Shown here in pieces: positions 1-64,000 of a DNA stretch of 64,000 nt. A program made the position numbers and the translations under genes. The number at the start of each line of letters is the position of its first letter. Position 1 is the stretch's first letter. Under the pieces are notes generated by a model, which saw only the letters and a program-made list of their open reading frames with translations, made no database searches and was not told where the DNA came from. Source of the stretch: Sphingomonas naphthae (GTDB taxonomy: Bacteria; Pseudomonadota; Alphaproteobacteria; Sphingomonadales; Sphingomonadaceae); assembly GCF_028607085.1 (NCBI RefSeq), contig NZ_CP117411.1, positions 3,362,501-3,426,500 of the forward strand, in the 5' to 3' direction.

Positions 1-20
1 TCTGGTACTTATCGGGTGCC

Positions 21-46
21 GTGGGCAGCCGTCAGTGACTGCCCAC
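21..46. other. Hairpin at the left edge
   Basis: A perfect 8-bp stem (21-28 with 39-46) closes a 10-nt loop. It lies in about 100 bases without a gene, downstream of the leftward CBS-domain gene. No run of T follows on either strand, so it is at best a weak terminator or a small repeat. The function is unknown. Confidence 0.35.
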
Positions 47-104
47 CCGCCGAATCGGCGCAGAATCACGCGGGAATCACCGGCCCGGACCGCGAAAAAG
101 CGAT

Positions 105-533
105 TCACGCCGTCTGGATATAGACCCGCATCGCCTCGGCCTCGCGCTCGATCGCCTCGATCCGCGCCTTCACCAGATCGCCGATCGACACGAAGCCGAT
201 CATCGCCTCGCCGGCCATCACCGGCAGATGACGGACCCGCTGGCGGGTCATGAGCGTCAGGCCTTCCAGCGGCTCCAGGCCCGGTTCCACGCTGATGACC
301 GGCGAGGTCATCACCTCGCCCGCCGCGCGATCGAGCAGCGCAGGGCCTTCGCCCGCCAGCCCGCGAATGATATCGCGTTCGGACAATATGCCGATCACCC
401 GGCCGTCCTCCACCACCGGCACCGCGCCGATGCGCTGCGCCGCGAGCAGGGCCACGACCTCACGCACGGTCGCTTCGGGGTTCACGCTGATGATATGGGC
501 GTCACGCGCTTCGAGAATTGCCGCGATCGTCAT
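105..533 (-). CDS. CBS-domain pair protein
   Basis: A 142-residue cytoplasmic protein made almost only of two CBS motifs (about residues 8-60 and 72-128). CBS pairs bind adenosine nucleotides and usually sense energy state or regulate a partner protein; the partner here is unknown. The start is the ATG at 533, because a GGAGG sits a few bases upstream; the reading frame is open further 5' but has no comparable ribosome site. A glycine-aspartate segment followed by ISERD (SERDI) closes the first CBS unit, as is usual in the family. It is transcribed alone and divergently from the small membrane protein at 619. The family is clear, the precise role is not. Confidence 0.88.
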   Translation of the reverse strand: MTIAAILEARDAHIISVNPEATVREVVALLAAQRIGAVPVVEDGRVIGILSERDIIRGLAGEGPALLDRAAGEVMTSPVISVEPGLEPLEGLTLMTRQRVRHLPVMAGEAMIGFVSIGDLVKARIEAIEREAEAMRVYIQTA

Positions 534-618
534 AATCGGCCTCCTCTCTCTCCAGTGAAGCCGGTCTGATGCCGGCCAACGGGTTGATGATCCCACCTTC
601 CGCCATCAAAGGAAAGGG

Positions 619-939
619 ATGAGCAACAATCCGGGATCCCGCCCGCCGGAGGGCCCGCACCCGCGGGGGCTGGACGATCCGGATTACGCGGCCTTCGCCT
701 GGGGCCGCTATCGGCGGGTGATGCGCTGGATGGCGCTGGTGGCGGCGATCTGCATCGCGCTGGCGCTGCTGTGGCTGCGTTCCCACGGGCCGGTCCCCTT
801 GCATATGGCCATCGCCACCGCCTTGGGCGTAGGGCTGACCACCCTGCTGGGGACCGGGCTGATGGGCCTGGTGTTCCTCAGCTCCGGGACGGGCCATGAC
901 GAGGAGGCGGACAGATGGACGGGCAGGGATCGGGAATGA
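619..939 (+). CDS. Small two-helix membrane protein
   Basis: A 106-residue protein of unknown function. After a polar, proline-rich N-terminus of about 34 residues come two hydrophobic segments (about residues 36-53 and 61-88) that should form a membrane hairpin, followed by a charged C-terminal tail. A strong AAGGAAAGGG ribosome site precedes the ATG. The 3' end overlaps the start of the acyl-CoA thioesterase gene by 25 nt, so the two are probably co-transcribed and translationally coupled. The composition resembles small conserved sphingomonad inner-membrane proteins, but I recognise no named domain. Confidence 0.75.
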   Translation: MSNNPGSRPPEGPHPRGLDDPDYAAFAWGRYRRVMRWMALVAAICIALALLWLRSHGPVPLHMAIATALGVGLTTLLGTGLMGLVFLSSGTGHDEEADRWTGRDRE

Positions 940-1307
940 CGCGCGGCGACCCCATCCTGCGCGCGGTGCCGCGCCCGGCCGATATCAACATCAACGGCAA
1001 TATCTTCGGCGGCTGGGTGCTGTCGCAGATGGATGTGGCGGGCGGCATCCTGGCGCGCGATCGGGCACGCGGGCCGGTTGCCACCGTCGCGATCGAGGCG
1101 ATGCATTTCATCCGCCCGATCCTGCTCGGCGACATCGTCTCGCTCTACGGCCATGTCCAACGGGTGGGCACGACGAGCATCGCCGTGTGGCTCGAGGTGG
1201 TGGCGACGCGGGGTTACGAGAATGAGGAGGTGGTGGTGACCAACGGTGTCTTCACCTTCGTGGCACTCGACGGGAATCAACGGCCGACGCCCGTGCCGGT
1301 CACCTGA
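915..1307 (+). CDS. Acyl-CoA thioesterase, YciA-like hotdog fold
   Basis: A 130-residue single hotdog-fold protein that would hydrolyse acyl-CoA to free acid and CoA in the cytoplasm. The segment around residues 25-40 (NINGNIFGGWVLSQMD) matches the YciA/BFIT active-site region, with the conserved asparagine, double glycine and aspartate. The ATG at 915 follows GAGGAGG, which supports this start over an internal ATG seven codons later. The gene begins inside the end of the preceding membrane-protein gene. It ends about 30 nt before a strong bidirectional terminator. The likely substrate range is short to medium acyl-CoA, which cannot be read from the sequence. Confidence 0.88.
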   Translation: MDGQGSGMTRGDPILRAVPRPADININGNIFGGWVLSQMDVAGGILARDRARGPVATVAIEAMHFIRPILLGDIVSLYGHVQRVGTTSIAVWLEVVATRGYENEEVVVTNGVFTFVALDGNQRPTPVPVT

Positions 1308-1339
1308 CCCCCCACGAACCACAAAGGCCATCGCATACG

Positions 1340-1375
1340 AAAAAGGCCGCCGGATCGCCCGGCGGCCTTTTTCTT
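1340..1375. terminator. Bidirectional intrinsic terminator
   Basis: A GC-rich inverted repeat (GGCCGCCGG paired with CCGGCGGCC across ATCG) is flanked by A-run and T-run on the two sides. It lies exactly between the rightward thioesterase gene and the leftward DUF4167 gene and can end transcripts from both. Confidence 0.9.
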
Positions 1376-1395
1376 GTCCAACGATCCGGTCGGGA

Positions 1396-2334
1396 TCAGG
1401 CGTCGGCGATGGCCGCCGCTTCGCCGCGCGGGCGGCGGGTGCGGCGCACGCGGGGCTTTTCCTCGGCACCCTCGCCATCGTTGGCGGGCACGTTGGCCGC
1501 AATCGGCTCGACCCGCGGCTCGGCGGCGAAGGCCGGCGGCAGGCGATCGATCTCGAGCCGCTCGACCGGCGCGCCATCGCCATCATTGGCGGGGCGGGCA
1601 TCGGCGCGCGGACGACGACGGCGCAGGCCGCGCTCCTCGGCGGTGGGCGCCGCCGGCACGGGCGCCGCTTCGGCGACCGTCTCGACCGGCGCGGCTTCCG
1701 TCGTCACCGGCTGTTCGGCGCGCGGCTCCCGCTCGCGATATTCGCGGCGGGGGCGGCGCTCCTCGCGCGGCTGCCCGTCCCGCTGCTGCGTATCCCGCTG
1801 CGGGCGATCCTCGCGCTGCTGCGTCTCGCGCGGCTGGCGATCGTCGCGCGACGCACGCTCCTCGCGATTGCCGCGATCGTCCCGATTGTTGCGATCCTCG
1901 CGGCCGTTGTCGCGCTGGCCCCGATCGTCGCGGCCTTCGCGGGCATATTCGCGCTGGCGGGGCTGCTGCTGCTCACCGTCGCCATAATCCTCGCCGTCGT
2001 CCTGGCCGTCGGCGTCATAGTCCTCGCGGCCCTGCTCGCCCTCGGCATAATCGTCGCGGCGGGGGCGCTGCTCCTCGAAGCGGGCGCGGCTTTCGTTGAG
2101 GACGCGGAAATAATGATCGGCATATTGCAGATAGTTTTCGGTGTTGACCCGATCGCCCTGCATCTGCGCGTCGCGCGCCAGCGACTTGTACTTCTCGTAC
2201 AGCTGGCTCGCGTTGCCGCGCGCCCGATTGTCGATCCGGTTGCCGCGATCGCCGCCGCCACCCGACTGGCCGCCACGCGGAGGCTGGCCACCGTTGCCAC
2301 GGCCGCGACGGCGGCCGTTCTGCCGATTGTTCAT
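1396..2334 (-). CDS. DUF4167-family basic/acidic repeat protein
   Basis: A 312-residue alphaproteobacterial protein. The N-terminus (MNNRQNGRRRGRG) is Arg/Gly-rich and looks RNA-binding. Residues about 40-95 form the conserved DUF4167 core with the YEKYKSLARDA and NYLQYADHYFR motifs. The remainder is a long, low-complexity stretch rich in Arg, Asp, Gln and Glu, then an alanine/proline linker and a basic C-terminus. An upstream extension of 17 codons is possible but carries no conserved sequence; GAGGA lies 13 nt before the chosen ATG. It follows prmC on the same strand, a common arrangement in alphaproteobacteria. The function is unknown; a ribosome or RNA link is only inferred from its neighbours and its RGG-like start. 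Confidence 0.85.
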   Translation of the reverse strand: MNNRQNGRRRGRGNGGQPPRGGQSGGGGDRGNRIDNRARGNASQLYEKYKSLARDAQMQGDRVNTENYLQYADHYFRVLNESRARFEEQRPRRDDYAEGEQGREDYDADGQDDGEDYGDGEQQQPRQREYAREGRDDRGQRDNGREDRNNRDDRGNREERASRDDRQPRETQQREDRPQRDTQQRDGQPREERRPRREYREREPRAEQPVTTEAAPVETVAEAAPVPAAPTAEERGLRRRRPRADARPANDGDGAPVERLEIDRLPPAFAAEPRVEPIAANVPANDGEGAEEKPRVRRTRRPRGEAAAIADA

Positions 2335-2660
2335 CAAAGTACCAAGATCCTCGTCTTCGGTGTCATGGGTGGGACGATCACGCACTCCCTAGCCCGGATC
2401 GTCCGGGGTAGCCCTCCGGGCCGGCGACCGTGTCGCGCAGCCAAATCCTCCGCCCTGAAATACGCGGCGGCCATGGCGGGGACGGCAGCGGCGAACACAC
2501 CGCGCTCATCCTCGACCATCGCGCGGCAAGCCGGCCTGTATCACCGGCGACGCACATTGGAGGTACGGGACGGGGGCGCTGTCTTGCCCCAGACAGAGGC
2601 CCCGTGTCGTGAGACCCATGTAGAGGCTGGCGCGGCATATTCCAAGGGGAATGTCGTATA

Positions 2661-3479
2661 TTAGCGTGTCTGCACGGTCACACAGCGGTCATGTCCGGCG
2701 AGATCGGTTTTCAGGGCCGTAGCGAGCCCTTCGGCCTCCATCAACCCCCGCACGGCCGAGCCCTGCATCGCGCCGATTTCGATGCAGCCGATGCCGCCGG
2801 GCGCCAGCAAGCGCGCGATCTGCGGGGCGAGGCGGCGGTAATCGTCGAGCCCGTCGGCCCCCGCGAACAAGGCGCTCGCCGGCTCATGTTCCGCCACATC
2901 GCGCGGCAGCACCGCGTCGCTTTCGATATAGGGCGGGTTGCACAGGATCAGGTCGAACCGCTCGTCGACCCCATCCGCCCAATCGCCTTCCTGAAAAGCC
3001 GCGCGATCGGCCAGCCCCAGCCGGGCCGCATTGGCCGTCGCGATGGTCAGCGCCGCCGCCGAGCGATCTACCCCCAGCCCCGTGGCCCGTGGCCATTCGT
3101 CGAGCGCGGCCAGCAGCAAAGCGCCCGATCCCGTGCCCAGATCGATTACCCGCGCCGGCCCGGCCGCCCCGAAATGCGCCACCGCCGCCTCGATCAGCGT
3201 CTCGCTGTCCGGCCGCGGGATCAGCACGCCGGGCGCCACCGCCAGCTCGATCGTCCAGAAGGCACGCCGCCCGGTGATATAGGCCAGCGGCTCGCCGCCC
3301 GCGCGCCGCGCCACCAGCGCCGCATAGTCCGCCGGCACCGCGTCGCCCGCGCCACCCAGCAAAATCGCCTCGCGCGACACGCCCAGCGCATGCGCCATCA
3401 GCAGTTCGGCATCCAGGCGCGGTGTCTCGCTCGCCGCCGCCAGCCGCGCCGCCGCGTCGCGGATCGCGGCGCTTATCAC
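2661..3479 (-). CDS. prmC: Peptide chain release factor N5-glutamine methyltransferase
   Basis: PrmC (HemK) methylates the glutamine of the GGQ motif in release factors, using S-adenosylmethionine. The 272-residue product has an N-terminal helical domain, the SAM-binding VIDLGTGSGA loop at about residues 111-120, and the catalytic NPPY at 181-184. I place the start at the GTG at 3479, which overlaps the TGA stop of the preceding gene (GTGA junction), rather than at an in-frame upstream codon at 3521 inside that gene. It shares a transcript with prfA, whose product is its substrate, so enzyme and target are made together. Confidence 0.93.
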   Translation of the reverse strand: MISAAIRDAAARLAAASETPRLDAELLMAHALGVSREAILLGGAGDAVPADYAALVARRAGGEPLAYITGRRAFWTIELAVAPGVLIPRPDSETLIEAAVAHFGAAGPARVIDLGTGSGALLLAALDEWPRATGLGVDRSAAALTIATANAARLGLADRAAFQEGDWADGVDERFDLILCNPPYIESDAVLPRDVAEHEPASALFAGADGLDDYRRLAPQIARLLAPGGIGCIEIGAMQGSAVRGLMEAEGLATALKTDLAGHDRCVTVQTR

Positions 3480-3916
3480 CAAGGGAATTTCTCGCCGTCC
3501 TTCTTGCGCTGCTTCTTCCACTGGCCCCAGCTGTTCGCCTCGCCCAGCGAGCAGCCCGTCTGCCCGGCCGAGCCCGAGGCCGAGCAGCTCCCCGCCGACA
3601 GCGCCACGCCCGATCCCACCCCGCCCTGCGCCGGACCCGCGACCGCCGGATCGTAGCGCGGATCGAGCTTGGGCAGGCGATACGCCTCCGCCACGCCGCG
3701 ATCACGCGAGCAGACGACGATCTCGTCGGGGGACTTGGGCTGCGCGCAATTGCGGATCGCCGTCACCACCTGTCCGCGCAGCACCTCCTGCGGCGGGGCG
3801 GGCGCTTCGTCTTCCGGCGTCACGTCCACCGGCTTTTCCGCGCGCGTCGGCGTCGTGATCGCCAGGTTCGGGATCGCTTGTCCCGCGAGCATCAGCAAGG
3901 CGAGCGCGGCGTGCAT
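3476..3916 (-). CDS. Hypothetical secreted protein between prfA and prmC
   Basis: A 146-residue protein with a hydrophobic N-terminus ending near AGQA that looks like a signal peptide. A proline/acidic segment follows, then a conserved-looking core with VVTAIRNCAQP and EIVVCSRDRG, and a glycine/serine-rich region with two further cysteines. Four cysteines in an exported protein suggest disulfides. It starts 5 nt after the prfA stop and overlaps the start of prmC. This type of protein is seen in sphingomonads next to other genes as well. I do not recognise a function. Confidence 0.78.
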   Translation of the reverse strand: MHAALALLMLAGQAIPNLAITTPTRAEKPVDVTPEDEAPAPPQEVLRGQVVTAIRNCAQPKSPDEIVVCSRDRGVAEAYRLPKLDPRYDPAVAGPAQGGVGSGVALSAGSCSASGSAGQTGCSLGEANSWGQWKKQRKKDGEKFPW

Positions 3917-3921
3917 CCCGG

Positions 3922-5004
3922 TCAGCCGTCCAGTTGCGCCAGCCGGGCCGCCTCGTCCTCGGCGATCAGCGCGGCGGTCACCTCCTCCAGCCCGGCCCCG
4001 GCGATGATCTCGGGCAGGCGGTGGAGGGTCAGGTTGATGCGATGGTCGGTCACGCGGCCCTGCGGGAAATTATAGGTGCGGATACGTTCGCTCCGGTCGC
4101 CTGAACCGACCATGGACCGCCGCGCTCCCGCCCGCTCGCCTGCCAGCCGGTCGCGCTCCGCCTCGTACAGCCGCGCGCGCAGCACTTTCAGCGCCTTGGC
4201 CTTGTTCTTGTGCTGCGATTTCTCGTCCTGCTGGATCACCACCAGCCCGGTCGGCAGATGGGTGATGCGCACCGCCGAATCGGTCGTGTTGACCGACTGG
4301 CCGCCGGGCCCGGACGAGCGATAGACGTCGATCCTGAGATCCTTGTCGTCGATCTGGATATCGACCTCCTCGGCCTCGGGCAGCACCGCCACCGTCGCCG
4401 CCGAGGTGTGGATGCGGCCGCCCGATTCGGTCGCCGGCACCCGCTGCACGCGATGCACCCCGCTCTCGAACTTCAGCCGGGCGAACACGCCCTGCCCCGT
4501 CACCGAGACGATCACTTCCTTGTATCCACCCATCTCGGACGCGCTGGCCGACATCAGCTCGACCCGCCAGCCGCGATCCTCGGCATAGCGCGAATACATC
4601 CGCAGCAGATCGCCCGCGAACAGCGCCGCCTCGTCGCCGCCGGTGCCGGCGCGGATTTCCAGGATCGCCGATCTTTCGTCCGCCGCGTCGCGCGGCAGCA
4701 GCGCCAGCGCCAGCGTGCGGTCGGCGGCGGCGAGCTTCTCCTTCAGCTCGGCCAGTTCCTCGGCCGCCATGGATTTGAGGTCGGCGTCCCCCTCCTCATC
4801 CTCGACCATTTGGGCCAGCGCGCCCATCTCGGCGCGGAACCGCCGCACCTGCCCGGCCGCCTGCGCGACCGGCTCGATCTCGGCATAATCCTTGGAGAGC
4901 TTCACGAACTGGTCGGCCGCCAGATCCGGTCGCGCCATCGACGCCGCCAGCTCATCCCGCCGCGCCTCGATCTGCGCGATCCGATCGGGGGGGATGGTGG
5001 TCAT
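3922..5004 (-). CDS. prfA: Peptide chain release factor 1
   Basis: RF1 recognises UAA and UAG stop codons in the ribosomal A site and triggers peptide release. The product is 360 residues, the usual length. The codon-reading PxT motif is PAT at 190-192, and the universally conserved GGQ that enters the peptidyl-transferase centre is at 234-236, in [14 protein letters not shown]. The ATG at 5004 is chosen because the frame upstream is an intergenic repeat, not protein. It is followed by a secreted-protein gene and prmC, its own methylase, and preceded by hisS beyond a 352-nt repeat-filled gap. Confidence 0.97.
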
Positions 5005-5028
5005 GCGGCCCGCCTCGAGCGCCCCAAT

Positions 5029-5165
5029 CCCTTCTCCCTCGATGGGAGAAGGAGGGGCCCGCCAGCCAAAGGCTGGTGGGAGGATGAGGGTGACCCCACC
5101 CGACACGCTGCGTCCAGCCGAGGGTTCACCCCCACCCAACCCTCCCCCATCAAGGGGGAGGGCTT
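5029..5165. repeat. Palindromic intergenic repeat, copy A
   Basis: First of two closely related units in the 352-nt gap between prfA and hisS, which holds no gene. The unit contains hairpins: TTCTCCCTCGATGGGAGAA, CCAGCCAAAGGCTGG, and CCCTCCCCCATCAAGGGGGAGGG. The second copy begins 8 nt after this one ends. This is the style of non-coding mosaic repeat common in sphingomonad genomes. Confidence 0.85.
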
Positions 5166-5173
5166 AAGCGAAC

Positions 5174-5317
5174 CCCTTCTCCCTTGATGGGAGAAGGAGA
5201 AGGAGGGGCCCGCCAGCCAAAGGCTGGTGGGAGGATGAGGGTGACGCCCGCCCCAGGCGGCGTGCCCAGTCGAGGGCTCACCCCCACCCAACCCTCCCCC
5301 ATCAAGGGGGAGGGCTT
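5174..5317. repeat. Palindromic intergenic repeat, copy B
   Basis: Second unit in direct orientation relative to copy A. It shares the same three hairpins and the same order but has a duplicated GGAGAA hexamer near its left end and a different middle segment (CGCCCGCCCCAGGCGG), which keeps the potential to pair. Divergence limited to the middle, with base-pairing retained, suggests that structure rather than sequence is conserved. Confidence 0.85.
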
Positions 5318-5356
5318 GATCGTGTCGACCCGCACGGCCTGACCAATACACCTTCA

Positions 5357-6613
5357 TCACGCTGCCACCGGTCCCAGCTCGATCCGATCGACAATTTGCT
5401 GAACAATGGCCTGATCGACCGCATCACCATGCACGACCCGGCTGGATCGACCGGCAACGCCATCCCGCACATTCAGGGAAACGGTCATCGCCGGATTGGT
5501 CTTCAACGCCCGATCGAACCGCTTCTTGGGGCTGCCGGAGGCAAACAGTTCCGCCGAAACTCCGGCGCGGCGCAAAGCCGTCACCATGCCAAGCGCGGCA
5601 TCTTCCAGCTCACGACCCTCGGCGATCACCGCCACGGCGACGGTCTCCACCACCGCCGCATCCAGCAACATCCCCAGCCGCTCGATCCCGGCCGCCCAGC
5701 CCACTGCCGGCGTATGCGCCCCGCCCAGCGTCTCGATCAGCCCGTCGTAACGGCCGCCGGCCAGCACCGTGCCCTGCGCGCCCAGCCGGTCGGTCACGAA
5801 CTCGAACGCCGTATGCCGGTAATAATCCAGCCCGCGCACCAGCCGCGCGTTGCGCGTCCAGGCCACGCCCGCCGCGTCCAGCCCGCGCGTCACCTTCTCG
5901 AAGAAGGCGCCCGCCTCGCTCGACATATGCGCGTCGATGCTCGGCGCGGCATCGGCGATCGGCCGGTCGCGCGGGTCTTTCGAATCGAGGATGCGCAGCG
6001 GATTCTTCGCCAGCCGCGCCAGGCTGTCCTCCGACAGCGCGTCGCGGTGCGCCTCGAAATGCGCCACCAAAGCCGTGCGCCACGCCTCGCGCGTTTCCGA
6101 ATCGCCCAGCGTGTTGAGCTGGAGCGTCACGCCCTCGATGCCCAACTCACTCAAAAGCTGATCGGCGAAGGCCAGCAATTCCACGTCCGCCGCCGGCTCG
6201 GCCGCGCCGATCACCTCGGCGTCGAGCTGGTGGAACTGGCGGAAGCGCCCCTTCTGCGGCCGTTCGTAGCGGAACACAGGGCCATGGGTCGCGATCTTCA
6301 GCGGCGCGTGCTGCTGCCAGCCGTTGGTGAGGTAGGCGCGGCACAGGCCGGCGGTGAATTCCGGCCGCAAGGTCAGCGAATCGCCGCCGCGATCCTCGAA
6401 CGAATACATTTCCTTGGAGACCACGTCGGTCGTCTCGCCGAGCGAGCGGGCGAACACCGCCGTCGCCTCGAACACCGGCATCTCGACCCGGCGGAAGCCG
6501 TACAGCCGCCGCACCCGATCGAACGCCGCCGTCACCCGGCCGAACCGCTCGGCATCGTCCCCGAAGATATCCTGCGTGCCGCGGATCGCCTGCGGCGTAA
6601 CAACCTTGCTCAT
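5357..6613 (-). CDS. hisS: Histidyl-tRNA synthetase
   Basis: A class II aminoacyl-tRNA synthetase, 418 residues, that charges tRNA-His. Motif 2 lies at about 112-130 ([16 protein letters not shown]), and the histidine-specific RGLDYY signature is at 260-265. The C-terminal anticodon-binding domain follows from about 320. The ATG at 6613 is the first in the conserved N-terminus ([13 protein letters not shown]). It is the first gene of the leftward block that continues with prfA and prmC, although the repeat pair in the gap may separate the transcripts. It is divergent from ppa. Confidence 0.96.
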
Positions 6614-6709
6614 GTGGCCCGCTACCTAATGGTTTGCGCGCCGATTCCTAGCGTCTTGGCCCTCTTGTCACTTGACCGCAACGATAAGGCGCTTTTACTG
6701 CGCCGCACC

Positions 6710-7267
6710 ATGAACATTGACCTCATCCCCACGGGTAAGAACCCGCCGCACGAACTCAACGTCATCATCGAGGTGCCGATCGGCGGCGAACCGGTGAAGT
6801 ATGAGTTCGACAAAGCCTCCGGCGCCCTGTTCGTCGATCGCATCCTGCACACGCCGATGCGCTATCCGGCGAACTACGGCTTCGTGCCGCACACGCTGTC
6901 GCCCGATGGCGATCCGCTCGACGCGCTGGTGATCGCCCGCTCGCCCTTCATCCCCGGCTCGGTCGTCCGCGTGCGCCCGATCGCCGTGCTGAAGCTGGAA
7001 GACGAGGCCGGCGGCGACGAGAAGCTGCTGACCGTCCCGGTCGACGCTACCTTCCCGTACTACAGCAAGATCAACGAAAGCTCGGACCTGCCCGAGATCG
7101 TGATGCAGCAGATCGAGCATTTCTTCACCCACTACAAGGATCTGGAAAAGACCAAGTGGGTGCGGATCGGCAATTGGGGCAATGTCGAGGAAGCCAAGCA
7201 GATCATCCTCGAGGCGATCGAGGCCGACAAGGCCGCCAAGGGCAAGACCAAGTCCACGCTTTCGTGA
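6710..7267 (+). CDS. ppa: Inorganic pyrophosphatase
   Basis: Soluble family I pyrophosphatase, 185 residues, which hydrolyses PPi to phosphate and pulls biosynthetic reactions forward. The start is the ATG at 6710, giving MNIDLIPTGKN; the long open frame upstream overlaps hisS on the other strand and is not protein. The metal-binding DGDPLD is at 66-71, preceded by the YPANYGFVP block. A possible -35 (TTGACC near 6673) with a weak -10 lies in the gap between the divergent hisS and ppa, but I would not rely on it. Downstream is an inverted repeat shared in type with other 3' ends. Confidence 0.96.
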   Translation: MNIDLIPTGKNPPHELNVIIEVPIGGEPVKYEFDKASGALFVDRILHTPMRYPANYGFVPHTLSPDGDPLDALVIARSPFIPGSVVRVRPIAVLKLEDEAGGDEKLLTVPVDATFPYYSKINESSDLPEIVMQQIEHFFTHYKDLEKTKWVRIGNWGNVEEAKQIILEAIEADKAAKGKTKSTLS

Positions 7268-7277
7268 TTTAGCCTCG

Positions 7278-7356
7278 GTGCTCCTGCGCAGGCAGGAGCC
7301 CAGGGTTACCGGGCGCATCGCCTGACCACCCTGGGCTCCGGCTTTCGCCGGAGCAC
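7278..7356. repeat. Inverted repeat at convergent 3' ends (GTGCTCCTGC type)
   Basis: The ends GTGCTCC and GGAGCAC are complementary, and an inner pair CCCAGGG/CCCTGGG brackets a short loop region. The element fills the gap between convergent ppa and the DUF177 gene, so it may act as a bidirectional terminator. Similar elements occur at 13599 and 47273. Confidence 0.8.
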
Positions 7357-7364
7357 ATATCAAG

Positions 7365-7895
7365 TCACTCCCCCAGCAGCCCCTTCAGCTTCGCGAACGG
7401 GCTCGCCTCGGCGACCGCCTCCTCCTCGCTCTTCACCCCCGCCGCCTTGAGCACCGCCTCGGCATCCGGGCTGCGCGGGAAGGGATCGAGTGCCAGCGAC
7501 AGGGTCTCGGCCACCGCCTCGCCCAGATCGACCGCCTGCCCGGCATAATCGACCACGTCGCAATCATCGGCGTCCAGCTCCACCTCGTCGGCCTCCGGCG
7601 CCGCCCCCTCCGGCACGAAGCGCAGGCGGAAGGGCGTGTCGATCACCGCCGGCACCGGCTCCCCGCTCGCGACGCAGGCCTGCACCACCGATCCGCGCAC
7701 CCGCCCGTCGGCGAACACGTCGTCGCCCTCGCGCCGTACCTCGGCCTCGGCCGCCAGCGCATCGAGCGAAATCAGGCCGAATCGCTCGGCCAGCGCGGCA
7801 CGCTCGCCCGCCTCCGCCACGATCGACACCGCGCGCGGCGCCGTGCCCAGCGTATCCAGCCGCAGCGGGCGTGGAAATTCCGGCGCCATCGTCAT
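7365..7895 (-). CDS. DUF177 (YceD) family protein
   Basis: A 176-residue protein of the YceD/DUF177 family, whose bacterial and plant members are linked to 23S rRNA or large-subunit accumulation. The family core is visible as the RGSVVQACVASGEPVP segment (residues about 66-81), then an acidic stretch with DVVDYAGQAVDLGEAVAETL at about 112-132 and LALDPFPRSP. The start ATG at 7895 overlaps the stop of the upstream chaperone gene (ATGA). In many bacteria this gene precedes rpmF; here rpmF is elsewhere, at 12.8 kb. The role in ribosome assembly is known for the family only. Confidence 0.88.
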   Translation of the reverse strand: MTMAPEFPRPLRLDTLGTAPRAVSIVAEAGERAALAERFGLISLDALAAEAEVRREGDDVFADGRVRGSVVQACVASGEPVPAVIDTPFRLRFVPEGAAPEADEVELDADDCDVVDYAGQAVDLGEAVAETLSLALDPFPRSPDAEAVLKAAGVKSEEEAVAEASPFAKLKGLLGE

Positions 7896-8410
7896 GCCAT
7901 GCGTCCCGCCAGCAGCGCGTCCAGCGGCAGCGCCACCAGCCGCGCGCTCAACGCCTGCAACCCTTCCACGCTGTGCGTCACCGCCTCATCCGAAACCGCC
8001 GCCTCGCGATAGAGATTGCGCCGCACCGCGCCGCGCAACGCGGCTGCATCGGCGAGCCCCGCGCGATAGACCGTCAGCCGGCCGCCCAGCGCGCCCATCA
8101 TCCGCCCGACATGCTTGCCGACCACCACGTCGCCCACGCCCTGCTCGCGCAGCTGCCCGTCCATGTCGTCCACGAACAATTCGGTCAGCAGCGCCTGTTC
8201 GGATCGCGCGGCGTCCCCCTCGCGCTCCATGCGGATCAGCACCAGCGACAGGACGGCCGCGACCATGTCGAACCGGCCGTCGACCGTGTCAGGCACCTGC
8301 CCCTCGCGATACCAGTGCGGCTGGCGCGCTTCCGCCACGACGGCATGATATAGCGGCAGGAGCCGGTCCCTCGGGCGCGAGCGGCCGAACAGCTTGGCGA
8401 CGATCGACAT
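7892..8410 (-). CDS. Ubiquinol-cytochrome c chaperone family protein
   Basis: A 172-residue protein related to mitochondrial CBP3, which helps assemble cytochrome b into the bc1 complex. The characteristic regions are the N-terminal LYHAVVAEARQPHWYREGQVPDT block (about 20-42), and further on LFVDDMDGQLREQGVGDVVVGKHV (about 88-111). GAGGAA lies before the ATG at 8410. It is the first gene of a two-gene unit with the DUF177 gene and is divergent from bamE. The assignment rests on these motifs and on the known pairing of the two families in alphaproteobacteria. Confidence 0.88.
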   Translation of the reverse strand: MSIVAKLFGRSRPRDRLLPLYHAVVAEARQPHWYREGQVPDTVDGRFDMVAAVLSLVLIRMEREGDAARSEQALLTELFVDDMDGQLREQGVGDVVVGKHVGRMMGALGGRLTVYRAGLADAAALRGAVRRNLYREAAVSDEAVTHSVEGLQALSARLVALPLDALLAGRMA

Positions 8411-8558
8411 GGGGATTCCTCAGGGCCTTCCGATGGGGGAGCGCGCCGCTTGCCCCCGGCCGCGCCGCCGCATATTGAGGCAGGCGGGCGGTGGCGCAAG
8501 TCCGGGCGGTTCCGGCGGCGTGTCCTGCCCCTGTCGCTTATCGGGAGCAAGACGCGAA

Positions 8559-9041
8559 ATGGCCGCACTTCTGGTCCACCGGGCTTTCCATGGCGTGGCG
8601 CTCGCCGCGCTGGTGCTGGCCGGCGGCTGCACGCGCATCCGCGACCACAAGGGCTATGTCGTCGACAGCACCCTGATCGATACCGTCCGCCCCGGCGTGG
8701 ACAATCGCGATTCGGTCGCCAAGACGCTCGGCAACCCGACCCTGCGCAGCCAGTTCGACGGCGGCAGCGACTGGTATTACCTCGCCCGCGACACCCGCCA
8801 GCTCGCTTTCTCGAATCCCCGCCCCGTCACGCAGATGCTGATGACGGTGAAGTTCGATTCGACCGGCAACGTCACCAGCGTCGGCAAATCCGGGCTGGAG
8901 CGGGTCGCCTCGATCAGCCCGGCGGGCGGCAAGACGCCCACCCTCGGCCGCAACCGCAGCTTCTTCCAGGAACTGTTCGGCAACATCGGCTCGGTAGGCG
9001 CCTCCGGCCGCAGCGGCGGCACCGCCGACAACCCGCAGTAA
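8559..9041 (+). CDS. bamE: Outer membrane protein assembly factor BamE
   Basis: A lipoprotein of 160 residues. The signal peptide ends in the lipobox LAGG-Cys, with the lipidated cysteine at residue 24. The SmpA/OmlA core follows: HKGYVVD, RPGVDNRDSVAKTLGNPT, and DWYYLARDTRQ. BamE belongs to the BAM complex that inserts beta-barrel proteins into the outer membrane. The ATG at 8559 is the right start because it gives a normal signal peptide and is preceded by GGGAGCAAG. The C-terminal extension (about 120-160) rich in Gly/Ser is longer than in enterobacteria. It is divergent from the bc1 chaperone gene. Confidence 0.92.
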   Translation: MAALLVHRAFHGVALAALVLAGGCTRIRDHKGYVVDSTLIDTVRPGVDNRDSVAKTLGNPTLRSQFDGGSDWYYLARDTRQLAFSNPRPVTQMLMTVKFDSTGNVTSVGKSGLERVASISPAGGKTPTLGRNRSFFQELFGNIGSVGASGRSGGTADNPQ

Positions 9042-9049
9042 AGTCGCCC

Positions 9050-9952
9050 TCACCCTTCGGCCAGGAAATCCTCCAGTACGGCCATGAAGGCCTCGGGCCG
9101 GTCGTGCTGCACCCAATGGCCGGCGCCCTCGATCAGCGCGACCCGCGCCGCCGGCATCTTCTCCGCTCGCCCGTCGGTCAGCGGGTTGGAGGCGCCGCTG
9201 GCGGTGCCGTAGATCAGCAAGGTCGGGCAGGTGATCGCGCCCCACAATTGATGCTGCTGCGCCGCTGATGCCTCGAACGGCGCGACCGACAGGATGCGCC
9301 GGTCGTGCCGCCACATCAGCGCGCCATCCTCGGCCACCCGCGTCGCATGCACGGCAAGGTGGCGGATCAGATCGGCGTCGAACCCCGGATTGGCCTCGGC
9401 CAGCCGCGCCATCGCGTCGGCGAGATCGGCGGGGCGGCGGGCGGGTTTCGCCTCGGTCGCGCGGGTCCGCTCGATCCAGTCGCGCAGCCGTTCGGGCGCG
9501 GTCTCCGCGTCGCGCTTGGCGAGTTGCTTCGGCGAGAAGCCCAGCCCCTCGATCGCGACCAGCCGCCGCACCTTTCCGGGCAAGGCCCCGGTATAGCGGA
9601 TCGCGATATTGCCGCCCAGCGAATGCGCCACGATCGTTACCGGGGCGAGCCCCATATCGTCCACGATCGTCGCCAGATCGAGGACATATTCCTCCATCGG
9701 ATAGCGGCCGCACGGATGCCAGTCGCTCTCGCCATGCCCGCGCAGATCGGGCACCACCACGGAATAGCGATCCGCCAGCACGCGGGCGACCCGATCCCAG
9801 CTGCGCGCGTGATCGCGCCCGCCATGGAGCAGGATCAGCGGTGGCTTGGCGGGGTCGCCCCACAGATGCACCGCCAGCCGCAGCCCCGGCACGTCGATCG
9901 TGCGCCGGGCCGGGCCGTCGGTCACGCCGTCAGAGATGGCCGGGGGCGTCAT
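9050..9952 (-). CDS. Alpha/beta hydrolase
   Basis: A 300-residue alpha/beta-hydrolase. The oxyanion-region motif is LLHGG (about 41-45), the nucleophile elbow is HSLGG with Ser111, and the catalytic His is in GAGHWVQHD near the C-terminus. The layout and the [11 protein letters not shown] motif fit esterases or epoxide-hydrolase-like enzymes; the substrate is not visible. The ATG at 9952 lies 23 nt inside the end of the merR gene; a GTG at 9979 is an alternative. It is the last gene of the leftward rpmF-plsX-fabH-ihfA-merR series. Confidence 0.85.
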
Positions 9953-10325
9953 CGGCCAGCAGCCGGGCGAGCGCGTCACGCACCTGGGCGAGTGCCTTAC
10001 GGTCGGTGGTGGGAGCGTCGGCCGTGGCAGGGAGGGGCGCTGCGGGTGGTGGCACGGCAGCCTCGACCGTGGCCGGCTCGGCCGCGCCGCCGGCGAGCAG
10101 CTTCTGCACGCCGCGAACGGTATAGCCTTCCTGGTTGAGCAGGCGGTTGATCCGCTGCACCAGCGCCACGTCGGCCGGGCGATAATAGCGGCGGTTGCCC
10201 GCGCGCTGGAGCGGCTTCAGCTGGGGAAAGCGCGTTTCCCAATAGCGCAGGATATGCTGCGGCACGCCCAGTTCGGCGGACAGCTCACCGATGGTGCGGA
10301 AGGCGCCTTCCGATTTCTCCGCCAC
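9930..10325 (-). CDS. MerR-family transcriptional regulator
   Basis: A 131-residue MerR-type DNA-binding protein. The helix-turn-helix and wing lie at about residues 6-75 ([22 protein letters not shown], then [16 protein letters not shown]). The C-terminal part is Ala/Pro-rich and lacks an obvious ligand or metal-binding cysteine. I choose the GTG at 10325, which has AGGGAG about 9 nt upstream; the open frame further 5' overlaps ihfA. This regulator type sits downstream of ihfA in alphaproteobacteria. The regulated genes are unknown. Confidence 0.88.
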
Positions 10326-10342
10326 CGGCCCGCGCTCCCTGT

Positions 10343-10642
10343 TCAGCCGGCGTCGATGATGTCGTCGCGCATCGACTGGCTGGCGCGGAAGGTGAGCACC
10401 CGGCGCGGCGCGATCGGCACTTCCACGCCGGTCTTGGGATTGCGCCCGATCCGCTCGGATTTCTCGCGCAGCACGAAGCTGCCGAAGCCGGAAATCTTCA
10501 CATTCTCGCCCCGCGCCAGCGCGCCGCACATATGGGCCAGCACCTGCTCCACGAAGGTCGCCGATTCGGCCCGCGACAGGCCCACGTCGCGATGCAGCGC
10601 CTCGGCGAGATCCGCGCGGGTCAATGTACCTGTGGCCGCCAT
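10343..10642 (-). CDS. ihfA: Integration host factor subunit alpha
   Basis: A 99-residue DNA-bending protein of the HU/IHF family. Seen: [19 protein letters not shown] at the N-terminus, the [14 protein letters not shown] core, and [25 protein letters not shown], where the proline-tipped arm (RNPKTG) inserts into the minor groove. IHF-alpha pairs with IHF-beta. The ATG at 10642 is preceded by GGAG; a GTG two codons upstream is also possible. It follows fabH by about 96 nt and is followed 17 nt later by the merR gene. Confidence 0.94.
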
Positions 10643-10738
10643 GCTCACGAATCTCCGCCTGTTCTTACGGGGAGTTAGCCTATCGTTTTGCCAGCGAAAA
10701 GAAAAGTCGTGGAAATCCGGGGAGCCAATGAGCCGCGA

Positions 10739-11722
10739 TCAATACCGAACGGCCGCCGCGCCCCAAGTGAAGCCGCCACCCATCGCCTCGAACACGACAA
10801 GCTGCCCGCGCTGGATGCGGCCGTCGCGCACCGCCTGATCGAACGCCAGCGGCACCGACGCGGCCGACGTGTTGGCATGCTCGTCCACCGTCACCACCAC
10901 CCGATCGGGCGAAAGCCCCAGCTTGCGTGCGGTGGCGTCGAGGATGCGGCGGTTGGCTTGGTGCGGCACCAGCCAGTCGATCTCGCTCGTCGGCAAGCCG
11001 GCCAGATCCATCACCTCGCCGAGCACGCTGGCGAGGTTGGTAACAGCGTGGCGGAACACCTCCTGCCCCTTCATGCGCAGCTTGCCCACGGTCTGCGTGG
11101 TCGAGGGGCCGCCATCGACATAGAGCAATTGATTGTGCCGCCCATCGGCGTGCAGCTTCACCGCCAGCACGCCGCGCGGGACATCGCCCTCGGCCGGCGT
11201 TTCCGCCTTCAGCACCACGGCACCCGCGCCATCGCCGAACAGCACGCAGGTCGTGCGATCCTCCCAGTCGAGAATGCGGCTGAACGTCTCGGCGCCGATC
11301 ACGATCGCGGTATCCGCCGTCCCGCCGCGAATCATGCTCTCGGCCACCGACAAAGCGTAGAGGAAGCCCGAGCAGACCGCCTGCACGTCGAACGCGACGC
11401 AATCGCGGATGCCGAGCATCTCCTGCACCTTGGTGGCGGTGGAGGGAAAGGTCTGGTCGGGGGTGGCGGTCGCCAGCACGATCAGGCCGACATCCTCCGC
11501 CGCGATGCCCGCCGCCTCCAGCGCGCGGGTCGCGGCGTCGCGCGCGAGCGTGCCGGTCGTCTCGCCCTCGCCCGCGATATGGCGGAAGCGGATGCCGGTG
11601 CGCTCGACGATCCACTCGTCGGACGTGTCGACCGTCTCCGCCAGCTCGGCATTGGACACGCGACGCGCCGGCAGCGCCGATCCCGATCCGGCGATCACGA
11701 CATTCCGCAGCCGTCCGCTCAC
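10739..11722 (-). CDS. fabH: 3-oxoacyl-ACP synthase III
   Basis: KAS III condenses acetyl-CoA with malonyl-ACP to start fatty-acid synthesis. The product is 327 residues. The Cys-His-Asn triad is C117 (AVCSGF), H254 (LVPHQANRR) and N284 ([10 protein letters not shown]). The start is a GTG at 11722 that overlaps the plsX TGA (GTGA junction); the frame is open upstream but that is an antiphase reading of plsX. With plsX in front, the operon couples phospholipid acyl supply to fatty-acid initiation, as in many bacteria. Confidence 0.96.
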
Positions 11723-12756
11723 GCGGCGGCCTTGGTGGCGATCTGCGCCAGATCCTCGGCGATGCGATCGGCGATCCGCTCGGCCGCCAGCTTCTTGGCC
11801 ACGCCGATCGCGTTGGCCATGCCGTGCGGATTGGCGCCGCCATGGCTCTTCACCACCAGCCCGTTGAGGCCGAGGAAGACCGCGCCATTGTAATTGTTGG
11901 GGTCGAGGTGGACCCTCAGCAGATGCAGCGCCGGCTTCGACAGCAGGAAGCCCATCTTCGATCGGAAGCTGGAGGTGAAGGCGCGGCGCAGCAGATCGGT
12001 CACGAAGCGCGCCGTGCCCTCCACCGTCTTGAGCGCGATATTGCCCGAAAAGCCGTCGGTCACGATCACGTCGGCCTCGCCGCGCCCCAGCCGGTCGCTC
12101 TCGATGAAGCCCTCGAAGCTCAGGTGCAGATGCTCGGCCTCGCGCAGTAGCTGCGCGGCGTCGCGGATCGTGTCGGTGCCCTTCATCTCCTCGCTGCCGA
12201 TGTTCAGCAGGCGGACGCGGGGCAGATCGACGCCGATCACGATCTTGGAATAGGCCGCCCCCATCACCGCGAACTGCGCCAGGTTGCGCGCGTCGCATTC
12301 GGTGTTGGCGCCCAGATCGAGCATCACAAGGTTGTGCTTGCCGAGCGTCGGCAGGATGCCGGCCAGCGCGGGTCGATCGATGCCGGCCATCGTGCGCAGC
12401 GCCAGTTTCGACATGGCCATCAGCGCGCCGGTGTTACCGGCGGAGACCGCCGCGTCGGCGCGGCCTTCCTTCACCGCGAGGATCGCCATCCCCATCGATG
12501 TGGTCTTGGTGCGGCGGATCGCCTGGCTCGGCCGATCCTCGCCGGAAATCACGTCGGGCGCGTGGACGATCTCGACACAGGGGCCGAGCGCCTTGTGGCG
12601 CGCGACCTCGGCGGCGATCAGCCCTTCGTCCCCGAACAGGATGAAACGGATGTTGGGATCGCGGGCGGCGACCCGTGCCGCGCCCGCGACCGTCATCGCC
12701 GGGCCACCATCGCCACCCATCGCGTCGAGCGCGATGAGGGGTTTACCGGCCGTCAT
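11719..12756 (-). CDS. plsX: Phosphate acyltransferase PlsX
   Basis: PlsX converts acyl-ACP to acyl-phosphate for phosphatidic acid synthesis at the membrane surface. The 345-residue protein has the family start [12 protein letters not shown], then [10 protein letters not shown] (about 105-114), and [10 protein letters not shown] (about 232-241). The length is normal. It follows rpmF by 19 nt and overlaps fabH by 4 nt, the classic rpmF-plsX-fabH order. Confidence 0.96.
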
Positions 12757-12775
12757 CGCCCCCGCCAGGCCCGTC

Positions 12776-12955
12776 TCAGGCCTCGGTGCTCACGACCTCA
12801 CGGCCGTTATAGTGGCCGCAGGCGTTGCACAGGTTGTGCGGACGCTTCAGCTCACCACAATTCGGGCATTCCTGGAATGCCTCGACGGTCAGCGCGTCAT
12901 GGCTGCGGCGCATGTTGCGCTTGGAAGGCGAGGTCTTTCGCTTGGGGACGGCCAT
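12776..12955 (-). CDS. rpmF: 50S ribosomal protein L32
   Basis: A 59-residue ribosomal protein found by reading the reverse strand upstream of plsX. It begins [19 protein letters not shown], the standard L32 start. Four cysteines in CPNC (30-33) and CNAC (43-46) form the zinc ribbon, so this is the zinc-bound form of L32. It is the first gene of the plsX-fabH-ihfA transcript. Confidence 0.96.
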
Positions 12956-13159
12956 CTCGGCACCTATTCCATTCGTTCAAAAAAGAAATCGACGAGTCGA
13001 TGGCCGGTCAACGACGCGATGCGCCGCACCCCTTGCCGTCAGGCTCGTCGGAAGCGTCAGGCCCTATAGCGATTCCGCGTCGCGTTGCAACCCGCTTGCC
13101 ACCGGCCGGCAACGCTGCGATGCCCGCCTTCCGCCGATCCGCCGAGAGAGCCCGCCCGC

Positions 13160-13585
13160 ATGACCACGATCGCCCTGCCCTCGATCACCCTGCTCTACGC
13201 CGCCGCCTTCGCCTTGCTCAACCTGTGGCTGTCGGTGCGCGTGGCGACCGTGCGGATCAAGGGCGGGACGATGGACGGCCATGGCGGCGACGGCAGCCTG
13301 CTCCACAAGCGCGGCCGGGCGCACGCCAATTTCAACGAATATGTGCCGATCGCGCTGGTGCTGATGCTGGTGCTGGAATTGCGCGTCGGCCATGCCGCCG
13401 GCCTGTGGGCGCTGGGCGCCGCGCTGATCGTGGGCCGCCTGCTCCACCCCTTCGGCCTGGAGCGCCCCGCCCCCAACCCCTTCCGCATGGCCGGCATCCT
13501 GCTGACCTGGCTCGCCACCCTCGGGCTGGCGCTGTGGGCGATCTACCTCGCCTTCCAGCCGGGGCCCGCGATCACCTACTTCTGA
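13160..13585 (+). CDS. MAPEG family membrane protein
   Basis: A 141-residue integral membrane protein with four predicted helices (about 5-25, 58-75, 78-97, 112-133). Between helices one and two it has the MAPEG signature region with RAHANFNEYVPIAL (about 54-67). Bacterial MAPEG proteins are glutathione-transferase-like; the substrate here is unknown. The ATG at 13160 follows GAGAGAG. It stands alone, convergent with the metallo-hydrolase gene. Confidence 0.86.
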   Translation: MTTIALPSITLLYAAAFALLNLWLSVRVATVRIKGGTMDGHGGDGSLLHKRGRAHANFNEYVPIALVLMLVLELRVGHAAGLWALGAALIVGRLLHPFGLERPAPNPFRMAGILLTWLATLGLALWAIYLAFQPGPAITYF

Positions 13586-13598
13586 TTGTCCGATAACC

Positions 13599-13624
13599 GT
13601 GCTCCTGCGGAGGCAGGAACAGGG
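13599..13624. repeat. Short GTGCTCCTGC-type repeat fragment
   Basis: A half-copy of the element seen complete at 7278 and 47273. It lies in the 55-nt gap between the convergent MAPEG and metallo-hydrolase genes. The complementary arm is missing, so it is probably a decayed copy. Confidence 0.6.
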
Positions 13625-13640
13625 AAACCGACTGGACGGC

Positions 13641-14303
13641 CTACCGCCCTGCCAGCACCCGATCCGCCACATAGGGATTGCTCGCCCGCTCGTGCGCGAA
13701 GGTGGACATCGGGCCATGGCCGCACACGAACGCCGTCTCCCCGCCCAGCGGCCACAGCCGCCCGGTGATCGCCCCGATCAGATCGTCATGATTGCCGCGC
13801 GGGAAATCGGTGCGGCCGATCGATCCCTTGAACAGCACATCGCCCACGAACGCCACCTTCGACGGCGCATGGTGGAACACGACATGGCCCGGCGTGTGGC
13901 CGGGGCAGTGATAGACGTCGAGGGTCAGCTCCCCCACCGTCACCGTGTCGCCATTCTCCAGCCAGCGATCGGGCTCGAACGGCGTGCCGGGGATGCCGAA
14001 GCTGCGGCTGTCGTCGGCGAGTTTCGCGATCCAGAAGCGATCCTCTTCCTGCGGCCCCTCGATCGGCACGCCCAGGTCCGCCGCCAGCTCCGCCGTGCCG
14101 CCGCAATGATCGAGATGGCCGTGCGTCACGAGCAATTTCTCCACCGTCACCTTGTGCTGCGCCGCCGCCGCCTTCAGCTTGGGGATCTCGCCGCCCGCGT
14201 CGATGAAGGCGCCCTTCATGGTGGCGGTGCACCAGATCAGGGTGCAATTTTGCTGGAAGGCGGTCACCGGAATGATCGCGGCCTGAAGCGGAGGTGTCGT
14301 CAT
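13641..14303 (-). CDS. MBL-fold metallo-hydrolase, YcbL-like
   Basis: A 220-residue metallo-beta-lactamase-fold hydrolase. The binuclear metal motif is HGHLDH (His61, His63, Asp65, His66), with later metal ligands in CPGHTPGH and at the C-terminal CGHGP. The short length and the lack of the large helical substrate domain fit YcbL-like type II glyoxalases rather than classical GloB. The start at 14303 is preceded by GGGAGG. It is a cytoplasmic enzyme; hydrolysis of S-lactoylglutathione or another thioester is inferred from the family. Confidence 0.88.
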   Translation of the reverse strand: MTTPPLQAAIIPVTAFQQNCTLIWCTATMKGAFIDAGGEIPKLKAAAAQHKVTVEKLLVTHGHLDHCGGTAELAADLGVPIEGPQEEDRFWIAKLADDSRSFGIPGTPFEPDRWLENGDTVTVGELTLDVYHCPGHTPGHVVFHHAPSKVAFVGDVLFKGSIGRTDFPRGNHDDLIGAITGRLWPLGGETAFVCGHGPMSTFAHERASNPYVADRVLAGR

Positions 14304-14648
14304 CCCTCCCCTATCGACCGCCGCGCGGCGGGGGGCAACAGGGGAGCGGCGCTCTACCGCCCCCAAAATCGTCACCCGGCGAAAGCCGACATCTCGCCAG
14401 GCGGGCCCACCCGCCAGAACGGAACGCGACAACCGCTGTCCTACACGCCCCCGATATGCCACTTGCCGGAGCGTCATGCGAAGCCTCTCGCCCGCTTCCT
14501 ACAATCCGCGACCCGCCGGAACCTTCGCGGGAAGCGTGTCGGGGGATGACGTGCCGTCAACTTCGTCAACTTCCGGCGCCTGCCGCCGCGCCCGAATCAC
14601 CCGGTTTTCGATTGCGGCCCGCCGCCCGATTCGCCACCGGCGCCCGCG
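14304..14648. other. Gap without a gene before pabB
   Basis: A 345-nt region between divergent genes. It contains a fragment resembling the GTCACCCGGCGAAAGCC intergenic repeats (about 14372-14389), a short hairpin GGCGGGCCCACCCGCC (14401-14416), and a tandem TCAACTTCG/TCAACTTCC (14553-14570). I see no convincing coding sequence; the promoters for the metallo-hydrolase and pabB must lie here. Confidence 0.5.
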
Positions 14649-17661
<3,013 letters not shown>

Positions 17662-17728
17662 CCGAGTAGCGGATTCACCCCGCATTTCTCCGCATGACGA
17701 ACGGCGGCGCGCGGCCTAAACCCGCGCC

Positions 17729-18505
17729 ATGAAGATCGCGACCTTCAACGTGAACGGGATCAAGTCCCGCCTCCCCCGCCTGCTCGAATATCTCGCCGAG
17801 GCGGAGCCCGACGTGGTGTGCCTTCAGGAACTGAAGACCAGCGACGAGACCTTTCCCGCCGCCGATATCGAGGTGGCCGGCTATGGCGCGATCTGGCATG
17901 GGCAGAAGGGGTTCAACGGCGTCGCGATCCTCGCGAAAGGGCAGGTGCCGATCGAGACGCGGCGCGGCCTGCCCGACGATCCCGATCCGTCGCACAGCCG
18001 CTATCTGGAGGGGGCGATCGACGGGGTGATCGTGGCGTCGATCTATCTGCCCAACGGCAATCCCCAGCCCGGTCCCAAGTTCGACTACAAGCTCGCCTGG
18101 TTCGATCGGTTGCTCGATCATGCCGCCCACCTGTTCGCGGCCGAGGTGCCGGTGGTGCTGGCGGGCGATTATAACGTCATCCCCGCCTCGACGCATGACG
18201 ACACCTTCTCGGTGCGGGCGATGGCGAGCGATGCGCTGCTCCAGCCCGAATCGCAGGCCGCGTTTCGCCGGATGAAGGCGGCCGGCTGGACCGACGGGCT
18301 GCGCGTGCGCCAGCCGCGCGGCGCGCTCTACACCTTCTGGGATTATCAGGCGGGCGCGTGGCAGCGCGACGCGGGTTTCCGCATCGATCATCTGATGCTC
18401 AGCCCCGCCGCCGCCGACCGGCTGGTCGATTCGGGCGTCGACAAGCATGTGCGCGGCCGGGAGAAGGCGAGCGACCATGTGCCGGCCTGGGTGGTGCTGG
18501 GCTGA
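17729..18505 (+). CDS. xth: Exodeoxyribonuclease III
   Basis: A 258-residue AP endonuclease/3' exonuclease of the EEP fold that cleaves abasic sites in base-excision repair. The first metal ligand is E34 (LQELK), the GDYNV motif lies at about 148, and the C-terminal SDHVP holds the catalytic histidine. MKIATFNVNGIKSR is the standard start. It overlaps the next gene by one base (TGATG), so the two are co-translated. Confidence 0.95.
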   Translation: MKIATFNVNGIKSRLPRLLEYLAEAEPDVVCLQELKTSDETFPAADIEVAGYGAIWHGQKGFNGVAILAKGQVPIETRRGLPDDPDPSHSRYLEGAIDGVIVASIYLPNGNPQPGPKFDYKLAWFDRLLDHAAHLFAAEVPVVLAGDYNVIPASTHDDTFSVRAMASDALLQPESQAAFRRMKAAGWTDGLRVRQPRGALYTFWDYQAGAWQRDAGFRIDHLMLSPAAADRLVDSGVDKHVRGREKASDHVPAWVVLG

Positions 18506-19260
18506 TGCGGCGGGGGTTGCTGCTCGCCGCCGTCGCGTTCGTCTCCGCGCCGCTGGCCGCCCGTGTGCCGGTGCAGGTGATCCAGGTGGTGAAAGCCTAT
18601 CCGCACGACACGCGCGCCTTCACCGAAGGGCTCTTCTTCCGCGACGGGATGATGTTCGAAAGCACCGGGCTGGAGGGACGATCGGATATCCGCCGCTATC
18701 GGCTGGAAGACGGCAAGGTTCTGGCGCGCGTCGCCCTGCCGCCCAATCTGTTCGGCGAGGGCATCGTCGACTGGAAGGACGAGATCGTCAGCCTCACCTG
18801 GCGCAACGGCTTCGGCTTCCGCTGGAACCTCGCCAGCCTGAAGCGGGGCAGGAAATTCACCTACCCCGGCGAGGGCTGGTCGCTGACCCGCACCGATCGC
18901 GAGCTGGTGATGAGCGACGGCACGCCGGTGCTGCGCATCCTCGATCCCGTCACCTTCCGCATCAAGCGGCGCGTGACGGTGACGGCGGACGGCGTGCCGG
19001 TGCAGAATCTCAACGAGCTGGAATATGTGAAGGGCGATATCCTCGCCAACATCTGGATGACCGACCGCATCGCCCGCATCGATCCGGCGACCGGCAAGGT
19101 GAAGGCGTGGATCGATCTGTCGCCGGTGGTGGCGCAGCAGCAGTCAAGCCAGGACGATGTGGCGAATGGCATCGCCTATGACGCCAAGGGCGACCGGCTG
19201 TTCGTGACGGGCAAGCTGTGGAGCAAGCTGTACGAGATACGGCTGCTGCCGGCGCGGTAA
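18505..19260 (+). CDS. Glutaminyl-peptide cyclotransferase
   Basis: A 251-residue exported protein with a signal peptide (MRRGLLLAAVAFVSAPLAAR). It matches the plant/bacterial glutamine cyclotransferase family, a five-bladed propeller that makes N-terminal pyroglutamate in the periplasm. Family motifs: PHDTRAFTEGLFFRDG (about 34-49), FGEGIVDWKDEI, LNELEYVKGDILANIWMTD (about 172-190), and the GIAYDAKGDRLFVTGKLW end block. It overlaps xth by one base, an odd functional partner. The family identity is strong. Confidence 0.9.
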   Translation: MRRGLLLAAVAFVSAPLAARVPVQVIQVVKAYPHDTRAFTEGLFFRDGMMFESTGLEGRSDIRRYRLEDGKVLARVALPPNLFGEGIVDWKDEIVSLTWRNGFGFRWNLASLKRGRKFTYPGEGWSLTRTDRELVMSDGTPVLRILDPVTFRIKRRVTVTADGVPVQNLNELEYVKGDILANIWMTDRIARIDPATGKVKAWIDLSPVVAQQQSSQDDVANGIAYDAKGDRLFVTGKLWSKLYEIRLLPAR

Positions 19261-19266
19261 GCCCGT

Positions 19267-20139
19267 CTAGCCCAGCCGCACCAGCGTGCCCGCGCCCTGC
19301 TTCGTGAAGATCTCGATCAGCATCGCGTGCGGCACCCGCCCGTCGAGGATGACGGCGGCGTCCACCCCGCCCTCGACCGCGTCGATGCAGGTCTGGAGTT
19401 TCGGGATCATGCCGCCGGAGATCGTGCCGTCGGTCTGGAGCAGGTTGATCTGGCTCGGCGTCAGATCGGTCAGCAGCGCCTTCTGCTTGTCCAGCACGCC
19501 GGCCACGTCGGTCAGCAGGAACAGCCGCTCGGCGCCCGTCGCGATCGCCAGGAAGCCCGCCATCGTGTCGGCGTTGATATTGTAGCTCTCGCCATCCTTG
19601 CCGATGCCGATCGGCGCGACCACCGGGATCATCCCCGCCCTGGAGATGGTATCCAGCACCGTGGTATCGACATGGTCGATCTCGCCGACGAGGCCCAGAT
19701 CGTGGGTCGGATGCTTCATCTTGGTCGCGGTGACGAGCCGGCCGTCCTTGCCGGAAATGCCGACCGCCCGGCCGCCGGCGCGGGCGATCCAGGCGACGAT
19801 TTCCTTGTTGATCTGGCCGGACAATACCATCTCGGCGACCTTCATTGTCGCCTCGTCGGTCACGCGCAGCCCATCGACGAATTTGCTCTCCACGCCGCTG
19901 GCCTTCAGCATCGCGCCGATCTGCGGCCCGCCGCCGTGCACCACCACCGGATTGATGCCGACCGCCTTCAGCAGCACGACATCCTCGGCGAAGTCGCGCG
20001 CCAGCTCCGGGTCGCCCATCGCGTGGCCGCCATATTTCACCACGAAGGTGGAGCCGGCGTAGCGCTGCAGATAGGGCAGCGCCTCGGTCAGCGTCTCGGC
20101 CTTGGCGAGCAGGGCGGGGTCGGGGCGATAATCGGTCAT
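19267..20139 (-). CDS. argB: Acetylglutamate kinase
   Basis: ArgB phosphorylates N-acetylglutamate with ATP in arginine synthesis. The product is 290 residues from the ATG at 20139; an ATG at 20151 is also possible and there is no clear ribosome site. Seen: the [10 protein letters not shown] phosphate-binding loop, the [10 protein letters not shown] glycine loop, the NINADTMAG motif and the SGGMIPKLQ motif. The C-terminus ends convergently with the cyclotransferase gene 6 nt away. Confidence 0.95.
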
Positions 20140-20191
20140 GGCCGCGCCCATAGCGGCCAAGGTGGCTGTAGGAAAGGCGTGGCCGTTTGTT

Positions 20192-20217
20192 TGAAATGCG
20201 AGGAAGATCGCATTTCA
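20192..20217. repeat. Perfect hairpin upstream of the rsmB-argB gap repeat
   Basis: TGAAATGCG and CGCATTTCA form a perfect 9-bp stem around an 8-nt loop. It directly abuts the larger palindrome at 20221, in the gap between argB and rsmB. No gene is present in this gap. Confidence 0.7.
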
Positions 20218-20220
20218 ATC

Positions 20221-20300
20221 CGGCACCAGCCCGCTCCCCCACCCGGCCACCCATTCAGGATATGCTATGGGAGGCCGGGTGGGGGAGCGGGCCGGTGCCG
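20221..20300. repeat. Long palindrome between rsmB and argB
   Basis: Two arms of 28 nt (20221-20248 and 20273-20300) are complementary with only one mismatched position, around a 24-nt AT-richer loop. Such a stem would be a strong structure in RNA. It lies 33 nt after the rsmB stop and could terminate or protect that transcript. Confidence 0.85.
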
Positions 20301-20333
20301 CCCTCCGCCGTGAGGCGGACAACAAAAACTACC

Positions 20334-21617
20334 TCAGCCCTTGCGGAAGCGCGCCACGAAGAAGCCATCGGCCCCACCGGCGTCCGCCAGCGTGCCCGGC
20401 AGCACCCGCACCCGACCGGCCGCGTCGGGCGCGAAACCCTCGGGCAATTCCTCTTGCGCCACCGGATCGGCGATGAAGCCGGGATGGCTGGCCAAGAAAG
20501 CGTCGGTCACGCCCTCGCCCTCGGCGGGCTCCAGCGAGCAGACCGAATAGATCAAGGTGCCCCCCGGCTTCAGCGCGTCGGCGGCGCGGGCGAGCATCGC
20601 GCTCTGCCGCTCGGCCAGTCCCTCGATCGCGCGCGGGCGCACCCGGTGCAGCACGTCCGGGTGGCGGCGGAAGATGCCGGTGGCCGAACAGGGCGCGTCG
20701 AGCAGCACCGCATCGACCGGCTCGGGCGGCGCGAAGGTCAGCGCGTCGGCGGTGACGCATTTGGCCTGGAGCCGCGTGCGGGCAAGATTCTCGCGCACCC
20801 GCTTCAGCCGCGCCTCGACCAGATCGATCGCGCGCACCGACCAGCCGGCGGCCGCCAGTTGCAGCGTCTTGCCGCCGGGCGCGGCGCACAGGTCGATCGC
20901 ATGGCGGCCCTTGCCGACGCCCAGCAGGCGCGCGGGCAAAGTGGCGGAGATATCCTGCACCCACCAGGCGCCGTCGGCGTAACCGGGCAGGTCGGGCACC
21001 GACGATCCGGCGGGGATGCGGACATGGCCGGGGGCGAGGCTCACGCCCTCCAGCCGCTCGGCCCATTCGGCAGTGACGGCGGGATCGCGCCCGGCATCGC
21101 GCAAGGTGATATCGATCGGCGGCGGCGCGGCGATCGCCCGCGCGGCGGCCTCGGCCATGCCGTCGCCCCACGCTTCCGCCCAGCGCAGCGCGACGGCGGC
21201 GGGCAGCGAGGGGGTGGGGGGCAGTTGCGCGCCGCTCCGCATCAGGCTGCCGAACACGCCATGCACCAGCCGCTTGGGGCCGCCATCGACCAGCGGCAGC
21301 ACCGTCGAGATGGCGGCATGTTGCGGCGTGCCGAGCGCCAGCGGCTGGATCAGCGCGATGCGCAGCGCGGTGCGCGCCTTGGCGTCGTCGGGCAGCGGCT
21401 TGGCGGTCGCGCCGTCGATCAGCGCATCCAGATCGGGCAGACGGCGCAGCACCTCGGCGGCGATGGCGTGGGCGAAGGCGCGGTCGTCGCCGCGCTCGAT
21501 GTCGCGCGTGGCCGACGCCAGCGCGCTTTCCAGCGGCAGGCCCTTGCGGAGAACCGCGTCGAGCAGGCGCAGCGCGGCGCGGCGGGCGGCGGTGCCGGGG
21601 GGATCGGTGTCGGCCAT
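20334..21617 (-). CDS. rsmB: RsmB-type rRNA (cytosine-C5) methyltransferase
   Basis: A 427-residue protein with an N-terminal NusB-like RNA-binding domain (about 8-135) and a C-terminal SAM methyltransferase. The SAM loop is DLCAAPGGKT (242-251). The two catalytic cysteines of m5C methyltransferases are C310 (DAPCSATG) and C360 (YSVCSLEP). It should methylate C967 of 16S rRNA or an equivalent site. htpX lies 36 nt upstream on the same strand, a pairing common in alphaproteobacteria. Confidence 0.93.
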   Translation of the reverse strand: MADTDPPGTAARRAALRLLDAVLRKGLPLESALASATRDIERGDDRAFAHAIAAEVLRRLPDLDALIDGATAKPLPDDAKARTALRIALIQPLALGTPQHAAISTVLPLVDGGPKRLVHGVFGSLMRSGAQLPPTPSLPAAVALRWAEAWGDGMAEAAARAIAAPPPIDITLRDAGRDPAVTAEWAERLEGVSLAPGHVRIPAGSSVPDLPGYADGAWWVQDISATLPARLLGVGKGRHAIDLCAAPGGKTLQLAAAGWSVRAIDLVEARLKRVRENLARTRLQAKCVTADALTFAPPEPVDAVLLDAPCSATGIFRRHPDVLHRVRPRAIEGLAERQSAMLARAADALKPGGTLIYSVCSLEPAEGEGVTDAFLASHPGFIADPVAQEELPEGFAPDAAGRVRVLPGTLADAGGADGFFVARFRKG

Positions 21618-21653
21618 CAGGCGGTAAGGGGTCGGGTCACGCCCGCCCCTCTA

Positions 21654-22601
21654 TCAGCGCGAGCGGTTCGGATCGAGCGCGCTCGTCCGGCGCGGACGCG
21701 ATGGTGCCGGCGAGGCCATCGGGCGCAGCGCGGAGCGGCGCGCCGGAGCGGCGGGCCGGCCGATCGCCGGCGCGGGCATCGTCTCGGCGATCCGGCGCAG
21801 CGCCTCGATGCGGTTGGCGGTCGCGGGGTGGGTGGCGAACAGGCTGTCGCCGTCGCCGCCGGGCACGATATACAGCTGCGCCGTCGCCGGCAGGCGTCGC
21901 GTCACCGGATTGGGGATGCGCGCCGCCGCTTCGGAGAGCTTGGCCAGCGCCGAGGCCAGCGCGCGCGGGTTGCCCGAAATCTCGGCGCCGGCCTTGTCGG
22001 CCCCATATTCGCGGTGGCGGCTGATCGCGAGCTGCACGATCATCGCCGCGAAGGGCGCCACCAGCACCGCCAGCAGCCCGGCCACCATCCCCTGCCGATC
22101 GCGCCCGCCGCCGAACATCAACCCGAAATTGGCGAGCATCGAAATGGCGCCCGCGATCGTCGCGGTCATCGTCATGACGAGCGTGTCGCGGTTGCGGACA
22201 TGGCCCAATTCGTGCGCCATCACGCCGGCGATCTCCTCCTTCGTCAGCAGGCCGAGCAGGCCCGTCGTCGCGGCGACGGCGGCGTGCGCCGGGTCGCGCC
22301 CGGTGGCGAAGGCGTTGGGATGGGGCGAATCGATCACATAGACACGCGGGTGGGGCAGGCCGGCGCGGTCGGCCAGATCGTGCACCAGCCCGACCAGTTC
22401 GGGGCAGGACCGGCGGTCCACTTCACGCGCGCCGTGCATCGACAGCACGATGCGATCGGCGTTCCAGAAAGTGACGAGGTTCATCCCCGCCGCCACGACC
22501 AGCGCGATCACCGCGCCGCTCGGCCCGCCCAGGGTCAGGCCGAGCGCCATGAACAGCGCCGTCATCGTGGCGAGCAACATCGTGGTGCGTAAGCGATTCA
22601 T
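21654..22601 (-). CDS. htpX: Zinc metalloprotease HtpX
   Basis: A 315-residue inner-membrane M48 metalloprotease that takes part in membrane protein quality control. There are two N-terminal helices (about 5-45), the zinc motif HELGH at 130-134 ([12 protein letters not shown]), two more helices near 145-185, and the third ligand region [13 protein letters not shown] Pro/Arg/Ala-rich cytoplasmic tail after about residue 275 is longer than in E. coli. It is the first gene of the htpX-rsmB pair and is divergent from the DUF1674 gene. Confidence 0.94.
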
Positions 22602-22689
22602 ATTGCGGCTGAAACCCGTGAACCCTCTCCGGGCGTTGATGTGGGAAGGCCATCGGCCTAAATCAATCGCTCCAGATCGGAGGCACCTG

Positions 22690-22878
22690 ATGACGCGCCA
22701 GCCGGGCCAACGCCCGCCCCATGTGAAGCCGCCGGCTAATCTCAGCCCCAGCCCCCCCGTGCCCGTGCCCGAGGATGTGGCGCGCGACCCGGACGAACCC
22801 TCCTACGCCAACCGGCAGGGCGTCGATCCGGTGCGCTACGGCGATTGGGAATCGAAGGGCATCGCCATCGATTTTTGA
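22690..22878 (+). CDS. DUF1674 / SDH assembly factor 4-like protein
   Basis: A 62-residue protein ending in [22 protein letters not shown], the DUF1674 signature shared with mitochondrial SDHAF4, which helps mature the flavoprotein subunit of succinate dehydrogenase. The N-terminus is proline-rich and disordered. GGAGG lies 7 nt before the ATG. It is transcribed divergently from htpX and converges on etfA. The role is inferred from the family. Confidence 0.88.
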
Positions 22879-22908
22879 ACGATGGTTCGGAAGAAGAAGG
22901 AAGATCGG

Positions 22909-23037
22909 TTCACGCGGAGACGCGGAGAGAAGAAGGAATGAGATGGGACGTGGCTCATCGGCCGAACCCGATCCTCCAACCTGCGGGAGCCACGTTCCGA
23001 TAAACTCTTCCTTCTTCTCTCCGCGCCTCCGCGTGAA
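22909..23037. repeat. Long imperfect palindrome between DUF1674 gene and etfA
   Basis: The two ends (about 22909-22941 and 23005-23037) are complementary at about 30 of 33 positions, beginning TTCACGCGGAG and ending CTCCGCGTGAA. A second inner pair (GGGACGTGGCTC with GAGCCACGTTCC) extends the structure. It sits at a convergent 3' junction just before the etfA terminator. It codes for nothing visible and looks like a miniature palindromic element. Confidence 0.85.
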
Positions 23038-23077
23038 CAAAAAAGGGCGCGGACATCTCGATCCGCGCCCTTTTCTC
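23038..23077 (-). terminator. Intrinsic terminator of etfBA
   Basis: A perfect 13-bp stem (23041-23053 with 23062-23074) ends in a run of six T on the minus strand. It lies 17 nt after the etfA stop. With A/T runs on both sides it could also stop rightward transcripts. Confidence 0.92.
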
Positions 23078-23094
23078 TATCCGTAACAGGCCGA

Positions 23095-24024
23095 TCAGAG
23101 CTTGCCGGTGAGTTCCGGTACGATCTTGAAGAGATCGCCGACGAGGCCGATGTCGGCGACCTGGAAGATCGGGGCGTCCTCGTCCTTGTTGATGGCGATG
23201 ATGGTCTTCGAATCCTTCATGCCGGCGAGGTGCTGGATCGCACCCGAGATGCCGACCGCGACATACACTTCCGGCGCCACGATCTTGCCGGTCTGGCCGA
23301 CCTGATAGTCGTTCGGCGCATAGCCCGCGTCGACCGCCGCGCGGCTCGCGCCGACACCGGCGCCGAGCTTGTCGGCCAGCGGATCGATCACCGCGTGGAA
23401 CTGCTCCTCGCTGCCGAGAGCGCGACCGCCCGAGACGATGATCTTGGCCGAGGTCAGCTCCGGCCGCTCCGACTTGGCGATCTCGGCGCCCGCGAAGGTC
23501 GAGAGCCCGCTGTCGCCCACGCCCGAGACGGCCTCGACACTGGCCGAGCCACCCTCGCGGCCCGCCTTGTCGAACGCCGTGCCGCGCACGGTGATGACCT
23601 TCTTCGCATCGCTCGACTTGACGGTGGCGATGGCGTTGCCGGCGTAGATCGGCCGGGTGAAGGTGTCGGCGCTCTCGACCGAGAGGATATCGCTGATCTG
23701 CATCACATCGAGCAGCGCCGCGACGCGCGGGGCGATGTTCTTGCCGTTGGAGGTCGCCGGCGCCACGAAGGCATCGTGGTCGCCCATCAGGCCGACGATC
23801 AGCGGCGCGACATTCTCCGGCAGCGCGTGCGCATAGGCCGCGGCGTCGGCGAGCAGCACCTTGGCGACGCCCGCGATCTTGCCGGCGGCATCGGCGACGG
23901 CGGCGACGCCCTCGCCCGCGACCAGCGCATGGACGTCGCCCAGCTTGGCGGCGGCGGTGACGGCCGACAAGGTGGCGTCCTTCACGGCCCCGCCATCATG
24001 CTCGACCCAGACGAGGACGCTCAT
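23095..24024 (-). CDS. etfA: Electron transfer flavoprotein subunit alpha
   Basis: A 309-residue subunit that carries the FAD of ETF and passes electrons from acyl-CoA dehydrogenases to ETF-quinone oxidoreductase. The C-terminal FAD domain shows [15 protein letters not shown] (about 195-209), [33 protein letters not shown] (about 233-265) and [11 protein letters not shown]. It overlaps etfB by 4 nt (ATGA). Confidence 0.96.
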
Positions 24025-24770
24025 GCCGCCACTCCCATATTCTTCAGTTTCGCCACCAGTTCATCGACATCGGCGACCTTCACGCCGGCGACCCGCTTGG
24101 GCGGCTCGACCACCGTCACCGTCGTGAGACGCGGGGTCACGTCCACGCCGTAATCGGCGGGGGTCTTCTGCGCCAAGGGCTTGGACTTGGCCTTCATGAT
24201 GTTCGGCAGGCTCGCATAGCGCGGCTCGTTGAGGCGCAGGTCGGTCGTCACGATGGCCGGCAGCGCCAGCGTCACCGTCTCGAGCCCGCCATCGACCTCG
24301 CGCGTCACCGACACTTGCTCGCCCGACACCTCGACCTTCGAGGCGAAGGTGCCCTGCGGCCGCCCGGTCAGCGCCGCCAGCATCTGGCCGGTCTGGTTGC
24401 TGTCGTCGTCGATCGCCTGCTTGCCCAGGATCACGAGACCCGGCCGCTCCTCGTCGACGATGCCCTTCAGGATCTTGGCCACCGCCAGCGGCTCGACATC
24501 GCCCTCGTTCACCACCAGGATCGCGCGATCCGCACCCATCGCCAGCGCCGTGCGCAGCGTCTCCTGCGCCTTGGCCACACCGATCGAGACCGCCACGACC
24601 TCCGTCGCGACACCCTTCTCGCGCAGACGGATCGCCTCTTCCACCGCAATCTCGTCGAACGGGTTCATCGACATCTTCACGTTCGCAAGATCGACGCCCG
24701 AACCGTCCATCTTCACGCGCGGCTTCACATTGTAATCGATCACCCGCTTCACGGGCACCAATACCTTCAT
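24021..24770 (-). CDS. etfB: Electron transfer flavoprotein subunit beta
   Basis: A 249-residue subunit that binds AMP and partners EtfA. Visible family blocks: [31 protein letters not shown] (about 36-50), and the recognition-loop-like region near [25 protein letters not shown] (about 185-210). AGGAGA precedes the ATG. It begins 160 nt after sucC, on the same strand, with a strong hairpin in between. Confidence 0.96.
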
Positions 24771-24882
24771 GACCGATCTCTCCTAGAACCAGAGGTGGGC
24801 GAGCGACCGACCCTGACGGTCTGCCCGAAAACCCGATGGGATTGGCTTTTGCCATTCCCCGCCATCGGGCTGGAACGCAAAT

Positions 24883-24915
24883 GCGAAGTTGCGGATTTGC
24901 AAACCGCAACTTCGC
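24883..24915. terminator. Hairpin between sucC and etfB
   Basis: A perfect 12-bp stem (24883-24894 with 24904-24915) around a 9-nt loop, 15 nt beyond the sucC stop. The stem base is extended by AATGCGAA/TTCGCATT. No strong T-run follows, so it may attenuate or stabilise rather than fully stop transcription into etfB. Confidence 0.7.
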
Positions 24916-24930
24916 TTCGCATTGGCGGAT

Positions 24931-26130
<1,200 letters not shown>

Positions 26131-26260
26131 GGCGTGTTGCTACCCCTGAGTCCGTGGAAAGGTGGTCGCGGGCGGCTAAAGCATGGAACGGCGCCACAGG
26201 GCAACCCGCCCCACGCAATAGCACCTTGGTGCGGCGCGGGCCGCCGGTTATGGGCGTGGC

Positions 26261-26761
26261 ATGTCGTGGCCGTTCGCCGTTCTTTTATGTCTCGCCACCA
26301 TCGCCGGCATGGAGGCGTTCGCCTATGCCGCGCACCGCTGGGTGATGCACGGGCCGGGCTGGTTCCTCCACGCCAGCCACCATGCCCCGCGCACCGGAAA
26401 CTGGGAGCTGAACGATCTCTACGCGGTGATCTTCGCGGTGCCGTCGTTCGTGCTGATCCTGGGCGGGGTGCAATTGGGCTGGTGGCCGGGCTGCACCTGG
26501 ATCGGCGCGGGGATCGCGGCCTATGGCGCGATCTATTTCGGCTTCCACGACGTGATCGTCCACCGGCGTCTCGCCCACCGCTACGTCCCGCGCTCCCCCT
26601 ATATGAAGCGCATCGTGCAGGCGCACCGGCTGCACCATGTGGTGGAGACCAAGGAGGGCACGGTGAGCTTCGGCTTCCTCGTGGCGCCAAGGCCCGAGGT
26701 GCTGAAGGCGGAACTGGCGCGGCGCCGCCACGCCGGGGTGCGGGCGGCGCGGGGGCGGTAG
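26261..26761 (+). CDS. crtZ: Beta-carotene hydroxylase
   Basis: A 166-residue membrane di-iron hydroxylase of the sterol-desaturase/CrtZ family. Four histidine clusters are visible: His25/His30 (HRWVMH), His37/40/41 (HASHH), His96/His101 (HDVIVH) and His122/125/126 (HRLHH). Helices lie near 5-25, 52-72 and 78-96. It would add 3- and 3'-hydroxyls to beta-carotene rings, giving zeaxanthin on the way to the yellow xanthophylls of sphingomonads. No other carotenoid gene is nearby. It is divergent from sucC. Confidence 0.93.
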   Translation: MSWPFAVLLCLATIAGMEAFAYAAHRWVMHGPGWFLHASHHAPRTGNWELNDLYAVIFAVPSFVLILGGVQLGWWPGCTWIGAGIAAYGAIYFGFHDVIVHRRLAHRYVPRSPYMKRIVQAHRLHHVVETKEGTVSFGFLVAPRPEVLKAELARRRHAGVRAARGR

Positions 26762-26774
26762 TCCCGCCTGGTGC

Positions 26775-27881
26775 TCAGGCCGGAACCGGCGCTTCGGCCG
26801 CGATCAGACGCTCGCGCTTCAGATCGGCCCAGAAGGCGGCGGGTACGGCGGTCCGCATCGAATCGGCATTCTGCGCGGCCTGCGTCGCCGATCGCGCGCC
26901 GGGGATGATCGCCGACACCACCGGATGGGCGGCGGCGAACTGGAGCGCGGCGGTGCGCAGACCAGTGCCGTGGCGCTGCGCCACCGCCGCGATCCGCGCG
27001 CGGCGATCGAGGATGTCGGTGGGCACCTCGCGCTTGTAGTTGAACCGCTCGCCGCCCGCGAGGAAGCCGTCGTTGAGCGGCGCGCCGACCACGATCGACG
27101 CGCCGCGCCGCGCCGCCACCGGCATCAGGCGGGTGAGCGCCGCCTCATGCTTCACGATCGAATATTGGGTGGCGGACAGGATGATGTCCGGGTCCGCCGC
27201 CTCGAACGCCGCCAGCGCCGGCTCCAGCGTGTTGACGCCCAGCCCCCACGCCTTGATGAGCCCCTCCTTCCGCATCCGGGTCAGCTCGGGCATGGCGCCC
27301 TTGATCGCCTGTGCCAGATAGTCCTTCCAGCGCGGCCCCATGTCGGCATTGTCGGGCGACACGTCGTGGATGAAGACGATGTCGAGCCGCGAGACGCCGA
27401 GCCGCTGGAGGCTGTCCTCGATCGAGCGGCGCGTGCCCTCCGCGCTGTAATCATAGACGTGGCGGAAGGGCGGCACCTCGGCCCAATTGCCCACCTTGGT
27501 GCCCGCTACCGCCTGATCGGGCCGCAGCAGCCGGCCGACCTTGGTGGAAAGCGTGAAGCTGTCGCGATCCCGGCCGTCGAAGAAGGTGCCGAAGCGCCGC
27601 TCGGACAGGCCGAGGCCATACCAGGGCGAGGTGTCGAAATAGCGCACGCCCTCGTCCCACGCCGCCTGCAACGCGCCCATCGCCTGTTCGGGCGAGGTGA
27701 CGACGTGATTGCTGCCGACCTGCGTGCCGCCCATGCCGAGCCGCCCTGCCGGGCGGAAGCGGCCGCCCTCGACCGGGGCATTGGCGGGGAGCGGCCCGGC
27801 GGGCGCGCGGGCGGCGGCGGGCATCGCCGACAGCGCGGCGAGGCCGGCGGCGCCGGTGAGGAAATGGCGGCGGTCGGTCAT
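26775..27881 (-). CDS. Aldo/keto reductase with Tat-like signal
   Basis: A 368-residue aldo/keto reductase. The N-terminus MTDRRHFLTGAAGLAAL looks like a twin-arginine signal, so the enzyme is probably exported folded with cofactor. Catalytic-region motifs are YFDTSPWYGLGLSERR (about 88-103), DIVFIHDV (about 165-172), and LQFAAAHPVVSAIIPGARS near the C-terminus. The fold suggests an NADP(H)-dependent galactose/pyridoxal dehydrogenase-like member. GGAG precedes the ATG at 27881. It ends 13 nt from the convergent crtZ. Confidence 0.87.
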   Translation of the reverse strand: MTDRRHFLTGAAGLAALSAMPAAARAPAGPLPANAPVEGGRFRPAGRLGMGGTQVGSNHVVTSPEQAMGALQAAWDEGVRYFDTSPWYGLGLSERRFGTFFDGRDRDSFTLSTKVGRLLRPDQAVAGTKVGNWAEVPPFRHVYDYSAEGTRRSIEDSLQRLGVSRLDIVFIHDVSPDNADMGPRWKDYLAQAIKGAMPELTRMRKEGLIKAWGLGVNTLEPALAAFEAADPDIILSATQYSIVKHEAALTRLMPVAARRGASIVVGAPLNDGFLAGGERFNYKREVPTDILDRRARIAAVAQRHGTGLRTAALQFAAAHPVVSAIIPGARSATQAAQNADSMRTAVPAAFWADLKRERLIAAEAPVPA

Positions 27882-27962
27882 GGGACATATCTCCGGCTGC
27901 GGCGCGACGGGCGCACCGAGGTTCACCCGGCGGAGAAAGCGTGAGCGGCTGGGACGGGGCCG

Positions 27963-28008
27963 TGACAAATCATGTCCTGGATTGCGTTTTCAGGCGGCAT
28001 GATTGTCA
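27963..28008. repeat. Inverted repeat after holA
   Basis: TGACAAATCATG and CATGATTGTCA are complementary with one bulged base, around a loop of 23 nt. It lies just after the holA stop and before the aldo/keto reductase promoter region, so it could terminate the leuS operon or be a regulatory site. Confidence 0.5.
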
Positions 28009-28013
28009 GTTTC

Positions 28014-29039
28014 TTATCGCAACCTTTGCGCGTGCCGTGCGATGGCGATCAGTTCCTCGTCGAGCAGCACCGTGCCCACCGTGCCGCTCGCCTTGATCTG
28101 GCGTTCGGCCGCGCCCAGCCGGTCGATGGCGCGGGCGATCGCCTCCGGGGTCCAGCGCGACAGCTGCGCCTGCACCTCGTCCTTCTCCTTCCAGAAGATC
28201 GCCTTGCCCGATGTCGCCATCACGCCCGACAGCGTCTCGCCATTCGCCATCTGCGCGCGCAGGCCGCCGAGCAGCATCAGCCGGCGGAGCAAGGCGCGGG
28301 CGACGGGGATGCCGGCGATGCCCTCGGTGCCGAGCCGGGCCATTTCGCGATCGGCGTCGGCGGGCCGGCCGGACAGGACCGCGCCGACCAGCCGGCTGAG
28401 ATCGCCCTCGTCGAGCGCGGCGCCGAGATCGTCGAGCGCCTCATGATCGATCTCGCCCGGCCGATCGGGCGCGGCATCGGCGTAGAGCGCGAGCTTCTCG
28501 ATCTCCTGCGCCAGCAAGGCGCGGTCTCCGTTGGTGGCCTTGGCGAGCCGCTGGGCGACGTCGGGGCGGATCATCAGCCCGGCGTCGCGCGCCATCTGCT
28601 GCGCCAGCCGATCGGCATCGGCCCCCTCGGGCGCGTAGCTGGCGAACACCAGCACCGCCGGGCTGGCCAGCGCCAGCTTGAGCAGCTTGGAATCCTTGCG
28701 CAGATTGCCCGCGACCATCGCCACCGGATTGCCGGCGGCCGACGCCTCCAGCAGCGCCTCGACGGCGGGCAGGCTCTCGTCACCGGCATTCTCGACGCGG
28801 ATCCAGCGCGGATCGCCGAACAGCGAGATGGCCGCCGCCTGATCGGCCAGCGCGGCGGGGTCGGCGCGCAATTCGCCGCCCGTCAGGTCGATCCGCTCCG
28901 CGCCGCCGCCGACGGCCTTGGCCAGCCGCCCGGCTAGCGCCGCCGATCCCGATTCGTCGGGGCCGTAGAGCAGGAACAGGCGGACGTCCGCATCCGCCCG
29001 ATCGAGCGCGCGCTCGATCTGCGGGCGGGTCGCCTTCAC
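28014..29039 (-). CDS. holA: DNA polymerase III subunit delta
   Basis: Delta opens the sliding clamp as part of the clamp loader. The product is 341 residues, the normal length. The N-terminus [15 protein letters not shown] and LFLLYGPDESGSAAL (a degenerate P-loop, as in delta subunits) and the region WKEKDEVQAQLSRW fit alphaproteobacterial HolA. The start is a GTG overlapping the lptE stop (GTGA). It is the last gene of DUF3576-leuS-lptE-holA. Confidence 0.93.
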   Translation of the reverse strand: MKATRPQIERALDRADADVRLFLLYGPDESGSAALAGRLAKAVGGGAERIDLTGGELRADPAALADQAAAISLFGDPRWIRVENAGDESLPAVEALLEASAAGNPVAMVAGNLRKDSKLLKLALASPAVLVFASYAPEGADADRLAQQMARDAGLMIRPDVAQRLAKATNGDRALLAQEIEKLALYADAAPDRPGEIDHEALDDLGAALDEGDLSRLVGAVLSGRPADADREMARLGTEGIAGIPVARALLRRLMLLGGLRAQMANGETLSGVMATSGKAIFWKEKDEVQAQLSRWTPEAIARAIDRLGAAERQIKASGTVGTVLLDEELIAIARHAQRLR

Positions 29040-29557
29040 TTGTTGGCCGGGGCGCCGCCCTGATCGGAGCCGGTGCGCTCCATGTAGAGCGCGATGCGCG
29101 ACACGATCTGGTCGGCCACCTCGGTCACCAGCCGCTCCTCGATCGTCTGTTCGGCGGCGATGGTGGCATATTCGGAACCCACCACGTCGAGACCCGCGTC
29201 CGATCCGGCGGTGGCGTCGAGCAGCACCTGCCCGCGCGCGGCATCGACCAGCCGGTAACGCGCGCGCAGGGTGCGCCGCTCGCGGGTGACGGCGCTGTCG
29301 GCGCGCACGCCGAAGCCCTGGATATTGTCGTCCAGCTCGATCTCCAGCCGGAAGCGCGCGGGCGCGCCCTCGGGCCGGTGGAGGCGATCGGCCAGCGCAT
29401 GGCTCATCAGCCAGCCGTTGCGGTTGGGCATCGACTGCACCTCGATCGCCGCCAGCGACCGCGCCACCGGGCTGGCCGAGCCGCCCGAATAGAGCGGGCG
29501 CAGGCCGCAGCCGGTGAGGGCGAGGGAGATTGCGGCAAGGGCGGCGAGTCGCTTCAT
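29036..29557 (-). CDS. lptE: LPS-assembly lipoprotein LptE
   Basis: A 173-residue outer-membrane lipoprotein that plugs LptD for lipopolysaccharide export. The signal peptide ends at the lipobox LTG-Cys17, followed by GLRPLYSGG, typical of alphaproteobacterial LptE. It overlaps leuS by 4 nt (ATGA) and holA by 4 nt (GTGA), the conserved leuS-lptE-holA order. Confidence 0.92.
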
Positions 29558-32061
29558 GCGACGAGGTTTACCAGACGATCGGGCACCACGATGATCTTCT
29601 TCGGCGTCTTGCCCTCCAGCAGGCGCAGCACCTTGTCCGATCCCATCGCCAGCGCCTCCAGCGTGGGCTTGTCGGTGCCCTTGGGCGCGGTCAGCGTGTC
29701 GCGCAGCTTGCCGTTGACCTGGATGGCGATGGTCACCTCGTCGTCCACCAGCAGCGCCGGATCATGTTCGGGCCACGGCGCATTGGCGATCAGGCCCGCT
29801 TCGCCGCGATCCTCCCACGCCTGTTCGGCGAGGTGCGGGATCATCGGCGAGGAGAGCAGCAGCAGCGTGCGGATCGCCGCCTCGCGGCTGGCCGAGGGCG
29901 CGGCCTTCTCGATCGCGTTGACCAGCCCATAGAGCTTAGCGACCGCCTTGTTGAACGACAGTGCCTCGATATCGGCGGCGATGCCGGCGATGGCGCGGTG
30001 GGTCTCGCGGTCGAGCGCCTTGTCCTCGCCCACGGCACCGCGCGGGGCCTGCGTGAGCTTCCAGACCCGCGCGGTGAAGCGCGCGCAGCCCTCGATGCCG
30101 GCGACGCTCCACGGCAGGTCGCGCTCGGGCGGGCTGTCGGAGAGCATGAAGAAGCGCACGGCGTCCGCGCCATGCTGGTCGAGGATCACATGCGGATCGA
30201 CGACATTCTTCTTCGATTTCGACATCTTCTCGACCCGGCCGACCGTCACCGGCTCGCCGGTCGCGATCACCCTGCCGCCGCTGATATCCTCTGGCGCCAG
30301 CCACTGGCCGGCGGGATCCTTGTAGGTCTCGTGCGTCACCATCCCCTGCGTGAACAGGCCGGTGAACGGCTCCTTGATCGAAATCTTGCCGATCCGCTCC
30401 AGCGCGCGCGTCCAGAAGCGGGCGTAGAGCAGGTGGAGGATCGCATGTTCGACCCCGCCGATATATTGCCCCACCGGCATCCAGCTTTCCGCCACCGCGC
30501 GGTCGAACGGCCGGTCGGCCGGCTGGCTGGCGAAGCGGATGAAATACCAGCTCGAATCCACGAACGTGTCGAGCGTGTCGGTCTCGCGCCGGGCGGGGGC
30601 GCCGCACGACGGGCAATCGACATGGCGCCACGTCGGATGGCGATCGAGCGGATTGCCCGGCACGTCGAAGCTGACATCCTCGGGCAGCACCACCGGCAGC
30701 TGATCCTGCGGCACCGCGACCGGGCCGCACGCCTCGCAATGGATGATCGGGATCGGCGTACCCCAGTAACGCTGGCGGCTGACGCCCCAGTCGCGCAGGC
30801 GGTACACCGTCGTGCCCTCGCCCCAGCCCTCGGCATCGGCGCGCGCGGCGACGGCGGCCTTGGCGTCCTCGATCGACATCCCGTCGAGGAAGCCCGAGTT
30901 CACGATCACGCCGGGGCCGGTATAGGCCTCGTCCTGGATCGGCGCGTTCGCCTCGTCGAGCGAGGGGGAGACGACGCGGGGCACCGGCAGCGCATATTTG
31001 CGCGCGAAATCCAGATCGCGCTGGTCGTGGCCCGGCACCGCCATGATCGCGCCGGTGCCATATTCCATCAGCACGAAATTCGCGATGAACAGCGGCAGGG
31101 TGCGATCGGGCACCAGCGGATGCTGGACCCGGAGGCCGGTGTCGAAGCCCTTCTTCTCGGCGGTCTCCACCTCGGCGGCGGCGGTGCCCGAGTGGCGACA
31201 TTCATCGACGAAGGCGGCAGCCAGCGGATCGCGCGCGGCGACGGCGCGGGCGATCGGATGCTCGGCCGCGACGGCGGCGAAGCTGGCCCCCATGATCGTG
31301 TCGGGCCGGGTGGTGAACACCTCGAAGCCGTCGATCTCGCCTTCCGGCGCCGCCAGCTTGAACGTGAACCGCAGGCCTTTCGACCGGCCGATCCAGTTTT
31401 CCTGCATCGTCCGCACCTTCTCGGGCCACTGGTCGAGACTCTTCAGCCCCTCCAGCAGTTCGTCGGCGAAATCGGTGATCTTCAGGAACCACTGGTTCAG
31501 CTTGCGCTTCTCGACCAGCGCGCCGGAGCGCCAGCCGCGCCCGTCGATCACCTGTTCGTTGGCCAGCACGGTCATGTCGACCGGATCCCAGTTCACCGCC
31601 GATTCGCGGCGATAGACGAGGCCCGCCTTGTACAGATCGAGGAACAGCGCCTGTTCCTGGCCGTAATAATCCGGCTCGCAGGTCGCCAGCTCGCGGCTCC
31701 AGTCGAGCGCGAAGCCGATCTTCTTGAGCGCGGTGCGCATCGCGGCGATGTTGGCGCGGGTCCAGTCGCCCGGATGGACGCCCTTTTCCATCGCGGCATT
31801 TTCGGCCGGCATGCCGAAGGCGTCCCACCCCATCGGGTGCAGCACCTCGAACCCCTTCATCCGCCGATAGCGCGCCAGCACGTCGCCCATCGTGTAATTG
31901 CGGACATGCCCCATGTGGATGCGCCCCGACGGATAGGGGAACATCTCCAGGACGTAGCTCTTCGGGCGCGGGCTGGCGTCGTCCGCGTGGAAAGTGCCTT
32001 CGGCTTCCCACCGTGCCTGCCAGTGCGCGTCGGCCGCCTTGTGGTCGAACCGCTCGCTCAT
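29554..32061 (-). CDS. leuS: Leucyl-tRNA synthetase
   Basis: A class I aminoacyl-tRNA synthetase of 835 residues. The HIGH motif is HMGH at 49-52 ([19 protein letters not shown]); KMSKS is at 612-616. The editing CP1 domain lies in the middle with [11 protein letters not shown] and [15 protein letters not shown]. The ATG at 32061 gives the usual [15 protein letters not shown]; the longer open frame upstream includes the DUF3576 gene in another phase. Confidence 0.97.
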
Positions 32062-32081
32062 GAAATCTCTACCCTTGGGTG

Positions 32082-32525
32082 TCAGCCGCCGACGGCGGTG
32101 CGGCGCAGGTCGCGGGCCTTGGAGAGGATGATATCCTCCAGCTTCTGCGCGGTCGCCGCCTGCACCGGCGCGTCGATCCACGTTCCCGCCTGGCTCACCT
32201 GGCGCTGCGCCGAGACGCGCACGGCATCGGCGCGCAGATCCTGGTCGAGGATCGCGACCGACAGCTTCATCCGCTCGGTCGGCACCGCCGGATTGGCATA
32301 CCAGTCGGTCACGATCACGCCGCCGTTCGAATCGACCTGCTGGATCGGCATGAAGCTGAGCGTGTCGAGCGTGGCGCGCCACAGATAGGCGTTGACGCCG
32401 ATCGTGGTGGTCTTGCTCGCGGCGAGCGTCGCTACCTGGATCCGCTGCTTGTCCCTGCCGCCGCCGCAACCGGCGAGCAGGCCGAGAAGGACGAGGCCGA
32501 TGATGGGGCGGGCGGAGCGGATCAT
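32082..32525 (-). CDS. DUF3576 lipoprotein
   Basis: A 147-residue lipoprotein. The signal peptide [19 protein letters not shown] ends at Cys20. The core [20 protein letters not shown] and [12 protein letters not shown] is the DUF3576 signature; members sit in front of leuS in many alphaproteobacteria. It ends 20 nt before leuS. The function is unknown; an envelope role is likely because lptE is in the same operon. Confidence 0.88.
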
Positions 32526-32738
32526 GCGCGACGGTTCCTGAAACAAGGGGTACGGGCCGAACGGGGCCGCCGCCGTTATAGAAGCTCCGCCCCTCCCGGC
32601 AAGCGGAGAGCGGAGCGGCGAAACGCGCCTCCGCGATGTGGATAAGTTGCAACAGGGGACGCGAAAGTGGCCGGCACCGCTGGAACTTCGCACCCCCTTC
32701 ATTGTATCGCCACCACACAGGGACAAGATACAACGATC

Positions 32739-33458
32739 ATGACGACGATTCGCGGGCAGATGGGGATGACGGGAGCGGCGCTGGCGCTTGCTTTGTCGTG
32801 CGCCCTGCCGGCGGCGTCCGCCGATGCCCGCGTGCCGGCTTCGCGGCTGCGCTCGGTCTCCTCCGTCACCCTCACCGGCTTCGGCACGTCGAGCCCGATG
32901 GCGGCCAATCCGCGCCGCGCGGCGCTGCTCTCGCGCGCGCAGCTGGATGACGGTGTCGAGGGCACGTTCCGCTTCACCCCATCGGGCAATTCCTCCAGCC
33001 GCCGCGCCGTGACCGTCGCGGTGCGCGCCCGCGGCCAGAGCCGCGACGAGGCCGCTCGCACGGCGATGGCCGCGATCCAGATCGCGCCGAGCGCCTACAA
33101 TCTGGGCGTCGCGGTTGGCTGGAAGCGCTTCGCGCTCTCCGGCGACATCGCCCGCCTGCAAGGCAGCGTCCTGCCCGAAAATCGCGAATCGGCCGAAATC
33201 GGCCTGAGCTATTCGGGCAACCGCTGGAACACCCGCGTCGAGCTGGGCGCCGATCGCGCCATCGGCGATCGCCCGCGCATGCTGGGCGAGGACGAGGTCT
33301 ATTCGGTCGGGCTGGGCGGCTCCTATTCGCTCACCCGCAATCTCGAGCTGACCGGCGGCGTCCGCTACCGCCTCCAGCGCGACCGCCTCGATACGCCGCA
33401 ACTGGATACGCTGCGCGACAGCCAGGCGGTCTATGTGGGCACCGCCTTCAAATTCTGA
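32739..33458 (+). CDS. Putative outer-membrane beta-barrel protein
   Basis: A 239-residue exported protein. The signal peptide ends around ASA (residues about 26-28). The mature part alternates polar and hydrophobic residues in strand-like segments, for example NLGVAVGWKRFALSGDIARL, SAEIGLSYSGNRWNTRVELGADRA and LELTGGVRYRLQRD, and ends in AFKF with a terminal phenylalanine, the usual BAM recognition signal. About eight to ten strands seem possible. Weak SD GGACA lies before the ATG. A porin-like or structural role is inferred; no named family is recognised. Confidence 0.78.
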   Translation: MTTIRGQMGMTGAALALALSCALPAASADARVPASRLRSVSSVTLTGFGTSSPMAANPRRAALLSRAQLDDGVEGTFRFTPSGNSSSRRAVTVAVRARGQSRDEAARTAMAAIQIAPSAYNLGVAVGWKRFALSGDIARLQGSVLPENRESAEIGLSYSGNRWNTRVELGADRAIGDRPRMLGEDEVYSVGLGGSYSLTRNLELTGGVRYRLQRDRLDTPQLDTLRDSQAVYVGTAFKF

Positions 33459-33524
33459 TCGGGTGACGGGCGCGGGCTCTTAGCGCGCGACCAAGGGCCG
33501 ACTTAGCCAAACCCCACTCTTCTT

Positions 33525-33630
33525 CGTCACCCCGGACTTGTTCCGGGGGCCACCGATCCCCCATCGCAGCGGGTGAGCCGTATGCGTGTCGATCGCTTCT
33601 ACGTGGACCCCGGAACAAGTCGGGGTGACG
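33525..33630. repeat. Inverted repeat at a convergent junction (CGTCACCCCGG type)
   Basis: The left end CGTCACCCCGGACTTGTTCCGGGG and the right end CCCCGGAACAAGTCGGGGTGACG are complementary over about 22 positions with one base of slippage. A variable middle of about 60 nt carries GTCGATCGC. Elements of the same kind occur at 48277 and 51933. Confidence 0.85.
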
Positions 33631-33655
33631 GGAAGGCTTTTGGCAACTGGCCGGA

Positions 33656-34627
33656 TCACCCCGCCATTACCCGCGCATGATCCGCCGGATCGATATTGCT
33701 GCCGGACAGCATCACCATCGTCGCCGTCCCGTCCGCCGGCACCTTGCCCGCCAGCACCGCCGCCAGCGCCACCGCGCCGCCGGGCTCCACCACCATCCCC
33801 AGGCCAAAGGCATGGCGGATCGCCGCCCGTACCTCGGCCTCGCTCACCCACAGGCCGCGCGCGCCGGCCGCCTGCAACACGCCGAAGGTGATGTCCGCCA
33901 CCCGCGTCGTCTGGAGCGCGTCGCAGGCGGTGGCGGGGGCGCCCGGCTCGACCGGCACGATATGGCCCGCCACCAGCGAACGGCCCATGTCGTCCCACCC
34001 CTCGGGCTCGACGACGATCATCTCGGCCCCCGGGACCGCCAGCGCGAGGCCGGAAGCCAGCCCGCCGCCGCCGCAGGGCGTCACGATCCGGCCGATCGGC
34101 CCCGCGCCCAGGGCCGCCAGCTGCGCCGCCGCCTCGATCCCCGCGCTGCCCTGTCCCTCCACCACGTCGACATCGTCGAACGAGGGCACCAGCACCGCGC
34201 CGCGCGCCTCGGCCAGCGCGGCGGCGATCGCCTCGCGGCTTTCGGTCTCGCGGTCGTAGGGGATGATCTCGGCGCCCAGCGCGGCGGTGGCGTCGCGCTT
34301 CACCGCCGGGGCGTCGGCCGGCATCACGATCGCCGCCGGCATGCGCAGCATCGCCGCCGCCCGCGCGACGCCCTGCGCATGATTGCCCGACGAGAAGGCG
34401 ACCACCCCGCGCGGCCGATCGGGCTGCGCGATCTGAACCAGCCGGTTGTAGGCGCCCCGGAATTTGAAGGCCCCGCCCAGCTGGAGCGATTCGGCCTTCA
34501 GCCACACCCCCGGCCAACCCGGCAGCGGCAGCAGCGGGGTGACGCTGGCGACGCCGCCAAGTCGCGCGGCGGCGGCGATCACGCCGGCCGTGGAAGGGGC
34601 CGGTTTCTGGCGGTTTATCGCATTCAT
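33656..34627 (-). CDS. Threonine/serine dehydratase-like PLP enzyme
   Basis: A 323-residue fold-type II PLP enzyme. The PLP lysine is K55 in GGAFKFRGAYN; SSGNHAQGVA (about 79-88) binds substrate, and CGGGGLASG (about 185-193) the phosphate. It resembles catabolic threonine dehydratases and serine racemases, and lacks a C-terminal regulatory ACT domain, so it is probably the short catabolic type. GAGG precedes the ATG. It is divergent from the decarboxylase gene. Serine and threonine deamination cannot be told apart from sequence alone. Confidence 0.88.
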   Translation of the reverse strand: MNAINRQKPAPSTAGVIAAAARLGGVASVTPLLPLPGWPGVWLKAESLQLGGAFKFRGAYNRLVQIAQPDRPRGVVAFSSGNHAQGVARAAAMLRMPAAIVMPADAPAVKRDATAALGAEIIPYDRETESREAIAAALAEARGAVLVPSFDDVDVVEGQGSAGIEAAAQLAALGAGPIGRIVTPCGGGGLASGLALAVPGAEMIVVEPEGWDDMGRSLVAGHIVPVEPGAPATACDALQTTRVADITFGVLQAAGARGLWVSEAEVRAAIRHAFGLGMVVEPGGAVALAAVLAGKVPADGTATMVMLSGSNIDPADHARVMAG

Positions 34628-34803
34628 TCCTCACCTCGGCGACCGGCTGCGAAACGATGGAAACTGTCTCGGAATTGAAACTTTACAGGGGGGCACCTCG
34701 AACGTATATCGCGCCCCCGCTGCCCCATGGGACTTCCACCGCAAGGCAGTGTTTCGGTAACAGAAGACCGCGGGCTTGCCTGTGGCATCGGAGGTCCCTT
34801 GAA

Positions 34804-36030
34804 TTGCACAAGCACGATAGCGCGCTGGGGGTAGCGACCACCCCCGTCAAGATCGATACCGCTCTTGAGATTGCCCGTGGCCGACCCGTTCAGCCGGTCA
34901 CGCTCGTTCGCCCGCACGCGGCCCGCGCCGCCGCCCGATTCTTCGTCGAGAAGTTTCCGGGCCGGTCGCTCTATGCCGTGAAGGCGAATCCCTCGCCCGA
35001 TCTGATCCGCATCCTGTGGGATAGCGGCATCACCCATTATGACGTGGCCTCGATCGCCGAGGTCCGTCTGGTGGCGGGGCTCCTGCCCGAGGCGACCCTG
35101 TGCTTCATGCACCCGGTGAAGGCCGAGGAGGCCATCGCCGAGGCCTATTTCCAGCATAACGTCCGCACCTTCTCGCTCGATTCGATCGAGGAGCTGGAAA
35201 AGATCGTCCGCGCCACCAAGGGCGCCGAGGATCTCACCTTGTGCGTGCGGCTGCGCGTGTCGTCGGATCATTCCAAGCTCAGCCTGGCCTCCAAGTTCGG
35301 CGTCGAGGCATCCGAATCGAAGGAGCTGCTGTTCCGTGCCCGCCAGGCGGCGGACGCGCTCGGCATCTGCTTCCACGTCGGCAGCCAGGCCATGAGCCCG
35401 CAGGCCTATGTGCAGGCGATGGGCCGCGTTCGTCAGGCGATCGTCGAGGCGGCCGTCACCGTCGACGTGATCGACGTCGGCGGGGGCTTCCCGTCGATCT
35501 ATCCGGGCATGGTGCCACCGCCGCTGGAGGCGTTCTTCGACGCGATCCACGATGCGTTCGAGAGCCTGCCGGTCAGCTATTCGGCCGAGCTGTGGGCCGA
35601 GCCGGGCCGTGCGTTGTGCGCCGAATATGCCTCGCTGCTGGTCCGCGTCGAGCGGCGCCGGGGCGACGAACTGTACATCAACGACGGCGCCTATGGCGCG
35701 CTGTTCGATGCGGCGCACGTCGACTGGCGTTTCCCGGTCGAGCTGGTGCGCGACGGCGGTTCCTCGGCCAAGACGCTGCCGTTCAGCTTCTACGGCCCGA
35801 CGTGCGACGACATGGATCGCATGGCCGGCCCGTTCCACCTGCCGGCGGATACGCAGGCGGGCGATTTCATCGAGATCGGTATGCTCGGCGCTTATGGTTG
35901 CGCGATGCGTACCGGCTTCAACGGCTTCACCGCCGGCGAAGTGGTCGAGATGAGCGACCAGCCGATGGCCTCGGCCTATGGCGAGGTGCCGGTGGAACGC
36001 GTCCGCCCGTCGAACGTCGTCACGCTGTAA
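34804..36030 (+). CDS. Ornithine decarboxylase-family enzyme (fold III PLP)
   Basis: A 408-residue alanine-racemase-fold decarboxylase. K60 in SLYAVKANP is the PLP lysine; HVGSQ (191-195), GGGFP (226-230), EPGR (266-269) and C334 in GPTCDDMD match ornithine/lysine decarboxylases, where the aspartate pair next to the cysteine binds the amine. The start is a TTG at 34804, with GGAGG nine bases upstream and no ATG or GTG of the right kind nearby; further upstream the frame is not conserved. The gene for the deoxyhypusine-synthase-like protein follows. The product is probably putrescine; lysine may be a second substrate. Confidence 0.92.
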   Translation: MHKHDSALGVATTPVKIDTALEIARGRPVQPVTLVRPHAARAAARFFVEKFPGRSLYAVKANPSPDLIRILWDSGITHYDVASIAEVRLVAGLLPEATLCFMHPVKAEEAIAEAYFQHNVRTFSLDSIEELEKIVRATKGAEDLTLCVRLRVSSDHSKLSLASKFGVEASESKELLFRARQAADALGICFHVGSQAMSPQAYVQAMGRVRQAIVEAAVTVDVIDVGGGFPSIYPGMVPPPLEAFFDAIHDAFESLPVSYSAELWAEPGRALCAEYASLLVRVERRRGDELYINDGAYGALFDAAHVDWRFPVELVRDGGSSAKTLPFSFYGPTCDDMDRMAGPFHLPADTQAGDFIEIGMLGAYGCAMRTGFNGFTAGEVVEMSDQPMASAYGEVPVERVRPSNVVTL

Positions 36031-36055
36031 TCTTCGGCCGACACAAGCCACTCTG

Positions 36056-36100
36056 ACACCGTTCATCCCGGGTAGCCCGCTACCTTGGGATGGACGGTGT
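36056..36100 (+). other. Hairpin between the polyamine genes
   Basis: Fourteen pairs (36056-36069 with 36087-36100, one G-U) enclose a smaller GGTAG/CTACC stem. It begins 25 nt after the decarboxylase stop and about 107 nt before the next start. No T-run follows, so it may stabilise, process or attenuate the shared message. Confidence 0.7.
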
Positions 36101-36207
36101 GAGGGCCATTCATCCGATTTCGGCGCGGCCACGACCGTCTCGCCGACCTTCAGGGTTTCCGCGTCCCCGACCGAACGACGCCGGTTCATTGCAACGGGAG
36201 TTCTCCC

Positions 36208-37260
36208 ATGACCGAAGCCACCATCAACGACACCCGCAAGGCGGAGCTGCTCTCCACGCAAGTCGAGCATGTCGACATCACCAGCTTCGACGCGCGGCCG
36301 ATCATCGACGCCATGGGCAAGATGAGCTTCACCAGCCGCGATCTCGCGCGCGCGACCCGCATCTACAACGACATGCTGGCCGACAAGGATTGCACCATCT
36401 TCCTCGTCATCGCGGGCTCCACCTCGGCCGGCGGCTGCATGGATGCCTATGCCGAGCTGGTGAAGAACGGCATGGTCGACGCGATCGTCGCCACCGGCGC
36501 CTCGATCGTCGACATGGATTTCTTCGAGGGCCTCGGCCACAAGCATTATCAGGCCAACGAGGTGCCGGACGACGATACGCTGCGCTCGCTGCTGATCGAC
36601 CGCATCTACGACACCTATATCGACGAGGAGGATCTCCAGAACGTCGATCACACGATCTTCGAGATCGCCGAGACGCTGGAGCCCAAGGCCTATTCGAGCC
36701 GCGCCTTCATCCGCGAGATGGGCAAATATCTGGTCGAGCATGGCAAGAAGGAAAACAGCCTCGTCAAGCTCGCCTACGAGCATGACGTGCCGATCTTCTG
36801 CCCGGCCTTCACCGATTCTTCGGCGGGCTTCGGCCTGGTGAAGCATCAGGTGGATGCGATGAAGGCGGGCAAGCCCTACCTCACGATCGATTCGATCGCG
36901 GACTTCCGCGAGCTGACCGACATCAAGATCAAGGGCGGCACCTCGGGCCTGCTGATGATCGGCGGCGGCGTGCCGAAGAACTTCATTCAGGACACCGTCG
37001 TCTGCGCCGAGATCCTCGGCTACGATGATGTCGAGGTGCACAAATATGCGGTGCAGATCACCGTCGCCGACGTGCGCGACGGCGCCTGCTCCTCCTCCAC
37101 GCTTCAGGAAGCGGCGAGCTGGGGTAAGGTGAACACCGGCATCGAGCAGATGGTGTTCGCCGAAGCCGGATCGGTCATCCCGCTGCTGGCGTCCGACGCC
37201 TACCACCGCGGCCACTGGAAGGGCCGCGCCAAGCGCGCCTGGGCCAAGCTGTTCGCGTGA
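36208..37260 (+). CDS. Deoxyhypusine-synthase-like protein, probable homospermidine synthase
   Basis: A 350-residue Rossmann-fold protein of the deoxyhypusine synthase family. The catalytic lysine is K307 in EAASWGKVNTG, matching the SWGK of eukaryotic DHS. Other family blocks: FLVIAGSTSAGGCMDAYAELV, IVATGASIVDMDFFEGLG (93-110), PIFCPAFTDSSAGFG and SGLLMIGGGVPKNF (246-259). In DHS the aminobutyl group from spermidine goes to eIF5A; bacteria lack eIF5A, and bacterial relatives instead transfer aminobutyl to putrescine to make homospermidine. The neighbouring ornithine decarboxylase would supply putrescine. A good GGGAG precedes the ATG. The exact amine acceptor is inferred. Confidence 0.88.
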   Translation: MTEATINDTRKAELLSTQVEHVDITSFDARPIIDAMGKMSFTSRDLARATRIYNDMLADKDCTIFLVIAGSTSAGGCMDAYAELVKNGMVDAIVATGASIVDMDFFEGLGHKHYQANEVPDDDTLRSLLIDRIYDTYIDEEDLQNVDHTIFEIAETLEPKAYSSRAFIREMGKYLVEHGKKENSLVKLAYEHDVPIFCPAFTDSSAGFGLVKHQVDAMKAGKPYLTIDSIADFRELTDIKIKGGTSGLLMIGGGVPKNFIQDTVVCAEILGYDDVEVHKYAVQITVADVRDGACSSSTLQEAASWGKVNTGIEQMVFAEAGSVIPLLASDAYHRGHWKGRAKRAWAKLFA

Positions 37261-37268
37261 TCCTGGTT

Positions 37269-37394
37269 CCTCCCCGAGCTTTGCTCGGGGAGGGGGACCG
37301 CCGGCGAAGCCGGTGGTGGAGGGGTGTCCCGCTCTCGAGGGCGGGTCACCCCTCCGTCATGTCCGCGCCATGCCACCTCCCCTTGCAGGGGAGG
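37269..37394. repeat. Array of consecutive hairpins at a convergent junction
   Basis: Four separate hairpins lie in one 126-nt gap: CCTCCCCGAGC/GCTCGGGGAGG (37269-37293), ACCGCCGGC/GCCGGTGGT (37297-37317), the GGAGGGGTG...CACCCCTCC pair with an inner CCCGC/GCGGG, and CCTCCCC/GGGGAGG (about 37377-37393). The array separates the deoxyhypusine-synthase-like gene from the leftward SH3 protein gene and may serve as a two-way terminator. Confidence 0.85.
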
Positions 37395-37406
37395 ATCCAC
37401 ACAGCC

Positions 37407-37895
37407 TCAATCCACCGCTTCGTTGGGCTCCACGCCCCACAGGCCCTCGACGCGAATAAAGCCCTTCTTCCCCTTCACGTCGAAGTCGCACCAGCCGTCC
37501 TTGCAGTCCGACAGCCGCCCGACGACGCCGGGTTCCGCGCGCCAGCTGACCTTCGCGCCGCTTTCCGGCTCGGCCAGCATCGGCCGCGCCTCGCCGATGA
37601 CGATCGCGGTGCGGCGTTTCGAGAGCAGGGCGGCCGCCATCCAGCCCTGCACCCCGTCCGGGTCCTGCACGCGGCGCCAGGTCTCGTGGATCTGGAGCAC
37701 CTTCACCGGCAGGTCGGCGCGGCGATAACGCCACACGGCGGGGAAGTTCGCGCCGGGGCCGGTGCGCATCAGCGCGTCGCCCGAGGCGATCGACGCCCAA
37801 TAGGGCACGACGCGCGGCTCCTGCGCCGGTGTCGCCCCCGTCGCGGCGGCGAGCAACATACCCGCCAGAGCCAGCCTGAGCGCCCATCGCGCCAT
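37407..37895 (-). CDS. SH3-domain secreted protein
   Basis: A 162-residue exported protein with a signal peptide ending near TPAQ (residues about 22-25). Two bacterial SH3-like units are visible: ALMRTGPGANFPAVWRYRRADLPVKVLQ...GWMAAALLS (about 41-92) and MLAEPESGAKVSWRAEPGVVGRLSDCKDGWCDFDVKGKKGFIRVEGLWG (about 104-155). This arrangement is common in alphaproteobacterial proteins of the SH3_4 type. The cysteine pair in the second unit may form a disulfide. It likely binds peptidoglycan or other envelope partners. Confidence 0.88.
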   Translation of the reverse strand: MARWALRLALAGMLLAAATGATPAQEPRVVPYWASIASGDALMRTGPGANFPAVWRYRRADLPVKVLQIHETWRRVQDPDGVQGWMAAALLSKRRTAIVIGEARPMLAEPESGAKVSWRAEPGVVGRLSDCKDGWCDFDVKGKKGFIRVEGLWGVEPNEAVD

Positions 37896-37995
37896 CCCGA
37901 ATTCCCATCCCTGTTGCGGTGCAGTAACCCCGGCGAGGGGGCGGCATCAAGCCCGCGCTTGACCTTGGCATGGCGCGCCGACTAGCCCCGTCGCC

Positions 37996-38988
37996 ATGGC
38001 CGATCGACCCGCTTCCCCCCGTGTGATCGTCACCCGCCGGCTGACGCCCTCGGTCGAGGCGCGCATGGCCGAATTGTTCGATACCGCGCTCAACCCGGAC
38101 GACCATGCGCTGAGCGCCGACGAACTGATCGCGGCGGTGGCGGAAGCCGACGTGCTGGTGCCGACCGTGACCGACGCGATCGACGCGCGCGTGATCGAAG
38201 CGGCCGGGCCGCGCCTGAAGCTGATCGCCAATTTCGGCAATGGCGTCGACCATATCGACCTTAAGGCGGCGCGGGCCAAGGGCATCATCGTCACCAACAC
38301 GCCGGGCGTCTTGACCGAGGACACCGCCGACATGGCGATGGCGCTGATCCTGTCGGTGCCGCGCCGCCTGCCGGAAGGCGAGGCGCTGGCGCGATCGGGC
38401 ACATGGACGGGCTGGTCGCCCACCTCGATGCTCGGCCGCTCGTTACAGGGCAAGACGCTCGGCATCCTCGGCATGGGCCGCATCGGCCAGGCGGTGGCGC
38501 GGCGCGCGCGCGCCTTCGGCCTCGCCATCCGCTATCACAATCGCCACCGGCTTCCCTCGGTGGTGGAGGCCGAACTGGGCGCGGTCTATCGCGCCGATCT
38601 CGATCAAATGCTGGCCGAGGTCGATATCCTCTCCAGCCACTGCCCGCATACGCCCGAAACCCACCGCATCATCGATGCGCGCCGGCTGGCGCTGCTCGGG
38701 CCGGAGGGCTTCCTCATCAATGTCGCGCGCGGCGAGATCGTCGACGAGGCGGCGCTGGCCGCGGCGCTGGCCGCCGGCACGATCGCCGGCGCCGGGCTCG
38801 ACGTGTTCGCCCAGGCGCCGATCGTGCCGCCGGCGCTGCTGGCTCAGCCCAATGCCTTGCTGCTGCCGCACATGGCGTCGGCCACGCACGAGGCGCGCGA
38901 CGCGACCGGCGCGAAGGTGATCGCCAACATCCGCGTATGGGCGGATGGCCACCGCCCCCCCGATCAGGTGCTGGAAGGCTGGGTTTAG
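37996..38988 (+). CDS. D-isomer specific 2-hydroxyacid dehydrogenase
   Basis: A 330-residue NAD(P)-dependent dehydrogenase close to glyoxylate/hydroxypyruvate reductases. The dinucleotide fold is GILGMGRIGQAVARRA (156-171). The catalytic arginine is R245 (NVARGEIVD) and the histidine is H292 (LLPHMASATHE). At the place where the relay glutamate is expected, 29 residues after the arginine and 18 before the histidine, this protein has A274 (DVFAQAPIV). That is unusual and may lower or change activity. It is divergent from the SH3 protein gene with no strong ribosome site. Confidence 0.88.
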   Translation: MADRPASPRVIVTRRLTPSVEARMAELFDTALNPDDHALSADELIAAVAEADVLVPTVTDAIDARVIEAAGPRLKLIANFGNGVDHIDLKAARAKGIIVTNTPGVLTEDTADMAMALILSVPRRLPEGEALARSGTWTGWSPTSMLGRSLQGKTLGILGMGRIGQAVARRARAFGLAIRYHNRHRLPSVVEAELGAVYRADLDQMLAEVDILSSHCPHTPETHRIIDARRLALLGPEGFLINVARGEIVDEAALAAALAAGTIAGAGLDVFAQAPIVPPALLAQPNALLLPHMASATHEARDATGAKVIANIRVWADGHRPPDQVLEGWV

Positions 38989-39197
38989 GACCACCGACCT
39001 GGCGCCGTCGTTGCGAGCGTGGCGGTGGCCATTCGCGTCCTTTTCCCTGAACCTCGGCTGCAAGGTCCATTCAGGCGCGTTTCAAGGCGAATCGCCTAAT
39101 ACATGTTCGTACGGCACGGGTTGATTCGGTTCTGGAACCGTTGCGATCCGCCGCCGTTCAGACGGACGGCAAACGAAATTTCTGGAAGGAACCAGCC

Positions 39198-39485
39198 ATG
39201 ACTCGCAAGGGTATTATCGCTACGGCCGTGGGCCTCTCCCTCGGCATGACCGCCCCGGTTTACGCGCAGAGCGCGGGCCAGATGCTCAAGGGCACCGCGA
39301 TCGGCGCCGGCGGCGGCGCGCTTCTCGGCGCGGTGGTCCCGGGCATCTCGACCGGTACCGGCGCTCTCGTCGGCGCGGCCGGTGGTGCTGCCTATACGGC
39401 GCTCAAGAAGAACAAGCGCTATTATCACGACAAATACGGCCGCCGTTACTCGCTTAACAAGTACGGCCAGCGCGTCTATCGCTGA
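39198..39485 (+). CDS. Small exported glycine-zipper protein
   Basis: A 95-residue protein with a signal peptide (MTRKGIIATAVGLSLGMTAPVYAQ), a glycine-zipper-like membrane segment (GTAIGAGGGALLGAVVPG... GALVGAAGGAAYTAL, about 32-67), and a basic, tyrosine-rich tail (KRYYHDKYGRRYSLNKYGQRVYR). AAGGA precedes the ATG. It is followed by an intrinsic terminator. Such proteins are thought to sit in or near the outer membrane; the role is unknown. Confidence 0.82.
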   Translation: MTRKGIIATAVGLSLGMTAPVYAQSAGQMLKGTAIGAGGGALLGAVVPGISTGTGALVGAAGGAAYTALKKNKRYYHDKYGRRYSLNKYGQRVYR

Positions 39486-39513
39486 TCCGGCCGGCCTTAA
39501 ACCGGCGAAAGGA

Positions 39514-39542
39514 GCGCGTCCCTCACGGGGCGCGCTTTTTTT
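39514..39542 (+). terminator. Intrinsic terminator of the glycine-zipper gene
   Basis: A nine-pair GC-rich stem (GCGCGTCCC with GGGGCGCGC, one G-U pair) is followed by seven T. It lies about 30 nt after the stop codon. Confidence 0.9.
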
Positions 39543-39543
39543 A

Positions 39544-39996
39544 TCATCCGATATTTTGGATTTTATTTAACAAGGCATCAAGTAGGCTGACAGATTTTAC
39601 GAAGTCATCATAAGAGCGGTCATTGAAAATTGGATCATATCTCCACTCCTTCCAATATACTTCGCCGTTAACGGCCCGAAATTGACCTTTCTCAACCTCA
39701 ACAGAGACAGGTTCGTGGATGAACTCCGATAGCTCCGATAGGCTGTCGTGCGGACAGTCCCACGAATGAGACGGTCCGAAGGTCATTGCTGATTTTGCGA
39801 TCGCCACGACATGATTGAGACGCCAATAGCCGCTATCTGGCTGATATCGATAATCGGGCGAGCCATCCGCCTTGAAGTACCGCCAGCGCACGATGCTGAG
39901 CGCGATGTCTTTAACGCTATCGCCGTAAACGAATGATCCTCGGCCGAATAACGTCCGCTTCATCGCCTCTGGAATTTTTGGCTGCAATCGGTTCAC
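39544..39996 (-). CDS. AT-rich orphan gene, unknown function
   Basis: A 150-residue soluble protein with no signal peptide or membrane segment. The coding sequence is clearly AT-richer than its neighbours and uses many A/T-ending codons, which points to recent transfer. Tryptophan- and tyrosine-rich segments (SIVRWRYF, DYRYQPDSGYWRLNHVVAI, VYWKEWRYDPIFNDRSYDDF) are present. The start is a GTG at 39996, with GGAGAG upstream. I do not recognise the family; it could be a phage, toxin-immunity or defence accessory protein, but nothing in the sequence proves this. Confidence 0.7.
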   Translation of the reverse strand: MNRLQPKIPEAMKRTLFGRGSFVYGDSVKDIALSIVRWRYFKADGSPDYRYQPDSGYWRLNHVVAIAKSAMTFGPSHSWDCPHDSLSELSEFIHEPVSVEVEKGQFRAVNGEVYWKEWRYDPIFNDRSYDDFVKSVSLLDALLNKIQNIG

Positions 39997-40047
39997 GATC
40001 TCTCCTGCCGTGTGACAATCAGCGTAACATAGCGATCTTCAGGCAGC

Positions 40048-41817
40048 CTAACGCAACACTCTCCACAGCCGGAACGGCGATTTCTCCGGCAGCGGCACCG
40101 GCTGCAACCAGCCCGGCACCTTCCCCCGCATCAGTTGCATGTAGAAGCCATCCCGCGCGCGCGCCGCGTACAGCGTCGATTCGGACATGCCGGGGCAGAT
40201 CAGCACCAGCCCCGCGCCATGGCGGCGGATGATGCCGCGCGCCTCTTCCGGGTCGGTCGCGCGGAAAGTGTGCTGCACGTCGAGGATCGCCTGCGCGTTG
40301 CGGTGATAGGGCCCGGCGATGGCATTGTGGTGCGTCGCAACGATCAGGCGCGGGCTCAGATCGATGAAGGTCATGATCGTCGCCCTGGGCAGCATCGCGA
40401 TCGGTCGCAGCGCCGGCAGGGTCGGGCACCGGCGGTTGGCGCGGTTAACCAGCTTGCGGACCTTGCTGACCTTTTCCGTCGGGATCGCCGACACCACCCA
40501 CCAGACGACGAGGCTGGAACAGACGAGATAGGCCGCCACCGGCACCGTCACCCGCACCAGCATGTGCCGCGACGCGCTGGCCCGGCGGAACGCCAGCAGG
40601 GTGAGCGCGGTCGCCCCCGGCACGGCCAGGAATTGCGCGGCCGGCCCGGCGCGGGTCTGCCAGAACAGCAGCGCGGTCGCCGCTATCGACAGGATCGCCA
40701 CCGCCGCCCACGGCATCAGCCGGTCGGACGCCCGCGCGATCCATGCCGACACGATCGCCCCCAGCGCGCCGATGATCGGCAGCGCGGCGGTCGGCACCGC
40801 GACCCGCCAGCCGTGGCGATAGATCGGCTTGGCCTCGCGAACATTGTTGAACCAGCTCTGCTTCAGTTCGGGCGGCAGCCGCTCGGGCGCGCCGAGGCAA
40901 TCGGGCCAGGCCAGCGCGAAGCCGCCCGCCAACACCACGCCCACCGCCAGCAACGCCACGATCCTGATCGATCGCCGCTCGATGCCGATGCTCGCCACGC
41001 CGTAAGCCGCAGCCCCCGCCGCCAGCGTCGCCGACAGCCACACCGGCGACAGCGCGTCGCACACGGGCAGGCGATTGTCGTTGGAGACGAACAGAAGATA
41101 CCCCAGCGCGCTGCCCGCCGCGAGGGTGGCGGCATAGGCCTTCAGGCGCGGCGCCTCCTCGCCTTCCAGCGCCCACCACAGCATCAGCAGCCCGCCGCCG
41201 AGCGCCATATAGGGCATCAGCTCCAGCCCGATCGCCAGGCTGGCGGCGGTGGCGATGCCGGCGGTCGCGCCGCCGCGCGTGCGTTTGGGATCGGCGATGC
41301 CCGCCACCATCAGCATCAGGAAGGCCAGCTGCCAGCCGTGGTGATCGATGCGCAGCGGCATCCACATCGCCAGCGGCGTGTTGGCGCAGACGAGGATCGC
41401 CGCCGCCATCAGGAAGGCCCACGGCCCCGCCAGCCGCCGCGCCGCCAGCATCAGCGCGTAGAGGCCGCCGCCCAGCGCCAGCAGCGGCGCCACCGCCACG
41501 GCGAATTTCTCGGCGATCGGCCCCGATACGAACAGCCGCCCGATCAGGATCAGCCCGGCGATCGGCAGGTCCACCAGCCGCGACCAGTGGATATTCGCCC
41601 CGCCCGGCGGATCGAGGCGATATTGCCGCAGATCATACCAGCCCTGACCGTTCAGCAGGCCACGCACCTGCATCATCCGCATATTGTCGTCGGTATCGGG
41701 CAGGGCGAACCAGCCGATCGCCGCCCACCTCTGCCACAGCATCCAGCAGGCGATGCCGATCCAGATGGCGAGGAACCAGCGGCGCCAGTGCGTCTCGTCC
41801 ACGAACTTCGCCAGCAT
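40048..41817 (-). CDS. Large polytopic membrane protein, GT-C/oligosaccharyltransferase-like
   Basis: A 589-residue protein with about 11-13 transmembrane helices and a soluble C-terminus (about 480-589). An acidic motif DTDDN (41-45) in the first extracytoplasmic loop, GGANIHWSR (72-80) and IDHH (157-160) resemble the metal and lipid-donor motifs of STT3/PglB-type and related GT-C enzymes. The C-terminal globular part (FIDLSPRLIVATHHNAIAGPYHRN) also looks like the soluble region of such enzymes. It lies beside GtrA, GT2 and methyltransferase genes. A glycosyl- or oligosaccharyltransferase role is inferred from these patterns. Confidence 0.7.
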   Translation of the reverse strand: MLAKFVDETHWRRWFLAIWIGIACWMLWQRWAAIGWFALPDTDDNMRMMQVRGLLNGQGWYDLRQYRLDPPGGANIHWSRLVDLPIAGLILIGRLFVSGPIAEKFAVAVAPLLALGGGLYALMLAARRLAGPWAFLMAAAILVCANTPLAMWMPLRIDHHGWQLAFLMLMVAGIADPKRTRGGATAGIATAASLAIGLELMPYMALGGGLLMLWWALEGEEAPRLKAYAATLAAGSALGYLLFVSNDNRLPVCDALSPVWLSATLAAGAAAYGVASIGIERRSIRIVALLAVGVVLAGGFALAWPDCLGAPERLPPELKQSWFNNVREAKPIYRHGWRVAVPTAALPIIGALGAIVSAWIARASDRLMPWAAVAILSIAATALLFWQTRAGPAAQFLAVPGATALTLLAFRRASASRHMLVRVTVPVAAYLVCSSLVVWWVVSAIPTEKVSKVRKLVNRANRRCPTLPALRPIAMLPRATIMTFIDLSPRLIVATHHNAIAGPYHRNAQAILDVQHTFRATDPEEARGIIRRHGAGLVLICPGMSESTLYAARARDGFYMQLMRGKVPGWLQPVPLPEKSPFRLWRVLR

Positions 41818-41886
41818 GTGTCGCCTTACCCCCGTGATCGCCTTGGGCCTTTACGGCGGCGGCGGCAAAGGGCAAGCGGGCGCGGC

Positions 41887-42333
41887 ATGAACGGGTTCGT
41901 GGACAGGTTTGCGGGGGCGCTCCGGCCGGAGCAGCGCGAGGTGCTGGGGCAATTGGTGCGCTACGGGCTCACCGGCGGCTTCGTGACGACGCTCTACACG
42001 ATCGTCTACTGGCTGGTGCTGCATGTCCGGGTGCCGCTGCCGCCCAACGCGCATGTGCAGGCGGCCAATCTGGCGGGCTATCTGGCGTCGGCGATCAGCG
42101 GCTATTTCATCCATTCGGGGTGGAGCTTTCGCGGCCACGGCAGCCGCGACAGCCATGTCCGCACCGGCAGCCGCTTCTTCCTGGTCTCGCTGGTCAGCTA
42201 TTTCCTCAACGTCTTCTGGGTGTGGCTGCTCGTCACGATGATCGGCTGGAGCGTCTATTCGCCGCTGTTCTGCGCGTGGTTCGTCACGCCGATGCTGGTG
42301 TTCTGGCTCCAGCGCAAATGGGTGTTCGACTGA
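41887..42333 (+). CDS. GtrA family membrane protein
   Basis: A 148-residue protein with four helices (about 23-45, 53-72, 94-113, 117-137). Members of this family move undecaprenyl-linked sugars across the inner membrane for O-antigen or teichoic-acid-like glycosylation. The LVRYGLTGG start and LQRKWVF end are typical. It overlaps the next gene by one base (TGATG). Confidence 0.9.
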   Translation: MNGFVDRFAGALRPEQREVLGQLVRYGLTGGFVTTLYTIVYWLVLHVRVPLPPNAHVQAANLAGYLASAISGYFIHSGWSFRGHGSRDSHVRTGSRFFLVSLVSYFLNVFWVWLLVTMIGWSVYSPLFCAWFVTPMLVFWLQRKWVFD

Positions 42334-43316
42334 TGACGACCTTGTCGGTGGTGGTGCCGGTGAAGGACGAGGAAGAGGCGATCGGCCCCTTCGTCGCCCA
42401 GGTCGCGGCCGTGCTGGATGGCCTGCGCGATCCGGCGGGGGCGGCCGAGCGGTGGGAAATCCTGTTCATCGACGACGGCAGCCAGGATGCCACTTTGGCG
42501 GCGATCATCACCGCCAACCTCGCCGATCCGCGCATCCGCGCCATCTCGCTCTCGCGCAATTTCGGCAAGGAAGCGGCGCTTTCGGCCGGTCTCGAGCATG
42601 CCGTGGGGCAGGTCGTGATCCCGATCGACGTGGATTTGCAGGATCCGCCGGAGGTGATCGCGGCGATGCTGGCGCGGTGGCGCGAGGGTTTCGAGGTCGT
42701 CTACGGCGTGCGCCGCAACCGCCTGACGGATTCGTTGCCCAAGCGCATGACCGCCGATCTTTACTATCGCGCGCACAATTGGCTCTCGATGGACAAGATC
42801 CCCGAACATGCCGGCGATTTCCGCCTGCTCGATCGCAAGGTGGTCGACGTCATCAACCGCATGCCCGAGCGCAACCGCTTCATGAAGGGGCTCTTCGCCT
42901 GGTCGGGCTTCCGCCAGACCTCGGTCGAATATGACCGGGTCGAGCGCAAGGTGGGGCAGACCAAGTTCAATTACTGGAAGCTGTGGACGCTCGCGATCGA
43001 CGGCATCACCTCCGCCTCCACGGTTCCTTTACGGGTGTGGAGCTATCTCGGCGCCGGGATCGCGCTGATTTCTTTGCTCTACGCCGGCTTCCTGCTGGTG
43101 CGGACGATGCTCTTCGGGGTGGACGTGCCGGGCTATGCCTCGATGATGACGGCGATCCTGTTTCTGGGGGGGATGCAGCTCCTGTCGCTCGGCGTGCTCG
43201 GCGAATATGTCGGCCGGCTGCTGGTCGAGGCGAAGCACCGCCCCATCTATGTCGTGCGCGACGAGATCGGCGCGCCGGCAACGGATATGGACGCGATGAA
43301 GATGGACGGGGCCTGA
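42333..43316 (+). CDS. Polyprenyl-phosphate glycosyltransferase (GT2, DPM-like)
   Basis: A 327-residue GT-A transferase. DDGS (47-50), D99 and D101 in PIDVDLQDPP bind nucleotide-sugar and metal. Two C-terminal helices (about 230-255, 265-290) anchor it, as in GtrB/DPM-type enzymes that load a sugar on undecaprenyl phosphate. With GtrA before it and a methyltransferase after it (TGATG overlaps both sides) it forms one operon. The sugar is not known. Confidence 0.92.
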   Translation: MTTLSVVVPVKDEEEAIGPFVAQVAAVLDGLRDPAGAAERWEILFIDDGSQDATLAAIITANLADPRIRAISLSRNFGKEAALSAGLEHAVGQVVIPIDVDLQDPPEVIAAMLARWREGFEVVYGVRRNRLTDSLPKRMTADLYYRAHNWLSMDKIPEHAGDFRLLDRKVVDVINRMPERNRFMKGLFAWSGFRQTSVEYDRVERKVGQTKFNYWKLWTLAIDGITSASTVPLRVWSYLGAGIALISLLYAGFLLVRTMLFGVDVPGYASMMTAILFLGGMQLLSLGVLGEYVGRLLVEAKHRPIYVVRDEIGAPATDMDAMKMDGA

Positions 43317-44050
43317 TGGAACGCGAAATCTATGACCGGATGGCCGAGATCGACGGCGACCATTGGTGGTTCGTCGGCCGGCGCGCGATCGTCGGCCAGC
43401 TGATCGATAGCTATGCACCCAAGGGCCGGCCGCTTGCCATCCTCGAGGTCGGCTGCGGCACGGGGAGCAACATTCCCCTGCTCAAGACCTATGGCACGGT
43501 CGACGCGATCGAGCCGGACGACGGCGCGCGCGAACTTTCCACCCGCCGCACCGGCGTCGCGGTCAAGGGCGGCTATCTGCCGGATGGCGTGATGCTGGAG
43601 GATGGCGCCTACGACCTGATCGTCCTGCTCGACGTGCTGGAGCATATCCCCGAGGACCGCCCCGCGCTGGCGGCGCTCCGCCGCAAGCTGAAGCCCGGCG
43701 GCCGGCTGCTGCTGACGGTGCCCGCTTGTCCCTGGATGTGGTCCGCGCACGATGTCGCCCACCATCACCAGCGGCGCTACACGTTGAAGTCGCTCAAGGC
43801 GGTGCTGAAGGGCAGCGGCTTCGAGCTGATCCACCAGAGCCATTTCAACAGCCTGCTCTTCCCGCTGATCGCCGGCATCCGCCTGCTCGGCAAGATCACG
43901 GGGCGCGAGGGTGGCGACGACGCGGTGCCGGCGCGCGGCGTCAACCGGCTCCTCTCGCGCCTGTTCGGCGGCGAGCGTTATCTGGTCGACAAGGTCTCGC
44001 TGCCGTTCGGTGTCTCGATCGCGGCGGTGGCGGGGCCGGTCACCCGGTAG
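43316..44050 (+). CDS. SAM-dependent methyltransferase
   Basis: A 244-residue class I methyltransferase. The SAM loop EVGCGTGSN is at 44-52, with acidic IEPDD about 20 residues on and LLDVLEHIPEDRPAL (about 104-118). The HDVAHHHQRRYTL motif (about 141-153) is common in lipid- or sugar-linked methyltransferases near GtrA/GT2 genes. It probably methylates a lipid-linked glycan or a later product. Its 3' end overlaps the next, leftward gene by 73 nt. Confidence 0.88.
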   Translation: MEREIYDRMAEIDGDHWWFVGRRAIVGQLIDSYAPKGRPLAILEVGCGTGSNIPLLKTYGTVDAIEPDDGARELSTRRTGVAVKGGYLPDGVMLEDGAYDLIVLLDVLEHIPEDRPALAALRRKLKPGGRLLLTVPACPWMWSAHDVAHHHQRRYTLKSLKAVLKGSGFELIHQSHFNSLLFPLIAGIRLLGKITGREGGDDAVPARGVNRLLSRLFGGERYLVDKVSLPFGVSIAAVAGPVTR

Positions 44051-45576
44051 AGGATACCCCGCTCGCCGCCGTTCCACACCGGCGTGAGCCCTTCGAACGC
44101 CAGCCATTTGCGGCGCGGCATGTCGATCAGCCAGACATAGTCGAAGGCGTTGTGCGGCAAGCTGAAGAGCTTGTCGGGATAGCGCGTCGCCCGGCGCGAC
44201 CGGCAGCGGCCGGGGCGCAAGATCTGCGTCGGATCCTCGGCGAAGCCCTTGGCGGGGGCATATTTGATCGTCAGCAATTGCGCGCCGGCGGCCGTCCACT
44301 GGCCGTTGACGAAGGCGCCCCGCCGCACGATCGCCATAGCCCCCAGATGCTCCATCCGGCTCGAATCCCAGGCTGACAGGCAGCGCAGCTCGACCATAAC
44401 GAACACGCGCGAATCGGGTTTGATATGCTCGATCGCGCGCAGCTGTTCGGCATGGAGCCTGTCGATCCGCTCGAAATTGACGGTCGTCACGCCGAGACGG
44501 AACAGGTAGAAAGCGATGCCCAGCACCGCCAGCACCTGCGTGATCGTGCGCGAGGAAGTGCGCGGCGCCATCGCCAGCAGCGCCATCATCACCACATAAG
44601 GCGCCAGCCGCATGTCTGCATAGGCCGAGCTCAGCAGGATGCGCGGCAGGCCGATATAAGCGATCAGCAGCAGCAGCGCGGCGATCGCGCCCGTCCGGCT
44701 GAGCCGCGTGCCGGCGCGCAGCACGCCCGCGCCGATCAGCCCGAACAGCAGCCAGATCGAAAAGGTGTCGATCGTGCGATCGTGGTTGCGCAGCGCCGAG
44801 AGCATATAGACCCATTTGGCGCGCCAGTAGAACCAGTCGGCATTGCCGCCCTTCACGTCACCCGATCGCCACAGCACCATCAGGATCAGCGGCGGCGCCA
44901 GCGGCAGGCAGGCCCAGCCGCCATGCCAGATACTCGGAATCCAGTCGGCCCCCGTCTCGCGCCGGCGCTGCACCTCGCTGGCGAAGGCCACCAGCGCCAG
45001 CACCGCCCAGCCGAAGATGTGGCAGATGTAGAGCGCCATCCCCAGCGGCACGAACAGCGCCGCGCGCAGCCGGAACCGCCCCAGCCGGGTCAGCCGCAGC
45101 CACAGCGCCCACAGGCACAGCGCCAGCCCCATCGACAGCACGAAATTGGCGAAGCCCCATTGGAAGGGGTAGGAGTAAGCCAGCGGCAGCGCGAAATACG
45201 CGAAGGGGGGCACCCGCCCGTGCAGCTCGCGCGCCACGCCCAGCATCCCCGCGACGGTGATCATCGGGATCGCCATCACGATCAGCTTCACGCCGAGTTC
45301 CAGCCCGAAGATCGCCGACATCGGCACGATCAGCAGATCGATGCCGAGGTTCGCGATCAGCGCCCAGCGGAAGGAGAAGAAGGTGGTGCGCAGCGGCGAG
45401 GCGGGATCGGCCAGCTCGATCCGATAGCGGCCCATATGGCCCATCAGATCGATCAGCGGCGGCGTCTCGGGGAGGATCAGCGGCACCGCCGCCACCAGCA
45501 CCAGCAAGGCAAGCAGCCACCGGCTGTTCCACCATCCGGCCACGGGTTCGACAGCGGGGGTGCGGCGGCGGAACAT
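43978..45576 (-). CDS. Polytopic membrane protein of unknown function in the glycan cluster
   Basis: A 532-residue protein with about ten helices from 20 to 360, then a soluble C-terminal part (about 370-532). A conserved-looking acidic loop, PPLIDLMGHMGRYRIE (39-54), follows the first helix, in the position of the acidic loop of GT-C transferases. The C-terminal domain has HIKPDSRVFVMVEL. The last 73 nt overlap the end of the rightward methyltransferase gene. A glycosyltransferase-like role is inferred from topology and neighbours. Confidence 0.75.
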   Translation of the reverse strand: MFRRRTPAVEPVAGWWNSRWLLALLVLVAAVPLILPETPPLIDLMGHMGRYRIELADPASPLRTTFFSFRWALIANLGIDLLIVPMSAIFGLELGVKLIVMAIPMITVAGMLGVARELHGRVPPFAYFALPLAYSYPFQWGFANFVLSMGLALCLWALWLRLTRLGRFRLRAALFVPLGMALYICHIFGWAVLALVAFASEVQRRRETGADWIPSIWHGGWACLPLAPPLILMVLWRSGDVKGGNADWFYWRAKWVYMLSALRNHDRTIDTFSIWLLFGLIGAGVLRAGTRLSRTGAIAALLLLIAYIGLPRILLSSAYADMRLAPYVVMMALLAMAPRTSSRTITQVLAVLGIAFYLFRLGVTTVNFERIDRLHAEQLRAIEHIKPDSRVFVMVELRCLSAWDSSRMEHLGAMAIVRRGAFVNGQWTAAGAQLLTIKYAPAKGFAEDPTQILRPGRCRSRRATRYPDKLFSLPHNAFDYVWLIDMPRRKWLAFEGLTPVWNGGERGILYRVTGPATAAIETPNGSETLSTR

Positions 45577-45675
45577 CGCGGGGTGCTTAGCCCAACTTCC
45601 GGCCTCTAGGGAATCGTCTTGGAATGCGGCCGACGCGATTGTCCGCCCCGCCGATCTCCTCTACCGGCCGACGGG

Positions 45676-47271
45676 ATGGGCGGGGCGGAAAAGCGGCGAA
45701 ACTGGCTGTGGGGCGGGGTGGCGCTGGTCGTGCTGGCGCTCGGCATCGGCTTTCGGCTGTGGGGCGCCGCCAGTTTCCCGATGTGGCTGGACGAGGCGTA
45801 CAGTGCCTATGCGGCGGCGCAGGGGCTCGATTTCCTGTGGACGGTGGTGCCGCGCTACGAGACCCACCCGCCTTTCTATTACACGCTCGTTTGGGCCTGG
45901 TCGCAATCGTTCGGCGACGGTCTCGCGTCGCTCCGTGCGATCGGGCTCACGGCCTCGATCGCAACCGCCCCGCTGGTGGCGCTGGCGGCGCGCGATCTGG
46001 CGAGGATCGGCGGATTTCGGCGCTGGCCGGTGCTGCTCGCCGCGCTCGGCGGCTTCGCGCTCCACCCTTTCCTGATCGAGATGGCGCGGCAGGTGCGGCC
46101 CTATGCGCCGATGACCCTGGCCTATGCCGGCGCGATCGCCGCGCTGATCCATATCGCCCGCGTGGCTGGTCAGGGCCGGCCGGTGCCGCGCCGTGCCTAT
46201 GGCCTCTATCTTGTCGCGCTGCTGCTGGTGCTGTGGCTGCACAATCTGGGGCCGCTGTTCGCCGCCGCGCTCGGGCTGGGCGCGCTGGCGATCCTGATCC
46301 GGCCGGGGATGCGCGCGCGCAACTGGGGCTGGCTGATCGGCGGCCATGCCATCGTCGGTCTGCTGTGGCTGCCCGCGCTCCTCATCCTGCTCGATCAGGC
46401 ACCGACCTGGGTGCGCGACACCTGGCTGAAATTCGCCTGGGCGCCCGCGCTCGATCGCGCGCCGATGCTGTTCGTCGGGCCGGACCCGTTCGCGATGGCG
46501 GCGGCGGCGCTGCTGGCGGTGCTGGGCGGGGTGGCGTTGTGGCGGACGGGATCGGGGCGGCGCGTGCTGGCGCTGCTGCTGTCGGTCGGGCTGCTGCCGG
46601 TGATCGCCGCGCTGCTGGTGTCGGCGTGGCTGGCGCCGATCTTCCTGCTGCGCACCCTCACCCCCGTCGCGGTGCCGGCGCTGCTGCTGATCGCCGCCGG
46701 GGCCGGCGGCACGCGGGCCCGCGCGCACTGGTGGGAAGGGTGCGGCCGGATCGCGCTGGTCGCCATCGTCCTGATCTCGATGGGGGTCGGCGACGTCGCC
46801 AATCGCCAACGCGGGCCGCAGGAGAATTGGTATCCCGTCGTCCGCTGGCTGGCCGCCCGCTACCGCCCCGGCGACGTGATCCTCGCTTATCCCAACGAAG
46901 GCGCGCTGCCGTTCGACCGCGCCGTCCGCGATCTGGGCCTGACCATGCCCAGCCGCGCCATTCCGACCGCCATTCCCACGCTCAGCCCGCCGCTGGGCAG
47001 CTGGTACGTCAGCGGCTCGCGCGGCGTCCCCTCGCTCGATCACGCCCATCTGGAGGCGATCGCCCGCGAACCTGCGATCGCCCGCGCGCCGACGATCTGG
47101 CTGCTTCGGGTGGGGCCATGGGCTTATGACAAGGGCGACATTTTCCTCACCGCGCTGGAGCGCGGGCGGAGATCGGCCGGCACGGCGCGGTCGGGCACGA
47201 TCGATCTGCGCGGGATGCGTCTGCCGGGCGTACCCGATTCAATGAAGCCGCTTCCGATCCCCGAAAAGTGA
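45676..47271 (+). CDS. GT39/ArnT-like membrane glycosyltransferase
   Basis: A 531-residue polytopic protein of the GT-C/PMT_2 type. Asp39-Glu40 in the first outer loop (PMWLDEAYSAY) and HPPFYYTLVWAW (64-75) are the expected donor-binding motifs of this superfamily, which uses polyprenyl-phosphate sugars at the outer face of the inner membrane. The ATG at 45676 is chosen over an upstream in-frame codon. It is divergent from the preceding membrane protein gene. The acceptor is unknown. Confidence 0.82.
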   Translation: MGGAEKRRNWLWGGVALVVLALGIGFRLWGAASFPMWLDEAYSAYAAAQGLDFLWTVVPRYETHPPFYYTLVWAWSQSFGDGLASLRAIGLTASIATAPLVALAARDLARIGGFRRWPVLLAALGGFALHPFLIEMARQVRPYAPMTLAYAGAIAALIHIARVAGQGRPVPRRAYGLYLVALLLVLWLHNLGPLFAAALGLGALAILIRPGMRARNWGWLIGGHAIVGLLWLPALLILLDQAPTWVRDTWLKFAWAPALDRAPMLFVGPDPFAMAAAALLAVLGGVALWRTGSGRRVLALLLSVGLLPVIAALLVSAWLAPIFLLRTLTPVAVPALLLIAAGAGGTRARAHWWEGCGRIALVAIVLISMGVGDVANRQRGPQENWYPVVRWLAARYRPGDVILAYPNEGALPFDRAVRDLGLTMPSRAIPTAIPTLSPPLGSWYVSGSRGVPSLDHAHLEAIAREPAIARAPTIWLLRVGPWAYDKGDIFLTALERGRRSAGTARSGTIDLRGMRLPGVPDSMKPLPIPEK

Positions 47272-47272
47272 C

Positions 47273-47350
47273 GTGCTCCTGCGCGGGCAGGAGCCCTGAG
47301 CCATGAGCGATACCCCCGGAAACCCTGGAGTCCGGCCTACGCAGGAGCAC
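47273..47350. repeat. GTGCTCCTGC-type inverted repeat
   Basis: The two ends (GTGCTCCTGCG and CGCAGGAGCAC) are perfectly complementary. It follows the GT39-like gene directly and sits at a convergent junction with the lolA-like gene, like the element at 7278. The rest of this 285-nt gap also has a GC-rich hairpin (GCCCCCGCTCC/GGGGGC, about 47395-47411) and no gene. Confidence 0.8.
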
Positions 47351-47556
47351 GGTGATGGATAAGCAAAGGGGGGATGCACGCCAAAAACAGAAAGGCCCCC
47401 GCTCCGGGGGCATGGAGCGAGGGCCGACCTGGCGTTCGTCACGCAGGCGGGACGCGGGGGTTGCACCGAGCAACAGGGGGGGAATCCCGGTGCGGCCCCG
47501 CGACCGCAAGAGGGGCTATAGGCCCCCTATTCTGTCGGCCCGATGAATGAGCTTGT

Positions 47557-48174
47557 TCAGCCGTTGCGGCCGACGGGGCGCGGGTCGCGCCAGCGGAACG
47601 TCTCGTCGGACACCGCCACGCCGAATCGCTGGTTCGACAGGCGCACCGACGATCGGTTGCCCTGCGCGTCGAGCGTCGACCAGCCCTCCATCCTGAGGCC
47701 GCCGGGGGCGCCGGGCACGCGGGCGAAGGCCATGGTGATGGTGCCGAATTCGGGATGCTTGCGATCCTTGCCCTCGATCAGCACCAGATTGGGATCGGGC
47801 GATTCGACGATCCGGGCATAGGCGGCGATATCCTTGTCCGGGTTGGTCAGGATCGACAGCGGCGAACTGCCGATCGGCCAGCGCGACACCTGCCGCACCG
47901 AATAATCGATCATCGTCAGCGCCTTGCCGTCGCCCACGATCAGCAAGGGCACGCCCTTCTCATATTGAAACCGAACCCGGCCGGGGCGCTTGAGCGTGAG
48001 GACGCCGCCCAGCGCCTTGCCGTTGCGATCGGTCTGCACGAACGTCGCCGTCATGGTGGAGACGGCTTTCAGATGCGCCTGCACCTCGGCGAGCGTCGCC
48101 TGCCGCTGCGCCGCGACCGGCGCGGCGATGGCGGCGATTGCCACGAGGGGAAGGGCGAGGAAGCGGGGAGACAT
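47557..48174 (-). CDS. lolA: LolA-family outer-membrane lipoprotein carrier
   Basis: A 205-residue periplasmic protein with a signal peptide ending near VAAQ (residues 20-23). LolA ferries lipoproteins from the inner membrane to LolB. Family segments: LKAVSTMTATFVQTDRNGKALGGVLTLKRPGRVRFQY (about 35-71), IGSSPLSILTNPDKD, and the hydrophobic-cavity strands that follow. Its position next to ftsK is conserved in many proteobacteria; here a signal-peptidase-like gene lies between them. Confidence 0.88.
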   Translation of the reverse strand: MSPRFLALPLVAIAAIAAPVAAQRQATLAEVQAHLKAVSTMTATFVQTDRNGKALGGVLTLKRPGRVRFQYEKGVPLLIVGDGKALTMIDYSVRQVSRWPIGSSPLSILTNPDKDIAAYARIVESPDPNLVLIEGKDRKHPEFGTITMAFARVPGAPGGLRMEGWSTLDAQGNRSSVRLSNQRFGVAVSDETFRWRDPRPVGRNG

Positions 48175-48276
48175 GGCAACTCCGGCAAAACGATCGACCC
48201 GCTCTATCGCATCGGGCCATTGAATCGAGGCTGAACCCGGCGCGGGGCGGAAGGTTCACCCATCCAATTCAGTCGC

Positions 48277-48373
48277 CGTCACCCCGGCCTCGTGCCGGTC
48301 CACCGGCGATGCTATCAAAGGGTGGCGGTATCGTCTGCTTCACGGTGGACCCTGTCACGAAGCCGGGATGACG
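48277..48373. repeat. CGTCACCCCGG-type inverted repeat
   Basis: The left end (CGTCACCCCGGCCTCGTGCCGGTCCACC) pairs imperfectly with the right end (GGTGGACCCTGTCACGAAGCCGGGATGACG). It is the same family as the elements at 33525 and 51933. Confidence 0.8.
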
Positions 48374-48424
48374 ATCGGAAGGTCATGACGTTCGCACCTA
48401 TTGCCCTGTTCCGGCCCCGCCCCT

Positions 48425-48473
48425 TCACACATGCGAGGTGATCTCCGCCAGTTCGATTAGCACTTCGCGGCGG
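48425..48473 (-). pseudogene. Remnant copy of the ftsK 3' end
   Basis: These 49 bases match the last 49 bases of ftsK (49466-49514) at 43 positions without gaps. They still encode RREVLIELAEITSHV and a TGA in frame, compared with RREVLIEPAEIASHV in FtsK. The copy lies 14 nt beyond the S26 gene stop. It is not part of a longer open ftsK frame, so it is a fragment left by duplication, replacement or integration. Confidence 0.85.
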
Positions 48474-48487
48474 TCTGGGACTCGGGT

Positions 48488-49390
48488 TCATCGACGTGTG
48501 AGCCGGGTGCCGATCCGTTGGCGATCGGTTGCCCAGTGGATGAAGAGCGGCCGGCCGACGATCTGATCGACGGATACCATAGCGAGTCCGCCGTCAGCGA
48601 TCGCCATTCGGCTGTCCGCGGATCGGTCGCGGTTGTCACCGAGCACGAATAGATGGTCGCGCGGCACCCGGCGTTCGGCCATGTCGTCAAATAACGACGG
48701 CCCAATGTCGAGGATCGCATGCGACGACGCCTCGCCCGGGAGCAGCTCAACCAGATTCGTCGCCGGCACCATGCCTTCGTAATCCAAGAATTGCGTGGTG
48801 CCCCGAATGTGCTGACGCGCGACGATGCCGTTGCGGACCGGTCGGCCGCCGGACATGGCAATGCGATCGCCAGCGAGCGCCGCCACTCTTTTCACATACA
48901 TGGCACCGTTTGCGGAGCGGATCAGTACGACATCGCCGATGGCAACACCATGTTGGCGCATATCGGCGATAACCTTGTCGCCGATCACGAGGGTCGGAGC
49001 CATCGCCTCGCTTGGCACGTAAAATGGTTTGTAGGTCCGGTGGTCGAGCGTCACGGCAGCGCTGGTTCCGATAGAAGAGAGCAGCCAGACTGCGAGGAGC
49101 GAATACCATCGCGACCACCAAGGTGTTGGGCCGTACAATCGCCCACTGCGGCGCCACGTGAGAATGATCGTGGTGGCGAGGATCGCAATTAGGCTCACCA
49201 CTAGGAAAAAAATGTAGATTAGCGCGCCAAGCAAAGTCGCGGTCGGCGCAAGCGCGAAGAGAGCGGCTGACAGCAGAAGCAGCGCGGGAGGTACCGCCAT
49301 CAGCAGCAGCCCATCTCGCCAATCTCCGATCCGCAACAAACCAAGACCAGGCGCAGCCAGATTCAGTGCGCTGAGGCCTATCCGTTGCAT
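48488..49390 (-). CDS. Signal peptidase I-like protein (S26), with N-terminal membrane region
   Basis: A 300-residue protein. Several helices fill residues about 8-80, one more at 94-112; then comes the S26 catalytic region with Ser127 in YVPSEAMAPT and Lys167 in YVKRVAALAGD, and the GDNRDRSADSR box. It should cut signal peptides at the outer face of the inner membrane. It is lower in GC than its neighbours. Starts are uncertain: ATG at 49390 is used; a GTG at 49417 with GGAGG five bases upstream and a TTG at 49456 are possible. It lies between ftsK and a duplicate of the ftsK end. A second, housekeeping LepB would be expected elsewhere. Confidence 0.82.
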   Translation of the reverse strand: MQRIGLSALNLAAPGLGLLRIGDWRDGLLLMAVPPALLLLSAALFALAPTATLLGALIYIFFLVVSLIAILATTIILTWRRSGRLYGPTPWWSRWYSLLAVWLLSSIGTSAAVTLDHRTYKPFYVPSEAMAPTLVIGDKVIADMRQHGVAIGDVVLIRSANGAMYVKRVAALAGDRIAMSGGRPVRNGIVARQHIRGTTQFLDYEGMVPATNLVELLPGEASSHAILDIGPSLFDDMAERRVPRDHLFVLGDNRDRSADSRMAIADGGLAMVSVDQIVGRPLFIHWATDRQRIGTRLTRR

Positions 49391-49465
49391 GACCGAGCGT
49401 TCGAATGAAAGCCCCACCGACACCTCCGAAACTCCAAAAAGGCGTTCAGGCTCCAACGGCCCACC

Positions 49466-51811
49466 TCACACGTGCGACGCGATCTCCGCCGGTTCGATCA
49501 GGACTTCGCGGCGGCCGACATGGTCGGGGGTGGAGATGATATTGTCCTTCTCCATCCGCTCGATCAGCCGCGCCGCGCTGTTGTAGCCGATGCGGAGCTG
49601 CCGCTGGAGCCAGCTGGTCGAGGCCTTGCGGTTTTCGACCACGACCTGCACCGCGCGGCGATAGGTCTGGGTTTCGGGGTCGTCGGGGCCGGTGGGGGCG
49701 CCTTCCAGCTCGTAGCCGCCTTCGGCCGGCTCCTCCGTCACCGACTGGATATAATCGGGCTGGCCCTGCGCGCGCCAGTGATCGGCGACGGCGCGCACCT
49801 CCTCGTCCGACACGAAGGGGCCGTGGACGCGCGCGATCTGCTTGCCGCCGGGCATGTAGAGCATGTCGCCCTTGCCCAGCAGCTGTTCGGCGCCCTGCTC
49901 GCCCAATATGGTGCGGCTGTCGATCTTGGAAGTGACGGCGAAGCTGATGCGCGTCGGCAGGTTCGCCTTGATGACGCCGGTGATGACGTCGACCGATGGG
50001 CGCTGCGTCGCCATGATGAGGTGGATGCCCGCCGCGCGCGCTTTCTGCGCCAGCCGCTGGATCAGATATTCCACCTCCTTGCCGGCGGTCATCATCAGAT
50101 CGGCCAGCTCGTCGATCACGATCACGATCTGCGGCAGGACTTCGTATTCGAGCTTCTCTTCCTCGTAGATCGGCTGGCCGGTGTCGCTGTCGTAGCCGGT
50201 CTGCACGCGGCGGCCGAGCGGCTGGCCCTTGGCGCGGGCGATGCGCACCTTCTCGTTGAACGAGCCGAGCGTCCGCACGCTGACCGAGGCCATCATGCGA
50301 TAGCGTTCCTCCATCTGCTCCACCGCCCATTTGAGCGCGCGGATCGCCTTGGGCGGATCGGTCACCACCGGCGAGAGGAGGTGGGGGATATCGTCGTAGA
50401 TGCTGAGTTCGAGCATCTTGGGATCGATCATGATCATGCGGCATTGCGCGGGCGTCAGCCGGTAGAGCAGCGACAGGATCATGCAGTTGAGGCCGACCGA
50501 CTTGCCCGATCCGGTCGTGCCGGCGACGAGCAGATGCGGCATCGGCGCGAGATCGGCGATCACCGGATCACCCGCGATATTCTTGCCCAGGATCAGCGGC
50601 AGCCCGGTCTGATCCTCGAATCGCTCGGACGAGACGAGTTCGGACAGCACCACCGATTCGCGCTTCACATTGGGCAGCTCGATGCCGATCACGGTGCGGC
50701 CGGGGATGGTCGCGACACGCGCCGACAGCGCCGACATGTTGCGCGCGATATCGTCGGCCAGCGCCACGACGCGGCTGGCCTTGATGCCGGCGGCGGGCTC
50801 CAGCTCGTACATCGTCACGACCGGGCCGGGGCGCACTTCGGTGATGCGGCCCTTGACGTGGAAATCCTCCAGCACGGTCTCGAGCAGGCGGGCATTCTGC
50901 TGGAGCGCGGCCTTGTCGATCGGCGGGCCGCTGTCCTTGGGCGGCGGCGCGAGCAGGTCGAGCGTGGGCAGCTGATAGGTGTCGCGCAGGTCGAGCTTGG
51001 CCTGCCGCTCGCGCTGCGGCCGATCGGTCGAGACGCGCGCGCGGGCGGGCTCGGAGATGATCGCGGGGGCCACGTCGTCGGCGGGCGGCTGCACCGGCTT
51101 GCGCGGGCGCGCCCTGGCGGTGGCGGCGTCCAGCTCGGCCTCGGTCACGATGTCGAACGGCGCCTCGTCGTCCTCGTCCAGCTCCAGCTCGTCGCCGTCG
51201 CGATCGGCGCGGCGGAAGATCACGCCGCGCTCGGCCGCGTCCAGCCCGAGCGACCAGAAGGACACCCCCAGCCCGGCGATCAGCAGCAGCGCCATCAGGC
51301 CGATGCGCGTGCCATTGGCCCACATCGCATCGGGAATGAGCGCGAGGCCGGCATCGATCCCGCGCGCCCCGGCCATGCCGAACACGCCGCCGAAGCCCGC
51401 CGGCAGCGGCGCGGTCGATCCGCCGCGAAACAGCGAGACGCCCAGATCGATCAGCAGGATCGCGGCGATCGCGATCGGCAGCGATCGGCGCCAGCGGCCG
51501 GGATGCGCGCCGCGCCACAGGCGCAGCGCCACCACCACCAGCGGCGGCAGCAGCAGGATCACGGGGAGCCCGAGCAGGCTGAACAGGATGTCCGCGCCCC
51601 AGGCGCCGGGCGTGCCGAGCAGGTTGCGCGCGGGGCCACCGGCGGCGGTGTTCAGCGCGGCATCGGAGGCGTGATAGCTCGCCAGCGCGAAGCCCGCGAG
51701 CAGCACCAGCCCGAGCAGCGCCACGCCACCCAGCATCGATCCGCCCCGCCGGCCGATTCGCGTCGCCGTCTGGCGCCAGGCCGGCGCCGCCTTGGCGGCC
51801 TGTGTCGCCAT
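49466..51811 (-). CDS. ftsK: DNA translocase FtsK
   Basis: A 781-residue septal DNA pump for chromosome dimer resolution. Four helices lie in residues about 25-190 (with MLGGVALLGLVLLAGFALASY, ILFSLLGLPVILLLPPLVV and others), then an acidic/proline linker (200-300), then the RecA-like motor with Walker A GTTGSGKS (431-438), and a C-terminal winged-helix gamma domain that reads KOPS (SWLQRQLRIGYNSAARLIERME, ending EIASHV). ATG at 51811 follows TGAGGGAC. The last 49 bases have a diverged copy at 48425. Confidence 0.96.
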   Translation of the reverse strand: MATQAAKAAPAWRQTATRIGRRGGSMLGGVALLGLVLLAGFALASYHASDAALNTAAGGPARNLLGTPGAWGADILFSLLGLPVILLLPPLVVVALRLWRGAHPGRWRRSLPIAIAAILLIDLGVSLFRGGSTAPLPAGFGGVFGMAGARGIDAGLALIPDAMWANGTRIGLMALLLIAGLGVSFWSLGLDAAERGVIFRRADRDGDELELDEDDEAPFDIVTEAELDAATARARPRKPVQPPADDVAPAIISEPARARVSTDRPQRERQAKLDLRDTYQLPTLDLLAPPPKDSGPPIDKAALQQNARLLETVLEDFHVKGRITEVRPGPVVTMYELEPAAGIKASRVVALADDIARNMSALSARVATIPGRTVIGIELPNVKRESVVLSELVSSERFEDQTGLPLILGKNIAGDPVIADLAPMPHLLVAGTTGSGKSVGLNCMILSLLYRLTPAQCRMIMIDPKMLELSIYDDIPHLLSPVVTDPPKAIRALKWAVEQMEERYRMMASVSVRTLGSFNEKVRIARAKGQPLGRRVQTGYDSDTGQPIYEEEKLEYEVLPQIVIVIDELADLMMTAGKEVEYLIQRLAQKARAAGIHLIMATQRPSVDVITGVIKANLPTRISFAVTSKIDSRTILGEQGAEQLLGKGDMLYMPGGKQIARVHGPFVSDEEVRAVADHWRAQGQPDYIQSVTEEPAEGGYELEGAPTGPDDPETQTYRRAVQVVVENRKASTSWLQRQLRIGYNSAARLIERMEKDNIISTPDHVGRREVLIEPAEIASHV

Positions 51812-52164
51812 GTCCCTCAACCCCGCTGTCGAGCCAGGACTGTGCTTGAAATGTTCCTACAATGCAATCGTGGTGCGACGGGTTGAGGGGTTTCGGCTCG
51901 GCCGGGATTCCCGGAACGCCCCCATCCCACGCCCGTCATCCCGGCCTAGTGCCGGGATCCACCGGCCCCCGATCGCTATGCCCGAAGCCAGCGTGGCGAC
52001 CGCTTCCCGGCGGACCCCGGCACAAGACCGGGGTGACGGAGTTGCTTTGGCCGCCTTCCATTCCGTCATAGAAGTGAGAAAATGGTTCGTCATTGAATTG
52101 CGGGGGCCGCGAGTGGCGGACTGTGGTGGATTGCAGACATTCGCCGCGAAGGTAGGATGCTGTT
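51812..52164. other. Divergent gap between ftsK and the DUF1493 gene
   Basis: A 353-nt region without a gene. Nearly a third is the palindromic element at 51933-52039. The promoters for ftsK and the rightward DUF1493 gene must lie on either side of it. Confidence 0.6.
51933..52039. repeat. CGTCATCCCGG-type inverted repeat
   Basis: The left end CCGTCATCCCGGCCTAGTGCCGGG and right end CCCCGGCACAAGACCGGGGTGACGG are complementary over most of their length. It belongs with the elements at 33525 and 48277 but lies here in a divergent, not convergent, gap. Confidence 0.82.
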
Positions 52165-52626
52165 GTGAATGACGATCCATCAGTGATGGTGCGCAAGCTG
52201 CTGATTGAGGGACAGGGAGTGCCCGAGGGCAAAGTCACGCCTGATGCTCGAATATTACACGACCTTGGCGTCGATGGCGACGACGCTGGAGAAATATTTC
52301 AAGCGCTGCACGAGCGGTTCGGCACAGACTTCACTGAACTAACGAGCCAATGGCGCGTGTTCTTCAACGCCGAAGGTGCAAGTCCGCGAGCAACGCTATG
52401 GGGTATTACCGCGATCATCGTCTGCGGCGGTTCAGCGGGCGCACTTGTCGCCGCGTTGCATTGGCCAACGATTGTGGCGTGGGGATTGGCGCTGGCGCTG
52501 TTAGTAGGTGGCGGCTGGTTGGTCTCACGGTGGTTTGGCCGGGAATTGCAGCCTCTCACAGTCGCTGGCCTCGCGGAGATTGTTCGAGCGGGTCGCTGGC
52601 CGTCTGATCCCGCCGATGTCCGCTAA
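52165..52626 (+). CDS. DUF1493-type acyl-carrier-like protein with membrane hairpin
   Basis: A 153-residue protein. Residues about 5-70 resemble the DUF1493 domain, an acyl-carrier-protein-like helical unit: [27 protein letters not shown], with DGDD where an acyl carrier protein would have the DSL serine, so it cannot carry phosphopantetheine. Two helices follow (about 78-96 and 102-120), then a short cytoplasmic tail. The start is a GTG at 52165 after AGGTAGGA. It is AT-richer than the surrounding genes and is divergent from ftsK. The function is unknown. Confidence 0.8.
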
Positions 52627-52683
52627 TGGGGCGGAAGCGGACATTCGCGAATGCACTGAGAATAGGGTCGGCCTGTCACGCCC

Positions 52684-54264
52684 TCAGTGGCGAAAGTGCC
52701 GCATCCCCGTGAACACCATCGCCAGCCCCGCCTCGTCGGCGGCCGCGATCACCTCGGCGTCGCGGATCGAGCCGCCGGGCTGGATCACCGCCGTCGCGCC
52801 GGCCTCGACCGCCGCCAGGAGCCCGTCGGCGAAGGGGAAGAAGGCGTCGGAGGCGACCGCCGAGCCGATCGTGCGGGGTTCCGCCCAGCCGGCCTTGTCG
52901 GCGGCGTCCTTGGCCTTCCACGCGGCGATGCGCGCGCTTTCCAGCCGGTTCATCTGGCCCGCGCCGATGCCGGCGGTGGTGCCGCCTTTGGCATAGACGA
53001 TGGCGTTCGACTTCACATGCTTGGCCACCACCCAGGCGAAGCGACAGTCGGCCAGTTCCTGTTCGGTCGGCGCGCGCTTCGTCACCACCTTCAGGTCGGC
53101 CTCGGCCAGCTTGCCGTTGTCGCGCGTCTGGACGAGCATCCCGCCCGCGATCGTCTTGAGCATCAGGCCGGGGCGGCCGGCATCGGGCAGGTCGCCGGTC
53201 AGCAGCAGGCGGAGATTCTTCTTCTTCGCGAACACCGCCTTGGCCGCGTCGTCGGCGTCGGGTGCTGCGACCACTTCGGTGAAGATGCCGGCCATCGCCT
53301 CGGCGGTCGGTCCGTCGAGCGGGCGGTTGACCGCGATGATGCCGCCGAACGCCGAGACGCTGTCGCAGGCGAGCGCCGCCTCATAGGCTTCGATCAGGGT
53401 CGCGCCGGTCGCCACGCCGCAGGGGTTGGCGTGCTTGACGATCACCACCGTCGGCGGGCCGTCGCGAAATTCGCTCACCAGCTCCAGCGCGGCATCGGCA
53501 TCGTTGTAATTGTTGTAGCTGAGCGCCTTGCCCTGGATTTGGCGGGCCTGCGCGATGCCGCGCGCGGCGGGGCCGGTCGGCACATACAGCGCCGCCATCT
53601 GGTGCGGATTCTCGCCATAGCGCAGCGGCTCGACATCGGCGCGCTTCAGGGCGATCGGCAGGGTCGCGGGGAAGGCCTCGCCCTGATCGGCGAAGGCGAA
53701 CCACGATGCGATCGCCGCGTCATATTGCGCGGTCGCGGCGAACGCCTTGGCGGCCAGCTTGCGACGATCGGCGAGCGTGGTGCTGCCCCCGGCCACCAGC
53801 GCGTAATCGGCCGGATCGGTGACGATCGCGACATGGGCGTGGTTCTTGGCCGCCGAGCGGACCATCGACGGGCCGCCGATATCGATATTCTCGATCACCT
53901 CCGGCCGCGCCGCGCCCTTCGCCACCGTCTGCATGAAGGGGTAGAGGTTGACCACGACGAGATCGATCATGCCGATCGCATGGTCCGCCGCCGCCGCCAT
54001 ATGGGCGTCGTCGTCGCGCACCGCGAGCAGCCCGCCATGGACGATCGGGTGCAGCGTCTTGACCCGCCCGTCCATCATTTCGGGGAAGCCGGTCAGCTCG
54101 CTCACGTCCTTCACCGTCAGCCCCGCCTCGCGCAGCGCCCTGGCCGTGCCGCCGGTCGAGACCAGCTCGACGCCTTTGGCGGACAGCGCGGTGGCGAGAT
54201 CGACGAGGCCGGTCTTGTCCGACACGGACAGGAGGGCGCGGGCGATGGTCACGGTGTCGGTCAC
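52684..54264 (-). CDS. purH: Bifunctional AICAR formyltransferase/IMP cyclohydrolase
   Basis: A 526-residue enzyme that catalyses the last two steps of IMP synthesis. The N-terminal cyclohydrolase domain starts [15 protein letters not shown] and has STGGTARAL; the formyltransferase domain contains the KHANPCG motif (about 273-279) and the RYGENPHQ block. A GTG at 54264, with AAGGA upstream, is the start. It is the third gene of the rpe-heparinase-purH operon. Confidence 0.96.
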
Positions 54265-54289
54265 GGAAAGTCCTTCGCGGAGGGAAAAG

Positions 54290-55999
54290 TCAGGAAGCCC
54301 GGCGCAGCAGCCAGGTGACGCCGGTGCCCGACAGCGCGGTCTCGCCCGACACGACCAGCTGGCGCGTGCCGACCGGGCGGCCGAGCCCGTCGATCCACAG
54401 GCTCTCCTCGATGGCGAGCGTGCCGCCCCGGCAGCGGAACTGCCACAGCTGGCCGCTCATCAGGCGCAGCAGCGCGCCCTGCCCGTCGGCGGTGGTGGAG
54501 GCCTCGACACCCGGCCCGAGATGGAAGCGCACGGCGAAATCGACCACGGCGGCGCGGCGCTTGCCGGCGGGCAGCAGCAGATCGTCGCCATGCAGTTCGC
54601 GCCCGTCGGCCGAGAGTTGCAGCTGGCGGCGGTGCTTGAAGCCGAAGCGGCGGACATAGCCGTCGTGGGTGGAATCGATGCGGATCGCGCCATCCACGTC
54701 GCGCCGGTCCATCTCGACCTCGCTTACGCCCCGGCCCAGCGCGCCATCGGCGTGGATCGCGGTCGAATTGCTGTCCGCCAGGATCAGGGTCGAATGGGCG
54801 GCGGTGGTGCGCAGCGCGGCGGCGAACTCCGCCGGCAGCCCGGTGGCGAGCCGCGCCCCGCCGCAATTCACGATCAGCCGGTGCGGCCCGTCGGTCATCT
54901 CGAAGGCCAGGGTCGAGGCGCAACTGCCCGCCGTCAGCCGCGCGATCGGCGGCGGGGCGGCGTCGATCACCAGCCGGGTCTGGCCCTGATGGACATGCTG
55001 ATAGCCCCAGTCGCGCGCGTGGCGCAGCGGCCGGGTGCGGATGCGGCTGGCGGCGACGGCGGCGACGACGCGGCCCGGCGTCATCGGCGTGCCGCCCTGC
55101 CAGCTCGACAGGCCATCGTCGCCGAGCGTGACCGACAGGAGCGCCGGCACGGCGGTGGCGAGCGCGTTGGCCAGCGGCTCGGGCAGCGGCCGGGCGACCG
55201 CCTCATACACCGCGCCCAGCTGCGCCAGCACCTCGACCAGTTCGAGCTGCGAGGCGGGCGAGCGGTTGGCGAGGCCGCCGTCGTCGTACATCGACACCGC
55301 CATCGCGCGGGCGAGGCCGGCCTCGCCCTGCTGGAGGCGCTTCTCGCCACCGGGGATCAGCAGCCCGGCGGTGACCACGCCCGCCCAGGCGGCGATGCGC
55401 GGCACGCCCTGCGGCGCCTTGTCCGCGCAGCGGTCGATATGGCGGGCACCGCGCGCCAGCGTGTTGAGCACGGCGGAGCGATAGGTCTCGTCCTCCGACG
55501 ACAGGATCAAGGGCGCGTGCGCCGTCCAGGCGAGGATGCGCCGGCCCCATACGTCGGGCCGCCAGGCGGTATCGCTGACATGCTTGCCATGCTTGTCGAG
55601 CCAGCCGCGCATCGCCGCCTCGGCGGCGGGGGCGACCTCGCTATAATGGCCGACGGCGGCCAGATCGCGCAGCCAGGCGAAGCTCTGGAGATGCGCCGTC
55701 ATCGGCTTGGACAGCTGCGTATCGTCGAACAAAGCCGACAGCGGCGCCACCAGCCCGTCGAGCGGCACCTGCCCGTTCAGGATCGAGCGGCCGATGCGGT
55801 CGTCGCCCCGGATCGGATCCTCGGGCACGGCGGTGAGCTTCAGGGGGAAACGGCCGCGCAGGCGGAGCGCGTGGAGCGGCGTGCGCCAGGTCAGCTTGTG
55901 GAGCCCGCCCGAGAAACGCTCGGAGAGCGACATGCCGCCGCCCAGCCCTTCCAGCCGGATCGGCCCGCCGGCCAGGCCATCCCCCTTGCGCCGCCGCAT
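54290..55999 (-). CDS. Heparinase II/III family protein
   Basis: A 569-residue protein with an N-terminal helical toroid domain (about 60-320) and a C-terminal beta-sandwich heparinase II/III-like domain (about 355-560). Motifs [30 protein letters not shown] and [29 protein letters not shown] are typical. There is no signal peptide. The family cleaves acidic polysaccharides by beta-elimination. Members occur between rpe and purH in many alphaproteobacteria, where the substrate is not known. It overlaps rpe by one base. Confidence 0.88.
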
Positions 56000-56655
56000 C
56001 AATCGCCTCGCAGCGCCGCGATATTGGCGGCGTAGGCGGATGGGCCACCGCGGAAGGTGGCGGTGCCGGCGACCAGCACGTCGGCGCCGGCGTCGATCGC
56101 CTGTCGCGCGGTGGTCGTGTCGATCCCGCCGTCCACCTCCAGCGCGATGGGCTTGCCGGTCTTGTCGATCGCCTTGCGGATCGCCTCGATCTTGCGCAGC
56201 TGGCTCGTGATGAAGCTCTGCCCGCCGAAGCCGGGGTTGACGCTCATCACCAGGACGAGGTCGATATCCTCCAGCACGTAATCCAGCATCTTGGCCGGGG
56301 TCGCGGGGTTCAAGGAAACGCCCGCCTTCTTGCCCAGCCCCTTGATCCGCTGGACGGTGCGGTGGAGGTGGGGGCCGGCCTCGGGATGGACCGTCAGGAT
56401 ATCGGCGCCCGCCTCGGCGAAGGCGTCCAGATAAGCGTCGATCGGCGAGATCATCAGATGCACGTCGAAAGGCTTGGTCGTGTGCGGGCGCAACGCCTTC
56501 ACCACCATCGGGCCGATCGTGATGTTGGGCACGAAATGGCCGTCCATCACGTCGACATGGATCCAGTCACACCCCGCCGCGTCGATCGCGCGCACCTCCT
56601 CACCCAGATTGGCGAAATCGGCGGACAGGATCGAGGGGGCGATGCGGACGGGCAT
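55999..56655 (-). CDS. rpe: Ribulose-phosphate 3-epimerase
   Basis: A 218-residue TIM-barrel enzyme of the pentose phosphate pathway. [18 protein letters not shown] is the standard start, chosen as the ATG at 56655. The metal and catalytic residues are in [12 protein letters not shown] (about 33-44), [15 protein letters not shown] (about 141-150) and VDGGI (about 175-179). It leads the rpe-heparinase-purH operon. Confidence 0.96.
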
Positions 56656-56716
56656 GATCGGGCGCTCTACCATGCACGGCCCGTGGGGCAAGCGGCGTTA
56701 ACCCTTTGGCGGCCAA

Positions 56717-57349
56717 TCAGCCCCGCGCGTCGAGCCGGCGACCCAGCCACACGAAGGCCGTGACGAGGAAGGGCACCAGCACGATCGACAGCACCACCTT
56801 GGCCAGCATCTGCCCCAGCATCAACTCCATGATCGGCCGCTCGCCGTAGAAGGAGATGCTGATGAACAGCAAGGTATCGATGATCTGGCTGGCGACGCTG
56901 GCGATCATCGCCCGCAACCACACCAGCTTGCCGCGCCCGCTGGCCAGCTTCGAGAATATCAGCACGTTGAGCGTCTGCGACGTGCCGTAGGAGATCAGGC
57001 CCGCCAGCATCATTCGCCCGCTCTGCCCGGTGACGATCGGGAAGGCTTCCTTCAGCGGCGGATACATGTTCGGGTCGGCCGGCAGCGCCAGCACGAGCTG
57101 GATCAGCGCCATCGACACGAGGAGCGGAATGAAGCCGACCCGCACGATCCAGTCGGCGGTCGACCGGCCCCACAATTCGGCGATGGCGCTGCCGATCACC
57201 ACGAGCAGCAGGAAGCCGAAGATGCCGGCCTCCACCGCCAGCGGCCCCAGCGCGACCTGCTTGGCGCCCAGCACGCCCGAGATGCAGACCAGCCCGCCAT
57301 AGAGCAGCGAGAAGACGAGAAGCGCGCGGGACTGGGGTGCCTTATCCAT
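56717..57349 (-). CDS. Queuosine precursor transporter (YhhQ/QPTR family)
   Basis: A 210-residue inner-membrane protein with six helices. The family motifs are GAKQVALGPLAVEAGIFGF (about 28-46), SAIAELWGR (about 54-62) and the later ISYGTSQTLNVLIFSKL (about 117-133) and DTLLFISISFYG. Family members import queuine or preQ precursors for tRNA queuosine. It lies 61 nt upstream of the rpe start on the same strand and may be co-transcribed. Confidence 0.88.
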   Translation of the reverse strand: MDKAPQSRALLVFSLLYGGLVCISGVLGAKQVALGPLAVEAGIFGFLLLVVIGSAIAELWGRSTADWIVRVGFIPLLVSMALIQLVLALPADPNMYPPLKEAFPIVTGQSGRMMLAGLISYGTSQTLNVLIFSKLASGRGKLVWLRAMIASVASQIIDTLLFISISFYGERPIMELMLGQMLAKVVLSIVLVPFLVTAFVWLGRRLDARG

Positions 57350-57502
57350 CGCCCGACCCTAATGGCTGTCCGAAATCTGTCATCCGATTTCTGGCGGCCG
57401 CATTGCCTGTGGGATGGGCATCCCCATCATGTGTGAAAATTCATCCCTCTTGCCGATCAGCCCTCGAATCAGGGCGGCAGCCGAGCGATCGACGGTATTG
57501 CG

Positions 57503-57979
57503 CTACCGCAACCGCGCGCAGGCGAGCGCCGCCGCGTCGATCGCCGTCGCCGCGCCGCGCAACTCATAGGTGTCGGCAAACCGATGGCCGGTGGTGTCGT
57601 GGCTCACCACCCTCAGCGCCTCGCCCGATCGCATCGCCGCGATGATCGCAGCGTCACCGCGCGGGTCGGCGGCCCAGGCGTCGGCGGCCCCCGCCACCAG
57701 CGGGAATCGGCGCTCGCCGATCGCGGCGGTCACCTCGGCATAGCCGGCGCGCTGGCGGCTGAGGCGGATGTGGAGCTGGCCGCGAATCTTGCGGCGCGGC
57801 CAGGTCGAGACCGAGGCAAACGGCCGCCAGCCTTCCACCTTCGCCCGGCGCGGTTCGGCGATGGCGTAGCAGCGCGGCGCAGCGGCATCGCTGAACGCGC
57901 CCCATCCGCCATAGACGCCCAGCGCGTCGCGCGCGGCGGCGGGGCCGGCGGCGAGCGCGGTGAGGATGAGAAAGGGCAT
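57503..57979 (-). CDS. Exported protein of unknown function
   Basis: A 158-residue protein with a signal peptide (MPFLILTALAAGPAAARD). The mature part, from LGVYGGWGAFSD, resembles invasion-associated locus B-like proteins: RCYAIAEP..., then strand-rich segments with IRLSRQRAGYAEVTAAIGERRFPLVAG. Two cysteines (about 37 and 154). The start is uncertain: ATG at 57979 is used, while GTG at 57994 and ATG at 58060 are alternatives. The family match is tentative. Confidence 0.7.
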   Translation of the reverse strand: MPFLILTALAAGPAAARDALGVYGGWGAFSDAAAPRCYAIAEPRRAKVEGWRPFASVSTWPRRKIRGQLHIRLSRQRAGYAEVTAAIGERRFPLVAGAADAWAADPRGDAAIIAAMRSGEALRVVSHDTTGHRFADTYELRGAATAIDAAALACARLR

Positions 57980-58150
57980 GAGCAGCCGGCGCACGATCCG
58001 CCCGGCATGGCCCGCGCGGGGCGGCCGCGCAACTCCCTGAAGTCGCCACATTTCGTTCATCGGCCCGTCAGGCTTGCGGGGCCATGGAGCGCCCGGCCCC
58101 TGTCGGGCCCATGGCGGTGTATGGCCATGCGTAGCGTCGCGTAATGATGT

Positions 58151-58176
58151 GCGGCCGGCCGATCACGGCCGGCCGC
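58151..58176. terminator. Hairpin after the ferredoxin gene
   Basis: A perfect 10-bp stem (GCGGCCGGCC with GGCCGGCCGC) around a 6-nt loop lies 13 nt after the ferredoxin stop. There is no clear T-run on the minus strand; it is likely a terminator or transcript-end stabiliser. Confidence 0.6.
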
Positions 58177-58189
58177 CTTCCTTCCCCGA

Positions 58190-58507
58190 TCAATCCTCGG
58201 GGGCGATCGTCACCTTCAGGCCGTCCAGCGCCTCACCGAAGATCAGCTGGCAGGACAGGCGCGAAAATTCGGTGCGATGGTCCGAGCTGTCGAGCAGATC
58301 GTCCTCGTCGGCGCTCATCGCCGGCAGCTTGTCGGCGAAATCGGGATCGACCGTGACGTGACAGGTCGCGCAGGAACAGCAGCCGCCGCACAACGCCAGC
58401 AGTTCGTCGACGCCGCCATCACGGATCACTTCCATCACCGACAGGCCGTTCTCGCCATCGAGTTCCTTCTCCTCGCCTTCGCGAGTGACGACGATCAGCT
58501 TCGGCAT
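58190..58507 (-). CDS. [2Fe-2S] ferredoxin (adrenodoxin/putidaredoxin type)
   Basis: A 105-residue electron carrier. The cluster ligands are Cys40, Cys46, Cys49 and Cys86 in [12 protein letters not shown] and LSCQL; extra cysteines at 43 and 44 lie inside the first loop. The length and the vertebrate-type spacing fit adrenodoxin-like ferredoxins that serve cytochrome P450 or Fe-S assembly. GGAGGGG precedes the ATG at 58507. The partner is unknown. Confidence 0.93.
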
Positions 58508-58589
58508 TAGGTAACCCCTCCAAATTCCATCCGGTTGGCGCATCGTATGTCGCGGCCCGGTTGGCGAGACAAGGGCGGAGGATGCGGCC

Positions 58590-59216
58590 ATGGGCCTGAG
58601 TGCGGCGCAGTTGCGCGAAAGCCTCGATGCGCTGGCGGCGGCCGAGCCGGTGTTCGCCGCCGCGATCGGCCGGATCGGCTACCCCGAGCCGCGCATCCGC
58701 GAACGCGGGTTCGAGACGTTGCTGCGCACCATCGTCGGCCAGCAGGTGAGCGTGCATGCCGCCAGCGCGGTCTATCGCCGGATGGAGGAGGCGCTGGGCG
58801 CGCCGATCGCCCCCGCCGCGATCCTCGCCGCCAGCGACGAGGGGCTGCGCGCCTGCGGTCTCTCGCGCCAGAAGGCCGGCTATGCCCGCAGCCTCGCCGC
58901 GCTGGTGGCGTCGGGCGAGCTGGATCTGATGGCGCTGCCCGAGGATGACGAGGCGGCGATCGCCGAGCTGGTCAGGATCAAGGGCATCGGCCGCTGGTCG
59001 GCGGAAATCTATCTGCTGTTCGCCGAGGGCCGCGCCGACATCTGGCCGGCGGGCGATCTGGCGGTGCAGATCGAGGTCGGCCGCCTGCTCGGCCTGCCCG
59101 AACGGCCCAGCGAGAAAGCGGTGCGCGCGCTGGCCGAGGCGTGGCGGCCGCATCGCGGGGCGGCGGCGATCTTCACCTGGCACCATTATAACAGCGACAT
59201 GGGGATGCCGGTCTAA
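58590..59216 (+). CDS. DNA-3-methyladenine glycosylase II (AlkA-like)
   Basis: A 208-residue HhH-GPD glycosylase that removes alkylated bases. The helix-hairpin-helix lies at about 128-145 ([17 protein letters not shown]), and D156 in IWPAGD is the catalytic aspartate. It lacks the N-terminal extension of E. coli AlkA, as in many short bacterial homologs. GGAGG precedes the ATG. It is divergent from the ferredoxin gene. Confidence 0.92.
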
Positions 59217-59226
59217 GCCTGAGGGC

Positions 59227-59799
59227 TCAGCGCGGGATGATGATCTCCACCCGGCGGTTCTTCGCCCGGCCGGCCGGATCGTCGCTGCCGTCCGCTTTGG
59301 TGTTGGGCGCCAGGGGGGCGCTCTTGCCCTTGCCGGAGACGAGGAACTGGCGCTGGCGGACGCCGACCTGGCCCTTCATCCATTGCGCCACCGCCTGCGC
59401 CCGCCGTTCGGAGAGGGGCTGGTTGTAGCTGTCGCTGCCCTTGCCGTCGGTATGGCCGATGATCGTGACCGGGCCGGGCGCGCCGCGCCGGATCGCATCG
59501 GCCGCCTTGCCGAGATTTTCCGCCGCATCCGGGCCCAATTCCGCACTGTCGAAGGCGAACAAGGTATCGGTCGGCAGATCGACGATCGTCGCGGTGTCGG
59601 TGATGCGCACGTTCAGCCCGCTGACGTCGGCGGTGAGCGGGCTGACGGCGGCGGTGAGGCCCGCGCCGGAGGGCGGGGCGGGCGGTGGGGCGGCGGGCGT
59701 GGCCGCCGGCTCGACCGGGGCTTGCGGGGCCGGCTGGGGCGCCGGGTCCGAACAGCCGGCCAGCGCCGCCAGCGCGGCTGTCGCGGCGAGGCGCCTCAC
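59227..59799 (-). CDS. OmpA-family lipoprotein
   Basis: A 190-residue lipoprotein. A lipobox LAG-Cys16, a proline/alanine linker (17-50), a segment GLNVRITDTATIV at 61-73 shared with the preceding gene, then an OmpA C-like peptidoglycan-binding domain (about 80-190) with LFAFDSAEL, IIGHTDGKGSDSYNQPLSERRA and NRRVEI. It anchors the envelope to peptidoglycan. The start is a GTG at 59799 overlapping the upstream stop (GTGA). Confidence 0.88.
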   Translation of the reverse strand: MRRLAATAALAALAGCSDPAPQPAPQAPVEPAATPAAPPPAPPSGAGLTAAVSPLTADVSGLNVRITDTATIVDLPTDTLFAFDSAELGPDAAENLGKAADAIRRGAPGPVTIIGHTDGKGSDSYNQPLSERRAQAVAQWMKGQVGVRQRQFLVSGKGKSAPLAPNTKADGSDDPAGRAKNRRVEIIIPR

Positions 59800-60344
59800 C
59801 GGGTCACGGGCACGCCATCGAACGGCGCGGCCTCGGGCAGGTTGAGCGACACCGTCTTGCTGGTGGCGGGCGGCGCGGGGAATTTGAACCACACGATCGT
59901 CGGCGTGTCGGTGATGCGGATGGTGAGGCCGTCGCCACCCGTGGCGAGCGGGGCGGCCAGCCATTTGCCGCCATTGTCCTTCAACACGCTGATGCGCTGG
60001 GCGGTCGCGTCATCGACCAGGCTCACTTCGTCCAGTTTCATATATTGCGTGTGGAGACCGGACGCGCCCTGATAGGTGAGCTGCACGGTCATCACGTCGC
60101 CGGTGACCGCCACCTTGTTGAGCGTGACGGTCGAGCCGTCGGGGCCGGGCTGGGTCTGGATCGCGGCCTGCGCGATGGCGGGCGCGGGCGCCGGGGCGGG
60201 CGTCACTTCCTCGCGGGTGACGGTGCCGGTGGGCGCGTCGGCGCTGTTGGCGGGCACCGCATCCTGCGGGGCGGGATTGCAGGCGGCGAGCAGGCCCAGC
60301 GCGGCCACGGCCACCAACGGCCTCAGCGATTGCACGTTCGACAT
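59796..60344 (-). CDS. Lipoprotein of unknown function
   Basis: A 182-residue lipoprotein. The signal peptide ends in LLAA-Cys22. Then come a Pro/Ala linker (about 45-60) and a strand-rich region with TVTLNKVAVTGDVMTVQLTYQG (about 72-93). The GLTIRITDTPTIV segment (139-151) is nearly the same as one in the next gene's OmpA-like product. GGGAG precedes the ATG at 60344. The two genes form an operon and the proteins may act together at the outer membrane. Confidence 0.78.
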   Translation of the reverse strand: MSNVQSLRPLVAVAALGLLAACNPAPQDAVPANSADAPTGTVTREEVTPAPAPAPAIAQAAIQTQPGPDGSTVTLNKVAVTGDVMTVQLTYQGASGLHTQYMKLDEVSLVDDATAQRISVLKDNGGKWLAAPLATGGDGLTIRITDTPTIVWFKFPAPPATSKTVSLNLPEAAPFDGVPVTR

Positions 60345-60399
60345 CCGTATCTCCCGTCCTCGTTTCGGGGACATACGCCTGCCGCGCCCGTGCGTTCCG

Positions 60400-61062
60400 T
60401 CAGGCGCGCGCGCCGAACAGAGCGGTGCCGATCCGCACATGCGTCGCGCCGATGGTGATGGCGGTCGGGAAATCGGCCGACATGCCCATGCTGAGGCCGG
60501 GCAGATCGTGCCGCGCGGCGAGCTTGGCGAGCAGCGCGAAATATGGCGCGGGCTCGATATCGGCGGGCGGCACCGCCATCAGGCCGATCACGGGGAGGCC
60601 GGCGGCGCGTGCCGCTTCGATCAGCGAAGGCAGATCGGCGAGGGCGCAGCCGCCCTTCTGGGGCTCCTCGCCGATATTCACCTGCAGGAAGCAATCGGGG
60701 CGGCGGCCGCCCTTGGCCATGGCCTTGCCCAGCGCCTCGACCAGCGAAGGGCGATCGACCGAATGGATCACGTCGAACAGCGCCACCGCCTCCTCGGCCT
60801 TGTTCGACTGGAGCTGACCGACGCAATGGAGGCGGATGTCGGGATGCGCCGCGACCAGAGCGGGCCATTTGCCCTCGGCCTCCTGCACGCGATTCTCGCC
60901 GAAATCGCGCTGGCCGGCGGCGATCAGCGGGGCGATCTCCTCTGCGGTACGCGTCTTGGAAATGGCGATCAGGGTGACGGCGGCGGGATCGCGGCCGGCG
61001 ATCTTCGCGGCCGCGGCGATCTGGGCGCGGGTCTCGTCGAGCGGGGGATAGGGTGTCGGCAT
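60400..61062 (-). CDS. YggS family pyridoxal-phosphate homeostasis protein
   Basis: A 220-residue fold-type III PLP protein related to human PROSC. K36 in LIAISKTRTAEEI binds PLP; FGENRVQEA (about 54-62), LHCVGQLQSNKA (about 78-89), LMAVPP (about 160-165) and MGMSADFPTAI (about 192-202) are the family blocks. It helps control free PLP and amino-acid balance rather than catalysing a known reaction. It precedes the lipoprotein pair, with a 55-nt gap. Confidence 0.93.
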   Translation of the reverse strand: MPTPYPPLDETRAQIAAAAKIAGRDPAAVTLIAISKTRTAEEIAPLIAAGQRDFGENRVQEAEGKWPALVAAHPDIRLHCVGQLQSNKAEEAVALFDVIHSVDRPSLVEALGKAMAKGGRRPDCFLQVNIGEEPQKGGCALADLPSLIEAARAAGLPVIGLMAVPPADIEPAPYFALLAKLAARHDLPGLSMGMSADFPTAITIGATHVRIGTALFGARA

Positions 61063-61086
61063 GGCGCGCTGCTATAGGCGAGGCCG

Positions 61087-61623
61087 ATGCCCCGCCGCCA
61101 CCCCGCGCTGCCCGCCTGCTGGCTGATGACCGACGAACGGCAAGGCGAGGCTTTGTGGGTGGCGCTCCGGCGGCTGCCGAAGGGGAGCGGGGTGGTGTTT
61201 CGCCATTACTCCCTGCCCCCGGCCGAGCGGCGGGCGTTGTTCGATCGGGTCAGGCGGATCGCGCGGGCGCGGCGGCTGGTGCTGGTGCTGGCCGGCCCGC
61301 CCCGGCTGGCGCGGGGCTGGCGGGCGGATGGGGCGCATGGCCGGTCGCCGCATCGGTCGCCGGGGTTGTTACGGACCGCGCCGGTGCATGATCGGCGGGA
61401 GCTGGTGGTGGCTGGCGGGGCCGATCTCCTGTTCGTGTCGCCGGTGTTCGCCACCCGATCGCACCTCGGCGCGCGGGGACTGGGGCGGATCGGATTTCAC
61501 GCGCTGGCACGGCGGACTCGCCAGCCGGTCGCGGCCCTTGGCGGGATGACGGCGAGGCGCGCCCGGTCGCTCGGTGGCGTCCGCTGGGCCGCGATCGATG
61601 CCTGGTCGTCATCGCGAGCGTAG
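61087..61623 (+). CDS. ThiE/TenI-like thiamine phosphate synthase
   Basis: A 178-residue TIM-barrel-like protein. ACWLMTDERQG (about 10-20) is the start of ThiE-like proteins, GVVFRHYSLPPAER follows, and LLFVSPVFATRSHLGARGLGRIGF (about 113-136) is the phosphate-binding region with the SPVFxTxSHxG pattern. The C-terminus ends within a palindromic repeat: the final codons and stop (DAWSSSRA) are part of a GTCGTCATCGCGAGCG element, so the original end may have been altered. It is divergent from the yggS gene. Confidence 0.8.
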   Translation: MPRRHPALPACWLMTDERQGEALWVALRRLPKGSGVVFRHYSLPPAERRALFDRVRRIARARRLVLVLAGPPRLARGWRADGAHGRSPHRSPGLLRTAPVHDRRELVVAGGADLLFVSPVFATRSHLGARGLGRIGFHALARRTRQPVAALGGMTARRARSLGGVRWAAIDAWSSSRA

Positions 61624-61675
61624 CGTGGCGATCCAGGCTCCGCCGCTGGATTGCTTCGCTTCGATCGCAATGACG
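61606..61675. repeat. GTCATCGCGAGCG-type inverted repeat
   Basis: The left end (GTCGTCATCGCGAGCG) pairs imperfectly with the right end (CGATCGCAATGACGAA), and an inner pair is GGCGATCCAG/CTGGAT. It overlaps the end of the ThiE-like gene and reaches the end of the histidine-kinase gene. A related fragment lies near 39010. Confidence 0.75.
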
Positions 61676-61682
61676 AAGAAGC

Positions 61683-63947
61683 TCAGCCCGCCGCGCTGCT
61701 GAGGAGCGCGCGCAATTGCGCGGGTTTGACCGGCTTGGTCAGCACGAAGAAGCCCGCCCGCTCCAGTTCCTCGCGCAATTCGGGGGTGCGGTCGGCGGTG
61801 ATGATGACGGCGGGGATGTCCTGCCCCAGATCCGCGCGAATCTCGCGCACCACGGCGTCGCCGGTCGCGCCCTCGTCGAGGTGATAGTCGGCCAGCAGCA
61901 GCCGGGGGGCGCAGCCGGCGGCGAGCCGCTCGCGCGCTTCCTCCAGCCCGGTCGCGGTGCCGACCTTGCAGTTCCAGCCGGTCAGCATCGCCGTCATGCC
62001 GCTCAGGATGCTGTGTTCGTTGTCGACGATCAGGATCGGCAGGCCGTCGAGCTGGCCGCCGCTGTTGGCGGCGGGCAGGCGCGGCGTGCTGGCGGCGGGA
62101 CGGCCGAGGGGCACGGTGATGCTGAAGGTCGATCCCTCCCCCACCGCCGATTCCAGCCCGATCCGGTGCCCCAGCATCGTGGCGGCGCGCTGGACGATGG
62201 CGAGGCCGAGCCCCATGCCGCGCTCGCGCTTGGAGGCGGGGGCCAGGCGGCGGAACTCCTCGAAGATGGTGGCGTGATGCTCGGGCGGGATGCCGGGGCC
62301 TGTGTCGCGCACCTCGATCCGCAACTGGTCGCCCACCTCGACGCAGCGGACGGAGACCTCGCCCTCCTCGGTATAGCGCAGCGCATTTGAGATGAAATTC
62401 TGGAGGATGCGGCGGACGACCCTTTGGTCGGATCGGATCCATCGATCACTCTCGCGCAATTTGAGGCGGATGCCGCTTTCGCGCGCCATGGGGCCGAATT
62501 CGGCGCGCATCGAGGCGAGCAGGCCATCGAGCGGGAAATCGCCGATCTCGGGGGTGACCGCCCCGGCGTCGAGCTTGGAGATTTCGAGCAAAGCCTCCAG
62601 CAGATCCTCGACCGAATCGAGCGCCGATCCGGTCTGCCGCACCAGCGCGCGCGTCGCCTGCGCCAGCCGCCGGTCGCCCAAGGCCGACACGAACAGCCGC
62701 GCGGCGTTGAGCGGCTGGAGCAGATCGTGGCTGGCGGCCGCCAGGAAGCGCGTCTTGGAGAGATTGGCCTGTTCGGCCGCCGTCATCGCGCCGCGCATCG
62801 CATCCTCGGCGGCCAGGCGCTCGGCCACCTCCTGCTGGAGCCGCGTGTTGACCGCCGCGATATCGGCGGTGCGCATCTCGACCCGCCGCTCCAGCGTCTC
62901 GTTGGATTCGCGAAGGGACCGCGCGGCGGCGAGGCGTTCGGTGATATCCTCGAAGCTCATCACCATGCCGCCACCCGGCATGGCCGATCGCCGCACCTCG
63001 ATCACCCTGCCATCGGCATGGCGGCATTTGGCGACGACCGGCTTCATCCCCTCGGGCAGCCACGCCAGACTGCGCCGCGCCGGGGCATCGACCACCTCGA
63101 CCGCTTTGGCGAGCCCGGCATGATCGACGATCCCGGCGATGCCGTCGATCGGCAGCCCGATGGTGGGCAGCAGCGCGTCGTTCCACGCGATCAGGCGGCG
63201 ATCCCTGTCGTAGACGCACACCCCCAGCCAGATGGCGTCGAGCGTCGCCTGAAGCACCGCGCTCTTTTCGGCGAGCGAGCGGGCCTGCGCGCGGGCGTCC
63301 TCGGCCTTGGCCTCGGTGATGTCTGTATAGACGCCGACGATGCCGCCGTCGGACGTGCGCAATTCGTTGATCTGCACCCAGCGGCCGTCGGCCAGCGCAT
63401 GGACGTGGCCTCCCTCGGCGACCAGATGCTGCGCCAGCCGCTCGGATACCCAGCGATCGGGGGCGACGAGCTGGCCCAGCATCGATCCCTCGTCGCGCAC
63501 CATCGCGGCGATCTCGTCGAAGCGCATCCCCGGCACGATGCGGTCGGCGATGTGCGGCCACAGGCCCAGATAGGTCTGGTTGAACAGGATCAGCCGGTCC
63601 TCGGCATCGAAGAGGGCGAAACCCTCGTTGATGCTCTCGATCGCGTCGCGCAGCCGGCGTTCGGCCGCATCGGCGCTGTCGCGCGCGTGGACCAGCGCGG
63701 CATTGCTCTGCGCCAGCTCGGTCAGCGCCTGTTCAAGATCGCCGGTGCGGTCGCGCACCTTGGCTTCCAGCGTGATCGCCGTCTCGAACAGCGAGAAGGC
63801 ATTGCCCTGAAGATCGGTCGATCGCTCGACCCGGTCCATCAGCGCGGCATTGATGCGGCGCAATTTCTCATTCTCGCGCGTCAGTTCGGCGAGGCGGGCG
63901 GCATCGGCCGAAATCGGGGCCGGAGGCGAGGGCGCCCGTGCCGCCAT
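61683..63947 (-). CDS. PAS-domain hybrid histidine kinase/response regulator
   Basis: A 754-residue sensor. An N-terminal coiled-coil (about 15-100), PAS domain one (about 100-212), PAS domain two (about 230-338) and a second coiled-coil lead to the dimerisation domain with H407 (AASHDLLQPLNAARL), the HATPase with NALRYTEEGE, DTGPGIPPE, GMGLGLAIV, and a C-terminal receiver with D687 (LLADYHLDEG) and K738. The SHDLLQPL type occurs in NahK/ErcS-like kinases that control quinoprotein expression, surface behaviour or virulence. There is no membrane segment, so it is a cytoplasmic sensor. The start overlaps the stop of an upstream gene by one base. Confidence 0.93.
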   Translation of the reverse strand: MAARAPSPPAPISADAARLAELTRENEKLRRINAALMDRVERSTDLQGNAFSLFETAITLEAKVRDRTGDLEQALTELAQSNAALVHARDSADAAERRLRDAIESINEGFALFDAEDRLILFNQTYLGLWPHIADRIVPGMRFDEIAAMVRDEGSMLGQLVAPDRWVSERLAQHLVAEGGHVHALADGRWVQINELRTSDGGIVGVYTDITEAKAEDARAQARSLAEKSAVLQATLDAIWLGVCVYDRDRRLIAWNDALLPTIGLPIDGIAGIVDHAGLAKAVEVVDAPARRSLAWLPEGMKPVVAKCRHADGRVIEVRRSAMPGGGMVMSFEDITERLAAARSLRESNETLERRVEMRTADIAAVNTRLQQEVAERLAAEDAMRGAMTAAEQANLSKTRFLAAASHDLLQPLNAARLFVSALGDRRLAQATRALVRQTGSALDSVEDLLEALLEISKLDAGAVTPEIGDFPLDGLLASMRAEFGPMARESGIRLKLRESDRWIRSDQRVVRRILQNFISNALRYTEEGEVSVRCVEVGDQLRIEVRDTGPGIPPEHHATIFEEFRRLAPASKRERGMGLGLAIVQRAATMLGHRIGLESAVGEGSTFSITVPLGRPAASTPRLPAANSGGQLDGLPILIVDNEHSILSGMTAMLTGWNCKVGTATGLEEARERLAAGCAPRLLLADYHLDEGATGDAVVREIRADLGQDIPAVIITADRTPELREELERAGFFVLTKPVKPAQLRALLSSAAG

Positions 63948-64000
63948 CAGCGCCCGATCGCCAGCCCGGAGAAGGTCTGGTTCACATGCAGCGCGTGGAA
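63947..64000 (-). CDS. C-terminal end of an upstream gene (partial)
   Basis: Only the last 17 codons are in the window: FHALHVNQTFSGLAIGR followed by TGA. The stop overlaps the kinase start (TGATG), so the two are translationally coupled. A FIST-domain sensor protein often precedes such hybrid kinases and would fit, but 17 residues are too few to assign. Confidence 0.6.
   Translation of the reverse strand, partial: FHALHVNQTFSGLAIGR

What the first reader, a model, noticed from the sequence alone, without database searches (positions are those of the whole stretch)
34804..37260. Ornithine decarboxylase next to a deoxyhypusine-synthase-like gene: probable sym-homospermidine pathway
The two genes lie in the same direction with one intervening hairpin. 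The DHS-like protein keeps the catalytic lysine (K307 in SWGKV) and NAD-binding blocks of eukaryotic DHS, although bacteria have no eIF5A to modify. Ornithine decarboxylase would supply putrescine, and an aminobutyl transfer from putrescine to putrescine would give sym-homospermidine, the polyamine that marks Sphingomonas in the narrow sense. The evolution of homospermidine synthases from DHS is known from plants and bacteria; this exact assignment is inferred.
Basis: partly seen in the sequence, partly recalled or inferred. Interest (0 to 1): 0.68.

Follow-up and report, generated by a model that had tools for sequence, protein, structure and literature searches.

The report
Sphingomonad homospermidine gene pair
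This gene pair most likely makes the unusual polyamine homospermidine, probably starting from arginine rather than ornithine, and in related bacteria the second gene is swapped at the same spot for two spermidine-type genes, which could explain a classic trait used to classify this bacterial family.

Summary
The pair is real and adjacent in 27 of 29 relatives that carry the DHS-like gene. Homospermidine synthesis remains the best reading, but two details probably fail. (1) The "ODC" is more likely an arginine decarboxylase: the genome encodes agmatine deiminase and N-carbamoylputrescine amidase, its only other PF02784 protein is LysA, and it groups with Pelagibacter-like homologues of a type published as arginine-specific. 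(2) The DHS-like protein is not the putrescine-using SpeY type (27.8% identity to Nostoc's) but the agmatine-coupling caldomycin synthase type: above the NCBIfam cut-off, 60.2% identical to a Thermus orthologue. Putrescine use is not excluded. New here: among 35 genomes of the own family, 18 have the DHS-like gene and show no carboxyspermidine-gene homologues in the DNA held around the decarboxylase. The 17 without it all have a carboxyspermidine decarboxylase homologue there, 16 also the dehydrogenase (one contig ends). The decarboxylase tree needs 5 label changes. This swap is a candidate genetic basis for the homospermidine/spermidine divide among sphingomonads; products are inferred, not measured.

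The parts
34804..36030 (+). Alanine-racemase-fold PLP decarboxylase (408 aa from the TTG), annotated elsewhere as 'type III PLP-dependent enzyme'; most likely arginine decarboxylase
   Evidence: PF02784/PF00278; no NCBIfam model reached its cut-off; groups with Pelagibacter-like homologues, apart from the typical alphaproteobacterial ODC-like set
36051..36105 (+). Inverted repeat (about 17 pairs) in the 177-nt spacer; no T-run; not conserved
36208..37260 (+). Deoxyhypusine-synthase-like triamine synthase of the caldomycin synthase (CdmS) subfamily, catalytic K307
   Evidence: PF01916; NF002699 556.4 bits, cut-off 500; 60.2% identity to Thermus arciformis L180, 27.8% to Nostoc SpeY L275
33656..34627 (-). 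Flanking PALP-fold enzyme (ammonia-lyase-like), divergent; anchors synteny with both DHS-type and carboxyspermidine-type loci, not itself part of the pathway

Best explanation
The pair is the homospermidine-forming module of an arginine-fed polyamine pathway. Step 1 (inferred, about 0.75): the decarboxylase turns arginine into agmatine. Step 2 (triamine role inferred, about 0.9): the DHS-like enzyme, by the NAD-dependent imine chemistry of DHS with K307, joins two four-carbon amine units. Its subfamily makes agmatine the likelier substrate (about 0.5), giving caldomycin (1,9-bis(guanidino)-5-azanonane); putrescine is the main alternative (about 0.4). Step 3 (inferred): the guanidino groups are removed, before or after coupling, by the genome's agmatine deiminase and N-carbamoylputrescine amidase, which stand in for the ureohydrolase of Thermus and for the agmatinase that follows the gene in other alphaproteobacteria. 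Product: sym-homospermidine. In sister genera the same decarboxylase at the same locus is accompanied by carboxyspermidine dehydrogenase/decarboxylase homologues instead, so the branch to homospermidine or spermidine is set by which cassette is present.
For: DHS-like over the NF002699 cut-off, far under that of NF001980 (168.7, cut-off 450); Thermus arciformis orthologue also over it. Identity 60.2% against 27.8%; the residues modelled as guanidine contacts in CdmS (S67, E136, D143, E293) are S71, E140, D147, E301 here, against A, Y, D, E in the one SpeY (model in PMC10981699). Agmatine deiminase plus amidase pair in the own genome. Only other PF02784 protein is LysA; no PF01276 match in the own genome and 0 of 59 over its cut-off. 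Of 20 related loci, 10 have an agmatinase right after the DHS-like gene, all 10 over the TIGR01230 cut-off, and 3 have deiminase plus amidase nearby. Own family: decarboxylase in 35 of 35 genomes, deiminase in 34 of 35, DHS-like in 18 of 35. Cassette swap 18 to 17, 5 label changes, 2 forced by well-supported branches, no shuffle of 500 as low.
Against: No enzyme was assayed. The residue that aligns with the ODC specificity aspartate (D332 in mammalian numbering, recalled) is kept, and the best PDB matches are lysine/ornithine decarboxylases (160 bits) ahead of the viral arginine decarboxylase (106 bits). The Thermus contacts come from a docked model, not mutants; position 286 is C here and L in Thermus, so specificity may have shifted. 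Half of the DHS-positive genomes of the own family (9 of 18) hold no PF00491 ureohydrolase at all, so the Thermus finishing step is missing and deiminase/amidase would have to act on caldomycin. The amidase is over the N-carbamoylputrescine amidase cut-off, which fits a putrescine route. The deiminase is below its equivalog cut-off (217.4, cut-off 381.8). DHS-positive and DHS-negative genomes do not differ in having deiminase or ureohydrolase (29 of 29 against 28 of 30).
Confidence: 0.6

Rival explanations
1. Arginine decarboxylase, deiminase and amidase first make putrescine, and the DHS-like enzyme then joins two putrescines (the scheme proposed for Zymomonas; the alphaproteobacterial proteins are called SpeY by the Michael group).
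For: Proposed for ZMO1020/ZMO1019/ZMO1369/ZMO1370 (PMC8594446). Amidase over the N-carbamoylputrescine amidase cut-off. DHS-negative sister genomes keep decarboxylase and deiminase and carry carboxyspermidine genes, which makes putrescine a natural shared branch point. Putrescine is a minor polyamine of some Sphingomonas (PMC12453569, PMC10619552; passages).
Against: The protein is 60.2% identical to the Thermus type, whose tested member did not use putrescine, and only 27.8% to the SpeY type. No direct putrescine assay of an alphaproteobacterial member turned up in what I read.
Confidence: 0.4
2. One reading: ornithine decarboxylase supplies putrescine directly, DHS-like enzyme couples it.
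For: Alanine-racemase-fold decarboxylase with the aligned ODC specificity aspartate; nearest solved structures are lysine/ornithine decarboxylases.
Against: Agmatine-consuming enzymes accompany the gene: deiminase in 34 of 35 genomes of the family, agmatinase or deiminase/amidase beside it in 13 of 20 related loci. It sits in a well-supported group with Pelagibacter-like homologues; Pelagibacter and Fonsibacter enzymes of such clusters showed no activity on ornithine. Eight class-level genomes carry a window-type copy and a second, lower-scoring ODC-like copy, which suggests different jobs.
Confidence: 0.2
3. A true deoxyhypusine synthase that modifies a protein.
For: DHS fold and catalytic lysine; RefSeq calls the S. 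parapaucimobilis gene 'deoxyhypusine synthase'.
Against: All deoxyhypusine synthase models score far below their cut-offs while NF002699 is over its own; constant pairing with a decarboxylase and replacement by carboxyspermidine genes. I did not search the genome for an eIF5A homologue.
Confidence: 0.03

Closest known systems
Caldomycin synthase CdmS of Thermus thermophilus (TTHA1570), NCBIfam NF002699
   Same: Same subfamily by NCBIfam cut-off; 60.2% identity to the T. arciformis orthologue; modelled agmatine contacts and catalytic lysine kept.
   Different: Paired with an alanine-racemase-fold decarboxylase and, in this genome, deiminase plus amidase in place of the ureohydrolase TtSpeBap; C instead of L at CdmS position 286.
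Zymomonas mobilis ZMO1020-ZMO1019 operon with ZMO1369-ZMO1370
   Same: Same gene set by description: group IV decarboxylase plus DHS-like gene, deiminase plus amidase elsewhere (PMC8594446, passages).
   Different: That paper proposes putrescine coupling and did not test it; no comparison of sequences could be made here because the loci were not fetched.
Pelagibacter/Fonsibacter ODC-ADC + DHS/SpeY clusters
   Same: Same two-gene core, plus agmatinase or deiminase/amidase (PMC9992855, section 6 part 1 and passages); Pelagibacter-like loci L054, L055 here show decarboxylase-DHS-agmatinase.
   Different: Only the decarboxylase was assayed in what I read; sphingomonads have the agmatine-consuming genes elsewhere.
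Anabaena-type SpeY (NCBIfam NF001980)
   Same: DHS fold, catalytic lysine, homospermidine as end product (literature, recalled and cited).
   Different: 27.8% identity, different NCBIfam model, A and Y where CdmS has S67 and E136 (one SpeY sequence).

Membership tests
Caldomycin synthase subfamily (NF002699) | Score over the curated cut-off of the equivalog model | tested here: met
   556.4 bits, cut-off 500
Caldomycin synthase subfamily (NF002699) | Catalytic lysine and the residues modelled to bind guanidino groups (S67, E136, D143, E293; K299) | tested here: met
   S71, E140, D147, E301, K307; numbering carried over from T. arciformis with one constant shift of 5
Caldomycin synthase subfamily (NF002699) | Leu286 in place of human DHS Asp316 | tested here: not met
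   C294 here; over 134 rows (some genes twice) L in 76, C in 58. Not known to be required
Caldomycin synthase subfamily (NF002699) | Couples two agmatines, no activity on putrescine | not testable with these tools
   needs an enzyme assay
SpeY (NF001980) | Score over the curated cut-off | tested here: not met
   168.7 bits, cut-off 450; the Nostoc gene L275 scores 591.8
Deoxyhypusine synthase proper | Score over the cut-off of a DHS model (TIGR00321, NF002006, NF002630, NF002294, NF003052) | tested here: not met
   all five below cut-off
Deoxyhypusine synthase proper | eIF5A substrate in the genome | not tested
Arginine decarboxylase of the Pelagibacter ODC/ADC type | Groups with such decarboxylases apart from typical ODC-like ones | tested here: met
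   19-row group 98/99 with L054, L055; nine typical rows apart at 100/100.
Arginine decarboxylase of the Pelagibacter ODC/ADC type | Agmatine-consuming enzymes in the genome | tested here: met
   deiminase and amidase, L072
Arginine decarboxylase of the Pelagibacter ODC/ADC type | Activity on arginine and not on ornithine | not testable with these tools
   needs an enzyme assay; the aligned ODC specificity aspartate is kept in window and in L054, L055 alike, so it does not decide

The most novel reading that the evidence does not exclude
Sphingomonads make their marker polyamine without passing through free putrescine: two agmatines are joined to caldomycin by this enzyme, and agmatine deiminase plus N-carbamoylputrescine amidase, acting on the coupled product, strip both guanidino groups; the whole branch is exchanged at one locus for a carboxyspermidine branch, several times in one family, switching the cell from homospermidine to spermidine.
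Probability: 0.38. Interest if true: 0.72.

Novelty: new member of a known kind. Interest (0 to 1): 0.58.

Why it matters
Homospermidine against spermidine has been used for decades to tell Sphingomonas in the narrow sense from Novosphingobium and its kin, with no gene named for it in the papers I could search. A one-locus cassette swap turns a taxonomic phenotype into a predictable gene call, explains exceptions such as the spermidine-rich Sphingomonas spermidinifaciens (title only) as testable cases, and offers natural replacements for asking whether the two triamines are interchangeable in bacteria. If the agmatine branch is right, caldomycin chemistry known from one thermophile would be common in ordinary soil and water bacteria.

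Tried and rejected
Rfam search of the whole window for a polyamine riboregulator (speF element expected from recall): no match at gathering score. The spacer hairpin as a conserved regulator: rejected, not shared by 14 relatives' spacers; nearest second copy in the window has 3 mismatches, as chance allows. Phage or viral copies of the DHS-like gene: none in the phage records nor in viral contigs at close similarity (single-protein query). D332-type specificity residue as a decider between ODC and ADC: rejected, kept in all types of interest. Loss of the two aspartates of human DHS as a CdmS mark: rejected as a decider, because the SpeY row has also lost both (M and L). Gene-neighbour Pfam scan in distant phyla to find arginine decarboxylases beside CdmS-type genes: mostly unrelated or unmatched neighbours; one Bacteroidota contig, L212, has a SpeA-like decarboxylase upstream, under the models' cut-offs. 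Carboxyspermidine assignment: the sphingomonad proteins are closest to NF043000 and TIGR01047 but under both cut-offs (437.0, 388.2, 433.1 of 800; 387.8, 381.5, 376.9 of 409.05), so the names rest on best match and synteny. Whether CASDC would have shown up in the own-genome PF02784 search: it would not, it matches only PF00278, so carboxyspermidine genes elsewhere in DHS-positive genomes are not excluded. Not tested for want of searches: the unrelated homospermidine synthase (HSS), eIF5A, pyruvoyl-type ADC/ODC in the own genome, the amidase elsewhere in DHS-negative genomes. Structure prediction was not run because a monomer model would not separate the substrates.

Full report
WHAT IS THERE. 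The window holds a PLP decarboxylase (34804-36030, +) and a deoxyhypusine-synthase-like gene (36208-37260, +), 177 nt apart. Upstream and divergent lies a PALP-fold enzyme, downstream an SH3-domain protein on the other strand. The spacer hairpin is real but is not called a terminator and not shared by 14 relatives. The same order, PALP gene, decarboxylase, DHS-like gene, is annotated in Sphingomonas parapaucimobilis.

THE DHS-LIKE PROTEIN IS OF THE CALDOMYCIN SYNTHASE TYPE. [quoted passage not shown] The name goes back to CdmS of Thermus thermophilus, which joins two agmatines, left putrescine and spermidine levels unchanged, and needs a ureohydrolase to yield homospermidine (PMC10981699, parts 1 and 2 of 4 read). 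A Thermus arciformis orthologue (L180) came up in a scan of named genomes, passes the same cut-off (541.1) and is 60.2% identical to the window protein over 339 columns; a Nostoc SpeY (L275; NF001980 591.8 bits) is 27.8% identical. The same Nostoc assembly holds both types (L275 and L282). Of the CdmS residues modelled as guanidino contacts, S67, E136, D143 and E293 are all the same here, and F204 too; SpeY has A, Y, D, E and M. Against this: those contacts come from docking, only one SpeY row was compared, SpeY has also lost the two human aspartates, and position 286 is C here but L in Thermus. In the tree of 52 rows the alphaproteobacterial proteins (24 rows, 100/98) lie inside a C-type set (33 rows, 100/100) within the group that holds Thermus; SpeY and a haloarchaeal DHS are apart on very long branches. 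So subfamily membership is shown; the substrate is not.

THE DECARBOXYLASE IS PROBABLY FED BY ARGININE. In the own genome PF02784 finds two proteins, this one and LysA (441.0 bits, cut-off 297.9). PF01276 (aspartate-aminotransferase-fold decarboxylases) finds nothing there and nothing over its cut-off in 59 relatives. The genome does encode agmatine deiminase and, next to it, N-carbamoylputrescine amidase (428.8 bits, cut-off 410.25; the deiminase is under its equivalog cut-off). In the own family (35 genomes) the decarboxylase is in 35, deiminase in 34, the DHS-like gene in 18; two deiminase genes carry in-frame stops as held (G007, G010). In 20 related loci picked across the class and order, 18 hold the decarboxylase, 10 have an agmatinase right behind the DHS-like gene, 3 have deiminase and amidase in the region; 10 of 10 agmatinases pass TIGR01230. 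In the tree of 54 decarboxylases the window lies in a 19-row group (98/99) with L054 and L055 from small genomes (1.2 Mb; L055 29% GC); nine typical ODC-like rows are apart at 100/100. Pelagibacter and Fonsibacter 'ODCs' from clusters with a DHS homologue act on arginine and showed no activity on ornithine or lysine (PMC9992855, section 6 part 1). A 2023 paper notes that pyruvoyl arginine decarboxylase genes mostly sit with 'speY', ornithine ones with other triamine genes (PMC10407285, passages). Against: the aligned ODC specificity aspartate is kept, and the nearest solved structures are lysine/ornithine decarboxylases.

THE SWAP. In the 17 genomes of the own family that lack the DHS-like gene I looked at the DNA around the same decarboxylase. 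All 17 have a carboxyspermidine decarboxylase homologue beside or near it, and 16 also a carboxyspermidine dehydrogenase homologue; in the seventeenth, G018, the contig ends. None of the 18 DHS-positive genomes shows either homologue in the DNA held (3.2 to 18 kb, 64 kb for the window). The PALP gene flanks both kinds in many of them, so it is the same locus. Five layouts occur: PALP | decarboxylase-DHS; PALP | CASDH-CASDC-decarboxylase; G005, PALP | decarboxylase-CASDH-CASDC; G070 (an eighteenth DHS-negative family member), PALP | decarboxylase with the carboxyspermidine genes convergent; G014, PALP | DHS, other genes, decarboxylase. On the decarboxylase tree (37 family rows and 5 outside rows) the label needs 5 changes; 2 are forced by well-supported branches, shuffled labels need 12.7 on average and none of 500 is as low. 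The bootstrap had not fully settled. G014 carries a decarboxylase of the carboxyspermidine-type clade but a DHS-like protein 86 to 88% identical to those of typical carriers; G021 and G070 show the reverse. The carboxyspermidine proteins match NF043000 and TIGR01047 best but under both cut-offs. Two decarboxylase-bearing genomes outside the family, G055 and G057, have neither cassette nearby.

PHENOTYPE. Sphingomonas species report homospermidine as the major polyamine with minor putrescine or spermidine (PMC12453569, PMC10619552; passages); Novosphingobium reports spermidine (PMC13318209; passages).

HOW IT MOST LIKELY WORKS. Arginine to agmatine by the first gene; then either two agmatines are coupled to caldomycin and stripped of their guanidino groups, or agmatine is turned to putrescine first and two putrescines are coupled. 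Both end in homospermidine and use the same genes. Subfamily and contact residues favour the first (about 0.5); the amidase's name, the absence of any PF00491 ureohydrolase in 9 of 18 DHS-positive family members and the shared use of decarboxylase and deiminase by spermidine-type relatives favour the second (about 0.4). One linkage detail may bear on it: deiminase and amidase genes are adjacent in 14 of 17 DHS-positive genomes and in 0 of 13 DHS-negative ones among the 30 deiminase loci held; in two of the 13 the amidase lies about 1.3 kb away, in ten DHS-negative genomes with 8 kb flanks none was seen. These rows are related by descent, so the low Fisher value is not a fair probability.

KNOWN AND NEW. 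The enzymes are of known kinds, and the Zymomonas paper proposed the same gene set in 2021 with putrescine coupling (PMC8594446, passages). What I did not find in print (open-licence library only) is the assignment of the sphingomonad protein to the caldomycin type and the locus-level swap with carboxyspermidine genes. NCBI's model name already implies the first.

Noticed in passing
L074 12010-13053, L075 10010-11053 (Trichormus and Nostoc plasmids): Caldomycin-synthase-type gene on cyanobacterial plasmids right after rocD and beside iron-uptake or TonB siderophore receptor genes, in lineages that have a separate SpeY (shown for one Nostoc assembly); a siderophore role is possible.
   Followed up: partly
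L056 6183-9629 (unnamed 1.8-Mb alphaproteobacterium, G068): DHS-like gene directly followed by carboxynorspermidine-synthase-like and carboxynorspermidine-decarboxylase-like genes, so the two cassettes can also stand together; no decarboxylase of either type was found in that genome at E 1e-25.
   Followed up: partly
L031 1381-2304 (own genome): The only PF00491 protein of the genome reads LGGDDS where agmatinases usually have GGDHS (usual motif recalled), and is under the agmatinase cut-off (111.8, cut-off 174.3).
   Followed up: no
L053 8893-9945 (G168): A lone DHS-like gene beside flagellar-type genes, with no polyamine gene found near it.
   Followed up: no
L076-L104 and L072: Agmatine deiminase and N-carbamoylputrescine amidase are adjacent in 14 of 17 DHS-positive and 0 of 13 DHS-negative genomes held.
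   Followed up: partly
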